A DNA stretch of 64,000 nucleotides, from positions 1,116,001 to 1,180,000 of the forward strand of contig NZ_CP021404.1 of NCBI RefSeq assembly GCF_002504165.1, written 5' to 3'. Each line of letters begins with the position of its first letter. The first letter of the stretch is position 1. Made by a program: the position numbers and the translations under genes. Positions 1 through 64,000 of the stretch are shown here, piece after piece. The notes below the pieces were generated by a model. That model saw nothing but the letters and a program-made list of their open reading frames with translations. It ran no database searches and had not been told where the DNA came from. The stretch is from Pacificitalea manganoxidans (GTDB lineage: Bacteria > Pseudomonadota > Alphaproteobacteria > Rhodobacterales > Rhodobacteraceae).

Positions 1-706
1 CGGTGACCGGCTGGCCCGAGATCCGAAGCGCCCCTTCAGCGGGCGTGGCAGGGGTGACCGCGCTGGAGAGGGTGGGCGCGCTGGCCTCCGCAGCAAAGAC
101 CGGATCAACAGCCGCCTGCGCAGACACGCGCGGGGTGGCTGTCGCTGTGCGCGCGTCGACGGGCGCGGGGGCAGCGGAGCGCTCGGCAGGGGCGGCGGAA
201 ATGGGATCAGGCGCCTCCGTCGCTGACAGTTGCGGCAGGGCGCTTGCGGTCGTGGGGAGGGCTGTGGCGGCTGGAAGGACACGCGGCGCGGAGGTGGTGG
301 CAACGGTAACCGAAGCGGCAGCAGACGTGGCCGCGAGGGCAGGGTGGTCAGCGGGCGCTGCGGGAAGAGCGGCTTCGGCGGTGACCACCTCCGCGGGCGT
401 CAGGGCGGCGGGACTGGCGGCGGGGCTGGCCGGGGAACTGGCGGCAGGACTGGCGGCGGGGGCCACCGCGACCGGGGCGTCGGCGGCAGGCTCGGCGCTC
501 AGAATTGCGGGCGCGGCGCGGGGGGTGCTTGTCGCCATGCGGATCTCTTCGACACTGACGCGGGTCTCGACGGGCGGCGGCGGAGCGCTGGGCGTCAACC
601 GAAGCGCAAGCGCCAGCCCCGCCGCATGCACCGTGAGCGCGATCACGATAGAGGCAAGCCACAGCCCCCGGTCGCGGGGCGGCACCTGTGCCAGTGCCGC
701 CGTCAC
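1..706 (-). CDS. TonB-like energy transducer, C-terminus beyond window
   Basis: GTG-started reading frame with no stop before the left edge (about 235 residues seen). Residues 15-37 form one membrane anchor (LWLASIVIALTVHAAGLALA), followed by a very long Ala/Pro-rich stretch typical of the periplasm-spanning part of TonB proteins. The receptor-contacting C-terminal domain would lie outside the window. Its GTG overlaps the stop of the upstream exbD in a GTGA junction, so translation is probably coupled. Being fourth in an exbB-exbD-exbD set supports a role in passing proton-motive force from the inner membrane to an outer-membrane or envelope partner. The partner cannot be told from the sequence. 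The family call rests on architecture and context, not on a seen TonB domain. Confidence 0.75.
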   Translation of the reverse strand, partial: MTAALAQVPPRDRGLWLASIVIALTVHAAGLALALRLTPSAPPPPVETRVSVEEIRMATSTPRAAPAILSAEPAADAPVAVAPAASPAASSPASPAASPAALTPAEVVTAEAALPAAPADHPALAATSAAASVTVATTSAPRVLPAATALPTTASALPQLSATEAPDPISAAPAERSAAPAPVDARTATATPRVSAQAAVDPVFAAEASAPTLSSAVTPATPAEGALRISGQPVT

Positions 707-1125
707 AGGGGGCCTGCCCCGTCTAGGGATGCGCGCAGGGTGACGAGGGTGATCGCCAACCCCGCAGGGCGCAGCGCCTCCACCGTCGCCAGCAGATCCT
801 CGGCGGGCAGATCACGCGGGGCGAGCAGATGCACGGTCGGCAGAGCCTCGCGCGTTTCGGTCAGCCGGGCGAGGGCGGTGGCGCGATCCACCTCGGCCCC
901 GTCGAGCAGCCACCCCCCGCCGGGGGTCAGCACCAGCAGCGGGCGCGGCAGACGTTCAAGCGGCAGATCCTGCGTCACGGCGGGGTCGATGGCCAGTTCA
1001 TCGGTTTCGACAATGGTGCCCACGACCAGAAAGAAAAGCACCAGCAGCAGGACGATATTCACCTGCGCCAGCCCAAAGTCATGGCGCGGCGCTGCGGCGG
1101 GCGGGGCAAGCCGGGCGCGGATCAT
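703..1125 (-). CDS. exbD: ExbD/TolR-type biopolymer transport protein (second copy)
   Basis: A 140-residue protein with a short cytoplasmic N-terminus, one membrane helix (residues about 20-40, VNIVLLLVLFFLVVGTIVET) and a periplasmic domain, as in ExbD/TolR. These proteins form the proton-conducting core with ExbB/TolQ. The usual membrane-embedded Asp of the LTPLxD type is not obvious here: the first part of the helix reads FGLAQVNIVLL. This copy may therefore be divergent or structural rather than proton-conducting. It overlaps the upstream exbD by ATGA (1122-1125) and the downstream tonB by GTGA (703-706). Confidence 0.85.
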   Translation of the reverse strand: MIRARLAPPAAAPRHDFGLAQVNIVLLLVLFFLVVGTIVETDELAIDPAVTQDLPLERLPRPLLVLTPGGGWLLDGAEVDRATALARLTETREALPTVHLLAPRDLPAEDLLATVEALRPAGLAITLVTLRASLDGAGPL

Positions 1126-1739
1126 GGGCGGATCTCGGATGCGGGGGGCGCGGCCAGCCCCCCGGCCATGCCACGCCCCGGACGCGGGATCAGGCGTACG
1201 CGCGGCACCTGCGCCAGACGGGCTTCCTCCAGCACGGTGGCCAGATCCTGTGTGCGGGCGTCGGGCGCGGCAAAGATCATGATCTCCTCGATCCCGTCGC
1301 TGACATGCCGGGCCAGCAGATCGGGCAGGGTCGCGATGGGATGGGACGTGGCGCCTTCGCGGATGCGGCCCGCGGCGACGTGCCAGATCAGACCCCGCGC
1401 GGGGGCGGGCGTGGCCGAGGGCGCCTCATCGCGCGCAGGCGGGGCGCCCGGCGCGTCAGAGGCCGCGGCTGCGCTGAGCGGGACCAGCGCATAGGGCGCC
1501 AGCGTCGTCGACAGCATGAAGAAGATCAGCAATTGGAACATCACATCGGCCAAGGGCGTCAGCGCAAAGACCATCCGCCGGGGCGGGCGGGGATCTGGAA
1601 TGGCGACGGGATGGGTGTCGGTCATGGGTGCGGCGGGCCGCATGTCCAATGGGTCCGGCCGCGGCGGGGCAGGATGGGCGACCGGGCTATCGTGGCCGGG
1701 GTCCACCGTGGGGCCGGGAGGGGATGCACCGGACTGCAT
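1122..1739 (-). CDS. exbD: ExbD/TolR-type biopolymer transport protein (first copy)
   Basis: A 205-residue ExbD-family protein. A Pro-rich N-terminal extension of about 55 residues precedes the helix FALTPLADVMFQLLIFFMLS, which holds the family's conserved Asp (LTPLAD) expected to carry protons. A periplasmic domain of about 120 residues follows. The first ATG lies three bases after the exbB stop. A later ATG (MTDTHPVAIPD) would shorten the N-terminus to a more usual ExbD length, so the start is uncertain. It pairs with the neighbouring exbD that lacks a clear Asp, so the complex could contain two unequal ExbD chains. Confidence 0.9.
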   Translation of the reverse strand: MQSGASPPGPTVDPGHDSPVAHPAPPRPDPLDMRPAAPMTDTHPVAIPDPRPPRRMVFALTPLADVMFQLLIFFMLSTTLAPYALVPLSAAAASDAPGAPPARDEAPSATPAPARGLIWHVAAGRIREGATSHPIATLPDLLARHVSDGIEEIMIFAAPDARTQDLATVLEEARLAQVPRVRLIPRPGRGMAGGLAAPPASEIRP

Positions 1740-1742
1740 GGG

Positions 1743-2444
1743 TCAGGCCCGCGCGGGATGGGACTGCGCGGGATGGGCCATGGGCGGGACAGGCGCGTGG
1801 AGCCCGTCCGCGTGGGGGCCGCCATGCAGCACTGCGGAAATCAGGCTTTCATAGGTTTCCCGCTCGGCAGTGATCCGGCCTTCCAGCCAGATCGCCACGA
1901 AATAGAAGAAAATCGCGATTGCCAGCCCGACGGCGGTGGTGATGAGCGCGGTCCAGATCCCTCCCGCCAGAACCGAGGGGTCCACGGCGCCCGCGGCGCG
2001 CGACAGGCGGCCAAAGGCCTCGATCATGCCGACGACGGTGCCCAACAGGCCCAGCATCGGCGCCGCCTGCACCACGGCCTCCAGCGCGCGCATGCTCCCG
2101 GTCAGGGTCGATAGCTCGTCCAGCGCGGCTTGGGTCGCGCGCTCGCGCACGGCGCCACGGTCATGGGGATGCGCCTGTCGGGCCGCCAAGGTCGCATGCA
2201 GCACCCGCACCGCTGCGCAATCGCGCCGCGCGGCCAGCGCCAGCGCCGCATTCGCGTCTCCGGCCTGCCAGCGGTCCAGCACGGCGCGGGCGGAGCGCCG
2301 CCGCCCCACGCCCAGCCGGGCGAATTGCGCGACCTTATAAAGGCTGACGGTCAGCGCCAGCACCGAAACGGCGGCCAGAACGCCAAGGATGATCCATGCG
2401 TAACTGTCGAGCCCTTGCGGCAGGACGGAGGATAGGGCGGACAT
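1743..2444 (-). CDS. exbB: MotA/TolQ/ExbB proton channel family protein
   Basis: A 233-residue protein with one N-terminal membrane helix (residues about 16-37) and two C-terminal helices in the diagnostic region (AAPMLGLLGTVVGMIEAFG and AVGLAIAIFFYFVAIW), as in ExbB/TolQ. A GGAG ribosome binding site lies just before the ATG. It is the first gene of the tight exbB-exbD-exbD-tonB run, where it would form the proton channel. The last 25 residues are His/Pro-rich and not part of the family fold. No Fur-type box is visible upstream, so iron control is not supported by sequence alone. Confidence 0.92.
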   Translation of the reverse strand: MSALSSVLPQGLDSYAWIILGVLAAVSVLALTVSLYKVAQFARLGVGRRRSARAVLDRWQAGDANAALALAARRDCAAVRVLHATLAARQAHPHDRGAVRERATQAALDELSTLTGSMRALEAVVQAAPMLGLLGTVVGMIEAFGRLSRAAGAVDPSVLAGGIWTALITTAVGLAIAIFFYFVAIWLEGRITAERETYESLISAVLHGGPHADGLHAPVPPMAHPAQSHPARA

Positions 2445-2776
2445 GGCAGGCTCCGGGCTGGGGCGCGGATCGCGGCGTCACGGGCGGGCCTTGGCGGAGG
2501 CCCTTGGCTGCGGACGCGCCGGGGGACACGGGGGGATGAGGCGCGGCAGGCGCGCAGGAGAAAGCGGTGTTGAAAAGCGGCGTGGTCAAATTCGGTGGGC
2601 AGTCAGGCCGCGAAATTGCGGCACGGGCGGGGTGGGTTTCGTGGGGCGTCGGGTAGGCTGGGTCAGGCGGGCGGGTTAGGCGGGTGCGATCACATGGGCG
2701 CGGTCAGGTGGCCGGGGCAGGCGGCGGGGTCTGTCGCCGACACCCCCCAAAGCCGCCCACCCCGTGCAGGCCCGGC
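2445..2776. other. Intergenic region between secreted protein gene and exbB
   Basis: 332 bases with no supportable gene. G-rich on the given strand, with several CCCGCC-like short repeats on the minus strand. It should hold the exbB promoter, but no clear -35/-10 pair, Fur box or T-tailed terminator stands out. Confidence 0.5.
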
Positions 2777-3235
2777 TCAGATCCCGAACTGGATTTCAGC
2801 CCGGCTTGAGGTCACAAGCCCGTCGAGGCAATCGGCCTCCGCGCCGCCTTCTGCCGTGCATTCCGAGACGGAATTGACCAGCAGGCGGGAAATTTCCTCG
2901 CAGCCCATATCGGCCAGATCGAATTGCACGACCTTGGTTTTGCCGTCCTGCAACTCCCCGAATTCGAGGATCAGCAGCCGCGATACGACGCCTTCCTGAT
3001 CGAAGACCGCAACCTCGTAGGAGGTGGTCTCCAGATCGGTGCCGGTGTTGTTGTTGGCGACATAAGTCAGACGGCAGCCTTCGCCCGCGGCGCGGGCATT
3101 GTTCAGCTCCAGTCCGAAATTGGTGGTGTCCTGCGCCATGACCGGCGCGGCGGCGAGCGGCAGGCCAAGCACCCCCGCGCAGAGGGCGGACAGGCGCGTG
3201 GCGCGCGGGCGGCGGTTTGGGTGCGGATGCGGCAT
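2777..3235 (-). CDS. Secreted protein of unknown function
   Basis: 152 residues. The N-terminus has Arg residues, a hydrophobic core and a signal-peptidase-like site (APVMAQ before DTTNF, about residue 34). The mature part of about 118 residues has four Cys (GEGCRLTY, DMGCEEI, SECTAE, ADCLDG), so one or two disulfides are possible in the periplasm. It is encoded in the same direction as, and upstream of, exbB, separated by 332 bases, so membership of that operon is possible but unproven. I do not recognise a named domain. Confidence 0.75.
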   Translation of the reverse strand: MPHPHPNRRPRATRLSALCAGVLGLPLAAAPVMAQDTTNFGLELNNARAAGEGCRLTYVANNNTGTDLETTSYEVAVFDQEGVVSRLLILEFGELQDGKTKVVQFDLADMGCEEISRLLVNSVSECTAEGGAEADCLDGLVTSSRAEIQFGI

Positions 3236-3544
3236 GTTGAAATCTCGTCCCTGTTGAGCCCGAAGAGTTGACTATAGGGAAAGTGCTAACATGACGCCGC
3301 GCTTCGTCAAAGGATAGATGCGGCAGACGCGCAGCGCGGCCCGGCCCCGCCATACCCGGCGCGCAGGCGGGAACGCGAGGTTTGACATTGCGCGCGGAGC
3401 GGTTGTTCTAGGGGGGCGGGCCCAGCGCGGGGCGCCGCGCCGGAAGCGGGACAGGACGTGGCGGAACGGAAGGTGGCGGAACGGGACGTGACGGGACGGG
3501 ACGGGGCAAGGCGACGCCGGGGGCCGCAGCACAGGGCATGGCAC
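3236..3544. other. Divergent intergenic region with G-rich direct repeats
   Basis: 309 bases between divergent genes, which must hold both promoters. On the minus strand a CTATAGT element about 40 bases upstream of the secreted protein gene resembles a -10 box. From about 3456 to 3512 there are repeated units (GTGGCGGAACGG, then GACGGGACGGGAC) without a clear function. A GTG at 3458 stays in frame with the DUF1036 gene. Confidence 0.4.
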
Positions 3545-4030
3545 ATGGGGCCGGGGCGCGGCAGGCACCGACACCGGCGCTGGCAGCAGACCGGGCGGTT
3601 CGGCGCGCGCTGGGCGGCGGCGGTGCTGGCACTGGTCGCCGGGGCCGGGGCAGCGCGGGCGGAGTTCACAATCTGCAACCAGTCCTTTGACGTGGTCAAC
3701 GTCGCCATCGGCGAGGCGGGCGGCGGGCTGGCCTATGGCGGGGGGGAGGAATTCGTTACCCGCGGCTGGTGGACGATCGGCACCAACCAATGCGCCAATG
3801 TCATCCGCGAAGAATTGGTGAACCGCTATATCTACGTCTATGCGGCGGATGTGTTCGGCCAGCCGATCCTTGATGGGTCCGTGCCCATGTGCATCGGCCC
3901 ACGGGCCTTCGAGGTGCGCGGCATCGAGGAATGTTGGCAACGTGGCCATGCCGAGGCGCTGTTTTTCGAGGTGGATACCCGCGCCGTCGCCCGCTGGACG
4001 CTGTTTTTGACCCAACGCGGGCTGGACTAG
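3545..4030 (+). CDS. DUF1036 family secreted or membrane protein
   Basis: From the ATG at 3545 the protein is 161 residues: a basic N-terminus, a hydrophobic segment (AAAVLALVAGAGAARA) that looks like a signal peptide or single anchor ending near residue 39, then a domain starting EFTICNQSFDVVNVAIG. This opening, a Trp-rich centre (RGWWTIG) and paired Cys are characteristic of DUF1036 proteins. A GTG at 3458 would add 29 residues encoded by low-complexity repeats and seems less likely. It is followed in the same direction by the caspase-like gene. Function is unknown in the family. Confidence 0.8.
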   Translation: MGPGRGRHRHRRWQQTGRFGARWAAAVLALVAGAGAARAEFTICNQSFDVVNVAIGEAGGGLAYGGGEEFVTRGWWTIGTNQCANVIREELVNRYIYVYAADVFGQPILDGSVPMCIGPRAFEVRGIEECWQRGHAEALFFEVDTRAVARWTLFLTQRGLD

Positions 4031-4187
4031 CGATTTTTCAGGCGATTTCCTGCCATGCGCGTTCACAATTGACCTTAGGGCTCGGTTTTACGCCCTGCGG
4101 ATGTAGACCGATGCGGCCCCAAGGGGGTATGATCGGGGCATTGAGAGTAGCCTTTTGTTCGTTCCTTTGGATATCCGGACCCGCGCC

Positions 4188-6182
4188 ATGCCCCCCAGGA
4201 TCACCGATTTTACCCGCTTCGCCCTCAATCCCCGTCATCCTGCGCCGCGCCCGTCGGGCAGGCTGTCTGGCAGTCCGGTGCCCCGGGGCGCGGCCTTGCG
4301 CAGGCTGGGCGCGCGTCTGGGCGGCGGTGCGGCGCTGTCGATCATGTTCTGCACCGCGATGGCGGGCACGGCGCAGGCGAAGCGGCTCGCGCTGATCGTC
4401 GGGAACGCTGAATATGACAATGTCTATTCGCTGAAAAACGCCACCAATGACGCCCGCGATGTGGCGGCGGCGCTGGAGCGGCTGGATTTCGAGGTGACGC
4501 TGCTGACCGACATGGACCGCGCCGCGCTGGAGGCGGAGGTCGCGGCATTCGCTGAACGCGCCGATGCGGAGGATGTGGAAAGCACGCTGTTCTTCTTCTC
4601 GGGCCATGCGTTTCAGTTGGACGGGGTGAACTACCTGATGCCGTCCGATGCGGCGCTGAGCGACAAGGCCTCGATCCAGCAGGCGACATGGCGGCTCGAC
4701 GATATCGTGCGGCAGCTGGAGGACCGCAACCGCCAGACGCTGATCTTCCTCGATGCCTGCCGCAACAACCCGCTGCCGGAAAACGCGCGGGCCGGGCAGG
4801 CCGAAGGTCTGGCAAAGATGCAAACCGGATCGGGCACCTTCGTGGCTTTTGCCACCCAGCCCAATAACGTCACCGCCGACGGGGCGGGCGACAACAGCCC
4901 CTTTACCGAGGCGCTGCTGAACCATGTCGAAAGCTCCGGCATCTCGATTTCGGACATGATGATCCGCGTCCGCAACGAGGTCGAAAGCGCCACGTTCGGC
5001 AAGCAGACCCCGTGGGATCAGTCCTCGCTGCGTGCGCAGTTCTATTTCGCGCCACAGGTCGAACGCTCGGCCGAACTGACGGATGCGGATTACGAGATGA
5101 TCGCCGCGCTCGACCCTGAAATTCGCGCCCGGCTGCTGGCCGCACTGGGCAATAGCGGTGTCGCGATCGAAATCGAGGAGGTCGAGGACGAGGTGGAAGC
5201 CAAACGTCTGGCCTCCGTCACCCCCGACTTCATCATCGAAGACCCCGATGCCGATCTGTCCGATCTGGAGGCCGCCGCGGCCGCGCAGGCGGAGGCGGAA
5301 GTGACCCCCGCCGTCGTGGCAGATGCCCCACAGGCCCAACCGGCGGATGTGACGCCGGGCTTTGAGATCGTCGACGTGCCTGAGCCGGAAACGCCGGGCA
5401 CCGCGACGGGCGAGGCCGCAACACAAGTGGCCAGCGCCGAGCGCACCCGCCCCGCGCTGCCGGACGCCGCCGGGGTCACCGCAAACACCGCCGCCACGGG
5501 CATTGCTGGCGCTACGCAGGCAGAACCCGCCACCGCGCAGCCGGGCGAAACCCTGCGTCTGGCCGATGCGCTGCCCGCTGATCCGACCCGCGAGCGGGAG
5601 ATCATGATGACCGGCTCCGGCGAGGAGGCGCTGGTGCTGGCGCATCTGTCGCCGTCCCGGTCGCTGGAGCCGATATTTGAGCCACGATCACGCGTGCCGG
5701 GGGAGGAACTGACCCGCGAGGCCGCCGCTGATGTGGGCATCGACTTGCCCGAGGAGGTCAACGATCTGGAAGGCCGCGAACTGGCTTTGGCCGTGCAGAC
5801 CGAATTGCAGCGGCTGGGATGCTACCGCTCCGGGCTCGACGGGCTATGGGGGCGCGGCTCGGCGCTTGGCATGGCGCGCTACTACGCGACCAAGAAAACG
5901 GCAGCCGCGACGCTGGACCCCTCCATGCAGGTGCTGCGCGTGCTGAAGACCGAACCAAAGGTGGTGTGCGAGGTCGCGGTTGAACAGAAAAACCAGCGCG
6001 TTGCGGCGGTAAAGGCCAAGGTCCGCAAACAGAAGGCCGCAGAGGTGAAAGCCGCCGCGCCCGTGCGCAAGGCCGCCCCCGCCAAGAAAAAGATCACGAT
6101 CCGCGCCGCGCCGACCACCACGACGAATTCCAGCGGTCAGCAGAAAACGATCAAGCGGATGAATACCGGCGTGTTCCGGTAA
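4188..6182 (+). CDS. Secreted caspase-like (C14) cysteine protease
   Basis: 664 residues from the ATG at 4188 (an in-frame TTG at 4155 is an alternative). A signal peptide ends near AGTAQA, then a caspase-fold p20-like domain starts (KRLALIVGNAEYDN). The catalytic dyad is visible: His140 in FFFSGHAF and Cys191 in FLDACRNNP. A long acidic Ala/Pro/Glu-rich middle follows, then near residue 535 a segment resembling a degenerate peptidoglycan-binding repeat (LQRLGCYRSGLDGLWGRGS), and a basic Lys-rich tail. This suggests a periplasmic protease tied to the cell wall. Substrates are unknown. The next gene encodes a peptidoglycan hydrolase, which fits an envelope role. Confidence 0.88.
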   Translation: MPPRITDFTRFALNPRHPAPRPSGRLSGSPVPRGAALRRLGARLGGGAALSIMFCTAMAGTAQAKRLALIVGNAEYDNVYSLKNATNDARDVAAALERLDFEVTLLTDMDRAALEAEVAAFAERADAEDVESTLFFFSGHAFQLDGVNYLMPSDAALSDKASIQQATWRLDDIVRQLEDRNRQTLIFLDACRNNPLPENARAGQAEGLAKMQTGSGTFVAFATQPNNVTADGAGDNSPFTEALLNHVESSGISISDMMIRVRNEVESATFGKQTPWDQSSLRAQFYFAPQVERSAELTDADYEMIAALDPEIRARLLAALGNSGVAIEIEEVEDEVEAKRLASVTPDFIIEDPDADLSDLEAAAAAQAEAEVTPAVVADAPQAQPADVTPGFEIVDVPEPETPGTATGEAATQVASAERTRPALPDAAGVTANTAATGIAGATQAEPATAQPGETLRLADALPADPTREREIMMTGSGEEALVLAHLSPSRSLEPIFEPRSRVPGEELTREAAADVGIDLPEEVNDLEGRELALAVQTELQRLGCYRSGLDGLWGRGSALGMARYYATKKTAAATLDPSMQVLRVLKTEPKVVCEVAVEQKNQRVAAVKAKVRKQKAAEVKAAAPVRKAAPAKKKITIRAAPTTTTNSSGQQKTIKRMNTGVFR

Positions 6183-6334
6183 CGGACGCGAAGCCACCGC
6201 GCGGGGCCGAGGATGGCCGCGCCGGTGACGTGACGAGTTGGGGATGAGTGTGTGCGACCCTGCCGACAGTCCAGCCAGACCCGCGCCCCGTGACCGGCGG
6301 ATGACACCGGCTGCGCGCCGGGGCTGAGGTCGCG

Positions 6335-8698
6335 ATGCAGGATGTCGATCCCCGCTTTCACAAACACAAGGCCCGCGCCGCGCGCCGCCGCCGTCGGGCC
6401 GGTCTGACGCGGCTGGGCTGGCCGCTGCTGGCGCTCGCCGTGCTGGGCGGGCTGGGGGCCGGTCTGTGGCTAACGCGGGCGCAATGGAGCTTTGGCCCCG
6501 TCGAGATCGCGGAGGAGGATCTGGCGGAGGATCTGGTCGCGTTCGAGGATGAGGCCGCGCAAACCTCCGCCGCCTTTGCCGCCGCTTTCATCGACATTCC
6601 CGGCGATCCGCTGTTGATCCGGCTGGAGACGGCCGACACGGCCCGGACCACGCGCAAACTGACCCCGCCGGAGGGCTTCGCCCCCGCCCGCGCCACAGCG
6701 GAATTGCTGCTGGTCGAGGATGTGATGGTCAGTTCCGAGGAGCGCTTCATCACGACATTGCCCTCCAGTCAGGAGGATTTCGCGTTCTTTCAGGCGCAGA
6801 AAACGGGAGGCGGCGCGGTAGTGCCGGAACGCGCCGATGTGGCGGAGGCGGTGCTGGCGGATGTCGAGGATGGCGACACGCCCACCACCGAGACGCCCGC
6901 CACTGACACTGACCCGCCCGACGCCACACCAGACCCCGACCTTGCGCTTGGCGATGATGCGGGCGGCTGGGGCGAAACGCTCGACAACCGGACCGAAGCC
7001 TTGCCGGGGTTCGAAAAGACCCGCATCGAAAACACGACCTCCATCGCCTTTGTCCGCGATGAACAGCGCAGGCGCCCAGCCTATAACGATATTTTCGTGC
7101 GGATCTCGGCGCGGCGGGACGTGGCCGGGCTGCTGACCGATAACGGCTTTGACGCGGAGGAGGCCGCGACGGTCGCGACCTCTGCCAAGGATATCCTCGC
7201 GTTGGAGACGCTGGAGCCCGGCCATGTCGTCGCGCTGCGGGGGCGGCCCGGCGCGGATGGCAAACGCCGCTTCGTGCAGATGTCGGTCTATGGCGCCGAC
7301 ACGTATCACGGAACGCTCGGCGTGTCCGATGCGGGCGATCTGGGGCTGGCCACGGACCCGTGGGTCGCAGATGAGCTGTTCGACTACACCGGCACCGAAC
7401 AGGAAGAAGTCACCGCCGGTCAGAAATACCGGATGCTGGATGCGTTCTATTCCACCGCGATCCGCAACCGGGTGCCCGCGATTGTGGTGGGGGAGGCGAT
7501 CTCGCTTCTGTCGAAGGCGCATGATCTGGATGCCTTCGCCAATCCCGGCGACCGTATGGTGCTGCTCTATGCGCCGGAACGGGGGGAGGCGGCCAGCGGC
7601 GCGGCGCAGCTTTACTATATCGGGCTGAAGGGCGCGTCGGTGGATGTGGATTGCTTCGTCTTCGCGGGCGGCGACGATTACGCCTGTTTCGGCGCGAAGC
7701 CGGGGCAGGGCGGCAGCGGTGGTGGCACCGTGGGGGGGATGGTGACGCCGGTAAAGGGCGTGCTGACCTCGCGCTTTGGCCCCCGCACCCATCCGGTTCT
7801 GAAAACCGTGCGCGTGCACAAGGGCGTCGACTGGGCCGCGCCCACCGGCACCCCCATTCACGCGGCTTTTGACGGGCGTGTCAGCTATGCGGGCGACGGG
7901 CGCGGCTATGGCAATCTGGTGAAGCTGACCCATGCCAACGGGTTCGAGACCCGCTATGCGCATATGTCCCGGTTCGGCACCCAGACCGGCGCGCAGGTGC
8001 GGGCGGGCGATGTGATCGGCTATGTCGGGACGACCGGCCTGTCCACCGGGCCGCATCTGCATTTCGAAATGTATCTCGACGGGCAGGCCATCGACCCGTT
8101 CGCAGCCGCCGCCCCGCCCGCGCAGGGCGATCCGGGCGCAGCGGCGGTGGAGGTGCTGGTGGCGCAGATCATCAAGGTCGAAAGCGCAGGCAACGCCCAT
8201 GCCAAGAACCCGCTATCGACTGCCACCGGGCTGGGCCAGTTCATCGAAAGCACATGGATCCGCATGATGCGCACCTACCGCCCCGATTTGGTGGCGCAAC
8301 TGGGCCGGGTGGAATTGCTGGCACTGCGCACCGATCCCACCATCAGCCGGGAGATGGTCAAGAACCTCGCACGGGAAGGCGAAAGCTATCTGCGCGCGCG
8401 CGGGCATGCGATCACGGCTGGGCGGCTTTACCTGTGCCATTTTCTGGGGGCCGAAGGGGCGCATCTGGTCCTGTCCTCGCCGGATGAGGCGCCGCTCATC
8501 AATGTGCTGGGCGGGGGCGTGATCCGCGCCAATCCGTTCCTGCGCGGCAAAACGGTCGCCTACGTCAAACAATGGGCCGAGAAGAAGATGACCGGACGCG
8601 GGCAGACCGCCATCGCCGTCGCACCGCCCGTGGTGCGCGAGCCCGCCGGGCTCGCCGATTTCCGCCAGCAGGTGCGCGCGCTGATCGGGCAGGGCTGA
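6335..8698 (+). CDS. Membrane-anchored M23 endopeptidase fused to transglycosylase-like domain
   Basis: 787 residues. An Arg-rich cytoplasmic N-terminus and one membrane helix (about residues 28-46) are followed by about 430 periplasmic residues without a recognised fold. Next comes a LytM/M23 metallopeptidase domain with zinc motifs His495-x3-Asp499 (HKGVDW) and His574-x-His576 (HLHFEM). The C-terminal part (residues about 605-750) looks like a soluble-transglycosylase fold, with candidate catalytic Glu616 in IIKVESAGNAHAKN and TATGLGQFIESTWIRMM. It could cleave both peptide crosslinks and glycan strands of peptidoglycan. It lies between the caspase-like gene and an ABC-F gene, all in the same direction. 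Confidence 0.88.
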   Translation: MQDVDPRFHKHKARAARRRRRAGLTRLGWPLLALAVLGGLGAGLWLTRAQWSFGPVEIAEEDLAEDLVAFEDEAAQTSAAFAAAFIDIPGDPLLIRLETADTARTTRKLTPPEGFAPARATAELLLVEDVMVSSEERFITTLPSSQEDFAFFQAQKTGGGAVVPERADVAEAVLADVEDGDTPTTETPATDTDPPDATPDPDLALGDDAGGWGETLDNRTEALPGFEKTRIENTTSIAFVRDEQRRRPAYNDIFVRISARRDVAGLLTDNGFDAEEAATVATSAKDILALETLEPGHVVALRGRPGADGKRRFVQMSVYGADTYHGTLGVSDAGDLGLATDPWVADELFDYTGTEQEEVTAGQKYRMLDAFYSTAIRNRVPAIVVGEAISLLSKAHDLDAFANPGDRMVLLYAPERGEAASGAAQLYYIGLKGASVDVDCFVFAGGDDYACFGAKPGQGGSGGGTVGGMVTPVKGVLTSRFGPRTHPVLKTVRVHKGVDWAAPTGTPIHAAFDGRVSYAGDGRGYGNLVKLTHANGFETRYAHMSRFGTQTGAQVRAGDVIGYVGTTGLSTGPHLHFEMYLDGQAIDPFAAAAPPAQGDPGAAAVEVLVAQIIKVESAGNAHAKNPLSTATGLGQFIESTWIRMMRTYRPDLVAQLGRVELLALRTDPTISREMVKNLAREGESYLRARGHAITAGRLYLCHFLGAEGAHLVLSSPDEAPLINVLGGGVIRANPFLRGKTVAYVKQWAEKKMTGRGQTAIAVAPPVVREPAGLADFRQQVRALIGQG

Positions 8699-8775
8699 GA
8701 CAGCGGTGACGCTCGTCTGCCTGCCCCATGCAGCGCCGCTTGACCTCCTCCCATCCGCAGAGTAGCCCGCGCATC

Positions 8776-10614
8776 ATGGCGCGCGCACCCCTTCTCCAGC
8801 TTTCCGACATCTCGCTCACCTTTGGTGGGGAGCCTGTCTTCCGTGACCTCGACCTTGTGGTCCAACCCGGTGATCGGGTGGCATTGGTGGGGCGTAACGG
8901 CTCTGGCAAATCCACCTTGATGAAGGTGATGGCCGCGCTCGTCGAACCCGATCAGGGCATCCGTGTCGTGCCGCCGGGCATCACCGTGGGCTACATGGAA
9001 CAGGAACCCACGATGGAAGGCTTTGCGACGCTGGGCGACTTTGCCGCGTCGCAGCTGGATATCGGAGAAGAATACCGCGTGGCGATGGTCGCCGATGGTC
9101 TGAAATTCGATCCCGACACCCCCGTGGCCACCGCTTCGGGCGGGGAGCGGCGGCGCGCGGCGCTGGCCAAGCTGCTGGCCGAAGATCCCGAATTGATGCT
9201 GCTCGACGAGCCGACGAACCACCTCGATATCGAAGCGATCGCATGGCTGGAAGAACAGCTTGCCTCGACCCGTTCGGGCTATGTGCTGATCTCCCACGAC
9301 CGGGCATTTCTCAGCCGCCTGACCCGCGCGACCCTGTGGATCGACCGGGGGCAGGTGCGGCGGCAGGAGGCCGGGTTCGAGGCGTTCGAAACATGGCGCG
9401 ATAAGGTCTGGGCCGACGAGGACGACGCCCGCCATAAGATGGACCGCAAGATCAAGGCCGAAGCCCGCTGGGCCGTCGAAGGCATCTCTGCCCGGCGCAA
9501 GCGCAATCAGGGCCGTGTGCGGGCGTTGCAGGATCTGCGGGCCGAGCGGTCTTCGATGATCCGGCGGCAGGGCACGGCGGATCTGGCGCTGGAGGCAGGG
9601 CAAACCTCGGGCAAGCTGGTGGCCGAGGCGACCGAGATCGGCAAACGCTACGGCGATAAGGTCATTCTGCGCGACTTTTCGATCAAGGTGCTGCGCGGCG
9701 ACCGGGTGGCCTTTGTCGGGCCGAACGGCGCAGGTAAAACGACATTGCTGAAAATGCTGACCGGCGAGGTCGAGCCTGACAGCGGCAGCATCCGACGCGG
9801 CACCAATTTGGAACTTGCGGTGTTCGATCAGACCCGCGCGCAGCTCGACCCTGATGCGTCGCTGTGGGAAAACCTGACCGGCGATCCCCTGATGCGCATT
9901 TCGGGGCAGGCCGATCAGGTCATGGTGCGCGGCACCCCGCGCCATGTGGTGGGCTATCTGAAGGATTTCCTGTTTGACGAACGGCAGGCCCGCGCGCCGG
10001 TGCGGTCGCTGTCGGGGGGCGAAAAGGCGCGGCTGCTGCTGGCCCGGCTGATGGCGCAGCCCTCGAACCTGCTGGTGCTGGATGAGCCGACCAACGATCT
10101 GGACATCGAAACGCTGGATCTGTTGCAGGATCTGTTGGGCGATTACGATGGCACCGTGCTGCTGGTGAGCCACGACCGCGATTTTCTCGACCGGGTGGCG
10201 ACGACCACCGTGGCGATGGAGGGCGACGGCGAAGCGACGGTCTATGCGGGCGGGTGGAGCGATTATCGCAGCCAGCGCGCCGGAAGCCGGGCGGAACCCA
10301 AGGTCGAGGCCAAGCCTGCGCCAGCGGCAGGGAAACCCGGTAAGACGGCACAGAAACCCGCCGAAACCCCGGTGGCCGCCCCGGCGAAGGGGCTGAGCTT
10401 TACCGAAAAGCACCGGCTGGAAGAATTGCCCGGCGTGATCGAACGGCTTGGTGCCGAAATCGCCAAACTGGAGCAGTTGATGGCCGATCCGGAGCTGTTT
10501 TCGCGCGAACCCGTCAAATTCCGCAAGGCGACCGAGGCGCTGAGCGCGCGGCAGGCCGCCTTGGCCGAAGCCGAAGACGAATGGCTGGAGCTGGAAGAGC
10601 GCGCGGCTGGCTGA
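8776..10614 (+). CDS. uup: ABC-F family ATPase, Uup type
   Basis: 612 residues from the ATG at 8776; an upstream in-frame ATG at 8728 adds 16 atypical residues. There are two ATP-binding domains without membrane helices. Walker A is at residues 39-46 (GRNGSGKS) and 315-322 (GPNGAGKT). Signature motifs are SGGERRRAALA and LSGGEKARLLL, and Walker B motifs end in DEPTNHLD and DEPTNDLD. The C-terminal 75 residues are a charged coiled coil (LSFTEKHRLEELP onward), the mark of Uup rather than EttA. Uup proteins act on ribosomes or nucleic acid and affect excision of transposons. The role here is inferred from the family. Confidence 0.87.
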   Translation: MARAPLLQLSDISLTFGGEPVFRDLDLVVQPGDRVALVGRNGSGKSTLMKVMAALVEPDQGIRVVPPGITVGYMEQEPTMEGFATLGDFAASQLDIGEEYRVAMVADGLKFDPDTPVATASGGERRRAALAKLLAEDPELMLLDEPTNHLDIEAIAWLEEQLASTRSGYVLISHDRAFLSRLTRATLWIDRGQVRRQEAGFEAFETWRDKVWADEDDARHKMDRKIKAEARWAVEGISARRKRNQGRVRALQDLRAERSSMIRRQGTADLALEAGQTSGKLVAEATEIGKRYGDKVILRDFSIKVLRGDRVAFVGPNGAGKTTLLKMLTGEVEPDSGSIRRGTNLELAVFDQTRAQLDPDASLWENLTGDPLMRISGQADQVMVRGTPRHVVGYLKDFLFDERQARAPVRSLSGGEKARLLLARLMAQPSNLLVLDEPTNDLDIETLDLLQDLLGDYDGTVLLVSHDRDFLDRVATTTVAMEGDGEATVYAGGWSDYRSQRAGSRAEPKVEAKPAPAAGKPGKTAQKPAETPVAAPAKGLSFTEKHRLEELPGVIERLGAEIAKLEQLMADPELFSREPVKFRKATEALSARQAALAEAEDEWLELEERAAG

Positions 10615-11056
10615 TCCGGCAGGCGGCGTGTCCGGTCCCGTGTATTCGGGCGCGGAGTATTCCCTGAAATCATTAGCCTGTAGGGGCATTTAGGGGTAGC
10701 AGGTCGGCGGCCCCTGTCCCCGCATGCGCGGCTGAGCCATCCAGTATCGGCGCGCACAGACTGCCTGCAACGACTGTTCTACGCAGCAGGATTGTGGTTC
10801 CGTCGCAACAGTTTCAAACCGATTTCAAAAGCCGATCACATCAGCGAGAAACCACCCAAAGTCCTTGGAAACACGCAGATTTTCGCCTGTTTGCGTGAGG
10901 TCAAATGAGCTTTCACCGTCCCGTGAGGTGCAATCCCGGAACAGCAGGACTAGATCGGCGTTGAGGCGTCGATGCAGCGGCTGAGATTCGTGATCTTGGC
11001 GCCCAGTTGCACAACAGAATCCGCCAGAGTGCGGCAGTCAACGTTAGGAGACAGAT
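10615..11056. other. Long leader/promoter region of outer-membrane protein gene
   Basis: 442 bases with no supportable gene. It is less GC-rich than its surroundings in 10790-10910. It holds two TTTCAAA direct repeats 11 bp apart (10812-10818 and 10823-10829), one helical turn, as response-regulator half-sites often are. A good ribosome binding site (AGGAG) sits at its right end before the ATG at 11057. A precise promoter could not be fixed. Confidence 0.4.
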
Positions 11057-11641
11057 ATGAAGAAACTTGCAATCCTTGCCCTCGGCACGACCGTTCTGGC
11101 GACCCCGGTTCTGGCCGGCAACCTGCAGCCCGTCGTGGTTGAGCCCGCTCCCGCCGCACCCGCGATCATCGCCCCCGTCACCGGCGACTGGACCGGCGGC
11201 TACGTCGGCGGTCAGCTGGGCTACGGCGACCTGAACAGCGATGACTTCGACGACGAAGACACCGATGGCGGCATCTACGGCCTGCAGGCTGGTTACGACT
11301 ACGACTTCGGCCAGTTCGTTCTGGGTGGTGAGCTTGCTGTTGACGGCACCTCCATCGAGTCCGACTCCGGCGCAGAAATCGACAGCATCACCCGTCTTGG
11401 CGCCCGCGCCGGTGCTGACCTCGGCCAGACCCTCGTTTACGGTGCTCTGGGTGCCGCTCAGGCGTCCACCGACTTCGGCACCGACACCGGCTACTACTTC
11501 GGTGGTGGTGTTGAATACATGGTCACCGACTCCGTCAGCGTCGGCGGCGAAGTTCTGTCCCACCGTTTCGACGATTTCGATGACACCGGTGCTGACTTCG
11601 ACGCGACCACCGCTGCTGCGAAAGTCAACTTCCGCTTCTGA
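11057..11641 (+). CDS. Outer-membrane beta-barrel protein (Omp25/31-like)
   Basis: 194 residues with a clear signal peptide (MKKLAILALGTTVLATPVLA, cut before GNLQ), a Pro/Ala linker, then a porin-like small barrel beginning DWTGGYVGGQLGYG and ending in the outer-membrane signature FRF with a terminal Phe. These features match the OMP_b-brl group common in alphaproteobacteria. The mature protein is very acidic (SDDFDDEDTDGG). Codon choice favours GGT, GTT, CTG and GCT more than its neighbours, which suggests high expression. A strong SD sequence (AGGAG) and a near-perfect intrinsic terminator frame the gene, so it is probably transcribed alone. Confidence 0.88.
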   Translation: MKKLAILALGTTVLATPVLAGNLQPVVVEPAPAAPAIIAPVTGDWTGGYVGGQLGYGDLNSDDFDDEDTDGGIYGLQAGYDYDFGQFVLGGELAVDGTSIESDSGAEIDSITRLGARAGADLGQTLVYGALGAAQASTDFGTDTGYYFGGGVEYMVTDSVSVGGEVLSHRFDDFDDTGADFDATTAAAKVNFRF

Positions 11642-11666
11642 TCCCTCCAGATCTACGGAAGAGAAA

Positions 11667-11693
11667 GGGCGGTCCTTCGGGGCCGCCCTTTTT
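11667..11693 (+). terminator. Intrinsic terminator of the outer-membrane protein gene
   Basis: Stem GGGCGGTCC / GGGCCGCCC with the stable TTCG loop, preceded by AAA and followed by TTTTT, 25 bases after the stop codon. A textbook factor-independent terminator. Confidence 0.92.
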
Positions 11694-11834
11694 CATGCGC
11701 GGTCGGTTTAACGGCGCGCGAATGCGGGCGGCGGTCAGCGTGACAGCGGCAGTCGAAAGCCGCGGCCAGTGTGAACGCTCGGAAATGCGCGCGGCGCGCA
11801 GCCTTGAAACGGTCGGTGTCAGCGGCAAACAGCA

Positions 11835-12140
11835 CTACGGAGGGCACTTGATCGGCCCTTCCACAAGGTTCCAATCGCCCTGCAGATCGGCGGCATCCGC
11901 GGTGCAGCCGCTTGCCTCCTCGATCACGGATACGACCGCGGCGCGGAACAGCGGCACATTGCGCGGGCGGCCCATACTGGTGCGGATCACGCGGGCCCGC
12001 TCGGCATCGTGAAACACGCGGAATGTCATGCCTGCGCGGTCGATATCGGTGCCTGTCTGCCCGGCGAAATCCAGGCCGCCGGTGTTGCAGCCGACCAGCA
12101 GCAGAAGCGCGCAGAGCAAGGGGAGCAAACAGCGGTCCAT
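11835..12140 (-). CDS. Small lipoprotein of unknown function
   Basis: 101 residues. The N-terminus (MDRCLLPLLCALLLLVGC) is a lipoprotein signal with lipobox LVGC at residues 15-18, followed by NTGG, so the mature protein should be lipid-anchored. The remaining 80 residues contain two further Cys and no domain I recognise. It starts 35 bases after the stop of the aminotransferase gene in the same direction and may be co-transcribed with it. Confidence 0.75.
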   Translation of the reverse strand: MDRCLLPLLCALLLLVGCNTGGLDFAGQTGTDIDRAGMTFRVFHDAERARVIRTSMGRPRNVPLFRAAVVSVIEEASGCTADAADLQGDWNLVEGPIKCPP

Positions 12141-12175
12141 GCCGCCACCTTGTCCCGCGAACCGTAAAATTGAGG

Positions 12176-13351
12176 TTAACGCCCCTCTGCCAGCCCGGCG
12201 GCCACGTCGCAGAGCGTCGCGAATGCGGTCGCGAAACGGTCATCGGGCACGGTCAGCGCGACACGGATCTGCCCGGCGGCGGCGCGGCCAAAACTGGCGC
12301 CAGGCATCACCGCGATTCCGTGCCGGTCCAGCAGCAGATCCGCGAACGCCGCGCCATCGAGCCCGGTCGCGCGCACATCCAGCATCATATACATCGCCCC
12401 CGAGGGCGGCATCGCCGTCAGCGCCTGTTGCTGGGACAGCATCCCCACCGCCAGCTCCCGACGCCTGCGAAACGGGGCGGCGACCTGCGCCGCCAGCCGG
12501 TCACCCTGTTCCAGCGCAAACAGCGCCGCATCCTGAACAAACCCCGGCACGCCATAGGTGGTGTTGAGCGACAGTGAAATCAGCCGCGCGATGGCGGTTT
12601 CCGGCGCGATGATCCAGCCGATGCGGCTGCCGGTCATGGCATAGATCTTGGACATGGAGCCGATGACCATCGTGCGCTCCACCATGCCGGGCAGGGCGCG
12701 GGGCGACAGGTGCTCCCCCTGCCAGACCTGCGTGTCATAGACCTCGTCCGAGATCACGGTCAGGTCGTGACGTTTGGCGGTGGCGGCGATCGCCTCGCAA
12801 GTGGCGCGGCTGTAAACCGCGCCGGTGGGGTTGTTGGGCGTGTTCACCAGCAGCGTTCGCGCGCCCGCGGCGGCGGCGTCCAGATCGGCGGCTGTGGGCT
12901 GGAACCCGGTTTCGGGGCGCGTTTTGACCGCCACCGGCACGCCGCCCGTGGCCCGGATCGTGCCGGGATAGGTGGTGTAATAGGGCTCGATATGCAGGGC
13001 GCGGTCGCCGGGGTCGAGCGCGGCCATATGTGCGGCAAACAGCGCCGCCTGCCCGCCAGAGGTAACGATCACCTGGTCGGGGGTCGTCGGCACGCCGGTG
13101 CGGGCCTCGGTGCGGGCGGCAATGGCGGCGCGCAGGGCCGGGATGCCGGGCACATCGGCGTAGCCGGTGTGGCCCCCAGCGGCGGAGCGGGCCATCGCGT
13201 CCAGAATCACGGGATCGGTGCGGGTGTCCGGCTCACCGATGGTCAATTCCGTCACCGGCTGCCCCGCGCGCACCATCGCCCGCGCGCGGTAGAACAAATC
13301 CCAGCCATCACCATCGGGGCTGAGGGTCGTGATCCGCTGGCTGAGACGCAT
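12176..13351 (-). CDS. PLP-dependent class I/II aminotransferase
   Basis: 391 residues from an ATG giving [14 protein letters not shown]. Fold type I aminotransferase motifs are in order: LTIGEPD near the N-terminus, [27 protein letters not shown], and the PLP-lysine region [16 protein letters not shown], with Lys in SMSKIYA. An Arg in GQIRVALT near the C-terminus fits the carboxylate-binding Arg. The amino donor cannot be assigned from motifs; it resembles aspartate- or alanine-type enzymes. The open frame continues upstream across the ureC region on this strand, but that part is antisense to ureC and is not considered coding. The gene is divergent from ureC. Confidence 0.87.
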
Positions 13352-13639
13352 GGGGCAGGCTCCGTATCGGGGTGTCGCGGCCAACCTCGGGCCTGTGTCG
13401 GGCGGTGTCAAAGGGGGTTGGCCGTGCGACGTCGGGGCAGCGCCGCCGCCGGTGGGGCGGGGTGCGGTGCCGGGGGCTCGGGGGCCTGCACCCGGCCCGC
13501 GCAGGTCGGGGGGGGGAAGCGCCCAATACTTGGGCAGATCACAGAAACCCGGCGCGGCAACGCTGGTTTGACGGGCATGGGCGTTTGCACCCCGTGGCCG
13601 CTTCGGCCAATCTCCGGGCCAGACCAACCGGAGGACCAG

Positions 13640-15349
<1,710 letters not shown>

Positions 15350-15361
15350 GGCGCGATTTCG

Positions 15362-15772
15362 TCACACGCCGACATCGGGGCCGAGGCAATGCATCGGCTC
15401 GTCCGCCCCGGCCTCGCTCAACTGAACCGCGCCGGGGTCGTCCTCGAACACGGCGCGCAGGCCTTGGCCGGTGTCGTAGAAGGTCCAGCAATGGGTCTCG
15501 GGCGTGCGTTCATAGACGAAGCAGATGAACTGATCCTGCGGATACCACCGCCCCTCGCGGCAGTCGCCATCGAGAAAGGACCAGCGCACCCGGCGGTCGG
15601 CGTCGTATTCCTCCATGCCATAGGCATATCCGTCGGACGAAAACGTCAGCGTCTTACCGGTGGTGTAGGCTTCGAATTCGGCGGCGGACATGGGGCGCTC
15701 CTGCGCCAGCGCGGGCAGGGCCACAAGCGCGCTGAGCAGAAACGCGGAAACGGGCGGGCAAGCGGACGACAT
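15362..15772 (-). CDS. Small secreted protein of unknown function
   Basis: 136 residues from the ATG giving MSSACPPVSAFLLSALVALPALAQ, a clean signal peptide cut after ALAQ. The mature part has Tyr/Trp-rich segments (YAYGMEEYDADRRVRWSF) and four Cys (DGDCREGRWYP, QFICFVYER, THCWTFYD, MHCLGPD), so disulfides are likely. It resembles short periplasmic proteins of unknown function common in Rhodobacterales; I know no function. Upstream in-frame starts would hide the signal peptide and are rejected. It converges with ureC 12 bases away. Confidence 0.7.
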   Translation of the reverse strand: MSSACPPVSAFLLSALVALPALAQERPMSAAEFEAYTTGKTLTFSSDGYAYGMEEYDADRRVRWSFLDGDCREGRWYPQDQFICFVYERTPETHCWTFYDTGQGLRAVFEDDPGAVQLSEAGADEPMHCLGPDVGV

Positions 15773-15858
15773 CGGGCGAAATCCTTGGCTGCGGTCAGGC
15801 GCAAGGTGCCAGCCCGCGCCGCCGCTGACCAGTGCCGCGCCTCTCGCAATCGCGTGAG

Positions 15859-16956
15859 CTATTCGGCGGCGCGGGGCGCGCGGGCGGGCCGTTCTGCCGG
15901 GTCGGCCCATGCGCGCACGCGCCCGTCCATTTCACGCCGCCAGAGCCGGGGTGCCAGCGCCAGCAGCGCCATGCGGGGCAGGGCGCGCGGCAGGGTCGGC
16001 GCGCTGTCCGGGGCGGGCAGGCGCAGCGCGGGAAAGGCCCGGTCGGGATGGGCGTGATGGTCGGAATGGCGCGGCGCGTTCAGCATCAGCAGCGCGCTGG
16101 CCCGGTGTGGCGCGTTCCACGAATGGCGGGCGGTGACCGGCCCGTAGCGCCCATCTTCCAGCCGGGCGCGGCGCAGCCCGTAATGCTGCACATAATCCGA
16201 CAGCAGCAATTGCGTCGTGGCGTGGCCCGCCAGCGCCAGATACCACATCAGCCCGGCCGCGCCGCCCAAGGCCAGCGCGATGACGCACCATAAAACCCCG
16301 CCCGCGATATAGACGCCATAGGGCGTGGCGGTCAGCGGCACCCGCGCCGCGCCGCCCCGGCGCCGGGCGATCAGCGCCCGCTCCGCCGCCAGCCCCGCGC
16401 GAAATGACCCGATCCATGCGCGCGGCGCGAAATGCCAGAATCCCTGTCCCAGCCGGGCGCTGTTGGGGTCTTCAGCCGTGGCGACGAACCGGTGATGCAC
16501 CTTCGGATGGGCGGAGGCATGATGTCCGAAGAGATGCGAGATGAACACCCAGCGCCCCAGTCGCCGCAGCCAGCGGTTGGAACGGTGGATCAACTCATGC
16601 GCGTTGGAATTGCCGACCTGCCCCATGAACAGCGCCAGCGCGGTGAATAGCGCCAGATCCTGCACCACGCCGCGCGCGCCCTCGGCCAGCACGGCGATGC
16701 CCGCGCCCAGCAGCCCGAAATGTGCGCAGGCCAGCAGCACCGACAGCGCATCTGCGGCGGGAAATTCGCGGGGCTCGGTCTCCGGGCTGCGCGCCGCCGC
16801 CGCAGCCGCGCCCGCCAGCTCGTCCAGCAGCGCCACCGCCAACGTGATGTATCCCAGCGCAAGCCACGTCCACAGCCCGCCCCATGCCAGCGCCAGCGTC
16901 AGCAGCGGCACGGGGGCGAGGCTCGCCACGGCAAACATCCAGATCGCGGTCGGCAT
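15859..16956 (-). CDS. AlkB-like integral membrane di-iron hydroxylase (alkane 1-monooxygenase family)
   Basis: 365 residues from an ATG preceded by GGAG (MPTAIWMFAVASLAP). Four to six membrane helices surround the histidine boxes of the AlkB/XylM family: HELIHR, HHASAHPKVHH with the downstream EDPNSARLGQG, RHSDHHAHPDR, and the accessory DYVQHYGLRR. These bind two irons and hydroxylate terminal methyl groups of hydrophobic substrates using a rubredoxin-type electron donor. No rubredoxin or reductase gene is adjacent, so electrons must come from elsewhere. Substrate could be an alkane, a fatty acid or another lipid. It diverges from ftsY with about 110 bases between. Confidence 0.88.
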   Translation of the reverse strand: MPTAIWMFAVASLAPVPLLTLALAWGGLWTWLALGYITLAVALLDELAGAAAAAARSPETEPREFPAADALSVLLACAHFGLLGAGIAVLAEGARGVVQDLALFTALALFMGQVGNSNAHELIHRSNRWLRRLGRWVFISHLFGHHASAHPKVHHRFVATAEDPNSARLGQGFWHFAPRAWIGSFRAGLAAERALIARRRGGAARVPLTATPYGVYIAGGVLWCVIALALGGAAGLMWYLALAGHATTQLLLSDYVQHYGLRRARLEDGRYGPVTARHSWNAPHRASALLMLNAPRHSDHHAHPDRAFPALRLPAPDSAPTLPRALPRMALLALAPRLWRREMDGRVRAWADPAERPARAPRAAE

Positions 16957-17067
16957 GGGCACTCCGGCAAGGCGCGGTTGGCAACAGGTCGGTCGGGACA
17001 GGGCGGTGTTGCCCTTTCCCTTGGCAGCATGTCGCATTAGGTGAAGGGCAGTCTAGCGGGAGTTGTC

Positions 17068-18492
17068 ATGGCATTCTTCACAAAGCTCAAGGACCGGCTG
17101 TTCAAGACCTCGTCGAAGCTCGAAGAGGGGCTCGACGCGATTGTCGCCGACGGCGGCGACCAGCCCGGTGAAACCCCACCGCAGGCGCCCCCCGAGGCGC
17201 CCGCACCGAAAGCGCCCCCCGAGGCGCCACAGCCCGATGCCCCTCCTGAGGCGCCGGAGCCCGATCTGCCGCCCGAGGCACCACAGCCCGACGCGCCCGA
17301 CGAAACCCCGGTGCCCGACACCCCGCGCGAGATGCCGCCCACCCCCGCGCCGGACCTGCCGCGCCCGGCCACGCCCGAACCGCGCCCGGACCTGCCGGAA
17401 ACGCCGCGCCCGGATCCGGCCCCCGATGGCATTCCCGGCACCACGCCGACCGAAGTGCCGCAAACACCCGATGTAACCCCGCAGCCGGAGCCGGTGGGCG
17501 TGCCGATGCCCGGCTCGGCGGGCAATACGATGCCGCTGGAGATCCCGTTGCAGGATCTGCCCAACGGTCACGGCAACACCCCCTCGGACGCGCCCGCGCG
17601 CGCCGAGGGCGGTCTGCTGGGGCGGCTCTTTCGCGGCAATGCCCCTGCCGCCGTGCCGCGCCGGGTGCTGGACGATGATATGGTCGAAAGCCTTGAGGAG
17701 CTGCTCATCAGCGCCGATATGGGCGTGGATACCGCCCTGCGCGTCACCGCCAACATGGCCGAGGGGCGCTATGGCCGCCGGGTCTCCACGCAGGAAATCA
17801 AGGAATTGCTGGCCCATGAGATCGCCGCGATCATGGAGCCCGTCGCCCGCCCGCTGCCGATCTACCCGACCCGCCCGCAGGTGGTGCTGGTGGTCGGCGT
17901 CAATGGCTCCGGCAAGACCACGACCATCGGCAAACTCGCCAGCCAGTTCCGCGCCGCCGAAAAGAGCGTGGTGATCGCGGCGGGCGACACGTTCCGCGCC
18001 GCAGCGGTGGAGCAGTTGCAGGTCTGGGGCGACCGTGCGGGCGTGCCGGTGCTGACCGCGCCCGAAGGCTCCGACCCCGCAAGCCTTGCCTTTGACGCGA
18101 TGACCCGCGCGCAGGCCGATGGCGCGGACCTGCTGTTGATCGACACTGCCGGACGGCTGCAAAACCGCGCCGATCTGATGGAAGAGCTTTCGAAAATTGT
18201 CCGGGTGATCCGTAAGAAAGACCCCGAGGCCCCGCATAACACCCTGCTGGTTCTGGACGCCACCACCGGCCAGAACGCGATCAATCAGGTCGAGACGTTC
18301 CGCAAGCTGGCGGATGTGTCCGGTCTGGTGATGACCAAACTCGACGGCACCGCCAAGGGCGGCGTGCTGGTGGCGCTGGCCGATAAGTTCGGCCTGCCGA
18401 TCCATGCCATCGGCGTGGGCGAGCAGATCGACGACCTTGCGCCCTTCGATCCGGAGGAATTCGCCGCCGCGCTGACCGGCCTTGCCCGGTGA
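17068..18492 (+). CDS. ftsY: Signal recognition particle receptor FtsY
   Basis: 474 residues from the ATG at 17068 (MAFFTKLKDRLFKTSSKL), preceded by GGGAG. A short amphipathic N-terminus is followed by a Pro/Glu/Asp-rich linker (residues about 30-175), then the NG domain: N-domain helices (VESLEELLISADMGVDTALR) and the GTPase with G1 GVNGSGKTT, the insertion GDTFRAAAVEQL, DTAGRLQNR and TKLDGTAKGG. FtsY receives ribosome-SRP complexes at the membrane for co-translational insertion. The linker contains four near-identical nine-residue repeats. A GTG at 17041 would add nine residues and is less likely. Confidence 0.97.
   Translation: MAFFTKLKDRLFKTSSKLEEGLDAIVADGGDQPGETPPQAPPEAPAPKAPPEAPQPDAPPEAPEPDLPPEAPQPDAPDETPVPDTPREMPPTPAPDLPRPATPEPRPDLPETPRPDPAPDGIPGTTPTEVPQTPDVTPQPEPVGVPMPGSAGNTMPLEIPLQDLPNGHGNTPSDAPARAEGGLLGRLFRGNAPAAVPRRVLDDDMVESLEELLISADMGVDTALRVTANMAEGRYGRRVSTQEIKELLAHEIAAIMEPVARPLPIYPTRPQVVLVVGVNGSGKTTTIGKLASQFRAAEKSVVIAAGDTFRAAAVEQLQVWGDRAGVPVLTAPEGSDPASLAFDAMTRAQADGADLLLIDTAGRLQNRADLMEELSKIVRVIRKKDPEAPHNTLLVLDATTGQNAINQVETFRKLADVSGLVMTKLDGTAKGGVLVALADKFGLPIHAIGVGEQIDDLAPFDPEEFAAALTGLAR
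17188..17295 (+). repeat. Coding tandem repeat in the FtsY linker
   Basis: Four successive 27-base units encode PPEAPAPKA, PPEAPQPDA, PPEAPEPDL and PPEAPQPDA. The repeat adds length to the acidic, Pro-rich linker and may vary in copy number between strains (inference). Confidence 0.85.
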
Positions 18493-18568
18493 CCGCGCGG
18501 GCGCGGGTCTGTAGGGGGCGCCGCTGCCTGCCTGCTCCCGCCGCCGCGTTAGCGCCGGGCGCCGATGG

Positions 18569-18594
18569 GCCGGGGTATCGCGGCAAACCCCGGC
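18569..18594. terminator. Hairpin between convergent ftsY and mgtC-like genes
   Basis: Perfect 8-bp inverted repeat GCCGGGGT / ACCCCGGC with a 10-base loop. An overlapping alternative of 9 bp pairs AGCGCCGGG (18551) with CCCGGCGCT (18589). There is no T-run on either strand, so termination efficiency is uncertain. Confidence 0.4.
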
Positions 18595-18627
18595 GCTTGC
18601 CGATCATGGCAGATCATCCGTGACGGC

Positions 18628-19200
18628 TCAGTCCGCAGGTCGCGTGCGCTCCTTGCGCCCGCTGCTCGGCTTGGCGTCGGGCGTGGCGTCTGGCTTCGTC
18701 TCGGATGTCAGGGTGTCTTCCGGCGCGTCCAAGCGCCCGGCCAGACGGTGCAGCAGCCATAGCACCATCAATGCCAGCGTCGTCGCCAGCGCGGCGAGGG
18801 GAATATTTCCGATGCCGCAGGTCAGCCCGATTGCACCGGCAAGCCACATGCCCGCGCCGGTGGTCAGCCCCTTGACCTTCACCCCTTGCGTGATGATCGA
18901 GCCAGCGGCAAGGAAGGCCACGCCCGATGTCACCGCTTCGATCAGGCGCAGGGGATCGGTGCGCAGCACGTCTTCGTCGTTGCGCGGCAACTCCATCAGG
19001 TCAAAGGCGATCAGGGTGAACAGACATGCGGCAAGGGCGATCATGATATGGGTGCGCAGCCCGGCGGATTTCTCGTGGCGTTCGCGCTCCCAGCCGATCA
19101 GTCCGCCCAGCACCATCGCGGACATCAACCGCAGGAATGCCACGGAGACGGGCGTGGCGGTGAAACTGTCGAGGAATTCGGATTTGAGAAGGTCGAGCAT
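18628..19200 (-). CDS. MgtC/SapB family membrane protein
   Basis: 190 residues from the ATG giving MLDLLKSEFLDSF. Family hallmarks are RLMSAMVLGGLIGWERERHEKSAGLRTH (seen in parts), VTSGVAFLAAGSII and GLTTGAGMWLAGAIGL, with four to five membrane helices, and a hydrophilic charged C-terminus after residue 150. MgtC-like proteins are linked to magnesium limitation and virulence-associated membrane homeostasis; enteric MgtC also regulates ATP synthase and is not itself a transporter. It converges with ftsY and diverges from the DMT transporter. The assignment to a functional subgroup is not possible. Confidence 0.88.
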   Translation of the reverse strand: MLDLLKSEFLDSFTATPVSVAFLRLMSAMVLGGLIGWERERHEKSAGLRTHIMIALAACLFTLIAFDLMELPRNDEDVLRTDPLRLIEAVTSGVAFLAAGSIITQGVKVKGLTTGAGMWLAGAIGLTCGIGNIPLAALATTLALMVLWLLHRLAGRLDAPEDTLTSETKPDATPDAKPSSGRKERTRPAD

Positions 19201-19338
19201 GAATTTGTTTTGGGGTCCTGAGCCGTTCCCCAACAAAACCACCACAGCGCGCGAAAGTTTCCAGCCGTTTTGCATTCCCGCCCTGCGGGCCGCGTGGGCC
19301 GGGGTGCGTGGCGCATGGGTGCGGACGGGGCAGGCGGC

Positions 19339-20241
19339 ATGAGCGCGCTCATCCACAGCATCGAGGGCACCGAGCTTGGCCATCAACTGGCGCTGATGCT
19401 GGCGCTGACGGCGGCGGTGCTGCATGCGATCTTTGGCGCGCTGCAGAAAGGCCGGGTCGATCCGTGGCTGTCGCGCGGCGCCATCGACACATGGCTGGTG
19501 ATCCTGATGCTGCCGGTGGCGCTGTTTCTGGTGCCGTGGCCGCGCGGGATCGAATGGCTGGTGCTGGCAGGCACGATCCCCGTGCATACGGCCTATAAGC
19601 TGGGCACCGCGCTCAGCTACAGCCGGGGGGCCTTTACGGTCGTCTATCCGGTGGTGCGCGGCATGGGACCCTTGTTCACCGTGATCGGCGCATGGCTCAT
19701 CTTTGACGAGACGTTCTCGGGTGTGCAGTGGCTGGGCGTCGGGCTGCTTCTGGCCGGGATCTTCGGTCTGGCGGTCTATAACCTGATCCATGTCAGCATC
19801 GACCGCGACACGCTGGTGCCTGCCTTGTGGCTGGCCGTTCTCACCGGGTTTCTGGTGGCCTGCTACACCACCTATGACGCCTATGGCATTCGGCTGACGC
19901 CGAACCCGTTCACCTTTCTTGCGTGGTTTTTTCTGATCACGGCCTTTGACATGCCGGTCATCGCTTGGTTCCGCTACCGCCGGATGCCGGAGCCGCCGCC
20001 CGTCCGGACGCTGGCCCGGCTGGGGTTCATCGGGGCAGTGATCGCGGTGGGCAGCTTCGGCTCCGTCATGATGGCGACCCGGCTCGACAAGGTCGGCGAA
20101 GCCGCCGTGCTGCGCGAAACCTCCACTGTCTTTGCCGCGCTGATCGGCTGGGTTTTCCTCAAGGAGACGGTCGGACCGCGCCGCTTGGCGTTGATGGCTT
20201 TGATCGCGCTTGGCGCCGTGGTAGTCGAGGCAGGCGGCTGA
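19339..20241 (+). CDS. EamA/DMT superfamily transporter
   Basis: 300 residues from the ATG giving MSALIHSIEGTEL. Ten hydrophobic segments in two five-helix halves fit the drug/metabolite transporter fold. Typical phrases are AVLHAIFGALQKGR at the start, YPVVRGMGPLFTVIGAWLIFDE at the end of the first half, and ETSTVFAALIGWVFLKETVG in the second. Substrate is unknown. It lies 11 bases before the YciB-like gene and is probably co-transcribed with it. In-frame upstream Met codons exist but add low-complexity residues. Confidence 0.88.
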   Translation: MSALIHSIEGTELGHQLALMLALTAAVLHAIFGALQKGRVDPWLSRGAIDTWLVILMLPVALFLVPWPRGIEWLVLAGTIPVHTAYKLGTALSYSRGAFTVVYPVVRGMGPLFTVIGAWLIFDETFSGVQWLGVGLLLAGIFGLAVYNLIHVSIDRDTLVPALWLAVLTGFLVACYTTYDAYGIRLTPNPFTFLAWFFLITAFDMPVIAWFRYRRMPEPPPVRTLARLGFIGAVIAVGSFGSVMMATRLDKVGEAAVLRETSTVFAALIGWVFLKETVGPRRLALMALIALGAVVVEAGG

Positions 20242-20252
20242 GCCCGAGGAAC

Positions 20253-20876
20253 ATGATGACCGATATGACTGACGACACCCCCAAGAAAATCCATCCCGGC
20301 CTGAAAATGGCGCTGGAGATGGGCCCCATCGCCGCGTTCTTCGTGGCCTATCTGCGCCTGAAGGATCAGGTCTACACGATCGGCGGCACCGATTATGACG
20401 GCTTCGTGCTGGTCACCGCCGGGTTCATCCCGCTGCTGCTGATCTGCACCGCGATCCTGTGGAAGCTGACCGGCCATCTGTCGAAAATGCAGATCGTCAC
20501 CGCGATCCTCGTCACCGTGTTCGGCGGGCTGACCGTGTGGCTCAACGACGACCGGTTTTTCAAGATGAAGCCGACGATGATCTACACGCTCTTTGCGGCG
20601 ATCCTCGGCTTTGGCCTGCTGCGGGGCAAAAGCTATCTGCAAATGGTGATGGACGGCGCGATGCCGCTCAAGCCCGAAGGCTGGATGATCCTGACCCGCA
20701 GACTGACGGTGTTCTTTCTGGCGCTGGCCGTGCTGAACGAGGTGATCTGGCGCACGATGAGCACCGACGCTTGGGTGACGTTCAAGACCTTCGGCCTGAC
20801 CATCGCGGTGTTCGGCTTCTTCATGGCGCAGGGCAGCCTCTTCAAACGCTACGGCACCGAGACCCCGAAGGGGTAA
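20253..20876 (+). CDS. yciB: Inner membrane protein of the YciB/IspZ septation family
   Basis: 207 residues, five to six membrane helices. Family features are the opening LKMALEMGPIAAFFVAYLRL, the middle KPTMIYTLFAAILGFGLLRGKSYL (shown in part) and ALAVLNEVIWRTMSTDAWVTFK. YciB (IspZ) is implicated in septation and envelope assembly through contacts with cell-division and elongation proteins. The SD GAGGA ends at 20250; the tandem ATGs at 20253 and 20256 and another at 20265 all stay in frame, so the exact start is uncertain by a few residues. It follows the DMT transporter directly. Confidence 0.9.
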   Translation: MMTDMTDDTPKKIHPGLKMALEMGPIAAFFVAYLRLKDQVYTIGGTDYDGFVLVTAGFIPLLLICTAILWKLTGHLSKMQIVTAILVTVFGGLTVWLNDDRFFKMKPTMIYTLFAAILGFGLLRGKSYLQMVMDGAMPLKPEGWMILTRRLTVFFLALAVLNEVIWRTMSTDAWVTFKTFGLTIAVFGFFMAQGSLFKRYGTETPKG

Positions 20877-20905
20877 GGCACGCAAGGCCGGACGCCCCCG
20901 CCCCC

Positions 20906-22128
20906 GCCCGCGAACAAGGCCACAGGCCGCGCGGGCGAGCGCCTGCCCGTTCCGCGGGCTGGCGCTTGGCCACCGCCGCGCTGACCTCAGGGCGGGGAGG
21001 TATTTGGCTGGGATAAAGCTCACCGCCTCCACCGTCCCAGCGCCACCCTACGGGCAGGCTTCCGTCATGCCCCCGTTAACGGAGCATGGCGCGTCCCTCC
21101 GAACTTAGCGCATCCGCTCTCGGACAAGGCCGAAGGCCGCGAGAGCGAGCGCCTGCCCGTCCCCGCGGGCTGGCGCTTTGCAATCGCCGGGCTGACCTCT
21201 GGGCGGGGGGGATGTGGCACCATTAAGCGCACCCGCTCACCCGTCCCGGCGCCACCCCACGGGCAGGCTACCGTTGCGGTAGACCCAATGGGGCGTCGGC
21301 GAAGTTTGCCCCTGAAGGCGACACTCGAACTCAGCGCACCCGCTCTCGGACAAGGCCAAAGGCCGCGAGAGCGAGCGCCTGCCCGTCCCGCGGGCTGGCG
21401 CTTTGCCACCGTCGCGCTGACCTCGGAGCGGGGAGGTATGCGGCACCATAAAGCACACCCGCTCAACCGTCCCAGCGCCACCCCACGGGCAGGCTACCGT
21501 TGCGGTAGACCCAATGGGGCGTTGGCGAAGTTTGCCCCTAAAGGCGACACTCGATCACAGCACACCCGCTCTCGAACAAGGCCACAGGCCGCGAGAGCGA
21601 GCGCCTGCCCGTCCCCACGGGCTGGCGCTTGGCCACCTCACGCTGACCTCGGAGCGGGGAGGTATGCGGTACCATTAAGCGCACCCGCTCCACCGTCCTA
21701 GCGCCATCCCACGGGCAGGCTAGCGTTCTGCTCGGATTAGCTATGCCTCGTAGCCTCTGAACTCAGCACACCCGCTCTCGAACAAGGCCGAAGGCCGCGA
21801 GAGCGAGCGCCTGCCCGCCCCCCGGGCTGGCGCTTTACCACCTCACGCTGACCTCGGATCGGGAAGGGGTGTGTCTCCATAAAGCGCGCCGCTCAGTCGC
21901 AGCAGCGCCACCCCACGGGCAGGCTCCCGGTGCGCTTAGCCTCCCGACGTGAAGCAACCTTCAATCACAGCACTCCCGCCTGCGAACAAGGCGAAGCGCG
22001 CGGGCGAGCGCCTGCCCGCTTCACGGGCCGGCGCTTTGTAACCGCCGGGCTGACCTCGGGGCGGGGAGGTAGGTGGCACCATTAAGCACACCCGCACACC
22101 CGCCCGAGCGCCACCCCACGGGCAGGCT
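20906..22128 (+). repeat. Intergenic structured repeat family, cluster A (six tandem units)
   Basis: Six complete units at 20906-21060, 21116-21269, 21342-21495, 21568-21721, 21774-21925 and 21978-22128. Each is about 151-155 bp, with 49-72 bp spacers. A unit has hairpin 1 (outer arms GCTCTCG/CGAGAGC or GCCCGCG/CGCGGGC, constant loop side AACAA, inner self-complementary GGCC pair), hairpin 2 (AGCGCCTGCCCG / CGGGCTGGCGCT with one T-T mismatch), a conserved middle with GCTGACCTC and CATWAAGC, and a distal arm AGCGCCACCCCACGGGCAGG plus CT. The second and third spacers are nearly identical, marking a 226-bp tandem duplication. The region from 20877 to 22174 holds no other feature; small open frames here are by-products of the repeats. 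Confidence 0.95.
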
Positions 22129-22174
22129 CATCGTGGCCCCAGCCCGCCCGGCCTTTGCGCGCCTTGCCCGCCTG

Positions 22175-22879
22175 TCAGGGCTTCTTGCCGAACAGGATCT
22201 CCTGCGTTTCGCGCGTCTTGGTCTCGACCCGCTTATCGGCGGCCACCGCGCGGCCTTTCTGCACGGCGGCGCGTCCGCCCACCAGATCGAGCCAGCGTTT
22301 CATATGCGGCTTGTCGTCCAGCGTCTGCTGCTGGCCCTCCCACATCGAGGCCCAGGGCCAAATCGCCATATCGGCAATGGAATAGAAATCGCCCGCCACA
22401 TATTCGGACTTCGCCAATTGCCGGTCGAGCACGCCATAAAGACGCCCGGTCTCGTTGCGGTAGCGGTCCTTGGCATAGGGCAGGTCTTGCGGCGGATCGA
22501 GGTCGGGGGCGTATTTGAGGAAGTGATGCGCCTGACCGGCCATCGGGCCAAGCCCCCCCATCTGCCACATCAGCCACTGATCGACAGCGATCCGGTCGCG
22601 CTGGGTCGGGCCGCAGAACTGGCCGGTCTTGCGCGCCAGATATTGCAGGATCGCGCCCGATTCGAAGATCGAGATCGGCGCGCCATCGGGGCCTTCGGGA
22701 TCGACGATGGCGGGCATGCGGTTGTTCGGAGCGATCTTCAGGAACTCGGGCGTGAATTGCTCGCCCGCGCTGATATTCACCAGATTGACGGTATAGGGCA
22801 GGCCCATTTCCTCCAACGCGATGGAGATTTTCCAGCCATTCGGCGTGGGCCAGTAATACAGCTCGATTGCAGCGGTCAT
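22175..22879 (-). CDS. Glutathione S-transferase family protein, YfcG/Ure2-like
   Basis: 234 residues from an ATG preceded by GAGGAG. The N-terminal thioredoxin-like domain has YYWPTPNGWKISIALEEMG, where TPNG is the glutathione-binding motif of the nu-class YfcG/YghU proteins. NNRMPAIVD (cis-Pro) and FESGAILQYLARK complete the glutathione site. The helical C-terminal domain has DQWLMWQMGGLGPMAGQ, also typical of that subgroup. These enzymes act as disulfide-bond reductases or peroxidases with glutathione. It stands alone, flanked on both sides by structured repeats. Confidence 0.92.
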   Translation of the reverse strand: MTAAIELYYWPTPNGWKISIALEEMGLPYTVNLVNISAGEQFTPEFLKIAPNNRMPAIVDPEGPDGAPISIFESGAILQYLARKTGQFCGPTQRDRIAVDQWLMWQMGGLGPMAGQAHHFLKYAPDLDPPQDLPYAKDRYRNETGRLYGVLDRQLAKSEYVAGDFYSIADMAIWPWASMWEGQQQTLDDKPHMKRWLDLVGGRAAVQKGRAVAADKRVETKTRETQEILFGKKP

Positions 22880-22962
22880 TGGGACACTCCTCTCTTTGCG
22901 GCCAGCATGCCGGGATTCAGCCGGAGGGCAAGGGGCGGCGGGCCGAAAGCGCGAGGGGCGGG

Positions 22963-23643
22963 GCGCTTGGCCACGTTGCGCTGACCTCGGAGTGGGGAGG
23001 GGTGTGTCACCCCAAAGCGCCTGGCTCCAGCCGATCAGCGTCACCCCCACGGGCAGGCTCGCGGTGTGCCAGCCATCTACCGCCAAAACACGACCGAACT
23101 TAACGCACCCGCTCTCGAACAAGCCCGCAGGGCGCGAGAGCGAGCGCCTGCCCGTCCCTGTGGGCTGGCGCTTTGCCACCTCACGCTGACCTCAGAGCCG
23201 GGAAGGTGCGTGGCATCATAAAGCGCACCCGTTCCACCGTCCCGGCGCCACCCCACGGGCAGGCTCGCGTCGCCCCCAGTTTCCCAACGTCTATTCCTCT
23301 TCGATCTCAGCACACCGGCCCCACCTGTCCCGGCGCCACCCCACGGGCAGGCTCCCGTCGCTCCCAGACGACAGAGACTCACAACCTCCGACCTCAGCGC
23401 AGCCGCTCTCGAACAAGCCCGCAGGGCGCGAGAGCGAGCGCCTGCCCGTCCCTGCGGGCTGGCGCTTGGCCACCTCACGCTGACCTCAGAGCGGGGAGGT
23501 TGGTGGCAGCATAAAACGCCCCGCTCACCCGTCCCGGCGCCATCCCACGGGCAGGCTCCCGTTGCGCCCGGTTTCCCGGCATCTAACAACCTCCGATTTC
23601 AGCACACCCGCCTCATCCCTTGTTCGCCACCCCCCGGGCAGGC
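22963..23643 (+). repeat. Intergenic structured repeat family, cluster B (two complete, three partial units)
   Basis: Same family and orientation as the cluster at 20906. Complete units are at 23111-23265 and 23405-23557. Partial units are at 22963-23059 (lacks hairpin 1 and most of hairpin 2), about 23310-23353 (distal part only) and about 23601-23643 (degenerate distal part). In both complete units hairpin 1 keeps the outer arms GCTCTCG/CGAGAGC while the inner stem is GCCC/GGGC instead of GGCC/GGCC, still fully paired. The cluster sits upstream of the GST gene and of the metZ promoter. Confidence 0.93.
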
Positions 23644-23733
23644 GCACATCGCCACACCGCAGATGTCACCCGCGCCACTGGCACCCAAAGCTCCCCCCAG
23701 AGCCCCGCCCGCGCGGCACAGCCCGCCCCGCCC

Positions 23734-23762
23734 TTGACGCATCGCGCCTGCGGGCGTAATCG
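23734..23762 (+). promoter_or_regulatory. Promoter of metZ
   Basis: TTGACG (23734-23739), 17-base spacer, TAATCG (23757-23762). The expected start site, about seven bases on, falls at 23769, the first base of the riboswitch stem, so the transcript would begin directly with the SAM-II aptamer. Confidence 0.7.
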
Positions 23763-23768
23763 CTTCGC

Positions 23769-23822
23769 CGTGGCGCTTTGTTCACCGGATTGCGGGCCAC
23801 GTTAAACATCCCGCTAAAGAGG
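23769..23822 (+). promoter_or_regulatory. SAM-II riboswitch (metA motif)
   Basis: A compact leader aptamer in front of metZ. The P1 stem is CGTGGC (23769-23774) with GCCACG (23796-23801). The loop carries TTGTTCACCGGATTGC, as in SAM-II. After P1 come GTTAAACAT and CCGCTAAAGAGG (23811-23822), whose CCGC pairs back to GCGG in the loop (23792-23795) as the H-type pseudoknot. SAM-II aptamers bind S-adenosylmethionine and shut down methionine synthesis genes in alphaproteobacteria. A T6 run at 23864-23869, after a weak C-rich/G-rich pairing, leaves transcriptional control possible beside translational control. Confidence 0.9.
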
Positions 23823-23887
23823 TCAGGCACAGGGAACCCCCGGCGCTGACTTGGCGGTGGGGATTTTTTATGGCCGGAGGGCATCAC

Positions 23888-25066
23888 ATGAACGACTGGA
23901 ACAACCGCACCAAGCTGGTCCACGGCGGCACGCGCCGCAGCCAATATGGCGAAGTGTCCGAATCGATCTTCCTGACGCAGGGGTTCGTCTACGACACCGC
24001 CGAACAGGCCGAGGCCCGCTTTGTCGAACTGGGTGAAGATGAATTCATCTATGCTCGCTACGGCAATCCCACCGTGCGGATGTTCGAGGAACGCATCGCG
24101 ATGCTCGAAGGCGCCGAGGATGCCTTTGCCACCGCGTCGGGCATGGCGGCTGTCTCGGCGGCGCTGATCTCCATGCTGAAGGCCGGCGATCATGTCGTCA
24201 GCTCCAAGGCGCTGTTCGGCTCCTGCCTGTATATCCTTGAGGAAATCCTGACCCGCTACGGGGTCGAGGTGACCTTTGTCGAAGGCACGGACATCGCGGC
24301 GTGGAAGGCCGCCGTGCGCCCCGACACCAAGGCCTGCTTCCTCGAGTCGATCTCCAACCCCACGCTGGAGGTCATCGACCTGAAGGCCGTGTCCGAGGTC
24401 GCCCATGCGGTCGGCGCGCTGGTCGTCGTCGATAACGTCTTCGCCACGCCGGTTTTCCAACGCTCGCTGGAATTGGGCGCCGATGTCATCATCTACTCGG
24501 CCACCAAACATATCGACGGGCAGGGCCGGGTGCTGGGCGGTGTCGTGCTGGGCACGAAGGACTTCATCCGCAAGACGCTGGAACCCTATCTGAAACATAC
24601 CGGCGGCGCGATGAGCCCGTTCACGGCTTGGGTGCTGCTGAAGGGGATGGAGACGCTGGACCTGCGCTGCCATGCTCAGGCCGATAGTGCATTGGCGCTG
24701 GCACAGGCGCTCGAAGGGCACGCCAAGGTCACCAAGGTGCTGTATCCGCAACTGGACAGCCACCCGCAAAATGCGCTCGCCATGCGGCAGATGACCAAGG
24801 GCGGCACCGTCCTGTCGATTGAAATCGACGGCGGGCAGGAGGCGGCGTTTGCCTTCCTGAACGCGCTGAAGATCTACACGATCTCCAACAATCTGGGCGA
24901 TGCCAAATCGATCGTCACCCACCCCGCGACCACGACTCACCAGCGGCTGAGCGATGCGCAAAAGACCGAACTTGGGATCTCGCCGGGGCTGGTGCGGATC
25001 AGCGTCGGGCTAGAGGATGTGAACGATCTGATCGCCGACGCAAAGGCCGCGCTCGCGTCTCTCTGA
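23888..25066 (+). CDS. metZ: O-succinylhomoserine sulfhydrylase
   Basis: 392 residues from the ATG at 23888 (MNDWNNRTKLVHGGTRRSQ), preceded by GGAGG; an ATG at 23870 is in frame. It is a Cys/Met-metabolism PLP enzyme: ESIFLTQGFVYDTAEQAEAR, YARYGNPTVRMFEERIA, GMAAVSAAL, the PLP site SATKHIDGQGRVLGG with the Schiff-base Lys, and NLGDAKSIVTHPATTTH. Of the family, the sulfhydrylase (MetZ) best fits the HIDGQGR sequence and the SAM-II riboswitch upstream. It converts O-succinylhomoserine (or the acetyl ester) and sulfide to homocysteine for methionine synthesis. Substrate ester choice is not decided by sequence. Confidence 0.92.
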   Translation: MNDWNNRTKLVHGGTRRSQYGEVSESIFLTQGFVYDTAEQAEARFVELGEDEFIYARYGNPTVRMFEERIAMLEGAEDAFATASGMAAVSAALISMLKAGDHVVSSKALFGSCLYILEEILTRYGVEVTFVEGTDIAAWKAAVRPDTKACFLESISNPTLEVIDLKAVSEVAHAVGALVVVDNVFATPVFQRSLELGADVIIYSATKHIDGQGRVLGGVVLGTKDFIRKTLEPYLKHTGGAMSPFTAWVLLKGMETLDLRCHAQADSALALAQALEGHAKVTKVLYPQLDSHPQNALAMRQMTKGGTVLSIEIDGGQEAAFAFLNALKIYTISNNLGDAKSIVTHPATTTHQRLSDAQKTELGISPGLVRISVGLEDVNDLIADAKAALASL

Positions 25067-25165
25067 CCCAAGGACAGAGCCCGGACCGCCGAAACATTAA
25101 CGTTTCCTTCATGACTTGACCCTAGCGTCACCTAAGCGGGCATGCTCGCGGACGCTGGGGGACAT

Positions 25166-26542
25166 ATGACCGATCTGCTGCAATTGACCGACGTGCTGAA
25201 GGCCCGGAACCGGAGCCTGCGCAGCATCCTCGGCATGATCGGCGCGGTCGTCGCATTGGGGCTGGTGCTGGTCTCTGTCATCTGCGCCGATCTGGTGCGC
25301 AGTCAGGCCGCCATCGCCAGCCGCCAGACCGCCCTGATGACCGATCTTGTGCAATTCGAACGCACGATCGGCTATGGCGGCTTTATCCATGAATTCAAGA
25401 ACGCGCTTCTGCGCCCCGAAGACCCCTCCTACCTGCGCGAGGCCCGCGACAGTATGGAGGAGGCGCTGCTGGCGCTCGATGGGATGGAAGCGCAGGTTGA
25501 CGACGGTCGCGGCCTGCGGGGGGGCGGGGCCGATATCGCGCTAGACCTGACCCAGATCCGCGCGACCCTGCTGGCCTATCGTGCCCGCATCGACTGGACC
25601 GAACAGGGCCTGCAACGGGGGCTCAGCGCGCGGGAAATCGACGACCGGGTGCAGGTCGACGACACCGAAGCGCTGCTGAACCTGCAGGACGCGGTGATGC
25701 GCGTGCGCGATGCGCTGGCCCTGCGGCAGGACCAGATCCGCAAGGGTCTTTGGCTGTTGCTGGGGGGGAGCATTGCCGCCGCGTTGCTGGGCCTGTCGGC
25801 GGTGATGGCCGCCTATGCCCATGACCGGCGCCGCGCGCTGAGCTATGCCCAAGGGGTAGCAAAACGGAATTCCGATCTGGAGGAATTTACCCGTATCGCC
25901 GCGCATGACCTGCGCGCGCCGCTCCGCCAGGTCGCGCAACTGGCCGATTTCATTCGCGAAGATGCCTATGAGGCCGGGATGCCGCTGTCCCCCGCCGCGA
26001 CGGAGCATCTGGCGATGATCGAGGCCCGCGTCAGCCGGTTGAGCCGCATGGTCGGCGACACGCTCAGCTATCTCAACCCCTCCGATCCCGCCCGTCATCC
26101 CGAATGGGTCGATCTGCACGCGCTCATCCGCGATGTCACCGATTTCATCACCCCGCCGGGCACCGAAGTGCGGATCGAAGGCGACCTGACCCGCCTCATG
26201 GTGGTCCGCACCGAACTGGAAATCGTGCTGCGCAACTTGGCCGGAAACGCGGTGAAACACGGGCCCGAACGCGGTCTGCGCATCGTCGTGCGCTGCCAGT
26301 GTCGCGGCGACAATTGGTGTATCGAGGTCGAAGACAACGGCCCCGGTATAGACGCGGCCCATCGGGAGCGGGTCTTTGGCATGTTCGCCGCGCTCACCGC
26401 CCCCGCCGAAGCGGAGGTCAGCGGCGTCGGGCTGGCCGTCGTGCGCCGCTTGGTCCGCTCGTGGCAGGGCGACGTCACCATCCGCGACGCCACCCCGCGC
26501 GGCGCGATCTTTGAAATCCGTCTGCCGGTCGCCGCGAACTGA
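25166..26542 (+). CDS. Membrane sensor histidine kinase
   Basis: 458 residues from an ATG preceded by GGGGGA; an ATG at 25142 is also in frame. Two membrane helices (residues about 20-42 and 195-217) bracket a periplasmic helical sensor of about 150 residues. The dimerisation/phosphoacceptor domain has FTRIAAHDLRAPLRQ with His247. The ATPase has NLAGNAVKH (N box), VEDNGPGID (G1) and GVGLAVVRRLVRSWQG (G2). No response regulator is adjacent, so this is an orphan kinase in the window. A GAAAC-N6-GTTTC inverted repeat lies in the 99 bases upstream and could be its control site. The signal it senses is unknown. Confidence 0.9.
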   Translation: MTDLLQLTDVLKARNRSLRSILGMIGAVVALGLVLVSVICADLVRSQAAIASRQTALMTDLVQFERTIGYGGFIHEFKNALLRPEDPSYLREARDSMEEALLALDGMEAQVDDGRGLRGGGADIALDLTQIRATLLAYRARIDWTEQGLQRGLSAREIDDRVQVDDTEALLNLQDAVMRVRDALALRQDQIRKGLWLLLGGSIAAALLGLSAVMAAYAHDRRRALSYAQGVAKRNSDLEEFTRIAAHDLRAPLRQVAQLADFIREDAYEAGMPLSPAATEHLAMIEARVSRLSRMVGDTLSYLNPSDPARHPEWVDLHALIRDVTDFITPPGTEVRIEGDLTRLMVVRTELEIVLRNLAGNAVKHGPERGLRIVVRCQCRGDNWCIEVEDNGPGIDAAHRERVFGMFAALTAPAEAEVSGVGLAVVRRLVRSWQGDVTIRDATPRGAIFEIRLPVAAN

Positions 26543-26711
26543 TCCCGCGGGCAGCTCCCCGCACGCCCGCAGACGTCTCCTCCGGCGGGGCGGTGGCTTG
26601 GACAGGGCGCGCGGGGGCGGCAGGGCAGAAACCCGTCAGGGGCCGTGGCATTTAGGGCGGTGAGGGCTTATCTAGGGGGCGTCCGCCGATACTTCGCCAT
26701 AGGAGGGACAT

Positions 26712-27842
26712 GTGACTATCCTGACCCCCGATCTGCCTTCGCCCCATGATGCCCCTGACCGGGACGAGGCCGCCGCGGCGCTGCGCGTGCTGCGGAACTG
26801 GGCCGCGCGTGCGACTTCGGCGGAGCGTGCGGCATTGGCGCCTGACCTGACCGCATTGGCGGGCGTCTCCGCAGATGCCGCGCCGCAGACCGCCGCCGCG
26901 GCCCCCTCACGCCGCTATGACAGCACTTTCGTGCCGGATGCCGCCTATCGCGCGACGATGCCCGATCTGCAAAACGGACCGGCAAGCCTGATCCGCGGCG
27001 CGCACGCGCCCTTGCAGCATGTGGGGATTTCGGGCTTTCGCCTGCCGCTTTTGTGGGCCGGGCGGGACGGGGTGGCGCAGCGGCTCGAAACCCGCGTGAC
27101 CGGCACTGTCAGCCTCGATGCGGAGGCGAAGGGCATCAATATGAGCCGGATCATGCGCAGCTTCTACACCCATGCCGAACGGCTGATGGGGATTGAGGCG
27201 CTGGATGCCGCGCTGGACGATTACCGCCGGGATCTGGACAGTTTCGATGCGCGCATTCTGCTGGAATTTTCCCTGCCGCTGCGGGTCGATAGCCTGCGAT
27301 CGGGGCTGGCGGGCTGGCAATATTACGACGTGCAGGTCGAGGTCATCGACCACGGCGGCGTGCGCACCCGCATTCTGCATCTCGATTACGTCTATAGCTC
27401 CACCTGCCCCTGTTCGCTGGAATTGGCCGAACACGCGCGGGCGGTGCGGGGGCAACTGGCGACGCCGCATTCCCAGCGGTCCGTGGCCCGGCTTTCAGGC
27501 GTCCTGTCCGACCCGGACAGCGCGCTGGTCGACCTGATCGAAGACCTGATCGCGGGCTGCCGTGACGCGGTGCCGACGGAAACGCAGGTGATGGTAAAGC
27601 GCGAGGACGAACAGGCATTCGCCGAATTGAACGCGGCAAACCCGATCTTCGTCGAAGATGCCGCGCGGCTGTTTTGTGCCGCCCTGCGCGCCGATCCCCG
27701 GATCGGCGATTTCCGCGTCGTGGCCAGCCATCAGGAAAGCCTGCACAGCCATGATGCCGTCAGCGTGCTGACCGAAGGGCCGCTGTTTGCCCAGCCGGGG
27801 CTGGAGCCGGGCCTGTTTGACGCACTGCGCCGGGGCGCCTGA
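26712..27842 (+). CDS. folE2: GTP cyclohydrolase FolE2 (type IB)
   Basis: 376 residues from a GTG preceded by AGGAGGG (an overlapping ATG runs straight into TGA). Family motifs are HVGISGFRLPLLW, EAKGINMSRIMRSFYTHAE, the metal/catalytic Cys region YSSTCPCSLELAEHAR, and ASHQESLHSHDAVS near the C-terminus. FolE2 converts GTP to dihydroneopterin triphosphate, the first step to folate and related pterins. It can use metals other than zinc, and in many bacteria it replaces the zinc-dependent FolE. No Zur box was recognised. It converges with parE across a hairpin. Confidence 0.95.
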   Translation: MTILTPDLPSPHDAPDRDEAAAALRVLRNWAARATSAERAALAPDLTALAGVSADAAPQTAAAAPSRRYDSTFVPDAAYRATMPDLQNGPASLIRGAHAPLQHVGISGFRLPLLWAGRDGVAQRLETRVTGTVSLDAEAKGINMSRIMRSFYTHAERLMGIEALDAALDDYRRDLDSFDARILLEFSLPLRVDSLRSGLAGWQYYDVQVEVIDHGGVRTRILHLDYVYSSTCPCSLELAEHARAVRGQLATPHSQRSVARLSGVLSDPDSALVDLIEDLIAGCRDAVPTETQVMVKREDEQAFAELNAANPIFVEDAARLFCAALRADPRIGDFRVVASHQESLHSHDAVSVLTEGPLFAQPGLEPGLFDALRRGA

Positions 27843-27870
27843 CCGCCGGATAGGCGGGTAGGCGATCAGG

Positions 27871-27891
27871 GGCGGCCCGGTGGGGGCCGCC
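27871..27891. terminator. Hairpin between convergent folE2 and parE
   Basis: Perfect 8-bp stem GGCGGCCC / GGGCCGCC with a 5-base loop between two convergent genes. No T-run follows on either strand, so it is a probable, not certain, terminator for both. Confidence 0.5.
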
Positions 27892-27939
27892 AGCCATGTC
27901 AGGGCAAATCGAAACCGCGCGCGGCGCGGGATCCGGCCC

Positions 27940-29898
27940 TCAGACGTCGAGCTCTTCGACGAAGCGGGCGTTTTCCTGAATATACTGGAACCGCAGTTCG
28001 GGTTTCTTGCCCATCAGGCGTTCCACCAGATCGCCGGTTTCGCCCGGTTCGTCATCGTCGATGGAAACGCGGATCAGCTTCCGCTGGGCCGGGTCCATCG
28101 TCGTTTCCTTCAGATCCTTGGCATCCATTTCGCCCAGACCTTTGAACCGGCTGACATCGATCTTGCCGCGTCCGCCCAGCCCCTTGGCCAGCCACATGTC
28201 GCGCTCCGCCTCGTCCAGACAGTAGACGCGGGTCGCGCCTTGGGTCAGGCGGAACAGCGGCGGACAGGCAAGGTAGAGATGCCCCTGATCGATCAGCGGA
28301 CGCATCTGGGTAAAGAAAAACGTCATCAGCAGCGACGCGATATGCGCGCCGTCCACATCGGCGTCGGTCATGATGATGATCTTGTCATAGCGCAGATCGT
28401 CGAGCCGGAACCGCGTGCCCATGCCGGTGCCAAGCGCCTGACACAGATCGTTGATTTCGGCGTTCTGGCCCAGCTTGGCCGAGGCCGCACCCAGCACGTT
28501 CAGGATCTTGCCGCGCAACGGCAGCAGCGCCTGCGTCTTGCGGTTGCGGCCCATCTTGGCCGAGCCCCCCGCCGAGTCGCCCTCGACGATGAACAACTCT
28601 GTGCCCTCGCGATTGGTGGCCGAACAATCGACCAGCTTGCCGGGCAGGCGCAGCTTCTTGGTCGCGGTCTTCCGCGCGGTTTCCTTTTCCTGCTTGCGGC
28701 GCAGGCGCTCCTCGGCGCGCAGCACAAGGTAATCAAGGATCGCCCCGGCGGATTTGGTGTCATTGGCCAGCCAGTTGTCGAAATGGTCGCGGACCGAATT
28801 TTCGACCAGCTTCAGCGCGCCCTCGCTCGACAGACGGTCCTTGGTCTGCCCGACAAAGGCAGGCTCGCGGATAAAGCACGACACCAGCGCGCAGCCGCCA
28901 TTCATCAGATCCTCGCGGGTGATCGAGGTGGCCTTGCGGTTGCCGACCAACTCGCCATAGGCGCGGATGCCCTTCAGGATGGCGGCCCAGAACCCGGCGA
29001 CATGGGTGCCGCCCTCGGGCGTGGGGACCGTGTTGCAGTAGGATTGCACGAACCCGTCGCGGGACGGGGTCCAGTTGATCGCCCATTCGACCGAGCCGGG
29101 CTCGCCAAACTTCTCCTGAAAGCTGACCTTGCCCGCGAATGGCGCGTCGGCATAGGTCGTCGTCTTGCCCAGCGACTCGGTCAGGTAATCGGCCAGACCG
29201 CCGGGGAAATGGAACGTGGCCTCGACCGGGGTTTCGCCGTCATCGACCGCCGATTTCCAGCGAATTTCGACACCCGAAAACAGATAGGCCTTGGACCGCA
29301 CCATCGTGAACAGGCGCTTGGGCTTCAGTTTCTGGGTGTTGAAGATTTCCGGGTCGGGATGGAACGTCACCGTGGTGCCGCGCCGGTTGGGCGCGGAACC
29401 GATCTTCTGCACCGGCCCCTGCGGCACGCCGCGTGAGAACTCCTGTGCGAAAAGCTCGCGGTTGCGCGCCACTTCGACCCGCATCATGTCCGACAGCGCA
29501 TTGACGACCGAGGCCCCCACACCGTGCAGACCGCCCGATGTTTCATAGGCCTTGCCGGAAAATTTGCCGCCCGCGTGCAGGGTGCACAAAATCACCTCCA
29601 GCGCGGATTTGTCGGGGAATTTAGGATGCGGATCGATCGGGATGCCGCGGCCATTGTCGCGCACGGTGATCGAATTGTCGTCGTGAAGCTCGACCTCGAT
29701 CCGGTTGGCGTGGCCTGCGACGGCCTCGTCCATCGAGTTGTCCAGAACTTCGGCCACCATGTGATGCAGCGCGCGTTCGTCGGTGCCGCCGATATACATG
29801 CCGGGGCGTTTGCGGACAGGCTCCAGCCCTTCGAGAACCTCGATCGAAGAGGCGTCATACTGTTCGGGTTCGGAACCGGCGAGGAGGTCTTCGGCCAT
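27940..29898 (-). CDS. parE: DNA topoisomerase IV subunit B
   Basis: 652 residues from MAEDLLAGSEPEQYDASSIEVLEGLE (in part). The GHKL ATPase has EVLDNSMDEAVAGHA, DNGRGIPID and GGLHGVGASVVNALS. The TOPRIM domain has FIVEGDSAGGSAKMGRN and MTDADVDGAHI, with acidic metal ligands, and the C-terminus has SRFKGLGEMDAKDLKETTM. Overall length and the lack of the GyrB insertion fit ParE rather than GyrB. It decatenates daughter chromosomes with ParC, which is not in the window. It lies downstream of metG in the same direction with about 180 bases between. Confidence 0.95.
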   Translation of the reverse strand: MAEDLLAGSEPEQYDASSIEVLEGLEPVRKRPGMYIGGTDERALHHMVAEVLDNSMDEAVAGHANRIEVELHDDNSITVRDNGRGIPIDPHPKFPDKSALEVILCTLHAGGKFSGKAYETSGGLHGVGASVVNALSDMMRVEVARNRELFAQEFSRGVPQGPVQKIGSAPNRRGTTVTFHPDPEIFNTQKLKPKRLFTMVRSKAYLFSGVEIRWKSAVDDGETPVEATFHFPGGLADYLTESLGKTTTYADAPFAGKVSFQEKFGEPGSVEWAINWTPSRDGFVQSYCNTVPTPEGGTHVAGFWAAILKGIRAYGELVGNRKATSITREDLMNGGCALVSCFIREPAFVGQTKDRLSSEGALKLVENSVRDHFDNWLANDTKSAGAILDYLVLRAEERLRRKQEKETARKTATKKLRLPGKLVDCSATNREGTELFIVEGDSAGGSAKMGRNRKTQALLPLRGKILNVLGAASAKLGQNAEINDLCQALGTGMGTRFRLDDLRYDKIIIMTDADVDGAHIASLLMTFFFTQMRPLIDQGHLYLACPPLFRLTQGATRVYCLDEAERDMWLAKGLGGRGKIDVSRFKGLGEMDAKDLKETTMDPAQRKLIRVSIDDDEPGETGDLVERLMGKKPELRFQYIQENARFVEELDV

Positions 29899-30075
29899 GT
29901 TGCTGCTCGATGCTCTTCTCTGGTGGCATTCGGGGTGGGGGCCATACTGACCGCTTTGCCAAGCGGGAGCAATGGGGCGACCCCCGCATGGGGCGGGTTC
30001 CGTCGCGCGGCGCGCGCGGGGACTGGGCCGGACGCCCTGCGGCATCCGGGCTGCAGTCAGGGCAGGTGCGTCCGC

Positions 30076-31794
30076 TTAGCTGCGGATGCCCGCGAACCGG
30101 GTCGCCCAATCCTCGCGCTGCTCATCGGTGATCTTGGCGAAGAGCGAGTCGGGCACGGTAAACCCATGCCCCGGTTCCAGCCGTGCCAGCACCTTGGCGA
30201 TGTCCGACGGCCACGCGGTCGTTTCGGTCTGCATCGCGGACAGAAGCTGATCGGCGGCATCAGGAATGAAGGGCGCGGAAATCACGGCGTAGAAGGCGAT
30301 CAGGTTCAGCGCCAGCCGGATATCGGCGGCGGCGGCCTCCGGATCGGTCTTGAATTTCGACCACGGCGCCGCTTCTTGCAGGAATTCGTTGCCCGCGACC
30401 CACATGGCGCGCAGCTCGGCGGCGGATTTGCGCACCTCGATCGCGTCCATATGCTGCTCATAGGCTTTCAGCCGGGTGGTCAGCTCATCGATCAGCGCCT
30501 GACCTTCGGGCGACAGGCTGCCGCCTGCGGGCACGGTCTCGCCGAATTTCGAGCGGCAGAACTTGGTCACGCGGCTGACGAAATTGCCAAGCACGTCGGC
30601 CAGATCCTTGTTCACGCTGGCTTGGAAATTCTCCCATGTGAATTCGGCGTCCGAGCTTTCGGGCGCATGGCTCAGCAGCCACCAGCGCCAGTAATCGGCA
30701 GGCAGGATATCCAGCGCCTGGTCCATAAAGATGCCGCGGCCCTGACTGGTGGAAAACTGCCCGCCATCATAGTTCAGATAGTTGAACGATTTGATGTAAT
30801 CGACCAGCTTCCACGGCTCGCCCGAGCCCTTGATCGTGGCCGGGAAGGACAGGGTGTGGAAGGGCACGTTATCCTTGCCCATGAACTGGACGTAGCGCAC
30901 GTCATCCGCGCCCTCGTCGGTGCGCCACCAGCGCCACCACTGCGCCTCGTCGAGGCCCTGTGCCTCCGCCCATTCAGCCGCGCAGGCGATGTATTCGATG
31001 GGCGCGTCGAACCAGACGTAGAAAACCTTGCCCTCCATGCCAGGCCAAGGCGCGTCGCCCTTCTTGACCGGCACGCCCCAGTATAGATCGCGGGTGATGC
31101 CGCGATCCTGAAGCCCGTCGCCGTCATGCAGCCATTTCTTGGCAATCGAGGTGGTCAGGATCGGCCAGTCCTGCTGCGCGTCGATCCACGCATCGAGGTC
31201 GTCTTTCAGCTTCGATTGCTTGAGATACAGGTGCTTGGTCTCGCGCACTTCCAGATCGGTGGAGCCCGAAATGGCGGAGCGCGGCTCGATCAGGTCGGTC
31301 GGGTCCAACTGCTTGGTGCAGTTCTCGCACTGGTCGCCACGGGCCTTGTCATAGCCGCAATTGGGGCAGGTGCCCTCGATGTAGCGATCCGGCAGAAAGC
31401 GGTCATCGGCCTTGGAAAAGACCTGCCGTTCGGACACTTCCTCGATCAGCCCGTTTTCGGCCAGCAGCCCCGCGAAATACTGGGTCAGGCGGTGGTTCTG
31501 CGGCGAGGAGGAGCGCCCGAAATGGTCAAAGCTCAGGCGGAACCCGGCGGCAAGCTCAGCCTGCGTCTGGTGCATCTGCGCGCAGTATTCCTCCACCGCC
31601 ATCCCGGCCTTAGTCGCGGCCAGTTCGGCGGGCGTGCCGTGTTCGTCGGTGGCACAGAGAAACAGCACCTCATTGCCGCGGCCACGGTTGTAGCGGGCGT
31701 AGAGATCGGCAGGCAACTGGCTGCCCACCAGATTGCCCAGATGCTTGATGCCATTGATATAAGGAATGGCGGAGGTGATCAGGATGCGGGCCAT
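30076..31794 (-). CDS. metG: Methionyl-tRNA synthetase
   Basis: 572 residues from [25 protein letters not shown] is the HIGH-type motif. A zinc-binding knuckle [17 protein letters not shown] lies in the connective domain, and [11 protein letters not shown] is the methionine pocket region. The KMSKS loop position reads [13 protein letters not shown], without either lysine. The C-terminal anticodon-binding helices follow, and no C-terminal tRNA-binding EMAP-like domain is present. It charges initiator and elongator tRNA-Met. Four other genes or elements in this window (metZ, its riboswitch, folE2, folD) also touch methionine or folate metabolism, but no shared operon is seen. Confidence 0.96.
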
Positions 31795-31944
31795 GCGTGA
31801 GCGTCCCTTTGGAGGTTGGCTTGTCGAGGTTGCGGGAGGCTTAGGGCAGGGGGCCGGATGGCGCAAGGGCTGGCACCGGGATTGCTGCCGGGGCTGGGGG
31901 AGGGTCGGCCCGTCGGAGCGGCGCAGCACTCGCCCTAGCGTAGC

Positions 31945-32365
31945 AGCGCCATCCCACAGGCGGGTTCCTGTCGCACCCAGCCACTCGGCGTCCCACTGAA
32001 CTCAGCGTAACCGCCCGCGAACAAGGCGGAGCCGCGCGGGCGAGCGCCTGCCCGTCCCTGCGGGCTGGCGCTCTGCCACCTCACGCTGACCTCGGAGCGG
32101 GGAGGCATATGACACCATAAAGCACACCCGCCCCCGCGTAGCAGCGCCACCCCACGGGCAGGCTCCCGTTGCGCCTAGCCTCTTGGCGTCCCGCAACCTT
32201 CGACCTAAGCACCCCCGCCCGCGAACAAGCGAAGCGCGCGGGCGAGCGCCTGCCCGTCCCCACGGGCTGGCGCTTTGTCACCTCATGCTGACCTCAAAGC
32301 GGGGAGGCATATGACACCATAAAGCACACTCGGCCCCGCGTAGCTGCGCCACCCCCGGGCAGGCT
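31945..32365 (+). repeat. Intergenic structured repeat family, cluster C (two complete units, one fragment)
   Basis: Complete units are at 32013-32164 and 32217-32365, and a distal-arm fragment at about 31945-31964. Orientation is as in the clusters at 20906 and 22963. Hairpin 1 outer arms are GCCCGCG/CGCGGGC in both, with inner stems GGC-GGA-GCC and GC-GAA-GC. The cluster fills most of the 670 bases between valS and metG, both on the minus strand, so it runs against transcription of those genes. Confidence 0.93.
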
Positions 32366-32432
32366 CACGTTGCGCTTCAGCGCACCGACCGCTCCCCTCA
32401 GCGCCCTGCCTGCGGGGCTCGCGGCCGGTTCA

Positions 32433-32455
32433 CCGCCCTGCGCGGGGCAGGGCGG
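32433..32455 (-). terminator. Probable terminator of valS
   Basis: Perfect 9-bp stem CCGCCCTGC / GCAGGGCGG with a 5-base loop, ten bases after the valS stop codon on the minus strand. No T-run follows. Confidence 0.5.
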
Positions 32456-32464
32456 CATCCGCCG

Positions 32465-35400
32465 TCACCCCATCGCGCGCAGGCGCTCCAGCGCGGCGGC
32501 GAGGCGGTCGTGCTCTTCCTGCCGGGCGGCGAGGTTGGCGCGGGTTTCCTCGACCACTTCGGGCGGGGCGGAGGCGATGAACTTCTGGTTGCCCAGCCGT
32601 CCCTTCATGCCGCCCATTTCCTTGTCGAGCTTGCCCAGCTGCTTCTCCAGACGCGCGACCTCGGCCTCGACATCGATGATATCAGCCAGCGGCAGGCAGA
32701 AGGTGCCGCCATCGACGGCCACGGTCACCGCGCCCTTGGGCTGGGCCGCGACGGGCTCCAGACTGTCGATCCGCGCCAGCCGCTTGATCAGCGCCTCGTT
32801 GCGGGACCACGCAGCCTGACCTGCCGCATCCAGATCCAGTTGCAGCAGCTTGATCTTCAGCGCCACGGGCACGTTCATCTGCGCGCGCACCGACCGGATG
32901 CCGTCGATCAGCGAAATCACCCATTCCATTTCGCGATCCGCCTCGGCATCGGCATGGTCGGCGGCGGCATAGGTCGGCCAATCGGCGTGGATCAGCATGC
33001 CGTCGCGCGGGCGCAGGCCATCCCACAGCTCTTCGGTGATGAAGGGCATGATCGGGTGCAGCAGGATCAGACACTGGTCGATCACCCATGCCATGACCTG
33101 CCGGGTTTCGGCCTGTGCCTCCGCATCGTCGCCTTGCAGCAGCGGCTTGGAGAACTCCACATACCAGTCGCAGACCTTGCCCCAGACAAAGACGTATAGC
33201 GCATTCGCCGCGTCGTTGAAGCGATAGGCGGAAAGCGCGGCATCGACCTCTGCGCGCACGCGAGCGGTCTCGCCCACGATCCAGCGGTTCACGGCGCGGG
33301 TCGGGGCGGGCACCTGACCGGCGGCCAGCGGAGGCGCGGCGGTGAACACCTCGTTCATCTCGGCAAACCGCGCGGCATTCCACAGCTTCGTGCCGAAGTT
33401 GCGATAACCCGCGATCCGGTTGGTCGACAGTTTCAGATCGCGCCCCATCGCCGCCATCGCGGTCAGGGTAAAGCGCACGGCATCGGCGCCGTATTCGTCG
33501 ATCAATTCCAGCGGGTCGAGCACATTGCCGAGGCTCTTCGACATCTTCTTGCCCTTCTCGTCGCGGACGAGAGCATGGACATAGACGGTCGAAAACGGCT
33601 TCTGCCCCACCACGGCATATTGCATCATCATCATTCGGGCGACCCAGAAGAAGATGATGTCAAACCCGGTGATCAGCACGCTGGTCGGGAAATATTTCTG
33701 CAATTCCGGCGTGTTCTCGGGCCAGCCCAGCGTCCCGATCGGCCAGAGCCCGGACGAAAACCACGTGTCGAGCACATCGGCATCGCGCCAGACCGGGTAG
33801 ATCAGATGCGTCGGATCGCCGGACACGGCATATTCGGCAAGGCTCGCGGCGAACCGCTCGGTCGCCTCGTCCTGATCGGCGCATTCGACGACCTGCATCG
33901 CGTTCAGCGGCGCGGGGAGCGAGGCGATATCGGCGCGGAACCGGTCCTTTACCGCGTCCAGATCGGCGTCGCAGTGATGGTGGTCGCCGGCATGGACGAT
34001 GCCATTTTCCATCAAAAGCTGCCCCAGATCCACATCGTCGAGATCGCCCGACGGCCCCAGCGCGCCCTCGGCGAACAGGTTCAGACCATACCAGACCGGG
34101 ATCTGATGCCCCCACCACAGCTGGCGGCTGATGCACCACGGCTCGATATTCTCCAGCCAGTGGAAATACACCTTGCGGTCGCTTTCGGGCAGGATCTGCG
34201 TCTCGCCGGAGCGCACGGCCTCCAGCGCAGGCTCCACGATCTGCGCGGTGTCGACGAACCACTGATCGGTCAGCATCGGCTCGATCACCACCTTGGAGCG
34301 GTCGCCAAAGGGCTGCATGATCGGCTTGTTTTCGACCAGCGGCACGGTTTCGCCATCCTCACCCGTCACGGTCACGGCCAGACCCTCGGCGGTGATCGCC
34401 TCGACAACCTGCCGCCGCGCCTCGAACCGGTCGAGCCCGCGCCACGCATCGGGGACAAGGTTCAGCGTGTCGATCTCGGCGGAGGTAAAGGTCGCGCCTT
34501 CCGCGATCTGCTGCGCGCGCTCGGCGCAGGTCGCGTAATCCTCGCCATCGGCACGCATCGCGCCACGGGTGTCCATCAGCCGATACATCGGGATGTCGTT
34601 GCGACGGGCGACGCCGTAATCGTTGAAATCATGCGCGCCGGTGATCTTCACCGCGCCGGAGCCGAAATCGGGATCGGGATATTCATCGGTGATGATCGGG
34701 ATCAGGCGGCGGTGTTCCTTGGGCCCGACCGGGATTTCGCACAGCTTGCCCACGATCGCCGCATAGCGCGCATCCGACGGGTGCACCGCGACCGCGCCGT
34801 CGCCCAGCATCGTCTCAGGCCGGGTGGTGGCGATGGCGATATAATCCCGCTCCTCCGAGAAGGTGACCACGCCGTCCTCGTCGCGTTCCTCGTAGGTGTA
34901 GGTTTCACCACCCGCGAGCGGGTATTTGAAATGCCACATATGGCCCGCGACTTCGACATTTTCGACTTCCAGATCGGAAATCGCGGTCTCGAAATGCGGG
35001 TCCCAGTTCACCAGCCGCTTGCCGCGGTAGATGAGGCCCTTGTGATACATGTAGGCAAAGACCTTGATGACGGCATCATGGAAATTGCCGTCTTCGCCCT
35101 CGGGCGCGCCGGGGGCGCCGGACATGGTGAAGGCGTTGCGCGACCAGTCGCAGGAGGCGCCGAGACGCTTCAGCTGGTTGACGATGGTGCCGCCGGATTG
35201 GCCCTTCCACTCCCAAACCTTTTCCAGAAACGCCTCGCGGCCCATCTCGCGCCGGGTCGGGTTGCTGTCATCCTTGGCCAGTTCACGCTCCACCACCATC
35301 TGCGTGGCGATGCCCGCATGGTCCTGACCGGGCTGCCACAGGGTGTCAAAGCCGCGCATCCGGTGCCAGCGGATCAGGATATCCTGCAACGTGTTGTTGA

Positions 35401-35575
35401 AGGCATGCCCCATATGCAGCGAGCCGGTGACATTCGGCGGCGGGATCATGATCGAGAAGGCCGGGGCGTCGGGCCCGGCGGCATTGGCCCCGGCGCGGAA
35501 GGCGCCAGCCTCGTCCCATGCTGCGTATAGCCGGGCCTCAGCCGCGGCGGCGTCGAAAGTCTTGTCCATCGTCAT
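32465..35575 (-). CDS. valS: Valyl-tRNA synthetase
   Basis: 1036 residues from [17 protein letters not shown]. Motifs in order are the HIGH motif in [17 protein letters not shown], the editing-domain signature [37 protein letters not shown], and the KMSKS loop [17 protein letters not shown]. It ends with the ValRS coiled-coil arm ([18 protein letters not shown]). Compared with the E. coli layout there is an extra stretch of some 90 residues between WYG and DTWFSS (roughly 33790-34065), rich in Asp and His. It charges tRNA-Val and edits threonine. It is divergent from the coxL-like gene and followed by a hairpin. Confidence 0.96.
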
Positions 35576-35726
35576 GGGACCGGTCCCCGCTCATTCATTC
35601 GGACCGTGATCTAGCGAATGGCGGCAGAAAGGGAAAGCGAAACGCCGATGCGCGCCCGATCCCCCCTTTAAGCCCGCCGATGCTGCGGCTACCGTCCGCC
35701 CCGATAGCCACAGGCGGAGACACGGC

Positions 35727-38039
35727 ATGACCAAGCAGGCCCATCAATTCGGCACCAGCCAGTCGATCAAGCGTATCGAGGATCTGCGGCTGCTCACCGG
35801 CCATGGCCGCTATGTCGATGATATCGCACCCGAAGGCGCGCTTCATGCCTATTTCCTGCGCTCGCCCGTGGCGCATGCGGACATCACCACGCTCGACGTG
35901 GCCGAGGCCCGCGCCCTCGACGGGGTGCATCTGGTGCTGACCGCCGCCGATCTGGAGGCCGCGGGGCTCACCGCGTCGCTGCCGTTTTCGGTGATGACCA
36001 ACCGCGATGGCAGCAAAGGCGCCGCGCCACACCGGCCCATTCTGGCGCGCGACCGGGTGCGCTTCGTGGGCGAGGCGGTGGCGATCATCGTCGCCGACAC
36101 CCCCGAGATTGCCCGCGACGCGGCGGAACTGGTGGAACTCGACCTCGACGATCTGGACGTGTCGCTGGGGCTGGCGCCGGGCGGGCCGCAGATCCACGCC
36201 GAAGCGCCGGATAACGTGGCGTTTGACTGGGGCATCGGGGACGAAGCCGCGACGGACGCGGCGCTGGCGGCCTCCGCCCACCGCATCAGCATGGAGGTTA
36301 CCGACAACCGCGTCATCATTAACCCGCTGGAAACCCGCGGCAGCTATGCCGAATGGGATGGCAGCCGCCTGCATTACTGCGTCAACGGACAGGGCGTCTG
36401 GGATCTAAAGACGGATCTGGCGCAGATGCTGGGTCTGGACGAAGACGCCGTGCGCGTCACCAATCCCGATGTCGGTGGCGGCTTTGGGCTCAAGGCGCAG
36501 ACCTTCCCCGAGGATTTCGCCATCGCGCAGGCCGCGCGCGTGCTGGGCCGTCCCGTGCGCTGGCAGGCCGACCGGGGCGAGGCGATGCTGTCCGATCATG
36601 CCGGGCGCGATTTGGTCAGTCAGGCAGAGATCGGTTTTGACGAAAACTTCAGGATCACCGCCTACAAGGTCGAAAACCTGTCCAATCTGGGCGCCTATAA
36701 TTCCGGCTTCGGGCAGGGCATCCAATCGACCCTGTTCGCCAAGGTCTTTGCGGGCACCTATGACATCCGCACCGCCTATCTGGGCTGTCGCGGCATCTAC
36801 ACCAATACCACCCAGACCGACGCCTATCGCGGCGCGGGCCGACCCGAGGCGATCTATGTGCTGGAACGGGTGATGGACACCGCCGCGCGGCAGCTGGGGA
36901 TCAGCCCGTGGGATCTGCGGCGGCGCAACTTCATCGCGCCCGACGCCTTCCCCTATCGCACGGTGGTGGGGGAGCTTTACGACGTGGGTGATTTCGCCCG
37001 CGTGCTGGACCGGGTGGAGGCAGAAGCCGACGTGGCGGGCTTTGCCGCCCGGCGCGACGCCAGCGCGGCGCAGGGCAAACTGCGCGGCATCGGCCTGTGC
37101 TACTACATCGAATCGATCCTCGGCGATCCGTCCGAAGGCGCGGCGGTGGAACTGACCGAGGATGGCGGCGCCACGCTTTACGTCGGCACCCAGTCGAACG
37201 GGCAGGGGCACGAAACCGTCTATGCAGGCTTCCTGTCCGCCCGCACCGGTATCCCGGTGGAGGCAATCGAGGTGGTGCAGGGCGACAGCGACCGCATCAA
37301 GCAGGGCGGCGGCACCGGCGGCTCGCGCTCCGTCACCACGCAGACCACCGCCACCGTGGCGATGATCGACACGATGATCCGCAGCCTGACGCCCTTTGTC
37401 GCCGAACAGATGGGCACGGAGCCGGACGCGGTGCGGTTCGATGACGATCACCGGTTCCGCGCCGAAGGGTCGAACATGAGCCCCGATCTGCGCGAGGTGG
37501 CGCAGCTTGCCCGTGCCGCCGGGCGCGACGACCTGCTGCGCCATGAGGCCCGCGCCAAGCTGCCCGGTCGCTCCTATCCCAATGGCGGCCATGTCGCCGA
37601 GGTGGAGATCGACCCGGAGACCGGCCTGACGCAGGTGGTGCGCTACACCGTCACCGATGATTTCGGCGTGCTGGTGCATCCGCAACTGGTCGAAGGGCAG
37701 GTGCATGGCGGCATCGCGCAGGGCATCGGGCAGGCGATCAGCGAACACACGGTTTACGACGACACCGGGCAGCTGCTGACGGCGAGCTTCATGGATTACG
37801 GGATGCCCCGCGCCGTCGATATGCCGGGCATTTCGTTTTCCACCGAACCTGTGCCCTCGACCGCGAATGTGCTGGGGATGAAGGGCTGCGGGGAGGCGGG
37901 CACCGTCGGCTCGCTCGCCGCCGTGTCGAACGCGGTGCTCGACGCGCTGTGGGCGCGCGGCGTGCGCCGGGCCGACATGCCCTTCACCCCGATGCGGGTC
38001 TGGGACATGCTCGCACGCGCAAACGCCCCCGAAAGCTGA
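35727..38039 (+). CDS. Xanthine dehydrogenase family molybdopterin-binding subunit (form II CoxL-like)
   Basis: 770 residues, preceded by GGAG. The N-terminus (SIKRIEDLRLLTGHGRYVDDI) and the fold match large subunits of molybdenum hydroxylases. The active-site loop reads AYRGAGR (residues 366-372), the form II type. Form I CO dehydrogenase has a Cys-containing loop instead, so true CO oxidation is doubtful. The catalytic Glu is present (Glu723 in GCGEAGTVGS), as is NGQGHETV for cofactor binding. The medium (FAD) and small (iron-sulfur) subunits normally encoded next to it are absent, and only the DUF2235 gene follows, eight bases on. The substrate is unknown. Confidence 0.88.
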   Translation: MTKQAHQFGTSQSIKRIEDLRLLTGHGRYVDDIAPEGALHAYFLRSPVAHADITTLDVAEARALDGVHLVLTAADLEAAGLTASLPFSVMTNRDGSKGAAPHRPILARDRVRFVGEAVAIIVADTPEIARDAAELVELDLDDLDVSLGLAPGGPQIHAEAPDNVAFDWGIGDEAATDAALAASAHRISMEVTDNRVIINPLETRGSYAEWDGSRLHYCVNGQGVWDLKTDLAQMLGLDEDAVRVTNPDVGGGFGLKAQTFPEDFAIAQAARVLGRPVRWQADRGEAMLSDHAGRDLVSQAEIGFDENFRITAYKVENLSNLGAYNSGFGQGIQSTLFAKVFAGTYDIRTAYLGCRGIYTNTTQTDAYRGAGRPEAIYVLERVMDTAARQLGISPWDLRRRNFIAPDAFPYRTVVGELYDVGDFARVLDRVEAEADVAGFAARRDASAAQGKLRGIGLCYYIESILGDPSEGAAVELTEDGGATLYVGTQSNGQGHETVYAGFLSARTGIPVEAIEVVQGDSDRIKQGGGTGGSRSVTTQTTATVAMIDTMIRSLTPFVAEQMGTEPDAVRFDDDHRFRAEGSNMSPDLREVAQLARAAGRDDLLRHEARAKLPGRSYPNGGHVAEVEIDPETGLTQVVRYTVTDDFGVLVHPQLVEGQVHGGIAQGIGQAISEHTVYDDTGQLLTASFMDYGMPRAVDMPGISFSTEPVPSTANVLGMKGCGEAGTVGSLAAVSNAVLDALWARGVRRADMPFTPMRVWDMLARANAPES

Positions 38040-38047
38040 GCCGCGCC

Positions 38048-39169
38048 ATGCGGCAGCCTGATCATGGGCCGGAGCGGCAGCCCGCCCGCCGCCCGGCACC
38101 CGCCGAGCCACCCGGCCCCCTGACTCGCCTGCGGCAGATCGCGGCGCGGTTCCGGGCGTTTTTTGCAGGGTTGGGCTGGGGCCAAAGCCCGGTGCCCGCG
38201 CGCGGTCAGGTCACCCATGTCATCATCCTTGACGGCACCATGTCCTCGACCCAGCCGGGGCAGGAAACCAATGCCGGGCTGACATGGCGATTGCTGTCGG
38301 AAAAGGCGCCTTCGGCACGGATGTCCCTGTTCTATGAGCCGGGCATTCAGTGGGAGGATTGGCGCAGCGCCGCCGATGTGGCGGCCGGGCGGGGGATCAA
38401 CCGGCAGATCCGGCGCGCGTATGGGTTTCTCGCCTCGCGCTATCGGCCCGGTGACCGGATCTATCTGTTCGGCTATTCGCGCGGGGCCTATGCGGTGCGC
38501 TCGCTCGCGGGGGTGATCGACCGGGTGGGGCTGTTGCAGGCCGAGAACGCCACCGAACGGGCGGTGCGCGAGGCATGGCGGCTCTATGAGAACGGCGGCA
38601 CAGCCGAGGAAAGCGCCGCCGCCCGCGCCGGGTTCCGCGCGCGGCTGTGCCATCCCCATGTCGAGATCGAGATGATCGGCGTCTGGGATACGGTCAAGGC
38701 GCTGGGCCTGCGGCTGCCGCTGCTGTGGCGGGTGTCGGAGGACGCGCATAATTTCCACGGCACGGAATTGTCGCAGGTCGTGCGCCACGGCTTTCACGCG
38801 CTGGCCCGCGATGAGACGCGTCTGGCCTATGCGCCGGTGCTCTGGCAATCCGATCCCGGCTGGGAGGGGCGTCTGGAACAGGTCTGGTTTCGGGGCACCC
38901 ATGGCGATATCGGCGGCCAGCTCAATGGCCGGGACGAGGCCCGCCCGCTGGCCAATGTGCCGCTGGTCTGGATGCTGGAGAAGGCCGAGGATTGCGGGCT
39001 GGACCTGCCCGAAGGCTGGCGCGCGCGATTCCCCGCCGATCCCACCGCGCCCTCCGCCGGTTCCCGCCGGGGCTGGGGGCGGGTGTTTCTGGCCCGCAGG
39101 CGGCGGGTGATCGGGGCCGACCCGTCCGAGCGGCTGCATCCCAGCGCCGAGGCCAATCCGCACCCGTAG
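38048..39169 (+). CDS. DUF2235/Tle1-like alpha/beta hydrolase
   Basis: 373 residues from the ATG at 38048, eight bases after the coxL-like stop. The nucleophile elbow is GYSRGAYAVRSLAG with candidate Ser144; the Asp is in IGVWDTVKALG and the His in FRGTHGDIGG. These three motifs define the DUF2235 group that includes type VI secretion phospholipases (Tle1). Here there is no vgrG, no immunity gene and no signal peptide, so a housekeeping or storage-lipid role is as likely as an effector role. The first 45 residues are Arg/Pro-rich and poorly defined. It ends immediately before the 24-25 bp tandem repeats. Confidence 0.85.
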   Translation: MRQPDHGPERQPARRPAPAEPPGPLTRLRQIAARFRAFFAGLGWGQSPVPARGQVTHVIILDGTMSSTQPGQETNAGLTWRLLSEKAPSARMSLFYEPGIQWEDWRSAADVAAGRGINRQIRRAYGFLASRYRPGDRIYLFGYSRGAYAVRSLAGVIDRVGLLQAENATERAVREAWRLYENGGTAEESAAARAGFRARLCHPHVEIEMIGVWDTVKALGLRLPLLWRVSEDAHNFHGTELSQVVRHGFHALARDETRLAYAPVLWQSDPGWEGRLEQVWFRGTHGDIGGQLNGRDEARPLANVPLVWMLEKAEDCGLDLPEGWRARFPADPTAPSAGSRRGWGRVFLARRRRVIGADPSERLHPSAEANPHP

Positions 39170-39180
39170 TGCCTCTCGGG

Positions 39181-39445
39181 AATGGACGCCGTAACGCCCC
39201 TGCGCATGGCGCCCTTAGTGCCCCCTGATTAGAAGCCCTAACGCGTCCGGCGCACGGCACCCTTAGTGCCGCCGCGAATAGCATCCCTAACGCCTCCGGC
39301 GCACGGCACCCGTAGCACCCCCGCGGTTGGCACCCTTAGCGCCGCCGCGAATAGCACCCCTAACGCCCCCCGCGTATGGCACCCGTAACGCCTCCCGCGA
39401 ATGGCACCCGTAACATCCCCGCGCACGGCACCGACAGCGCGCGGG
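39181..39445. repeat. Array of about ten 24-25 bp degenerate tandem repeats
   Basis: Units begin at 39181, 39206, 39231, 39254, 39278, 39303, 39327, 39351, 39376, 39401 and (partial) 39425. A typical unit opens with ATGGCACCC, goes on with (T/G)TAACGCC and ends in a C-rich CCGCG(A/C) tail. Lengths alternate between 23, 24 and 25 bases, so the array is not an in-frame coding repeat. The unit at 39254 contains the short hairpin CGGCAC-CCTTA-GTGCCG, and the one at 39206 a G-T version of it. It fills the 333 bases between the DUF2235 gene and the convergent marR-like gene. It differs from the large repeat family nearby. Confidence 0.9.
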
Positions 39446-39502
39446 CCTTCCCCGCTGGGTTGGTCGCTGGGCGCGCTGGACCGCCGCGGCTGGAAGATGC
39501 GG

Positions 39503-40045
39503 CTAGTAGATATAGCGAATCTGATCGGTCCAGTAGCGTTCCACCCGTTTCAACGACCCGGTGATCTGGTCCAGCCCGTCGAGCGAAATCACCCCGGTAT
39601 CGGACAGCCCCGCCGCGTGCCGTTCGAACAGGGTCGACACGATCAGGTGGATGTTGCGGCCTTTCTCCGTCAGGCGCACACGGACAGACCGGCGATCCAC
39701 CTCGCAGCGTTGATGATGCATGAAGCCGGTATCGACCAGCTTCTTGAGATTGTAGGACACGTTCGAGCCTTGATAGTAGCCGCGGCTTTTCAATTCGCCC
39801 GCGGTCACTTCGTTATCGCCCACATTGAAAAGCAGCAGCGCCTGAACCGCGTTGATCTCCAATATGCCGACGCGCTCGAATTCGTCCTTTATCACGTCGA
39901 GCAATAGCCGATGAAGCCGCTCCACCAAGGTGAGGGATTCAAGATAGCTCGACATGAATTCCTGATGCTCGGCGCTGATCGCGCCGGTTTGCCCCATCGT
40001 GGTTCGGTCGGAACCACGGGGGCCTATGTGTCGGTGCACACTCAT
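39503..40045 (-). CDS. MarR/LdtR-like winged-helix transcription regulator
   Basis: 180 residues from an ATG with SD GGAGG at good spacing; a second in-frame ATG at 39997 would drop 16 residues. The central region fits a winged helix: INAVQALLLFNVGDNEVTAGELKSRGYYQGSNVSYNLKKLVDTG is the recognition helix area (given in part), followed by the wing RRSVRVRLTEKGRNI. The layout, with a Tyr-rich recognition helix, resembles alphaproteobacterial LdtR-type regulators of envelope or stress genes. Target genes are unknown. It lies alone, with an AACCGGTT palindrome in its upstream region. Confidence 0.87.
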   Translation of the reverse strand: MSVHRHIGPRGSDRTTMGQTGAISAEHQEFMSSYLESLTLVERLHRLLLDVIKDEFERVGILEINAVQALLLFNVGDNEVTAGELKSRGYYQGSNVSYNLKKLVDTGFMHHQRCEVDRRSVRVRLTEKGRNIHLIVSTLFERHAAGLSDTGVISLDGLDQITGSLKRVERYWTDQIRYIY

Positions 40046-40124
40046 TACGCCTCCGTTCTGCTCATGCAGACAGGGCGTAAGCCAAATTCCCCAACAACCG
40101 GTTAAGTCAGACGAATTACCCGAC

Positions 40125-40433
40125 CTACCATGTCCGGCCCCGGGCGGAGATGTCCGCGATCAGCGCGGCGAACTGGCTGGGCGCCGCGTCCATGCCGGTG
40201 ATCCAGCGCAGCAGATCCTGATCGTTTTCTTCCAGCAACTGATCGTAGAGCGCCAGCTCGGCGTCGCTCATGCCGGTCAGCCGGTCGCGGGAATAGGCGC
40301 TTAGCACCAAATCCATTTCCTTGATGCCCCGGCGCATGGAGCGCATTTGCAGGCGGCGGATCGCGGTGTCGCGCGGCTCGTCCGCCGGGGGGACGGGGCG
40401 GGGGATCTGCGGGGTGGCGGTGTCTTGGGTCAC
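40125..40433 (-). CDS. sdhE: Succinate dehydrogenase assembly factor SdhE
   Basis: 102 residues. The defining RGxxE motif is present (RRGIKEMD, residues about 34-41), followed by the five-helix-bundle pattern DLVLSAYSRDRLTGMSDAELALYDQLLEENDQDLLRW (in parts). SdhE helps attach FAD covalently to the SDH flavoprotein. Its start overlaps the stop of the upstream XRE-type regulator in an ATGA junction, so the two are co-translated. The link between this regulator and SDH maturation is unusual and is only inferred from the overlap. Confidence 0.85.
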   Translation of the reverse strand: MTQDTATPQIPRPVPPADEPRDTAIRRLQMRSMRRGIKEMDLVLSAYSRDRLTGMSDAELALYDQLLEENDQDLLRWITGMDAAPSQFAALIADISARGRTW

Positions 40434-40810
40434 TGGCTTGGGTCTCCGGGGGTGAGCAGGGTGCGCAGGCGCGCTTCGGCGGCCTGCACGCGATCGGTGC
40501 CCTGACGGATCAGCATCTGGGCTGCACGGATTTCGTCAAGAAGCGCGGCGGCGGTATCGCCCTCGGCGGCAGGCTCGGTCGCGGGCGCGGCGTCCGATAG
40601 CAGCGCGGTCAGCGGCAATCCCAGCAGCCCCGCCAGCATTTGCAGCTTATTGCCGCGCGGCGCGCTGGCGCCCTGTTCCCAGCGGGCCACCGTTTCGGGG
40701 CGAACGCCCAGCCGGTCGGCAAGCGCATCCGGGCTCAGCCCCTGCGCCGCGCGGGCGGCGGCGATCCGCGCGCCAAGCTCCTGCGACCGGTGCATGATGT
40801 CGATCGGCAT
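40430..40810 (-). CDS. XRE-family helix-turn-helix regulator
   Basis: 126 residues. The N-terminal HTH_3 domain is clear: LGARIAAARAAQGLSPDALADRLGVRPETVARWEQG with NKLQMLAGLLGLPL (in parts). The C-terminal half is Ala/Glu-rich and probably helical or coiled (LLDEIRAAQMLIRQG). The stop overlaps the sdhE start by four bases. It diverges from aatA with 82 bases between, where it may act; a near-palindrome GTTTCACGCGAAAAC lies at 40860-40874 in that gap. Confidence 0.88.
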   Translation of the reverse strand: MPIDIMHRSQELGARIAAARAAQGLSPDALADRLGVRPETVARWEQGASAPRGNKLQMLAGLLGLPLTALLSDAAPATEPAAEGDTAAALLDEIRAAQMLIRQGTDRVQAAEARLRTLLTPGDPSQ

Positions 40811-40856
40811 CGGCGTCTCCTGCTTTGACCTTGAATGCGTTTGCCAGACTACCTAG

Positions 40857-42095
<1,239 letters not shown>

Positions 42096-42189
42096 TCGGG
42101 GCGTCATGCTCCCCGGCGGGCGGGTCCGATAGGGTCGCGCCCGCCTCTTTGCGCCGGATCGCGGCGCCGACCGGGACAGGAGATCCGCC

Positions 42190-42597
42190 ATGTCGCTCGA
42201 ACTTCCCGAATATTATTTCCGGGTGAAGGAAAACGGCGCGGCGGTGTTCCGGGTCGATACCGAAAACCGTCAGCGCCGGATCGAGATGGACCAGATCGCG
42301 GTTCTCAACATCCGCAATGGCGAAGTGAAGCCCCACGGCGACCGGCCCCTGACCGAGCAGGATCTGACCGAGATCCGCACCTGGATGGCCCGCCGCAGCG
42401 AGCAGTTGGCCCGCCGCGAGGTGGACGATCTGCTGCGCACCGTCGATCACCTGAACCTCACGACCCAATGGGTGCAGTCCCGTGCCACGCAGGCGCAGCT
42501 GGACGAGGTCACCGACGCGCTGCTGCTGGCCATGCATGACCTGCGGCAATTGCTGGTGCGCAAGAAGGCCGAGCGTCTGCTGAAGGACGCCGACTGA
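42190..42597 (+). CDS. Conserved hypothetical protein
   Basis: 135 residues with SD AGGAG. Starts MSLELPEYYFRVKENGAAVFRVDTENRQRR; a small N-terminal beta-rich part (about 50 residues) is followed by a long helical, charged stretch (about 85 residues) likely to form a coiled coil. No membrane helix, signal peptide or Cys. The same layout occurs in proteins of unknown function in related alphaproteobacteria. It follows aatA by 94 bases. Confidence 0.75.
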   Translation: MSLELPEYYFRVKENGAAVFRVDTENRQRRIEMDQIAVLNIRNGEVKPHGDRPLTEQDLTEIRTWMARRSEQLARREVDDLLRTVDHLNLTTQWVQSRATQAQLDEVTDALLLAMHDLRQLLVRKKAERLLKDAD

Positions 42598-43102
42598 GCC
42601 CACGCGCCCCGTCTGACCCGTCGCGACCGGGCAGGCCGGGCAGGACGGGCACGACCGGACGGGGGCCCCACGCCTGATCGCTTGCGACCGGGGCCATGCG
42701 CGTCACCCGGCTTCCCCCGCGACTGAACCCCTATCCCGCTCTGGCCCCTGCGGTCGGGCCACGTCGGCGTTTAGGCTGGGCCGCTGCAACGGAGGGCTTC
42801 GCCGCGCGGCGTCCTGTAAGGCTCCCCCTGCGCGCCCCTGCGATCGGGGCCTCCCGCCGCGCGTGGTCCTCCTGCGCCTGCGCCGCGCGGCTTGACCCGA
42901 ACCCCTGCGCTGGGCTATGGGCTGGTCTTGTGAGAGAGGGGCGATGGCGTCGTTCTTCATGGTCCGAAAGGTGGACAGCCGGGCAGGTCATGCTCCGCTG
43001 CCGCGGCTCCGACCCCTCGCACCCCTGACATCCCTTACGCCCGGATCCCATGCCGCCCCTGCGCCCGATCGTTGCGCTGGTGGCCCAGATCGAGGTTCGC
43101 TC
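42598..43102. other. GC-rich intergenic region without a recognised gene
   Basis: 505 bases. Contains scattered short repeats around CCCCTGCG and TCGGG (near 42745, 42835 and 43045) and C-rich runs. Open frames across it lack ribosome binding sites and family resemblance. No RNA gene was recognised. It must contain the promoter of the following transporter. Confidence 0.4.
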
Positions 43103-44032
43103 ATGTCTGTCCTGACCCGTTCCACCGGCCGTATGGCCTTGTCCGGTTCCGCTGGCACGCCCTTGGCCATGCTGGCGATGGTCGCCGCGACGCTGCTATT
43201 GCCGCTTGGCGATACCATATCCAAGCTGTTGACCAGCTTTGCCAATCCGCTGGAAGTCTCCACCTTGCGGGTGCTGACGCAGGCGGCGGTACTGGTGCCT
43301 TTGGCGGTGCTGACCCGAACATCGTTTCGCGGGGCATTTTCCCCGGTCGTGTTTGTCGCGGGGTTCTGTTTCGCGATGGTGTCCTTTGCGCTGATCGCCA
43401 GCTTTCAGGTCATGCCTATCGCCACGGCGATTTCGATCTTTTTCATCGAGCCGCTGTTTCTGACCCTGCTGGCGCGGCCCCTGTTGGGCGAAGCGGTGGG
43501 GCTGCGCCGCTACGTCGCCGTGGGCGTGGGGCTGATCGGGGCGGTGATCGTGATCCGTCCGAACTTCGCCACCTTTGGCTGGATCGCGCTGCTGCCGGCC
43601 TTTGCCGCGTTGGCCTTTGCTATCAACATGGTGATGGTGCGCCGCGCCAGCCGGACCCGTGCGCCGCTGACCATTCAGGTCGGCGCGACGCTTTACGGCG
43701 TGCTGGTCATGAGCGCGGTCACGCTTGGCGCGCATCAGATGGGGTGGGTCAGCTTCGGCTTTGCCGCCGCGCCGGACTGGGCCTGGGGCGCGGTGCTGGC
43801 GGCGGGCGCGCTGGCTGCGGTGACGTTTTTACTGATCGGGTTCGCGTTTTCCCGCGCGGAGGCGAGCCTGCTGGCGCCATTTCAGTATCTGGAGATCGTG
43901 GGCGCGGTGGCGTTCGGCTGGCTGGTCTTCGACGACCTGCCCGACGCGCTGACATGCCTCGGCACCGCGATCATCCTCGGCGCCGGGATCTATGTGTTCC
44001 ACCGGGAGCGCAAGGTGCAGTCCGCGCCGTAA
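43103..44032 (+). CDS. EamA/DMT superfamily transporter
   Basis: 309 residues from MSVLTRSTGRMALSG. Ten membrane helices in two EamA repeats: LLPLGDTISKLLTSF and FFIEPLFLTLLARPLLGEAVGLRRY in the first, FSRAEASLLAPFQYLEIVGAVAFGWLVFDDLPD in the second (in parts). The pattern is that of the RhaT/EamA-type group widespread in this order, often annotated as metabolite or amino-acid exporters. Substrate unknown. It is not closely alike to the DMT protein at 19339. It ends 60 bases before a perfect palindrome. Confidence 0.87.
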   Translation: MSVLTRSTGRMALSGSAGTPLAMLAMVAATLLLPLGDTISKLLTSFANPLEVSTLRVLTQAAVLVPLAVLTRTSFRGAFSPVVFVAGFCFAMVSFALIASFQVMPIATAISIFFIEPLFLTLLARPLLGEAVGLRRYVAVGVGLIGAVIVIRPNFATFGWIALLPAFAALAFAINMVMVRRASRTRAPLTIQVGATLYGVLVMSAVTLGAHQMGWVSFGFAAAPDWAWGAVLAAGALAAVTFLLIGFAFSRAEASLLAPFQYLEIVGAVAFGWLVFDDLPDALTCLGTAIILGAGIYVFHRERKVQSAP

Positions 44033-44090
44033 CCGTGCGGACATGGGGGGTGAGTCGCGCGCTGCCGGATCAGGTCAGCGTGGCTGTCCC

Positions 44091-44112
44091 ATTGTTTCGC
44101 ACGCGAAACAAT
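44091..44112. promoter_or_regulatory. Perfect 22-bp palindrome (10-2-10)
   Basis: Arms ATTGTTTCGC and GCGAAACAAT separated by AC, in an otherwise ordinary intergenic stretch. The half-site TGTTTC...GAAACA resembles ParB parS sites, but the central spacing is two bases longer. It could also be the terminator of the transporter gene, since TTTAC follows. No protein ligand can be assigned. Confidence 0.55.
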
Positions 44113-44279
44113 TTACAGGTCGGTAACGGGATTTCGAGGGAGTTCCGGCAGGATTTGGCCGAATTTCCGCAGGCCGGGCGCGCCGGTAGGGATATGTTAG
44201 GCGATCCTGCGGCTGGCGCTTGCCGGGGTGGGGAGGGCGATTGCACGCCCCTCCCGGCTGTTTCATGAGCGCGACGCAA

Positions 44280-45120
44280 ACCTGCCCGTGGGGTGGCGCT
44301 GGGACGGTTGAGCGGGTGTGCTTTATGGTGGCGTGTTCCTCCTCGCCCAGAGGTCAGCGAGGGGTGGCCAAGCGCCAGCCCGCAGGGACGGGCAGGCGCT
44401 CGCCCGCGCGGCCTTTGGCCTTGTTCGCGGGCGGTTGCGCTGAGTTCTGAAGAGCGCTCGGCACCGAAAGAGAGGGCACAACGTGAGCCTTCCCGTGGGT
44501 TGGCGCTGAGACGGTTGAGCGGGTGTGCTTTATGGTGCCGTGTTCCTCCCCGCTTCGAGGTGAGCGCGAGGTGGCCAAGCGCCAGCCCGTCGGGGCGGGC
44601 AGGCGCTCGCTCTCGCGGCCTTTGGCCTTGTTCGCGGGCGGTTGCGCTGAGTTCTGAAGATCGCTCGGCACCGAAAGAGAGGGCACAACGTGAGCCTTCC
44701 CGTGGGGTGGCGCTGGGACGGGGGAACGGCGCGCTTTATCCCCGCCACATTCCTCTTCGATCAGACGTCAGCGAGGGGTGGCAAAGCGCCAGCCCGTCGG
44801 GGCGGGCAGGCGCTCGCTCTCGCGCTTCGCTTGTTCGAGAGCGGGTGCAAGGAGTTCGGAGGTTTCAAGGCGCTGCCACTCTAGGTGCACCGCAAGCCTG
44901 CCCGTGGGATGGCGCTGGGACGGCTGAGCAGCGCGCTTTATGGTGCCGTGTTCCTCCCCGTTCCGGGGTCAGCATAAGGTGGCCAAGCGCCAGCCCGTGT
45001 GGGCGGGCAGGCGCTCGCCCTGCGCGGCCTGTGGCCTTGTTCGCGGGCGGTGGCGCTGATTTCTGAAGATCGGGCGCTCATCGGAGCGCTTCGCTTATTC
45101 GTGGGCGGGGGCGCTTGGGT
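44280..45120 (-). repeat. Intergenic structured repeat family, cluster D (four complete units, one decayed)
   Basis: Same family as the cluster at 20906, in reverse orientation. Units are at 44280-44432, 44486-44639, 44693-44842 and 44895-45048, and a decayed one runs from about 45061 to 45120. The spacers between the first three units are nearly identical (TTCTGAAGA, CGGCACCGAAAGAGAGG), marking tandem duplication. Read in family orientation, the unit at 44486 has left arm GCCCGCG but right arm CGAGAGC, a chimera of the two arm types, and the unit at 44895 has a one-base bulge. Between convergent EamA transporter and carA genes. Confidence 0.94.
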
Positions 45121-45208
45121 CGGGGTGGGCTTATCCCGGTGGCTGCGGGGGCGCGACGTGTCTGACCGGGGGCGCGACCTGCGCCCGGGTCCGCGTCTGC
45201 CGGGCTTT

Positions 45209-45236
45209 GAAACAGAAACGGGCGCCGTGGCGCCCG
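45209..45236 (-). terminator. Intrinsic terminator of carA
   Basis: Stem CGGGCGC / GCGCCCG (45219-45236) followed on the minus strand by TTTCTGTTTC, 27 bases beyond the carA stop. A good factor-independent terminator. Confidence 0.8.
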
Positions 45237-45262
45237 ATCCTACCGTTTCCGAAAACCGCGCT

Positions 45263-46423
45263 TTACAGCGCCGGGGCCTTACCCGTTTCCATCGCCTCGG
45301 CGAACCGTTCGAACAGGTAGTAGCTGTCCTGCGGGCCGGGGCTGGCTTCGGGGTGATACTGCACCGAGAAGACCGGCCGGTCGGTGACGCGGATGCCGCA
45401 GTTCGAGCCGTCGAAGAGCGACACATGCGTTTCCTTCACATTGGCGGGCAGCGTCTGGCTGTCCACTGTGAAGCCGTGGTTCATCGAGGTGATCTCGACC
45501 TTGCCGGTTTCCAGATCCTTGACCGGATGGTTGGCGCCGTGATGGCCGTGGTTCATCTTGATCGTCTGTGCCCCCAGCGCGCGGGCGAGGATCTGATGGC
45601 CGAGGCAGATGCCGAAGACGGGCATCTGGCTTTGGGCCATGACCTGCTGGATCATCGGCACGGCATAGACGCCGGTCGCCGCCGGATCGCCGGGGCCATT
45701 GGACAGGAACAGCCCGTCGGGATTGTGGCTCAGCACCTCTTCGGCGGTGGCGGTGGCGGGCAGCACGGTCACGTCACAGCCAGCGGAGGCAAGGCAGCGC
45801 AGGATGTTGCGCTTGGCGCCGTAGTCAATCGCGACGACCTTGAATTTCGGGTTTTCCTGCCGGGTGTAGCCTTCGGGCCAGGCCCACCGCATTTCATCCC
45901 AGCGGTAGCTTTGGGCGCAGGTCACGTCGCGGGCAAGGTCCACACCGACCAGACCGGCAAAGCCGCGCGCGGCGGCAATCAGCGCTTCGATATCGAAATT
46001 GCCGTCGGGATCATGGGCCAGCGCGACATGCGGCGCGCCCTGCCGCCGGATCGCGCGGGTCAGGCGGCGGGTGTCGAGCCCGCCGATGCCGATGCGGCCG
46101 CGCTTTTCCAGCCATGCGGTCAGCGTGTCGGCGGAGCGCCAGTTCGACGGCTCGGTCGGGTCCCATTTCACCACCATCCCGGCGGCGACCGGCTCGGCGG
46201 TTTCGTCATCCTCGGGGGTGACGCCGGTATTGCCGATATGGGGGAAGGTGAAGGTCACGATCTGGCCCGCATAGGAGGGGTCGGTCATGATTTCCTGATA
46301 GCCGGTCATGGCGGTGTTGAAGCACAGCTCGGCGACGGTCTGGCCCGTGGCGCCGAAGCCCTTGCCATAGAAAAGGGTGCCATCCGCGAGAGCGAGGCAG
46401 GCAGTGGGGCGATCCTGGGGCAT
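45263..46423 (-). CDS. carA: Carbamoyl-phosphate synthase small subunit
   Basis: 386 residues from MPQDRPTACLALADGTLFYG, preceded by AAGGAG. The N-terminal CPSase small-chain domain has NTAMTGYQEIMTDPSYAGQI (in part) and GIGGLDTRRLTRAIR. The C-terminal class I amidotransferase has FLSNGPGDPAA, the nucleophile Cys in FGICLGHQILARALG, and His-Glu in YHPEASPGP. It releases ammonia from glutamine for carbamoyl phosphate (arginine and pyrimidine synthesis). carB is not in the window. It diverges from yqeY, and no attenuator or pyrimidine-responsive leader is recognised upstream. Confidence 0.97.
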   Translation of the reverse strand: MPQDRPTACLALADGTLFYGKGFGATGQTVAELCFNTAMTGYQEIMTDPSYAGQIVTFTFPHIGNTGVTPEDDETAEPVAAGMVVKWDPTEPSNWRSADTLTAWLEKRGRIGIGGLDTRRLTRAIRRQGAPHVALAHDPDGNFDIEALIAAARGFAGLVGVDLARDVTCAQSYRWDEMRWAWPEGYTRQENPKFKVVAIDYGAKRNILRCLASAGCDVTVLPATATAEEVLSHNPDGLFLSNGPGDPAATGVYAVPMIQQVMAQSQMPVFGICLGHQILARALGAQTIKMNHGHHGANHPVKDLETGKVEITSMNHGFTVDSQTLPANVKETHVSLFDGSNCGIRVTDRPVFSVQYHPEASPGPQDSYYLFERFAEAMETGKAPAL

Positions 46424-46761
46424 GGGCGCGACTCCTTGGCAGCGTGTGGGAGTGTCCCCGGGGAAAAGAATCCGGTGGGCAGGCTCCGGGCAAATCGGCG
46501 GCAACCTAGGGTCGGCGCGGGGGAGGGTCAAGCGCCATAGGCGGGGTTTGCGGCGCCCACAGCACCGTTATGCATGGCGCGCAGGACGGGGGTGGGGGCG
46601 TGGCGCGTGGGGGGACGGAGCCGTGGCGCGCGGGGGGAGCAGGCGCGGGACGGAGGCGGGCAAGTGACGCTGCAGGCGCCGCGCGGGGGCGAGGTTGTCA
46701 GCAGGGGCCGGTTTCTGTAGGGTCCGACATTCTGACATGCTCTCAGGGGATGGAGCCACAT
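46424..46761. promoter_or_regulatory. Divergent carA / yqeY promoter region
   Basis: 338 bases. For yqeY, TTGTCA (46695-46700), 17 bases, TAGGGT (46718-46723) is a plausible sigma-70 promoter. Two copies of CGTGGCGCG(T/C)GGGGGGA (about 46605 and 46628) form a G-rich direct repeat of unknown role. No clear promoter is seen on the carA side. Confidence 0.4.
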
Positions 46762-47223
46762 ATGGGATTGCGCGATCGGGTCGGAACGGCCCTCAAGGAC
46801 GCAATGCGCAACAAGGAGGCCGAGCGGCTTTCGACCTTGCGCCTGATCAATGCCGCCATCAAGGACAAGGACATCGCCGCGCGCACCGAAGGTGCCGACG
46901 ATGCCGGTGTGTCCGATGACGTCGTGCTGCAGATCCTTGGCAAGATGGTCAAGCAGCGTCAGGAAAGCGCCCGCGCCTACGAAGAAGGCGGGCGCGTCGA
47001 TCTGGCCGAGCGGGAACGCTCCGAGATCGGCGTGATCGAGGAATTCCTGCCGCGCCAGTTGACCGATGACGAAGTCACCGCCGCCGTCGATGACGCCATC
47101 GCCGAAACCGGCGCCGAAGGCATCCGCGACATGGGCAAGGTGATGGGCGTGCTGAAGGGCAAATATACGGGGCGGATGGATTTTGGTCGGGTCGGCCCGC
47201 GCGTGAAGGACCGGCTGGGCTGA
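46762..47223 (+). CDS. yqeY: GatB/YqeY domain-containing protein
   Basis: 153 residues from the ATG at 46762 (MGLRDRVGTALKDAMRNKE), preceded by GGAG; an ATG at 46750 is in frame. Family motifs are TLRLINAAIKDKDIAAR, KMVKQRQESARAYEEGGR, IEEFLPRQLTDDEV and MGKVMGVLKGKYTGRMD. YqeY resembles the tRNA-binding tail of GatB; a direct function in tRNA-dependent amidation is not proven. It is placed opposite carA, an arrangement common in this order. It converges with the cyd operon. Confidence 0.93.
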   Translation: MGLRDRVGTALKDAMRNKEAERLSTLRLINAAIKDKDIAARTEGADDAGVSDDVVLQILGKMVKQRQESARAYEEGGRVDLAERERSEIGVIEEFLPRQLTDDEVTAAVDDAIAETGAEGIRDMGKVMGVLKGKYTGRMDFGRVGPRVKDRLG

Positions 47224-47245
47224 GCACCGCCGCGGGCGGACCCTG

Positions 47246-47422
47246 TCAGCCGGGCATGATCGCCAGCCGGATCACATAGGCCACCAGTCCCAGCGCGGTG
47301 ACGCTGGCCATCCAGATCAGCGCGAACCACCCCACCCGCCGCAGCCAGTGGCGGCGGGGCTGTGCCGGGGCGGGGCGTGCGGGTTGGGCCGGGCGTTCGG
47401 GGCGCTCAGTGGTATCCGGCAT
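47246..47422 (-). CDS. DUF2474 small membrane protein of the cyd operon
   Basis: 58 residues from the ATG giving MPDTTERPERPAQPARP. An Arg/Pro-rich cytoplasmic start is followed by one membrane helix (VGWFALIWMASVTALGLVAY) ending in IRLAIMPG. Short single-helix DUF2474 proteins are encoded after cydB in many proteobacteria and may play the part of CydX in oxidase stability (inference). It overlaps the cydB end by 17 bases, consistent with coupling. An upstream ATG would add 12 residues. Confidence 0.82.
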   Translation of the reverse strand: MPDTTERPERPAQPARPAPAQPRRHWLRRVGWFALIWMASVTALGLVAYVIRLAIMPG

Positions 47423-48416
47423 CTGGATCGATCTTTCCCCGGAATACCCAATAGGCATAAGCGGTGTAGCACAGGATCAGCGGGATCAGCACCGCCGCGC
47501 CCACCAGCGTGAAGGCGAGGCTTTCGTCAGGCGCGGCCGCTTCGACGATGGTCAGCGACGGCGGCACGATATTGGGATAGAACCCGATGCCCAGCCCGAT
47601 GAACCCGGTGACGAACAGCCCCAGCGCGGCGATGAACGGGGTGCGTTCGCGCCCGCGCAGCAGCCCGCGAAACAGCATCAGCCCGCAGGCCGCGACCAGC
47701 GCGGGCACCAGCACGACATAGCCGATGCTCCAGCCCGTGAACCACGCGCTGTAATAGCTGGCATCGAGGAAGGGCATCCATGCGCTGACGATGGCGATGG
47801 CGGCGAGAAGCGCGATCCCGGCGAGCTTGGCCAGGTCGCGCATATGGCTTTGCAGCGGGCCTTCGGTCTTCATCACCAGCCATGTCGCGCCCAGCAGCGC
47901 ATAGCCCGCCACCAGCGCCGCCCCGGTGAACAGCGAAAACGGCGTGAGCCAATCCCACCAGCCGCCCGCATAGGCGCGGTTCTCGACCTCGATCCCCTGC
48001 ACGAGCGCGCCAAGCGCGATGCCTTGGGTGAAGGTGGCCAGAAGCGAGCCGCCGAAGAACGAGAAATCCCACACGCCGCGCCAGCGCTTTGCCCGCCAGC
48101 GGTATTCAAAGGCCACGCCACGGAACACCAGCGCCAACAACATCACCGTGATCGGCATGTAGAGCGCGGGCAGCACCACCGCATAGGCCAGCGGGAACAC
48201 GGCGAACAGACCGCCGCCCCCCAGCACCAGCCATGTTTCGTTGCCGTCCCAGACCGGCGCGACCGAATTCATCATCAGGTCGCGGTCGCGGTTGGAGCGG
48301 GCAAAGGGAAACAGGATTCCGAGTCCAAGGTCGAACCCGTCCAGCACCACATAGGTGAGCACGGCAAAGGCGATGAGCCCCGCCCAGATGAAGGAAAGCT
48401 CTGGCAGCCAGTCCAT
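47406..48416 (-). CDS. cydB: Cytochrome bd-type (CIO) ubiquinol oxidase subunit II
   Basis: 336 residues with about eight membrane helices. Subunit II hallmarks are LDGFDLGLGILFPF near the N-terminus, NSVAPVWDGNETWLVLGGGGLFAVFPLAY (in part), and FRGVAFEYRWRA. It pairs with CydA to reduce oxygen to water at the membrane with ubiquinol. Its ATG shares one base with the cydA stop (TGATG), a coupled junction, and its end overlaps the DUF2474 gene. Confidence 0.95.
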   Translation of the reverse strand: MDWLPELSFIWAGLIAFAVLTYVVLDGFDLGLGILFPFARSNRDRDLMMNSVAPVWDGNETWLVLGGGGLFAVFPLAYAVVLPALYMPITVMLLALVFRGVAFEYRWRAKRWRGVWDFSFFGGSLLATFTQGIALGALVQGIEVENRAYAGGWWDWLTPFSLFTGAALVAGYALLGATWLVMKTEGPLQSHMRDLAKLAGIALLAAIAIVSAWMPFLDASYYSAWFTGWSIGYVVLVPALVAACGLMLFRGLLRGRERTPFIAALGLFVTGFIGLGIGFYPNIVPPSLTIVEAAAPDESLAFTLVGAAVLIPLILCYTAYAYWVFRGKIDPDAGYH

Positions 48417-49957
48417 CAGCGGTCTCCTTTCGGGGTGTCGTCATGGCCGGTCTGGCGGCGCGGCGGATCGGGCACCTCGTCCTCGGCGTAGCGGGGATCG
48501 GCGGTGGTGGCCTCGCTATGGGCTTCTTCGCTGCGCGGGCCGCCAGCGGCGCGGTTCCCCATCATGTCAGGCTCCATCTGGGTGCCCGGCGTGATCCCCG
48601 CTGCCCGAACCGGCCCGTCACGCAGACCCATGCGCACGGTGTTAGGGGCTTTGTTCATCATCAGCAGGATATAGATCGTGCCCGCCCCGAAGATCAGGAA
48701 ATAGACCACGATGAAGGCGATAAGCGACGCCGCGACTGCCGGTGCCGCGACGGGCGCGAGCGAGTCGGATGTGCGCAGCAGGTTGTAGACGGTGAAGGGC
48801 TGACGCCCCACCTCGGTCGTGATCCAGCCCGCCAGCACCGCGACAAAGCCCGACGGTCCCATCACCAGCGCGGCGCGCAGCAGCCACGGCGTGTCATAGA
48901 GACGCCCGCGATAGCGCAGCCACAGGCTCCAGACCCCGATGCCCAGCATGGCAAAGCCGAGGCCCACCATGATGCGGAAGCTCCAGAACACGATCTCGAC
49001 CGGGGGTTCATCTTCGTCCGGGATGGTGTCGAGCCCGTCCATCGGCGCGTTCAGGTCGTGTTTCAGGATCAGGCTGGACAGTTTCGGGATCTCGATCGCG
49101 TAGCGGATTTCCTTGGCGTCCGGGTCGGGGATGCCGAACAGGATCAGCGGCGCGCCGTCGGGATGGCTGTCGTAGTGACCCTCCATCGCCATGACCTTCT
49201 GCGGTTGATATTCCAGCGTGTTGAGCCCGTGCGCATCGCCCGCAAAGATCTGGATCGGCGTGACCAGCGCGGCCATCCACATCGCCATCGAAAACTGGCG
49301 GCGCGCCTCCTTATGGTCTTTGTGGCGCAGGATATGCAGCGCGCCCACCGCCGCCACGACAAAAGCGGTCGTCAGGTAGGCCGCCAGCACCATATGCACC
49401 AGCCGGTAGGGGAAGGACGGGTTGAACACGATCTGCCACCAGTCCACCGGCACAAACTGTCCCACATCGTTGATGCCGTAGCCCGCGGGCGTCTGCATCC
49501 AGCTGTTCACCGACAGGATCCACGTGGCCGACATCAGCGTGCCAAGCGCGACCATCGCGGTGGCGAACATGTGCAGCCCGTCGCCCACACGCTCCCGCCC
49601 GAACAGCATGATGCCCAGAAACCCTGCTTCGAGGAAAAACGCCGACAGCACCTCATAGGCCATGAGCGGGCCCAGCACCGGGCCGGTCTTATCCGAAAAC
49701 ACGCTCCAATTGGTGCCGAACTGGTAGGACATGACGATGCCCGACACGACGCCCATGCCGAAGGCCACGGCGAAGATTTTCTTCCAGTAGTCGAAGAGGT
49801 GCAGATAGGTGCGGTCGCGGGTTTTCAGCCACAGCCCGTTCAACACGGCAAGATAGCTGGCCAGCCCGATCGAAAACGCGGGGAAGATGATGTGGAACGA
49901 GACGGTGAAGGCGAATTGCAGCCGTGCCAGCGTCTCGGCGGTGAATGCCTCGGGCAT
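48416..49957 (-). CDS. cydA: Cytochrome bd-type (CIO) ubiquinol oxidase subunit I
   Basis: 513 residues from MPEAFTAETLARLQFAFTVS. A short Q-loop, as in cyanide-insensitive oxidases. His22 (TVSFHIIFPAF) matches the distal high-spin heme ligand. The NSWMQTP and NPSFPYRLVHMVLAAY segments hold other heme residues. The quinol-side motif reads GRQPF where GRQPW is usual. The tail (residues about 455-513) is acidic, Asp/Glu-rich and unstructured. First gene of cydA-cydB-DUF2474. It diverges from rpiA; no FNR-type box is evident in the 314 bases upstream. Confidence 0.95.
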   Translation of the reverse strand: MPEAFTAETLARLQFAFTVSFHIIFPAFSIGLASYLAVLNGLWLKTRDRTYLHLFDYWKKIFAVAFGMGVVSGIVMSYQFGTNWSVFSDKTGPVLGPLMAYEVLSAFFLEAGFLGIMLFGRERVGDGLHMFATAMVALGTLMSATWILSVNSWMQTPAGYGINDVGQFVPVDWWQIVFNPSFPYRLVHMVLAAYLTTAFVVAAVGALHILRHKDHKEARRQFSMAMWMAALVTPIQIFAGDAHGLNTLEYQPQKVMAMEGHYDSHPDGAPLILFGIPDPDAKEIRYAIEIPKLSSLILKHDLNAPMDGLDTIPDEDEPPVEIVFWSFRIMVGLGFAMLGIGVWSLWLRYRGRLYDTPWLLRAALVMGPSGFVAVLAGWITTEVGRQPFTVYNLLRTSDSLAPVAAPAVAASLIAFIVVYFLIFGAGTIYILLMMNKAPNTVRMGLRDGPVRAAGITPGTQMEPDMMGNRAAGGPRSEEAHSEATTADPRYAEDEVPDPPRRQTGHDDTPKGDR

Positions 49958-50271
49958 CTGGAAAACCCCGTGTGATCCCTTTGGCACCGAACCTAGAGAG
50001 ACGCCGCCTTGGCGCAAGTCGGGTGTGCGCATTTGACCGCCCCAATACGGGCCGCAAGGCCGGGGTTTTGGCGGGGCTGCTGCGCTCTGTCGCACCTTCC
50101 GGGCGGGTAGGGCCGGGGGCATGCGGTGCGGGGCAGGTGGACCGGGCGGCGTCAGGACCGCGCCAGGGCCGCGCCGGGGCGGCGTCGCAGGCCGTGAGGG
50201 TGCCCGGCTTTTGCCCCTCGCGGCGCAGGCGTTTTCCGCCTATAAAGCCGCCGACTTGAAGGGATGCTGTC
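49958..50271. other. Divergent cydA / rpiA intergenic region
   Basis: 314 bases, must carry both promoters. For rpiA, TATAAA at about 50240 is a candidate -10 without a good -35. No FNR (TTGAT-N4-ATCAA) or RegA-type site was recognised for cydA. Two open frames cross it but have no family resemblance. Confidence 0.4.
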
Positions 50272-51054
50272 ATGACTCAGGAACTTTCGCCCATCGACAA
50301 GGCCAAATTCGTCGCGGCCCGCCGCTCGGTCGATTATATCGAGGACGGCATGCGCGTCGGGCTCGGCACCGGCTCCACCGCGGCGTGGATGGTGCGGTGT
50401 CTGGGCGAACGGATGCGCGAGGAAGGCCTGCGCATCACCGGGGTTCCGACCTCATCGCGCACCGCCGATCTGGCGCGCAAGATGGGCATCAAGGTCGTGT
50501 CGCTGGACGAGGCCAAATGGCTCGACGTGACCATCGACGGGGCTGACGAATTCGACGGCGATCTGAACCTCATCAAGGGCGGCGGCGGCGCGCTGCTGCA
50601 AGAGAAGATCGTGGCCACCGCATCCGACCGGATGGTCGTCATCACCGACAGCGCCAAGGAGGTGAAGACGCTGGGCGCCTTCCCGCTGCCGCTGGAGGTG
50701 ATCCCGTTTGGCTGGCAGACCACCCGCGCGCTGATCGAAGAGACGCTGGTCAACATGGACGTGCTGGGCCGCGAGGTGTCGCTGCGCATGAATGACGACG
50801 TGCCCTACATGACGGATGAGGGGAACTATATCCTCGACCTGCATCTGCGCCGGATCGGCAATCCGCGGCAGCTGAGCCTTGTCGTCAATCAGGTGCCGGG
50901 CATCGTGGAAAACGGGCTGTTCATCGACATCGCGGACGTTGTGGTGATTGGCCATGGCGACGGCGCGGTCGAAGTGCGCGATCTGGCCGATGGCAGCGTG
51001 CGCGAAGGCCATGTCGATGTCGACGAGAGCACCAACATCTTTACCGATATCTGA
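50272..51054 (+). CDS. rpiA: Ribose-5-phosphate isomerase A
   Basis: 260 residues with SD AGGGA. Family motifs are VGLGTGSTAAWMV, TIDGADEFDGDLNLIKGGGGALLQEKIVA (in part) with the catalytic Asp/Glu region, and GNYILDL. It interconverts ribose-5-phosphate and ribulose-5-phosphate in the pentose phosphate pathway. It is 83 bases before gor in the same direction; co-transcription would tie NADPH-linked carbon flow to glutathione reduction (inference). Confidence 0.96.
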   Translation: MTQELSPIDKAKFVAARRSVDYIEDGMRVGLGTGSTAAWMVRCLGERMREEGLRITGVPTSSRTADLARKMGIKVVSLDEAKWLDVTIDGADEFDGDLNLIKGGGGALLQEKIVATASDRMVVITDSAKEVKTLGAFPLPLEVIPFGWQTTRALIEETLVNMDVLGREVSLRMNDDVPYMTDEGNYILDLHLRRIGNPRQLSLVVNQVPGIVENGLFIDIADVVVIGHGDGAVEVRDLADGSVREGHVDVDESTNIFTDI

Positions 51055-51137
51055 CAGGTTCGGTCCTGTCCGGGGCCGCACGCGGCGGGCCGGGGCCGGA
51101 CCACACCGTCCACTACAGACTTAAAGGCAGGGTTATC

Positions 51138-52493
51138 ATGAGCTTCGACTACGATCTCTTCGTCATCGGTGGCGGGTCCGGCGGGGTGCGTGCGGCGCGG
51201 GTCGCCGCAGCCGAGGGCGTGCGCGTCGGCTTGGCCGAGGAATACCGCATGGGCGGCACCTGCGTGATTCGCGGTTGCGTCCCCAAGAAGCTGATGGTGT
51301 TCGCGTCGAACTATGGCGAGGCTGCCGACGATGCCGCCGATTACGGTTGGGACACGCGGCCCGGTCATTTCGACTGGCTGAAATTCCGCAAGCGTCTGGA
51401 TGCGGAGCTTGAGCGGCTGGAAGGCGTTTATCGCCGGTTGCTCGACGGGTCCGGCGTGACCGTGCACGACGCGCGCGCCACGCTGAAGGACGCCCATACC
51501 GTGAGCCTGTCCACCGGCGAGGAGATCACGGCAAAGCATATTCTGATCGCCACCGGCGGGCGGCCCGCGCTGCCCGGCCTGCCCAACGAAGAGTTGGGGA
51601 TCACCTCAAACGAAATCTTTAATCTCGAAAAGTTGCCCGAAAGCATCCTGATCGTCGGCGGCGGCTATATCGCGTCCGAATTCGCCTGCATCCTGCACGG
51701 GCTGGGCGTGAAGGTGACGCAGTATTACCGTGGCGCGCAGATCCTGCGCGGTTTCGATGACGAGGCGCGCGGCCATATCTCGGCCGATATGATCCGCCGG
51801 GGGATCGACGTGCAATGCGGCGCGACGGTGATCGAGATGGAGCGCGACGGCGACCGCATCCGCACCAAGACCGCCACCGGCGAGGAGGCGCATTTCGATC
51901 AGGTCATGTTCGCCACCGGACGCGCGCCCAATACCGAAGGTCTGGGTCTGGAAGAGATCGGCGTCGAGCTGGGCCGCAAGGGCGAGATCGTCGTGGACGA
52001 GTATTCCCAGACCGCCGTGCCGTCGATCTATGCCATTGGGGACGTGACCGACCGGCTGCAACTGACCCCCGTCGCGATCCGCGAGGCGATGGCCTTTGTC
52101 GAGACGGTGTTCAAGGGCAACCCGACCGCGCCCGATCATGAACTGGTGCCGTCGGCGGTGTTCACCCGCCCCGAGTTCGGCACCATCGGCCTGACCGAAG
52201 AGCAGGCGCGCGAGCAGGGCCCGATCGAGGTTTACGAGACCTCGTTCCGCCCCATGCACCGCGCCTTCATCGACCGGCAGGACCGGATCATGATGAAACT
52301 TCTGGTCTGCGCCGACACGCGCAAGGTGCTGGGCTGTCACATCGTCGCCGATCAGGCGGGTGAGATGATCCAGTTGATCGGCATCGCGGTGAAGATGGGC
52401 GCGACCAAGGAAGATTTCGACCGCGTCGTGGCCGTGCATCCGACGATGGCCGAGGAACTGGTGACCATGAAGACGCCGACCCGCACCGCGTGA
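51138..52493 (+). CDS. gor: Glutathione-disulfide reductase
   Basis: 451 residues. The N-terminal FAD motif is FVIGGGSGGVRAARVAA. The redox-active disulfide is in GGTCVIRGCVPKKLM (Cys-x4-Cys). The NADPH-binding motif is IVGGGYIASEFA, and the C-terminal interface has the catalytic His-Glu pair VAVHPTMAEEL. It reduces oxidised glutathione with NADPH in the cytoplasm. The motif set distinguishes it from dihydrolipoamide dehydrogenase and mercuric reductase. A strong hairpin follows the gene. Confidence 0.95.
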   Translation: MSFDYDLFVIGGGSGGVRAARVAAAEGVRVGLAEEYRMGGTCVIRGCVPKKLMVFASNYGEAADDAADYGWDTRPGHFDWLKFRKRLDAELERLEGVYRRLLDGSGVTVHDARATLKDAHTVSLSTGEEITAKHILIATGGRPALPGLPNEELGITSNEIFNLEKLPESILIVGGGYIASEFACILHGLGVKVTQYYRGAQILRGFDDEARGHISADMIRRGIDVQCGATVIEMERDGDRIRTKTATGEEAHFDQVMFATGRAPNTEGLGLEEIGVELGRKGEIVVDEYSQTAVPSIYAIGDVTDRLQLTPVAIREAMAFVETVFKGNPTAPDHELVPSAVFTRPEFGTIGLTEEQAREQGPIEVYETSFRPMHRAFIDRQDRIMMKLLVCADTRKVLGCHIVADQAGEMIQLIGIAVKMGATKEDFDRVVAVHPTMAEELVTMKTPTRTA

Positions 52494-52527
52494 GGCTGTG
52501 CCTGTCACGGTGACTGTGATGGCGCCT

Positions 52528-52554
52528 GTCACGGCGGCGGGCGGTCGCCGTGAC
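52528..52554 (+). terminator. Hairpin downstream of gor
   Basis: 9-bp perfect stem GTCACGGCG / CGCCGTGAC with a 9-base loop, 35 bases after the gor stop, preceded by another copy of CCTGTCACGG and the small palindrome GTCACGGTGAC. No T-run. Confidence 0.55.
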
Positions 52555-52732
52555 GCCACTAACGCGCGCAGTTGTGCTGTGTGGCGGGGTCAAGGGGGCT
52601 CACTCCCGCTGACATTTTCTGACAGGGTGGTGAGCAAGCGGAACCGCATGACAGCGATGGCTTGTATTTGCGGCCTGAATGGCCACCTTAACTGCAACAG
52701 AACTGAAAAGAACGAAGAGGGATAGACAGCCT

Positions 52733-53938
52733 ATGGCAGGACATAGCGGAGGGCCCTGGGGAGGCGGAAATTCCGGCGGCTCAGGTTCAGGTGGCGAGCG
52801 GGGCAGCGGCCCCGGCGGGCAAGGTGGCGGTCAGCGCCCCGGCAACGAGCCGCCCCGTGGCCCCGGCCGCCGTCCGGGCGGCAACAACATGGCGGATATC
52901 GACGACCTGATGCGCCGCGGGCAGGACCAGTTGCGGGTGCTGATGGGCGGTCGTGGCAATGGCACTGGCGCACCGTCCGGCCCAAGCGGCCCCGGCGTTG
53001 GCAAGGGCGCTCTGGGCCTGATCGCGCTGGCGCTGGTGGCGCTGTGGCTGTTTGCGTCGCTCTATACCGTGCGGCCCGAAGAACGCTCGGTCGAGCTGTT
53101 CTTGGGTGAATTCAGTTCTGTCGGCGATCCCGGTCTGAACTTCGCGCCGTGGCCGCTGGTCACCGCCGAGGTCGTTTCGGTGACGCGAGAGCGGTCCGTG
53201 ACCATCGGTGTGCGCGACGGCAATTCGAACATGCAGTCCGGCCTGATGCTGACCACCGACGAGAACATCGTCGATATCGATTTCGAAGTTGTCTGGAACA
53301 TCAACGATCCGGCGAAATTCCTGTTCAATCTGGCCGAACCTGACCAGACCATCACCGCTGTGTCGGAAGCCGCTATGCGCGAGGTGATTTCCGCCTCCGA
53401 ACTGGCGCCGATCCTGAACCGTGACCGTGACCTGATCGCTGATACCGTGATGACGTTGATCCAGGAGACGCTGGACCAGTATGACAGCGGCATCAATATC
53501 GTGCGGCTCAACCTTGACCGGGCCGACCCGCCCGAGGAGGTCATCGACGCCTTCCGCGACGTGCAGGCCGCCGAGCAGCAGCGCGAGCGTCTGACCCGCG
53601 AAGCCGACGCCTATGCCAACCAGGTTCTGGCCGCCGCCCGCGGTGACGCCGCTCAGGCGCTGGAGCAATCCGAAGGCTATCGCGCCCGCGTGGTGAACGA
53701 GGCCGAAGGTGAGGCCAGCCGCTTCTCCGCGATCCTCGAAGAATACCGCAAGGCCCCCGAGGTCACGCGCAAACGCCTGTATCTGGAAACGATGGAGCGG
53801 GTGTTCTCGGGCGTGAACAAGGTCATCATCGACGGCGAGGCCGGCGAGGGCGTGGTGCCCTATCTGCCGCTCGACCAATTGCGCGGCGGCGTGGGGCGCA
53901 CCACCACCGGCCAGCAACAGCAAAGCGGAGGCAACTAA
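52733..53938 (+). CDS. hflK: HflK, membrane protease regulator subunit
   Basis: 401 residues from MAGHSGGPWGGGNSGG. A Gly-rich cytoplasmic N-terminus (about 100 residues) precedes one membrane helix (ALGLIALALVALWLFASLYTV), then a periplasmic SPFH/band-7 domain (RPEERSVELFLGEFSSVGDPGLNF, in part) and a long coiled region (VQAAEQQRERLTREADAYAN). HflK and HflC form a cage around the FtsH protease and control its access to membrane proteins. The stop is one base before the hflC start. An upstream in-frame ATG at 52679 adds 18 residues unlike HflK and is rejected. Confidence 0.95.
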   Translation: MAGHSGGPWGGGNSGGSGSGGERGSGPGGQGGGQRPGNEPPRGPGRRPGGNNMADIDDLMRRGQDQLRVLMGGRGNGTGAPSGPSGPGVGKGALGLIALALVALWLFASLYTVRPEERSVELFLGEFSSVGDPGLNFAPWPLVTAEVVSVTRERSVTIGVRDGNSNMQSGLMLTTDENIVDIDFEVVWNINDPAKFLFNLAEPDQTITAVSEAAMREVISASELAPILNRDRDLIADTVMTLIQETLDQYDSGINIVRLNLDRADPPEEVIDAFRDVQAAEQQRERLTREADAYANQVLAAARGDAAQALEQSEGYRARVVNEAEGEASRFSAILEEYRKAPEVTRKRLYLETMERVFSGVNKVIIDGEAGEGVVPYLPLDQLRGGVGRTTTGQQQQSGGN

Positions 53939-53939
53939 G

Positions 53940-55016
53940 ATGAACCGTCTGACAATTCCCCTGATCGGGCTGGTCATCGTCATTGCCATCGTGTCGTCCT
54001 CGATTTTCATCGTCGATGAACGCAACAAGGCGCTCGTCCTGCAATTCGGTCAGATCAAGGCCGTGAAGGAAGAGCCCGGTCTGGCGTTCAAAATCCCGCT
54101 TATTCAGGATGTCGTGCGCTATGACGACCGCATCCTGTCGCTGGAAACCGACACGATCGAAGTCACGCCGTCGGATGACCGCCGTCTGGTCGTCGACGCG
54201 TTTGCCCGCTACCGCATCGAAGATGTGGTGCAGTTCCGGCAGGCTGTCGGTGTGGGCGGTGAACGTGCCGCCGAGGATCGCCTGCGGTCGATCCTGACCA
54301 CGCAGGTTCGTGCGGTTCTGGGCTCCGAAGGGGTCACATCCAACACGATCCTGTCGAGCGAGCGGTCGGACCTGATGCAGCGCATTCTGGAAGCCGCGCG
54401 TGCGCGGGCCGGATCGCTGGGCCTGACCGTCGTCGATGTGCGGCTGAAGCAGACCAACCTGCCGACGCAGAACCTCGACGCTACCTTTGCCCGGATGCGG
54501 GCAGAGCGGGAACGTGAAGCGGCGGATGAAATCGCGCGCGGTAACGAAGCCGCGCAGCGGATCAAGGCGCAGGCCGACCGGACCGTGGTGGAACTGGTGT
54601 CCGAGGCACAGCGGGAGGCCGAGATCATCCGCGGTGAGGCCGACGCGACGCGGACCACGATCTATGCCGATGCGTTTGGTCAGGGGCAGGAATTCTTTGC
54701 CCTGACCCGGTCGCTGGAAAGCTACGAGCGCGCCCTGTCGGGGAATAACTCGACCATGGTGATTTCGCCGGACGGGGAGTTCTTTGAATACCTGAAAGGT
54801 GCGGGCACCGGCGTCACGGCGGAGATCGAGGGCACGGCCACCCCCGCCGCAGAAGCGGACGCGCAGGCCGAGGATGAGGCTAGTGCCGATACCGGCGCAG
54901 ATGCGGCTGAAGCTGAGGCAGACACGGGCGCCGACACCGGTGTCGCACGGGTCGATCCCGCCGCGCCGGAGGCCGCCGAGGATGCGGCCTCCGCCGATGC
55001 CGATGCCACCCAGTAA
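53940..55016 (+). CDS. hflC: HflC, membrane protease regulator subunit
   Basis: 358 residues. An N-terminal membrane helix (LTIPLIGLVIVIAIVSSSIF) is followed by the SPFH domain (DERNKALVLQFGQIKAVKEEPGLAFKIPL, in part) and a coiled coil with the family hallmark FARMRAEREREAADEIARG. A C-terminal tail of about 55 residues, made almost wholly of Ala, Glu, Asp and Thr, is longer than in E. coli HflC and probably disordered in the periplasm. It acts with HflK at FtsH. SD GGAGG lies within the end of hflK. Confidence 0.95.
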   Translation: MNRLTIPLIGLVIVIAIVSSSIFIVDERNKALVLQFGQIKAVKEEPGLAFKIPLIQDVVRYDDRILSLETDTIEVTPSDDRRLVVDAFARYRIEDVVQFRQAVGVGGERAAEDRLRSILTTQVRAVLGSEGVTSNTILSSERSDLMQRILEAARARAGSLGLTVVDVRLKQTNLPTQNLDATFARMRAEREREAADEIARGNEAAQRIKAQADRTVVELVSEAQREAEIIRGEADATRTTIYADAFGQGQEFFALTRSLESYERALSGNNSTMVISPDGEFFEYLKGAGTGVTAEIEGTATPAAEADAQAEDEASADTGADAAEAEADTGADTGVARVDPAAPEAAEDAASADADATQ

Positions 55017-55028
55017 TCGGGCGGCATC

Positions 55029-55220
55029 ATGACGGTGATCCTGCTCGCTCTTGGGCTGGTGTTCATTCTGGAGGGGCTGGTGCTTGCACTGGCCCCTTCG
55101 CGTTTGGAACGGCTGCTGGAGATGCTTGTCGCCATGCCGGTAGAGGCGCGGCGGCTGCTGGGCCTGCTGACCGTGACGGGCGGCGGCATGCTGACCGCGC
55201 TGGCGCTGTGGCTTCTGTAA
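55029..55220 (+). CDS. DUF2065 small membrane protein
   Basis: 63 residues with two membrane helices (VILLALGLVFILEGLVLALA and LLGLLTVTGGGMLTALALWL) joined by a short basic loop. DUF2065 proteins are regularly encoded right after hflC, as here (12 bases), and are thought to be associated with that system, though the function is unknown. No protease gene of the DegP type follows in this genome segment, unlike in many relatives. Confidence 0.88.
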   Translation: MTVILLALGLVFILEGLVLALAPSRLERLLEMLVAMPVEARRLLGLLTVTGGGMLTALALWLL

Positions 55221-55238
55221 CCGGCCCGAGGGGGCCGG
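55221..55238 (+). terminator. Hairpin after the hflK-hflC-DUF2065 genes
   Basis: Perfect 7-bp GC stem CCGGCCC / GGGCCGG with a GAGG loop, starting directly at the stop codon. No T-run; the AT-rich CtrA-type boxes begin eight bases further on. Confidence 0.5.
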
Positions 55239-55245
55239 GCGCGCA

Positions 55246-55277
55246 TTAACCATCGGTTAACTTAACGCTTAGTTAAT
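55246..55277 (+). promoter_or_regulatory. Two abutting CtrA-type binding sites
   Basis: TTAACCATCGGTTAAC (55246-55261) is an exact TTAA-N7-TTAAC CtrA site. The adjoining TTAACGCTTAGTTAAT (55262-55277) is a TTAA-N7-TTAA site. Both are also inverted repeats. They lie about 67-98 bases upstream of the ATG at 55344, a usual position for CtrA-activated or repressed genes. CtrA is the cell-cycle and motility regulator of alphaproteobacteria. Confidence 0.8.
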
Positions 55278-55343
55278 CCGGCGAGGCCGGGGCAAAACCG
55301 GGACATCCGGCGGGTGGGGGCCTGTCAATTCAGGATCTGCACG

Positions 55344-56207
55344 ATGCCCTTTTCCTTGCCACTTGTCCGGCCATCCGGGCCGGTTCCCCGCAGCCGCACC
55401 GCTGTTTGCGCCCGTTCCACGATCTGTGCCCGCCGCGTCGCCGCGGTGCTGGGGCTTGCGCTGGCGCTGGCTTTGCCTGCCGGGGCGCGTGCGCAATCCG
55501 ACAGCGGTCTGGGGCTGATCGCGGGGGAGGTGCGGCTGGAGGCGCAGACCGGCGGTGACGCGGGCATGGGCAGCGTCGCCTTGGGCAGCATCTGGCAGGT
55601 CGGCAGCCATCATCTTCTGCAACTGGACCTTGGCGCTGCTGCCTATGACAGCGTTCGGACCGGGCGCATCGCCGGGCATCTGAGCCTGCAAACCGCGCCG
55701 GGCCGGAAATACGGGCTGTTTGGCGTCTATGAGGATGTCGATGAGGCCGCCGTCCAAAGCTACCTTGGCGGGGTCGAAGCGATGTGGGCGCTTGCCCCCG
55801 GCCTGCGGGCCGAAGGGCAATTGGGCGCGGGTGTGGTGCAGCCGGCCAGCACCGATTTCCTGTTCGGCGCCGGACGTCTGACCCGCGCGGCGGGCGCGGT
55901 GGAATTCGCCGCAGGCTATCAGATCGCCGCGATTGACGAACTGGATATGGGGCTGACGGTGCATAGCGTCGATCTGGGCGTGGCGCGGGTGCGCGGCCCC
56001 TTGCGGCTGGGAGCGGCGCTGCGTCACGACCGGATTACGGGGAGCGGACGCGGAGCGGACCATCGCGACACGGCGCTGGTGCTGTCGGTCGGCTGGCGAT
56101 TTGGCGGCAGGGCCGGGCAGGGCGGCGATCAGGGTGTCGGCGACCGGCTGTTCCACACGCCGCGTCCCGTGGCGCCGCTTTGGCGGGCGGGGGTGATGCG
56201 GTTCTGA
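55344..56207 (+). CDS. Secreted protein, probably an outer-membrane barrel, under CtrA-type sites
   Basis: 287 residues from an ATG with AGGA upstream. A long basic N-terminus ends in a signal peptide (VAAVLGLALALALPAGARAQ, cut before SDSG). The mature part shows alternating strands with Gly/Tyr (VALGSIWQVGSHHLLQLDLG, GVYEDVDEAAVQSYLGGVEA) and ends with Phe (VMRF), as outer-membrane barrels do. No named domain was recognised. The double CtrA-type box in front suggests cell-cycle or motility-linked expression. A GTG at 55314 would add ten residues. Confidence 0.72.
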   Translation: MPFSLPLVRPSGPVPRSRTAVCARSTICARRVAAVLGLALALALPAGARAQSDSGLGLIAGEVRLEAQTGGDAGMGSVALGSIWQVGSHHLLQLDLGAAAYDSVRTGRIAGHLSLQTAPGRKYGLFGVYEDVDEAAVQSYLGGVEAMWALAPGLRAEGQLGAGVVQPASTDFLFGAGRLTRAAGAVEFAAGYQIAAIDELDMGLTVHSVDLGVARVRGPLRLGAALRHDRITGSGRGADHRDTALVLSVGWRFGGRAGQGGDQGVGDRLFHTPRPVAPLWRAGVMRF

Positions 56208-56321
56208 GCGCCGCGCGGGCCCGACCCGGCATGACGCGGGATGTGGATGGGGCGGGGCTTGTGATCGTCTGCGGGCGCGGCCATGCTCCGCGCGACTTGC
56301 CTCTCTGCGAAGGACGCGCTC

Positions 56322-56900
56322 ATGCCCGCTCTCATTCCCACCGATATCGTCGGCCGCATCACTTGGCTGGGGTATGTGCCCGACCGCGATGCCGCGCTGA
56401 GCAGCATCCCGGTCGAGGAAATCCATGCCAGCTTTGCCGGGCTGGAGGGGGAGGCGCATGGCGGGCTGACGCGACCGTCGTGTTCGCGGGTGACATCGCA
56501 GCATCCTCGGGGCACCGAAATTCGCAATGTGCGGCAATTGGCGGTGCTGTCGCAGGAAGAGTTGGACGCCATCGCGGGCGAGTTGGATCTGGAGCGGCTG
56601 GACCCGGCGCTGACCGGCGCGTCGCTGGTGATCGAGGGCATCCCCGATTTCACCCATGTGCCGCCGTCCAGCCGATTGCAGGCCGCGTCCGGCACGACGC
56701 TTGTCGTCGATATGGAGAACCAGCCCTGTCAACTGCCCGCGCGCGAGATTGAGATGCATTTGCCGGGGCATGGGCGCGGGTTCAAGGCCGCAGCGGCGGA
56801 CCGGCGCGGCATCACCGCATGGGTGGAGCGTGAGGGGATGCTGCGTGTGGGCGAGGAAATCCGCCTGCATGTGCCCGCGCAGCGCGCATGGGCGCCGTGA
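56322..56900 (+). CDS. MOSC domain-containing protein
   Basis: 192 residues from MPALIPTDIVGRITWLG; AAGGA lies just before it. MOSC features are GLEGEAHGGLTRPSCSRV with the conserved Cys, GTEIRNVRQLAVLSQEEL, LVIEGIPDFTHVPPSSRL and MENQPCQLP. MOSC domains carry sulfur to or from molybdenum cofactor or similar substrates. It may serve molybdenum enzymes such as the CoxL-like protein at 35727 (inference only). An upstream ATG at 56283 would add 13 residues without support. Confidence 0.82.
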   Translation: MPALIPTDIVGRITWLGYVPDRDAALSSIPVEEIHASFAGLEGEAHGGLTRPSCSRVTSQHPRGTEIRNVRQLAVLSQEELDAIAGELDLERLDPALTGASLVIEGIPDFTHVPPSSRLQAASGTTLVVDMENQPCQLPAREIEMHLPGHGRGFKAAAADRRGITAWVEREGMLRVGEEIRLHVPAQRAWAP

Positions 56901-56911
56901 GCCGCGCAGCA

Positions 56912-56936
56912 AAAAGGGCGCCATAAGGCGCCCTTG
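56912..56936 (-). terminator. Intrinsic terminator, minus strand
   Basis: Perfect 9-bp stem AAGGGCGCC / GGCGCCCTT with an ATAA loop (56915-56936). Read on the minus strand it is followed by TTTTT. It ends a transcript coming from the right, where the only minus-strand gene is the 26-residue peptide; it may also fold in the 3' end of the MOSC message. The remaining 274 bases up to 57210 would be a long 3' untranslated part and contain the inverted repeat GATCCTG / CAGGATC near 57129-57149. Confidence 0.78.
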
Positions 56937-57210
56937 GGCCGGGGATGTGCCGGATGATCCGCACGGACCGGTCCCGATGGCCAGCGCGGTGCGGCCTAAC
57001 GCCCGGTCCCGCGCCGCAGTCTCGCCCCCCCTGACAGGACGCTGGACACATCTCAACCAGGCGGGAGGAACAGAGCCCCGCTGAAAGCGTCTGGCGATGT
57101 AGGCGAATTGTGGCGCTGGGGCCGGGCGATCCTGAGGCAGACAGGATCAGGGGACAGGGTCGTGATAGGCAGTCAGGCGATCACTATGGGCAATCGTTGC
57201 GGACGATGGC

Positions 57211-57291
57211 TCAGAACAAGGCCAGAACGGTGGTTGCAAGAGCCATTCCGGTGGCGAGGCCCATCGAGAGGGTAAAAGTAGCGGTCTTCAT
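57211..57291 (-). CDS. 26-residue membrane peptide
   Basis: Reads MKTATFTLSMGLATGMALAT then TVLALF and a TGA stop. It has a good ribosome binding site (GGAGG, eight bases before the ATG) and a single hydrophobic helix with one positive N-terminal residue. The whole peptide would be either a one-helix membrane peptide or an uncut signal-like sequence. A T-tailed terminator on the same strand 275 bases beyond supports transcription in this direction. Longer frames starting upstream lack an SD. No family could be named. Confidence 0.55.
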   Translation of the reverse strand: MKTATFTLSMGLATGMALATTVLALF

Positions 57292-57531
57292 GGCGTCAGC
57301 CTCCGTTTGAAGTCTGGTTATGCAACGCCCTGATCCCGCATTGGTTCCCGACAAGGCGCAGGTTTCTGCCGACAGGCTTGCAAATCCCGTGTTCTGGGGC
57401 GATTGCCCTTGCATCAGCCGAGGGGGGCGATTCGACGCGCGGCGCGGGGGCGGAACGGCCTTTCACCCGCGCGCAACGGGGTCACCGGCCCGCAGGTCAC
57501 CGCATCGTCGGCACGACGGAAAGGATATCGC

Positions 57532-58449
57532 ATGAGCGCCCGGATCATCGATGGCAAAAGCTTTGCCGCCACCCTTCGCGACCGTGTCGGCACGGAAGTG
57601 TCCCGCCTGAAAGACAGCTACGGCGTCACGCCCGGACTGGCCGTGGTGCTGGTGGGCGAAGATCCGGCAAGTCAGGTCTATGTCCGCAACAAGGGCAAGC
57701 AGACGCTGGAAGCGGGGATGCATTCCGTCGAGCATCGGCTGGCGGCGGAAACGACCGAGGCCGATCTGCTGGGCCTGATCGACAGCCTGAACGCCGATCC
57801 CGCGATCCACGGTATCCTTGTGCAATTGCCGCTACCGGGGCATCTGAATTCCGATCTGGTCATCAACGCCATCGATCCGGCCAAGGATGTGGACGGGTTC
57901 CATATCTCCAATGTCGGTCTGCTGGGCACGGGGCAGAAGGCGATGGTGCCCTGCACGCCGCTGGGCTGCATCCTGATGCTGCGCGATCTGCATGGCGATC
58001 TGTCGGGGATGGAGGCCGTGGTTGTCGGACGCTCCAACATCGTGGGCAAGCCGATGGCGAACCTGCTGCTGGGCGAAAGCTGCACGGTGACCATCGCGCA
58101 TTCGCGCACCCGCGATCTGGCCGAAACCTGCCGCCGGGCCGATATCCTCGTCGCCGCAGTGGGCCGCCCGGAAATGATCCCCGGCGACTGGGTGAAACCG
58201 GGCGCGACGGTGATCGATGTCGGCATCAACCGGATCGCCGCGCCGGAAAAGGGCCAGAACGACGATGGCAGCGCCAAGACCCGGCTGGTGGGGGATGTCG
58301 ATTTCGCATCCGCCAGTGCCGTGGCCGGGGCGATCACCCCCGTGCCCGGCGGTGTCGGGCCGATGACCATTGCCTGCCTGCTGGCCAACACCGTCACCGC
58401 CGCCTGCCGCATCCACGGTCTGCCGGAGCCCGAAGGGCTGGCTATCTGA
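57532..58449 (+). CDS. folD: Bifunctional methylenetetrahydrofolate dehydrogenase/cyclohydrolase
   Basis: 305 residues from [20 protein letters not shown], preceded by AAGGA. FolD motifs are [22 protein letters not shown] (in part, with the catalytic Lys), [39 protein letters not shown] for NADP binding, and [17 protein letters not shown]. It interconverts 5,10-methylene-THF and 10-formyl-THF for purine synthesis and one-carbon supply. It stands alone here and is followed by a perfect palindrome. Confidence 0.97.
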
Positions 58450-58466
58450 CCGGCTGGCCATCCGAA

Positions 58467-58482
58467 GCCCCGCGCGCGGGGC
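58467..58482. terminator. GC palindrome after folD
   Basis: GCCCCGCGCGCGGGGC, a perfect 16-bp palindrome 17 bases after the folD stop. A hairpin with a tiny loop is possible, but there is no T-run; weak terminator evidence. Confidence 0.35.
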
Positions 58483-58592
58483 GGCAGGACTGCGAGTGGT
58501 GTCGCCAAGGGGGCGCAATCATGTTGCGCGCAAGTGACGGTTGACAAGGCAGTCGTTGCGGGGGAAGACCCGTAGGCATTGATGCTTTAAGT

Positions 58593-58620
58593 TATAATGA
58601 TTGCTGTATCACCGTGATAC
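58593..58620 (+). promoter_or_regulatory. Promoter -10 and palindromic operator of the lytTR gene
   Basis: A consensus TATAAT (58593-58598) is followed eight bases on by GTATCACCGTGATAC (58606-58620), a perfect 7-1-7 inverted repeat covering the expected transcription start. No good -35 is present at 17 bases, suggesting activator dependence. The palindrome could bind a repressor, possibly the downstream regulator itself, or fold in the 5' leader near the ribosome binding site. Confidence 0.65.
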
Positions 58621-58637
58621 CGGGAGAGCTCGGCACG

Positions 58638-59486
58638 ATGCTTGACATTTTTACACGCATAAAGACCGAACTGAACGACGGTCTCAAATGGCTTGTGTTG
58701 GCGATACTGACCTTGGGCGTGTCCTATGCCGGGCCGTTCGGCACCTATGACACCATGAGCTGGCCGGTGCGATTTGGCTACTGGGGCACGGTCAATGTGG
58801 TCAGCATGGTGTTCGGGGCGAGCTGCCGGGCGATCGCGCTGCATTATCTGGGCCGCTACAGTTACTGGATCGGGGCGCTGGCCACCACGGTGCTGATGAC
58901 GCTGACCTTTACGCCGACGCTGCTGTTTATCATTCGCCTGTGGCAGGGGCCGGTTCTGGGCGCGTCCGCGCTGCCGCCGCTGTCGCTGTCGGTTGCTTTT
59001 GTCACCGCGCTGATCCTGCTGGCGGTGCTGCTGTTGCAGCGCCACAAGGCCCGCGTGGAGGCCAAGATCCAAGCCCGCGCCGCATCCGAGATCGAGGAGC
59101 GTGTGGAAGAGGTGCGCAAGACCATCCCCCCGATCCGCGCGCTGCCGCGTCTGCTGGACCGGATCGAGCCGGAATTGCGCGGGCCGTTGGTGCACCTGAC
59201 CGTGCGGGATCATTACGTCGATATCACCACCACCAAAGGCAGCAGCGCGATCCTGATGCGGTTGTCGGACGCGATTGCGGAAACCGAAGGCTTTGCCGGG
59301 ATTCAGGTGCATCGCTCGCATTGGGTGTCGCTCGACGCCGTGCGCGGCTCGGTCACCTATAAGGGGCGGTTGTTCCTGTTGCTGTCGAATGGCAGCGAAG
59401 TGCCGGTGTCGCGCGGCTACCGCGCGGCGGTCGAGCAGGCGGGCCTGTTGACCGAAGCGCCGGAGCTTCAGCGCCAGCCAGCCTGA
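58638..59486 (+). CDS. Membrane-bound LytTR-type transcription regulator
   Basis: 282 residues from MLDIFTRIKTELNDG with SD GGAGAG; a GTG at 58614 lies inside the palindrome and is less likely. Four membrane helices occupy residues about 15-135 (LKWLVLAILTLGVSYAG, VNVVSMVFGASCRAIAL, WIGALATTVLMTLTFTPTLLF in part, LSLSVAFVTALILLAVLLLQ). A helical linker is followed by a LytTR DNA-binding domain (LTVRDHYVDITTTKGSSAILMRLSDAIAE, HRSHWVSLDAV, LFLLLSNGSEVPVSRGYR, in parts). It probably binds DNA from the membrane. Its last 19 bases overlap the convergent pdeM gene. Confidence 0.88.
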   Translation: MLDIFTRIKTELNDGLKWLVLAILTLGVSYAGPFGTYDTMSWPVRFGYWGTVNVVSMVFGASCRAIALHYLGRYSYWIGALATTVLMTLTFTPTLLFIIRLWQGPVLGASALPPLSLSVAFVTALILLAVLLLQRHKARVEAKIQARAASEIEERVEEVRKTIPPIRALPRLLDRIEPELRGPLVHLTVRDHYVDITTTKGSSAILMRLSDAIAETEGFAGIQVHRSHWVSLDAVRGSVTYKGRLFLLLSNGSEVPVSRGYRAAVEQAGLLTEAPELQRQPA

Positions 59487-60166
59487 CGCCGCACCCCGCC
59501 GCGTCCCGGCCTGAGCGGCACGGCAAGCGCCCGTGTGCCGCCGGTCAGCACCGCGATACCCCCTTTGCCGAACAGATCCGCCAGCGGCGCGGCCTGCGCC
59601 GACAGCCCGCCCGTATAGGTGCCGTAGGCGGGCATCACCGTGCGGCAGCCATCAATCAGGAAACACGGGCGCGCCGGGCCGCTGATGCGGTGTTTCGGGT
59701 GGTAATGGCCGGAAATCTCGGCCTCGTCCGGCGCGACGGCCACCTGCGCGATATGGCGGAAGGTCACCCCGTCCAGCCGAAATGCGCTGTGATGTTCGCC
59801 ACCCATCGCGACCGGGCCGGGATCGTGATTGCCTTCGATCCAGATCCAGCGCCGCCCGGCCATCATGCGGTTCAGCGGCGGCAGGGCTTCGGCCTCGACC
59901 TGCGCGGCGGCGGCCAGATCGTCAAAGCTGTCGCCCAGACAGACCACCACTGCCGGATCGAGCGCGGTGATGTCGCGCGCCAGCCGGTCAAGCGTGTCGC
60001 GGGTTTCATAGGGGGGCAGCAGCCCGCCGCCGCGCCGTGCCATCCGCTCGGATTTTCCCAGATGCAGGTCCGAGACACAGAGCAGCCGGTGCAGCGGCCA
60101 CCACAGCGCGCCGGTGGGGCGCGCCACCAGCGTGGCACCGCAGAGCGTGAATGCATGTCCGTTCAT
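59468..60166 (-). CDS. pdeM: Ligase-associated DNA damage response endonuclease PdeM
   Basis: 232 residues from MNGHAFTLCGATLVARPTGA; an ATG at 60178 would add four residues. The calcineurin-like metallophosphoesterase set is present: SDLHLGKSER, CLGDSFDDL, IEGNHDPG and SGHYHPKHR, which bind two metals. PdeM proteins are encoded with a DNA ligase, an exonuclease and an Lhr-like helicase in a DNA repair gene set. Here only the helicase precedes it, with 79 bases between. The 3' end overlaps the convergent lytTR gene. Confidence 0.92.
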   Translation of the reverse strand: MNGHAFTLCGATLVARPTGALWWPLHRLLCVSDLHLGKSERMARRGGGLLPPYETRDTLDRLARDITALDPAVVVCLGDSFDDLAAAAQVEAEALPPLNRMMAGRRWIWIEGNHDPGPVAMGGEHHSAFRLDGVTFRHIAQVAVAPDEAEISGHYHPKHRISGPARPCFLIDGCRTVMPAYGTYTGGLSAQAAPLADLFGKGGIAVLTGGTRALAVPLRPGRGGVRRQAGWR

Positions 60167-60245
60167 GGCCTGTTCCATATCGCCGGAGTGCCCCGCCCGT
60201 GGCGGCGCGTCAAGGGGGGGCGGTGGCTGTGATCTGCGCGGGCGT

Positions 60246-62654
60246 CTAGCCGAAATCCAAACCCGCCTCGGCCATCAGCCGCGCGGCTTCTTCGGCCTCC
60301 AGCCGTTCGCGGCCCGCGCCGACCACCGGCACCCGCCCGATCTCAAGAATGAGCGGAGCGGCAAGCGGGCTGATCCTGTCCAGCGTGACATGCTGCACCC
60401 GCCCGCCGATGCGGTCGAACATCTCATCGATGCGCCCGAAATCGACCAGACCGCGCAGGGCCTCTTCGCGGGTGATCTGCATCAGCAGGTGATCGGGGTC
60501 GTAGCGCAGCAGCGTGTCATAGAGGATATCGGACGAAAACGTCGCCTGACGCCCGCTTTTGCGCGCCTGCGGGGTGTTGCGCTCGATCAGCCCGGCGATC
60601 ACGGCGCTGGCCTTGAACGTGCGCTTCATCACCGCGTTCTGCGCCAGCCAGCCGTCCAGATCCTCGCGCATTTCGCCCCCCGTCAGCAGCGGCGCGGGGT
60701 CTTCGACCGGGTCCAGCCCCCAGATCAGCGTGGCGTAATCCGAGGCAACGAAGCCCAGCGGGTGCAGTCCGGCGACCTCCATCCGGCGGGTCACGAGCAG
60801 CCCCAGCGTCTGCATCGCGTTGCGCCCGGCAAAGCCGTAGATGCAGGTATGCGCCCGCCCGTCATGGGGGAAGCTTTCGATCAGCAGCCGGTCGGCGCGG
60901 GGCATTACCGACACCTCGCGCTGAAGCGCCAGCCATTCGGCGGTATGGTGCGGCAATTCGGGCCAACGATCACGGTTGAGCATGTCGAGGATGCGTTCCG
61001 ACAGCTGGGTCGAAGTGGCGAATTTCGTGCCCATGAAGGTGGCGATGCGCGGCGTGGCGGAGGCATCGCGGCTGACCACCACGGTCATTTCGCGCAGGTT
61101 TTCATAGCGCACGATCTGCCCGCCAATCAGGAAGGTATCCCCGGCGGTAAGCGTCGCGGCGAAGCCTTCCTCCACCTCGCCCAGCGGCGCGCCATTGCGG
61201 CCCCGCATCCGCACCTTCAGCGTGTCGGTGTCCTGAATGGTGCCGATATTCATGCGGATGCGCTGCGCGCTGCGGGGATCGCGCAATTGCCACAGCCCGT
61301 CGGGGCGTTGCAGCAGCCGCTGCCATTTGTCATAGGCCCGGAGCGCATAGCCGCCGGTGGCGCAGAACTCCATGCAGGCGTCAAAAGCGGCCCGGTCCAG
61401 CGCGGCGTAGGGGCCTGCGGTCGTGACCTCCGCATAGAGCGCATCGGCGTCGAAGGGACCGGCGCAGGCGGTAATCAGGATCTGCTGGCAGAGCACATCG
61501 CGGGGGCCGGGGCCGCGTGGCTCGCCATCCAGATCACCGGCCTCGACCGCCTGAAGCGCGGCGATGCATTCGACCACCTCGAACCTGTTGGCGGGCAGCA
61601 GGCGGGCCTTTGACGGGGCATTGTAGCGGTGATTGGCGCGCCCGATCCGCTGCACCAGCCGTTTGACATTCTTGGGCGCGCCGATCTGGATCACCAGATC
61701 CACATCGCCCCAGTCGATGCCCAGATCGAGACTGCCGGTCGCGACGATGGCGCGCAAGTCGCCCGCGACCATCGCCGCCTCGACCCGTTCGCGCTGCTCG
61801 CGCGACAGCGAGCCGTGATGGATGCCGATGGGCAGGTCATCGTCATTGGCGAGCCACAGCGCGTGAAAAAAGATCTCCGCCTGTGCGCGGGTGTTGTGGA
61901 AAATCAGGGTAGTGCGGTGCTGACGGACCTGTTCCAGCACCTCTGCGATGGCATAGCGCCCGCCGCCGCCATACCAGGGCGGGGCGCTTTCGGTTGCGAG
62001 CATGGCAATGTCGGGGGCGGGGCCGGGATCGGCGGTGATGATCTCGCAAGGGTCGGGATTGCGCGCCAGCAGCCGGGCGATGGCGGGCGGGTCTTCGACC
62101 GTGGCCGACAGCCCGACGCGGCGCAGATCGGGGCACAGCGTCGACAGCCGTGCCAGCGCCAGCATCAGTTGGTCGCCGCGCTTGCTTTCGGCGAGTGCGT
62201 GGATTTCATCGACGATCACCCGCTGCAGCCCGGCAAAGATGCGCGGCGCGTCCTCGTAGGAGGTCAGCAGCGCGAGGCTTTCGGGTGTGGTCAGCAGGAT
62301 ATGCGGCGGGTCGGCGCGCTGGCGTTTGCGGGCGGTGGCGCGGGTGTCGCCGGTGCGATCCTCGATCCGGATCGGCAGGCCCATTTCGGCCACCGGCGCG
62401 GTGAGGTTGCGGCGGATATCTGCGGCGAGTGCCTTCAGCGGGGAAACGTAGAGCGTGTGCAGACCGGGGCGCGGATCGCGGGCCAGTTCGGCGAGTGTGG
62501 GCAGGAACCCGGCCATCGTTTTGCCGCCGCCCGTGGGCGCGACCAGCAGCGTTGCGGGGGCTGCGGCGCGCTCCAGCATGGCGCGCTGATGGGGATGAAT
62601 GGACCAGCCCCGGTCATCGAACCAACGGGCGATCGGAGCGGGCAGATCGGTCAT
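60246..62654 (-). CDS. Ligase-associated DEXH-box DNA helicase (Lhr-like)
   Basis: 802 residues. Superfamily 2 motifs are motif I LLVAPTGGGKTMAGFLP, II VDEIHALAES, III GLSATVEDP, and VI QRIGRANHRYN. The winged-helix and the extra domain of the Lhr family follow (KWQRLLQRPDGLWQLRD, FATSTQLSERILDMLNRDRWPE in part). The length is that of the short, ligase-associated class rather than full-length Lhr (about 1500 residues). It acts with PdeM in a predicted DNA damage response. The ligase and exonuclease genes usually next to it are not found upstream, where an AAA ATPase gene lies 87 bases away. Confidence 0.93.
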   Translation of the reverse strand: MTDLPAPIARWFDDRGWSIHPHQRAMLERAAAPATLLVAPTGGGKTMAGFLPTLAELARDPRPGLHTLYVSPLKALAADIRRNLTAPVAEMGLPIRIEDRTGDTRATARKRQRADPPHILLTTPESLALLTSYEDAPRIFAGLQRVIVDEIHALAESKRGDQLMLALARLSTLCPDLRRVGLSATVEDPPAIARLLARNPDPCEIITADPGPAPDIAMLATESAPPWYGGGGRYAIAEVLEQVRQHRTTLIFHNTRAQAEIFFHALWLANDDDLPIGIHHGSLSREQRERVEAAMVAGDLRAIVATGSLDLGIDWGDVDLVIQIGAPKNVKRLVQRIGRANHRYNAPSKARLLPANRFEVVECIAALQAVEAGDLDGEPRGPGPRDVLCQQILITACAGPFDADALYAEVTTAGPYAALDRAAFDACMEFCATGGYALRAYDKWQRLLQRPDGLWQLRDPRSAQRIRMNIGTIQDTDTLKVRMRGRNGAPLGEVEEGFAATLTAGDTFLIGGQIVRYENLREMTVVVSRDASATPRIATFMGTKFATSTQLSERILDMLNRDRWPELPHHTAEWLALQREVSVMPRADRLLIESFPHDGRAHTCIYGFAGRNAMQTLGLLVTRRMEVAGLHPLGFVASDYATLIWGLDPVEDPAPLLTGGEMREDLDGWLAQNAVMKRTFKASAVIAGLIERNTPQARKSGRQATFSSDILYDTLLRYDPDHLLMQITREEALRGLVDFGRIDEMFDRIGGRVQHVTLDRISPLAAPLILEIGRVPVVGAGRERLEAEEAARLMAEAGLDFG

Positions 62655-62741
62655 GCAGGGGATGTAGGCGGGCAGGGGCCAGTTGCAAAGGGTGGCCCCC
62701 GCCGATCAATGTGGCGGACCGCTTAGGTCCGATGGGTCGCG

Positions 62742-64000
62742 TCAGCGCACGACCTCGCTATCCTCGACGAACATGTTGGACCATGCGCGGTCGATCAGGT
62801 CCGGCGTCATCTGATAGGGGATGCCTTCGAATTCGCAGATCGCGATCATCTGGTCGATCAGGAAGACCGGCTGATAGTTCGCATAGACATTGTCGATCTG
62901 CGGATATTTCGACTGCAACAGATGCACCAGCGCCTCTTGGTTCAGGGGCATGTTCTTTTTCCGCGCGATGAGGGCGAAGATCTTTAGGAAGTTTTCCTGA
63001 TCGGGGCCGTCGATCTTGATCTTGTAGAAGATCCGCCGCAGCGCCGCCTGATCGAAGATCTTGTTGGGGTGGTAGTTGGTGGAGAAGATCACCAGCGTGT
63101 CGAAGGGCACCTCGAATTTCTCGCCCGATTGCAGGGCGAGGATGTCCTTGCCCTCTTCCAGCGGGACGATCCAGCGGTTGATGAGCGCCTGCGGCGGCTC
63201 CGCCTGACGGCCCAGGTCGTCGACGATGAAAATGCCGCCAGTGGATTTCAGTTGCAGCGGGGCCTGATAGGTGCGCGCGGTGGGGTTGTAGACCAGATCC
63301 AGCATCGATAACGACAGCTCGCCCCCGGTGATGACCGTGGGCCGGTCGCAGCGCACATAGCGGGTGTCGAAGCGGGTGGAACTGCGTCGCAGGGAATTGG
63401 GATTATCGACCTGCGCCTCTGCCGCGCTGTGCACGATGGGGTCGTAGACGGTGATGACCTGCCCGGCATATTCGACGGCGCGGGGGATATAGATCTTATC
63501 CCCCATCGCGTCGCGGATGCCGTTGGAGATCGAGGATTTACCGTTGCCCGGCGGGCCATACATCAGGATCGACCGGCCCGACGTCACCGCCGGCCCCAAT
63601 TGGCCCAGCAGATCGGGCGGCAGGATCAGGTGGCCCATCGCATCCGTCAGCTGCGTGCGGGTCAGTTGGATATTGCGGATCGACTGGCGTTTGACCTGTT
63701 CGCGGTAGACGTCGAGCGGCACCGGCATCGCGCCGAAATATTCCGATTGCGCCAGCGCGTCGAGCGCGCGGGTCTTGCCCTGATCGGTCAGCTGATAGCC
63801 CATCTCGCCGCCCGAATTGGCATGCAGCGTGCCGGTCGCCTCGACCAGCCGCTGGGTGCGGGCAAGGTCGATCAACTCCTGCGTGACTTGCACTGGCAGA
63901 CAGACCGCCTGCGCCAGATCGCTGACCTGTTCGAGGTTCTTGCGGAACATGGTCTTGATCAGGATGTCGCGCATCATGACGGGCGACAGGGCCATGTCCT
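62742..64000 (-). CDS. AAA-family ATPase with N-terminal winged-helix-like region, 5' end outside window
   Basis: At least 418 residues; the frame is open to the right edge. The ATG at 63995 has only AGGAC touching it, so the true start is likely outside the window. An N-terminal winged-helix-like segment (RDILIKTMFRKNLEQVSDLAQAV in part, LTDQGKTRALDALAQSEYFG) is followed by an ATPase with Walker A MYGPPGNGKSSISNGI, Walker B GGIFIVDDLGRQ and a sensor-like IFSTNYHPNKIFD. Such proteins occur widely in alphaproteobacteria; a link with pilus or secretion systems has been suggested but I cannot show it here. No helical MoxR-type partner (VWA protein) is visible. Confidence 0.85.
   Translation of the reverse strand, partial: DMALSPVMMRDILIKTMFRKNLEQVSDLAQAVCLPVQVTQELIDLARTQRLVEATGTLHANSGGEMGYQLTDQGKTRALDALAQSEYFGAMPVPLDVYREQVKRQSIRNIQLTRTQLTDAMGHLILPPDLLGQLGPAVTSGRSILMYGPPGNGKSSISNGIRDAMGDKIYIPRAVEYAGQVITVYDPIVHSAAEAQVDNPNSLRRSSTRFDTRYVRCDRPTVITGGELSLSMLDLVYNPTARTYQAPLQLKSTGGIFIVDDLGRQAEPPQALINRWIVPLEEGKDILALQSGEKFEVPFDTLVIFSTNYHPNKIFDQAALRRIFYKIKIDGPDQENFLKIFALIARKKNMPLNQEALVHLLQSKYPQIDNVYANYQPVFLIDQMIAICEFEGIPYQMTPDLIDRAWSNMFVEDSEVVR

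What the first reader, a model, noticed from the sequence alone, without database searches (positions are those of the whole stretch)
1..8698. Proton-driven ExbB/ExbD/ExbD/TonB set facing a DUF1036, caspase and wall-hydrolase run
The exb set has two unlike ExbD chains, only one with the expected membrane Asp. Directly opposite are a DUF1036 protein, an exported caspase-like protease with a peptidoglycan-binding-like repeat, and a dual wall hydrolase. No TonB-dependent receptor is seen. Together they could form an energised envelope-remodelling or proteolysis module rather than an iron uptake system. This is a guess from position.
Basis: inference. Interest (0 to 1): 0.55.

Follow-up and report, generated by a model that had tools for sequence, protein, structure and literature searches.

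The report
Proton-driven partner of bacterial injection machine
A set of genes that looks like an iron-uptake energiser lying next to a caspase and a cell-wall cutter is instead, across many relatives, a travelling companion of the type VI secretion 'harpoon', and may be the proton-powered part that tells it when or where to fire.

Summary
The genes are there, but two labels and the context change. The 'TonB' ends outside the window in a domain that is not TonB's: it is homologous to the periplasmic end of the type VI secretion (T6SS) kinase PpkA. A small secreted gene at 2777-3235 was missed. In 394 family genomes, the module's ExbB (28) or its M23 hydrolase (28; 34 genomes in all) occurs only in the 101 genomes with T6SS; in 18 of 28 the ExbB lies within 10 kb of TssM, usually with TonBx tail-to-tail with PpkA. 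The same T6SS type carries the PpkA end domain and a giant autotransporter that other T6SSs mostly lack. ExbD-1 always has the membrane Asp, ExbD-2 always Asn. The caspase is intact in 13 of 34 genomes; its peptidoglycan-binding tail is kept in 31. I read it as a proton-driven envelope module of one T6SS type, most likely an input to PpkA (inferred), alternatively a wall-opening motor. I found no report of it in the searches made.

The parts
2..706 (-). TonBx: TonB-like arm, first 235 of 591 residues (membrane anchor and Ala/Pro-rich linker). It continues past the window start to G000:C1:1114931, where its PpkA-type end domain lies
   Evidence: no Pfam family on the whole protein; TM 17-35
703..1125 (-). 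ExbD-b: second ExbD, Asn in place of the membrane Asp
   Evidence: PF02472 32.5 bits; Asn in 21 of 21 aligned chains, the window's included
1122..1739 (-). ExbD-a: first ExbD, with the membrane Asp
   Evidence: PF02472 36.5 bits; Asp in 21 of 21 aligned chains, the window's included
1743..2444 (-). ExbB proton-channel subunit of the T6SS-linked clade
   Evidence: PF01618 93 bits; module profile separates it from siderophore-type ExbB (1e-93 against 1e-42 to 1e-47)
2777..3235 (-).
   Evidence: no Pfam or NCBIfam family; in 32 of 34 module genomes; AlphaFold2 pLDDT 93.4
3458..4030 (+). DUF1036 secreted protein (start uncertain: GTG 3458 or in-frame ATG 3545)
   Evidence: PF06282 101.6 bits; in 26 of 34 module genomes
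4155..6182 (+). Caspase-like (C14) protein with intact SGH/DACR dyad and a peptidoglycan-binding-like tail (start codon uncertain)
   Evidence: PF00656 132.5 bits
6335..8698 (+). M23 endopeptidase with a borderline SLT-like domain, one N-terminal membrane anchor
   Evidence: PF01551 122.8 bits; SLT 19.5 bits, under cut-off; TM 27-45

Best explanation
A proton-driven accessory module of one type VI secretion (T6SS) type in Rhodobacteraceae. Shown by comparison: the genes belong with that T6SS. Inferred: ExbB with an Asp-bearing and an Asn-bearing ExbD forms an asymmetric proton motor that moves the TonB-like arm, TonBx. TonBx ends in the same two-cysteine domain as the periplasmic end of the kinase PpkA, so both probably contact the same periplasmic partner (Small, the PG-binding/caspase protein, DUF1036) or each other. 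The motor would thereby work as an input to PpkA/PppA phospho-control, perhaps relaying contact sensed by a giant autotransporter in the same cluster, while the M23/SLT enzyme opens the wall for the needle. The role TagQRST plays for PpkA in Pseudomonas (recalled) would be filled here by a proton-powered set.
For: All 34 genomes with module ExbB or M23 are among the 101 of 394 with TssM (chance 6e-23 if genomes were independent). ExbB is within 7-10 kb of TssM in 18 of 28. TonBx is tail-to-tail with the PpkA-type gene in 20 of 27 (not in the window genome). The TonBx and PpkA end domains are homologous (hhalign probability 99.6, E 1e-24). The domain occurs in 33 of 34 module genomes (on a kinase-sized ORF in 30) against 2 of 36 other T6SS genomes. 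Autotransporter barrel in 12 of 13 module against 0 of 13 other T6SS genomes. Where the module is remote from TssM in G026, G174 and G390 it still sits with PppA, PpkA and the autotransporter. On the TssM tree the ExbB label needs 6 changes (at least 3 on well-supported branches) against 20 when shuffled.
Against: No functional data. In the window's own genome the module and the PpkA-type gene are about 140 kb apart. 67 of 101 T6SS genomes have neither marker, so the machine does not need the module in general. Six genomes keep the M23 half and PpkA's end domain without a module ExbB. Shared domain and neighbourhood do not show contact between TonBx and PpkA. All evidence is from one family, so events are fewer than genomes.
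Confidence: 0.5

Rival explanations
1. A Tol-like wall and outer-membrane remodelling motor for the T6SS: ExbB/ExbD/ExbD pull through TonBx on PG-binding proteins so that the M23/SLT enzyme opens a gap for the needle or anchors the basal complex. PpkA is only a neighbour.
For: M23/SLT, PG-binding-like tail and an OmpA-like protein belong to these clusters. The module is never found with TssJ (0 of 34).
Against: TssJ is also absent in 27 of 36 other T6SS genomes, so the module does not simply replace it. Six ExbB genomes have no M23 relative at E 1e-60. It does not explain the domain shared with PpkA.
Confidence: 0.27
2. Gene neighbours without a shared function: the set was captured in a T6SS island and carried along.
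For: Single family; part of the pattern is shared ancestry.
Against: The TssM tree needs 3 to 6 gains or losses of the set, always inside T6SS genomes; PppA/PpkA and the module stay together when away from TssM; the arm ends in the kinase's type of domain.
Confidence: 0.1
3. A TonB-type uptake system (iron, haem or other).
For: ExbB, ExbD pair and Small have counterparts in siderophore-type sets.
Against: The end domain is not TonB's; module-type loci show T6SS genes and no receptor, while the siderophore type has a separate ExbB clade.
Confidence: 0.03
4. The first reader's free-standing proteolysis or envelope-remodelling module.
For: Window caspase has an intact dyad; M23 present.
Against: Dyad intact in only 13 of 34 genomes, domain absent in G081; all 34 genomes have T6SS.
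Confidence: 0.05
5. An anti-phage defence set (Zorya-like motor plus caspase).
For: Weak PADLOC matches: ZorA2 21.7 bits, caspase 44.6 bits.
Against: ZorA2 curated score 700 against 21 found; no other of the 8 proteins matched a defence model; T6SS linkage.
Confidence: 0.02

Closest known systems
TonB-ExbB-ExbD (Ton) energiser, alphaproteobacterial siderophore type with Small and two ExbD
   Same: ExbB, Asp/Asn ExbD pair, Small, one-TM arm with Pro/Ala-rich linker; same gene order
   Different: Arm ends in the PpkA-type domain, not TonB's; no receptor; T6SS neighbours
T6SS threonine-phosphorylation pathway PpkA/PppA/TagH(Fha)/TagF, with TagQRST as its envelope input in Pseudomonas aeruginosa (TagQRST recalled)
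   Same: PpkA-type kinase, PP2C phosphatase, FHA protein and TagF are in these clusters
   Different: A proton motor sits where an envelope input would be expected; TagQRST itself was not searched for
Tol-Pal (TolQRA-TolB-Pal)
   Same: Motor family and PG-facing partners
   Different: Scores far under the TolQ and TolR cut-offs (50.5 against 221; 17 against 127.3); the genome has a separate tolQR-like set
Myxococcus AglRQS gliding motor
   Same: One MotA/ExbB-like and two ExbD-like chains (PMC9120999, passages read; PMC3169522, passages read)
   Different: No T6SS link; whether AglS keeps an Asp was not found in the passages read

Membership tests
Ton system | ExbB proton-channel subunit | tested here: met
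   PF01618 93 bits, cut-off 22.9
Ton system | ExbD with the membrane Asp | tested here: met
   PF02472 over cut-off for both; Asp only in 1122-1739
Ton system | TonB C-terminal domain | tested here: not met
   591-aa protein: no Pfam family up to E 0.1; end domain homologous to PpkA's
Ton system | Energises a TonB-dependent receptor | not testable with these tools
   no receptor near the module; function needs experiment
T6SS accessory module | Occurs only with T6SS | tested here: met
   34 of 34 in the 101 TssM genomes of 394
T6SS accessory module | Encoded in or beside the T6SS cluster | tested here: met
   ExbB within 10 kb of TssM in 18 of 28; not in the window genome (147 kb), G299 or G174
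T6SS accessory module | Needed for T6SS function | not testable with these tools
   experiment required
Tol-Pal | TolQ equivalog score | tested here: not met
   50.5 bits against 221
Zorya defence system | ZorA2 equivalog score | tested here: not met
   21 bits against 700
Peptidase C14 (caspase) | Caspase domain with His and Cys | tested here: met
   132.5 bits, cut-off 21.4; SGH and DACR present in the window protein
Peptidase M23 | M23 domain | tested here: met
   122.8 bits, cut-off 28.7
SLT transglycosylase | SLT domain | tested here: inconclusive
   19.5 bits, cut-off 21.3
IrmA-like fold (Small) | Same fold | tested here: inconclusive
   best match 5ek5_A Z 10.9, rmsd 3.2, 107 aligned, 9% identity; Foldseek E 7.7e-4

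The most novel reading that the evidence does not exclude
A proton-powered contact sensor for type VI secretion: a giant surface autotransporter, periplasmic partners and an ExbB/ExbD(Asp)/ExbD(Asn) motor whose arm carries the kinase's own sensor domain, so that mechanical work across the envelope switches the PpkA kinase and fires the T6SS.
Probability: 0.25. Interest if true: 0.93.

Novelty: new variant of a known kind. Interest (0 to 1): 0.7.

Why it matters
How a T6SS knows when to fire, and how it passes the wall, are open questions. This would add an energised envelope motor to one T6SS type, with a clear genetic test. It also points to a two-ExbD motor with only one proton-carrying Asp: D25N makes E. 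coli ExbD inactive (PMC11658791, passage read), yet here the Asn copy is a conserved second chain, which bears on how ExbB-ExbD turns protons into motion.

Tried and rejected
Search with the TonBx end domain alone: 10 of 149 genomes, including T6SS kinases, which gave the T6SS lead.

TssJ replacement idea: rejected, since most T6SS genomes without the module lack TssJ too.

Sequence search of the end domain and of Small against PDB: nothing convincing. Fold search of the end domain: only an Ig-like sandwich for residues 88-210, Z up to 8.8 at 2.8 A over 98 residues, a common arrangement; residues 1-87 were not tested apart. A search for the peptidoglycan-binding block in PDB gave a spore cortex-lytic enzyme at E 0.12 only. 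The autotransporter barrel profile matched no PDB chain.

Spread beyond the family: the ExbB clade and the PpkA-type domain were found only in G000 among 250 class genomes (2 other same-family genomes seen in the listing).

Literature: searches gave no paper on an ExbB/ExbD set, DUF1036 or caspase in a Rhodobacteraceae T6SS. PMC4337385 (two passages read) treats T6SS in Roseobacter relatives and does not contain TonB or ExbB. PMC9120999, PMC3169522 and PMC11658791 were read as passages. In PMC5903867 only a reference-list match was seen. All other papers were seen as search listings only. Most subscription journals and all preprints are not held.

Rows dropped: L106 from the end-domain alignment A2 (its last 222 residues were out of frame); L138, L147 and L153 from the Small alignment A3 (49 of 52 possible rows used); two genome-contig loci without ExbD hits from the Asp/Asn count (78 of 80 counted). 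The profile iteration drifted for TonBx and PpkA over their linkers; the cut domains replace it. Only 70 of the 101 T6SS genomes were given, and 60 TssM rows (59 genomes). In one search four rows have very long branches, one of which (G247, no module) falls among module rows.
Full report
What is there. Facing them on the plus strand are DUF1036, a caspase-like protein and an M23 protein. An ABC-F ATPase of the Uup kind follows at 8728-10614. All curated Pfam matches named here are over cut-off except the SLT half of the hydrolase. The window is G000:C1:1116001-1180000.

The 'TonB'. Reading on outside the window gives a 591-aa protein: one membrane helix, a long Ala/Pro-rich linker and an end domain of about 215 residues. 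No Pfam family matches it up to E 0.1. The end domain found, in other genomes, partners beside ExbB sets and also the ends of Ser/Thr kinases that follow TssM, TagF and a PP2C phosphatase. Profiles cut to the end domains alone find each other (E 1e-13 to 1e-31 in a small set; hhalign probability 99.6, E 1e-24). Both kinds share two invariant cysteines. The kinase of this genome has one membrane helix before the domain, so both domains should face the periplasm (inferred). AlphaFold2 gives a confident model (pLDDT 93.8): an alpha/beta part and an Ig-like sandwich.

Link to type VI secretion. I searched the same 394 family genomes three times. The M23 protein (E up to 1e-60) is in 28, module-type ExbB (E up to 1e-60) in 28, and TssM in 101. 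The 34 genomes with either marker are all among the 101; if genomes were independent, chance would be 6e-23. They are not independent, so I built a TssM tree of 60 rows: the ExbB label needs 6 changes, at least 3 forced by well-supported branches, against 20 for shuffled labels; the six genomes that have the other half without ExbB form one supported clade. In 18 of 28 genomes ExbB lies 7-10 kb from TssM; in three on the same contig it is far (147 kb in the window's genome, 1.16 Mb in G299, 2.56 Mb in G174); in seven it is on another contig, several of them short. In the usual layout the module is inside the cluster: ClpV, then M23, PG-binding/caspase and DUF1036 facing Small, ExbB, ExbD-a, ExbD-b, TonBx, then tail-to-tail PpkA, PppA, TagF, TssM. 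TonBx and PpkA are tail-to-tail in 20 of 27 genomes with TonBx (and for the window genome). Pfam and NCBIfam name the T6SS parts of this genome: TssF, an Hcp-like protein (under its cut-off), TssC, TssB, TssA (under its cut-off), TagH, TssK, a PP2C phosphatase and a kinase; TssM by its Pfam domain; TssL, TssE, TagF and VgrG were matched by similarity.

A T6SS type with shared marks. Of 70 T6SS genomes searched (34 with the module, 36 of the other 67), the PpkA-type end domain is in 33 of 34 and in 2 of 36. Three of the 33 (G147, G165, G375, incomplete or broken assemblies) show it only on TonBx, so the kinase-sized form is in 30 of 34. A giant secreted protein (about 700-3200 aa, G/T/A-rich, some cut at contig ends) with a shared C-terminal barrel lies near TssM: it is in 12 of 13 module genomes not used for its profile and in 0 of 13 other T6SS genomes, 5-9 kb from TssM in 11 of the 12. 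Six of 11 profile members match Pfam's autotransporter domain, best E 2.7e-17. In G026, G174 and G390 the unit autotransporter, PppA, PpkA, module, PG-binding/caspase lies away from TssM as a block. This is the main reason for preferring an input to the kinase over a pure wall motor. TssJ is absent in all 34 module genomes but also in 27 of 36 others.

Which parts are constant. In the 34 genomes, counted in the fetched stretches: Small 32, ExbB 28, ExbD-a 28, ExbD-b 28, TonBx 27, DUF1036 26, PG-binding-type protein 31, M23 28, intact caspase dyad 13 (some stretches end at contig ends). So the caspase is an optional front part of a PG-binding-type protein: in G056 the fold is degenerate and in G081 only the tail is left. 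Many of these proteins end in a short Gly-x-Phe-Arg-like tail. The six ExbB genomes without M23 also lack DUF1036 in the stretch read.

The ExbD pair. In 21 of 21 aligned module pairs the first chain has Asp and the second Asn at the same membrane position. In the 80 ExbB loci, most of them siderophore type, 75 of 78 with ExbD hits read Asp/Asn, two Asp/Asp, one Asp/Ser. So the asymmetry is wider than the T6SS module. The E. coli change D25N inactivates ExbD (PMC11658791, passage read); here Asn is the natural state of one chain. A hetero-pair with one proton-carrying Asp is the simple reading (inferred).

Origin. Of the 80 loci, ten (L105-L114) are module type, from Rhodobacteraceae named Vannielia, Tateyamaria, Sulfitobacter noctilucae, Jannaschia marina, Rhodovulum kholense and unnamed isolates; most others carry ExbB of the siderophore clade, often with Small and a TonB. 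The simplest story (inferred): a Ton-type set with Small was taken into a T6SS cluster and its arm received the kinase's end domain, or the reverse. Outside the family neither the ExbB clade nor the end domain was found: among 250 class genomes only G000 matched.

How it may work and what is not shown. Shown: co-occurrence, neighbourhood, domain homology, conserved Asp/Asn. Inferred: that the three kinds of membrane protein form one motor, that TonBx is its arm, that it acts on PpkA or its partner, and that the autotransporter is the outer sensor. The wall-motor rival keeps 0.27. In this organism the claim rests on relatives, because module and T6SS are apart.

Novelty. The parts are known kinds; their union was not found in the ten literature searches listed under Tried and rejected. 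I file it as a new variant of T6SS envelope accessories rather than as a Ton system, because the TonB end-domain test was not met.

Noticed in passing
window 2777-3235; L015:4174-4701 and 6323-6790; 51 of 80 loci: Small is an unnamed secreted protein family (four invariant Cys) next to ExbB in many alphaproteobacterial Ton-type sets, so it may be an overlooked general Ton component.
   Followed up: partly
80 loci: Asp/Asn pair of ExbD chains in 75 of 78 loci, also in siderophore-type sets.
   Followed up: partly
L086:12746-19678 and counterparts in L023, L024, L027, L087, L088, L089, L091, L093, L094, L095, L098, L114: Giant autotransporter-like proteins inside T6SS clusters, absent from 13 of 13 other T6SS genomes tested.
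   Followed up: partly
caspase slot, window 4155-6182 and relatives: Row from active caspase to degenerate caspase to no caspase in one gene slot, with the PG-binding-like tail and often a Gly-x-Phe-Arg-like C-terminus kept.
   Followed up: partly
L015 and L016 (contig C2, 175 kb): Two further ExbB/ExbD/ExbD/TonB sets; one beside an NRPS-like end and a receptor-like gene, with two Small copies (by sequence look).
   Followed up: no
L027 (G131): T6SS with PpkA-type end domain and autotransporter but no module ExbB in the 394-genome search: a possible intermediate.
   Followed up: no

Follow-up and report, generated by a model that had tools for sequence, protein, structure and literature searches.

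Six tandem units at 20897-22129 of the 64,000-nucleotide stretch of Pacificitalea manganoxidans DNA analyzed here (the window) are probably copies of a dispersed intergenic repeat that acts at the level of DNA, comparable to the REPIN and CIR elements but lacking a resident Y1 (RAYT) transposase, rather than RNA switches. The repeat is present in many copies and many genera of its order, lies at the 3' ends of genes, is oriented with the replication fork and covaries in two competing folds.

Each unit is a non-coding, palindromic sequence of about 165-175 bp, in which hairpin 1 is followed by a local hairpin formed by arms L and R, a spacer with a conserved ATAAAG motif and a distal arm, D, which in unit 1 begins 73 nt past R (Table 1). 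Unit 1 has five direct neighbors in its array, and covariance model R1 recovers three further clusters in the window, at 22956-23558, 32004-32366 and 44278-45057. All the arms and complementarities named in the original prediction, according to which D can pair with either half of the local hairpin, are present in the sequence. The flank directly adjacent to the upstream side of hairpin 1 is random sequence. The inner loop of hairpin 1, mostly C(GNA)G, does not decide between action as DNA and as RNA, because it could be a stable DNA triloop on the printed strand or a UNCG loop on the other. Internally deleted units of 66-70 nt, consisting of hairpin 1 and the L hairpin, also occur beside full copies in the P. 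manganoxidans genome.

Table 1. Units of the repeat and their parts. Positions are those of the window, except for the last row, which gives loci elsewhere in the P. manganoxidans genome.
Feature	Position	Strand	Description and basis
Unit 1 of array, full length	20897-21061	+	Hairpin 1, L-R hairpin, spacer, distal arm; covariance model R1, 151.6 bits
Hairpin 1	20905-20937	+	CGCCCGCG...CGCGCGGGCG, inner GGCC hairpin; folding and covariation
Arm L of unit 1	20938-20950	+	AGCGCCTGCCCGT; sequence
Arm R of unit 1	20955-20966	+	CGGGCTGGCGCT; sequence
Distal arm D5' of unit 1	21039-21045	+	AGCGCCA, complementary to R; sequence, covariation
Distal arm D3' of unit 1	21050-21059	+	ACGGGCAGGC, complementary to L; sequence, covariation
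Unit 2	21107-21270	+	Model R1
Unit 3	21333-21496	+	Model R1
Unit 4, top-scoring copy of genome	21559-21722	+	Model R1, 185.4 bits
Unit 5	21765-21926	+	Model R1
Unit 6	21969-22129	+	Model R1
Partial unit, model positions 61-153	22956-23049	+	Model R1
Second-cluster unit	23102-23266	+	Model R1
Solitary distal arm	23333-23353	+	Pattern match
Second-cluster unit	23396-23558	+	Model R1
Third-cluster unit	32004-32165	+	Model R1
Third-cluster unit	32208-32366	+	Model R1
Fourth-cluster unit	44278-44441	-	Model R1
Fourth-cluster unit	44485-44648	-	Model R1
Fourth-cluster unit	44692-44851	-	Model R1
Fourth-cluster unit	44894-45057	-	Model R1
Internally deleted units, 66-70 nt	L206:3184-3253, L188:3396-3465, L189:3157-3226, L193:7074-7139		This genome

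Forty-six copies were used to build a covariance model, which recovered at least 150 full-length copies in the 3.96 Mb genome that contains the window. These form 71 clusters, each with between one and six units, at a modal unit spacing of 203 bp. The family is present in 57 of the 149 sampled genera of Rhodobacteraceae, at copy numbers that range in related genera from none detected to more than 150, and all 80 named matches among those listed belong to Rhodobacterales. A phage collection gave no match to the repeat; in a plasmid collection two Salipiger plasmids matched, and one viral contig also matches. The plasmids (NZ_CP014598.1 and NZ_CP014599.1 of Salipiger sp. CCB-MM3), both of them large, carry copies at ~73-75% identity. 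The repeat appears to be undescribed, with no family match in an Rfam scan of the units and no account of it in the literature searched, in which subscription papers were mostly not included, and is best filed as a Rhodobacterales-wide variant of the palindromic intergenic repeats.

Within the P. manganoxidans genome, as in the other genera, D can pair with L and R at once in a nested arrangement that goes beyond the either-or pairing first envisaged, through helices of 11 bp (L-D3') and 6 bp (R-D5'). A T-T mismatch had been predicted to persist in the local hairpin and to be repaired in the long-range pairing, and this is what the copies display: L-R has T-T in 144 of the 147 full-length copies, while the same position is T-A in 143/147 for L-D3' and 145/147 for R-D5'. 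The minimum-energy fold is long-range in 31 and local in 11 of 46 copies with RNA parameters, and long-range in 19 and local in 27 with DNA parameters; the two folds are therefore nearly isoenergetic, each occurring as a minimum. The pairing is not due to chance, and four units cut before D3' have folding z-scores of -2.1 to -4.1. RNAalifold, when applied to the copies of this genome, chose the nested long-range fold; since their arms are ~97-99% conserved, these copies alone separate the folds only at the mismatch position.

Copies from other genera, drawn from matches to the whole-unit model and not from a fixed L/R pattern, vary in every arm. Among 65 distinct arm sets, the mismatch column forms a Watson-Crick pair in 21 for L-R, as against 58 for L-D3' and 56 for R-D5', and the two long-range helices show GC, TA, AT and CG pairs in this column. 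Across 55 sequences, 16 of the 24 pairs of the long-range fold have changes on both sides, in 125 cells; 91.6% of its cells are paired, a level that none of 500 shuffles reached, and a shift of the partner by 1-3 columns lowers the pairing to 32-44%. The local hairpin covaries as well (12 of 18 pairs, with 68 cells changed on both sides), which establishes that both folds are conserved. The claimed competition between the long-range pairing and the local hairpin is thus borne out: uncompensated changes in the distal arm would have spoken against it, and those found in other genera are, to the contrary, mostly compensated. D5' and D3' are themselves mostly paired, the mismatch column excepted. 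A further element, the tail T, consists of 7 nt just downstream of D that copy the 5' arm of hairpin 1 and pair with its 3' arm, perfectly so in 54 of 104 copies (566/728 cells paired, against a mean of 499 and a maximum of 514 in shuffles). In many copies from Pseudoroseicyclus, T repairs a G-A mismatch that remains when hairpin 1 pairs through its 5' arm; T is absent from the P. manganoxidans copies. The sequences compared are related, and templated correction of imperfect palindromes could yield part of the covariation without selection; such correction, however, would be expected to act first on the mismatch between L and R, which lie closer together.

With genes called by a simple codon-usage scorer, none of the 71 clusters of this genome, and none of 59 in other genomes, lies inside a called gene. 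The clusters occupy 35 convergent versus two divergent gaps (background 100:107, p=4e-8), at a median distance of 86 bp where the stop codon faces them and 268 bp where the start codon does; unit 1 starts 21 bp past the stop at 20876. One of the two divergent gaps holds the second cluster of the window, directly before a SAM_alpha (SAM-II) riboswitch (23760-23838, 62.1 bits) that lies outside the units and upstream of an O-succinylhomoserine-sulfhydrylase-like gene. The clusters show no preference for the direction of the adjacent gene (28 same, 42 opposite, p=0.12) and instead follow replication: 52 of 69 are co-directional with the fork (p=3e-5), with the origin and terminus placed by dnaA (C1:531) and a sampled GC skew turning near 1.8-2.0 Mb, whereas the genes have no such bias (184/384). 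With the terminus assumed to lie opposite dnaA, co-directional clusters number 18/25 and 13/18 in two other genera (total 31/43, p=0.005). Because the clusters follow the fork, the printed strand would be the lagging-strand template.

These observations bear on whether the units act as RNA. As an RNA switch, or a structured 3'-UTR or ncRNA, they would be transcribed, and displacement of the local hairpin by the distal arm would control the expression or decay of the neighboring transcript; the covariation of both folds, the predominance of long-range RNA minima and the placement just past stop codons would all suit such a role. In RNA helices, G-U pairs are normally far commoner than A-C. The G-T:A-C counts are 45:36 in the P. 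manganoxidans genome (variable end column excluded) and 43:45 across genera (mismatch column excluded), against 14:0 by the same count in a control of only 15 tRNAs that is biased by pre-filtering; tRNAs replaced SAM_alpha, whose model of 6 pairs made it unusable as a wobble control. The local helix alone has 21 G-T versus 5 A-C (mismatch column excluded), which would fit an RNA of the plus strand and counts against reading the unit as a DNA repeat. However, with no overall excess of G-U, no bias in orientation relative to the upstream gene, an avoidance of divergent gaps and no Rfam match, we consider the on/off switch of the original prediction unlikely; the cruciform or hairpin-DNA alternative that it also offered fits. 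A bidirectional element at transcription ends or mRNA 3' ends, whose GC-rich hairpins would stop the polymerase or block 3' exonucleases on either strand and for that reason favor convergent gaps in either orientation, would account for the enrichment in such gaps and the short stop-codon distances in both data sets, as well as for the position of unit 1. We regard it as improbable, given that it leaves unexplained the two conserved alternative folds, the fork-linked orientation and the arrays with as many as six tandem units, and that the L-R hairpin is followed by only TTTG and no long U tract.

The fork-linked orientation would also suit a site of chromosome maintenance, that is, replication-oriented DNA bound through methylation, by gyrase or by nucleoid proteins, comparable to the CcrM-associated CIR of Caulobacter. 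In its favor, hairpin 1 contains GANTC in 61 of 105 copies from other genera, while each of five control motifs occurs in at most 4/105. Yet GANTC occurs in none of 147 copies of the P. manganoxidans genome, which has one of the largest expansions, and the wide range of copy numbers among related genera would be odd for an essential site; this explanation, too, seems rather unlikely. As described in PMC2229807 and PMC10969869, the CIR repeats of Caulobacter and Brucella (original Chen and Shapiro 2003) resemble the present repeat in being alphaproteobacterial, ~110 bp or more in length and strictly intergenic, with two base-paired arms. With most copies from other genera they also share the CcrM site GANTC, which in CIR is placed in or close to the loop of one arm. 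By description they differ in lacking a stem that pairs the 5' and 3' ends, whereas long-range pairing of the arms is the structure best supported for our repeat, and in the GANTC that the P. manganoxidans copies lack.

The reading of the units as DNA-level repeats has a close parallel in the REPINs, inverted doublets of REP sequences (PMC3116915). The covariation of L-D3', R-D5' and L-R reveals an inverted pair of REP-like palindromes that can form one long hairpin. Like REPINs (PMC3116915) and REP dimers (PMC3733652), the repeat comprises two imperfect inverted palindromes and a spacer, which fold singly or as one hairpin, with compensatory changes, a high copy number and extragenic placement. 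It departs from them in its additional hairpin 1 and tail T, the ATAAAG motif of its spacer and its ~203 bp tandem arrays; moreover, no GTAG or GTGG tag was found at the foot of the palindrome, as GCCGGGCG, GCGGGCG or similar sequences precede L in the aligned copies. Most carriers also lack a resident gene for the Y1 transposase (RAYT, Pfam PF01797), which is missing from the P. manganoxidans genome and from 13 of 18 other repeat-bearing genomes, one of them with at least 150 copies; we therefore reject RAYT as the driver in most genomes. The CGTC-tagged REPs (PMC3733652) are likewise typical of alphaproteobacteria, commonly dimeric and not associated with a transposase. They have a CGTC tag, an 8-9 bp stem starting with A-T pairs, a 4-5 nt loop and a CCA tail, whereas in our aligned copies no CGTC precedes L, the local stem is 11-12 bp with only the first pair consistently A-T, and the loop and tail differ; they also have intragenic copies, of which we saw none. 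MITEs such as ERIC, RUP and Correia/NEMIS (PMC2229807) share the size, intergenic position and terminal inverted repeats, the last being ~20 bp in other genera (the hairpin-1 3' arm and L versus D3' and T). They differ in that neither a target-site duplication nor a parental insertion sequence was found for our repeat, and in that its hairpin-1 5' arm lies outside the inverted repeat. An integron attC reading was set aside, with no GTTRRRY core visible by eye.

Leisingera species differ in the orientation of the repeat at fixed sites. At one orthologous site in four species the orientation is split two versus two (L335, L336, L346, L353, ~1500-1670), and at a second site two species differ, while three further orthologous pairs agree. 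The flipped site adjoins a shared 270-bp repeat. This separate, non-coding repeat of ~270 bp adjoins many Leisingera copies (L334-L339, L346, L348, L353, L363); the copies scanned matched no tRNA or Rfam family, and an rRNA/tRNA identity of the shared flank was rejected. Leisingera also has miniatures of 71-82 nt (L345, L347, L349, L351, L352, L355, L359), possibly a related repeat family, which lack the spacer and have the same arms. The retention of the L-D3' stem in this short form points to the long stem as the core structure. In Alloyangia pacifica, a 197-bp stretch present in one strain and absent from another (L103:5285-5482 versus L106:980-995) is unrelated to the repeat.

We propose that a single DNA strand can take up two forms. 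In one it would make local, REP-like hairpins that mostly carry a defect, namely hairpin 1, L-R and a weak D5'-D3'; in the other, a single long, near-perfect hairpin would be built from L-D3' and R-D5', joined outside the P. manganoxidans genome by the hairpin-1 3' arm with T. Selection would act on the DNA, most likely the single-stranded lagging-strand template, and not on RNA. The repeat may spread as a non-autonomous element, via a putative trans-acting enzyme or replication-linked copying, with copies in promoters and genes presumably purged, and tandem duplication, at a period of about 203 bp, probably enlarged the arrays of this genome. Counting against the DNA-repeat reading, we saw neither a movement event nor an empty site or a duplication of the target, the relatives searched for empty sites including no congener of P. 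manganoxidans, and Y1 is missing in most carriers. A bolder proposal, which we hold to be unlikely, is an element class built for strand exchange: its conserved local defect would be repaired only by the long-range partner, so that hairpins on the lagging strand would resolve into one long hairpin and the element would copy or invert in place without a Y1 transposase.

A bacterial order that is large and of ecological importance contains an abundant and apparently undescribed repeat. This repeat offers a clean natural case in which competition from a long-range partner explains why a local hairpin keeps a mismatch. The orientation with the fork, together with the flips at fixed sites, makes the spread of palindromic repeats without a transposase directly testable.
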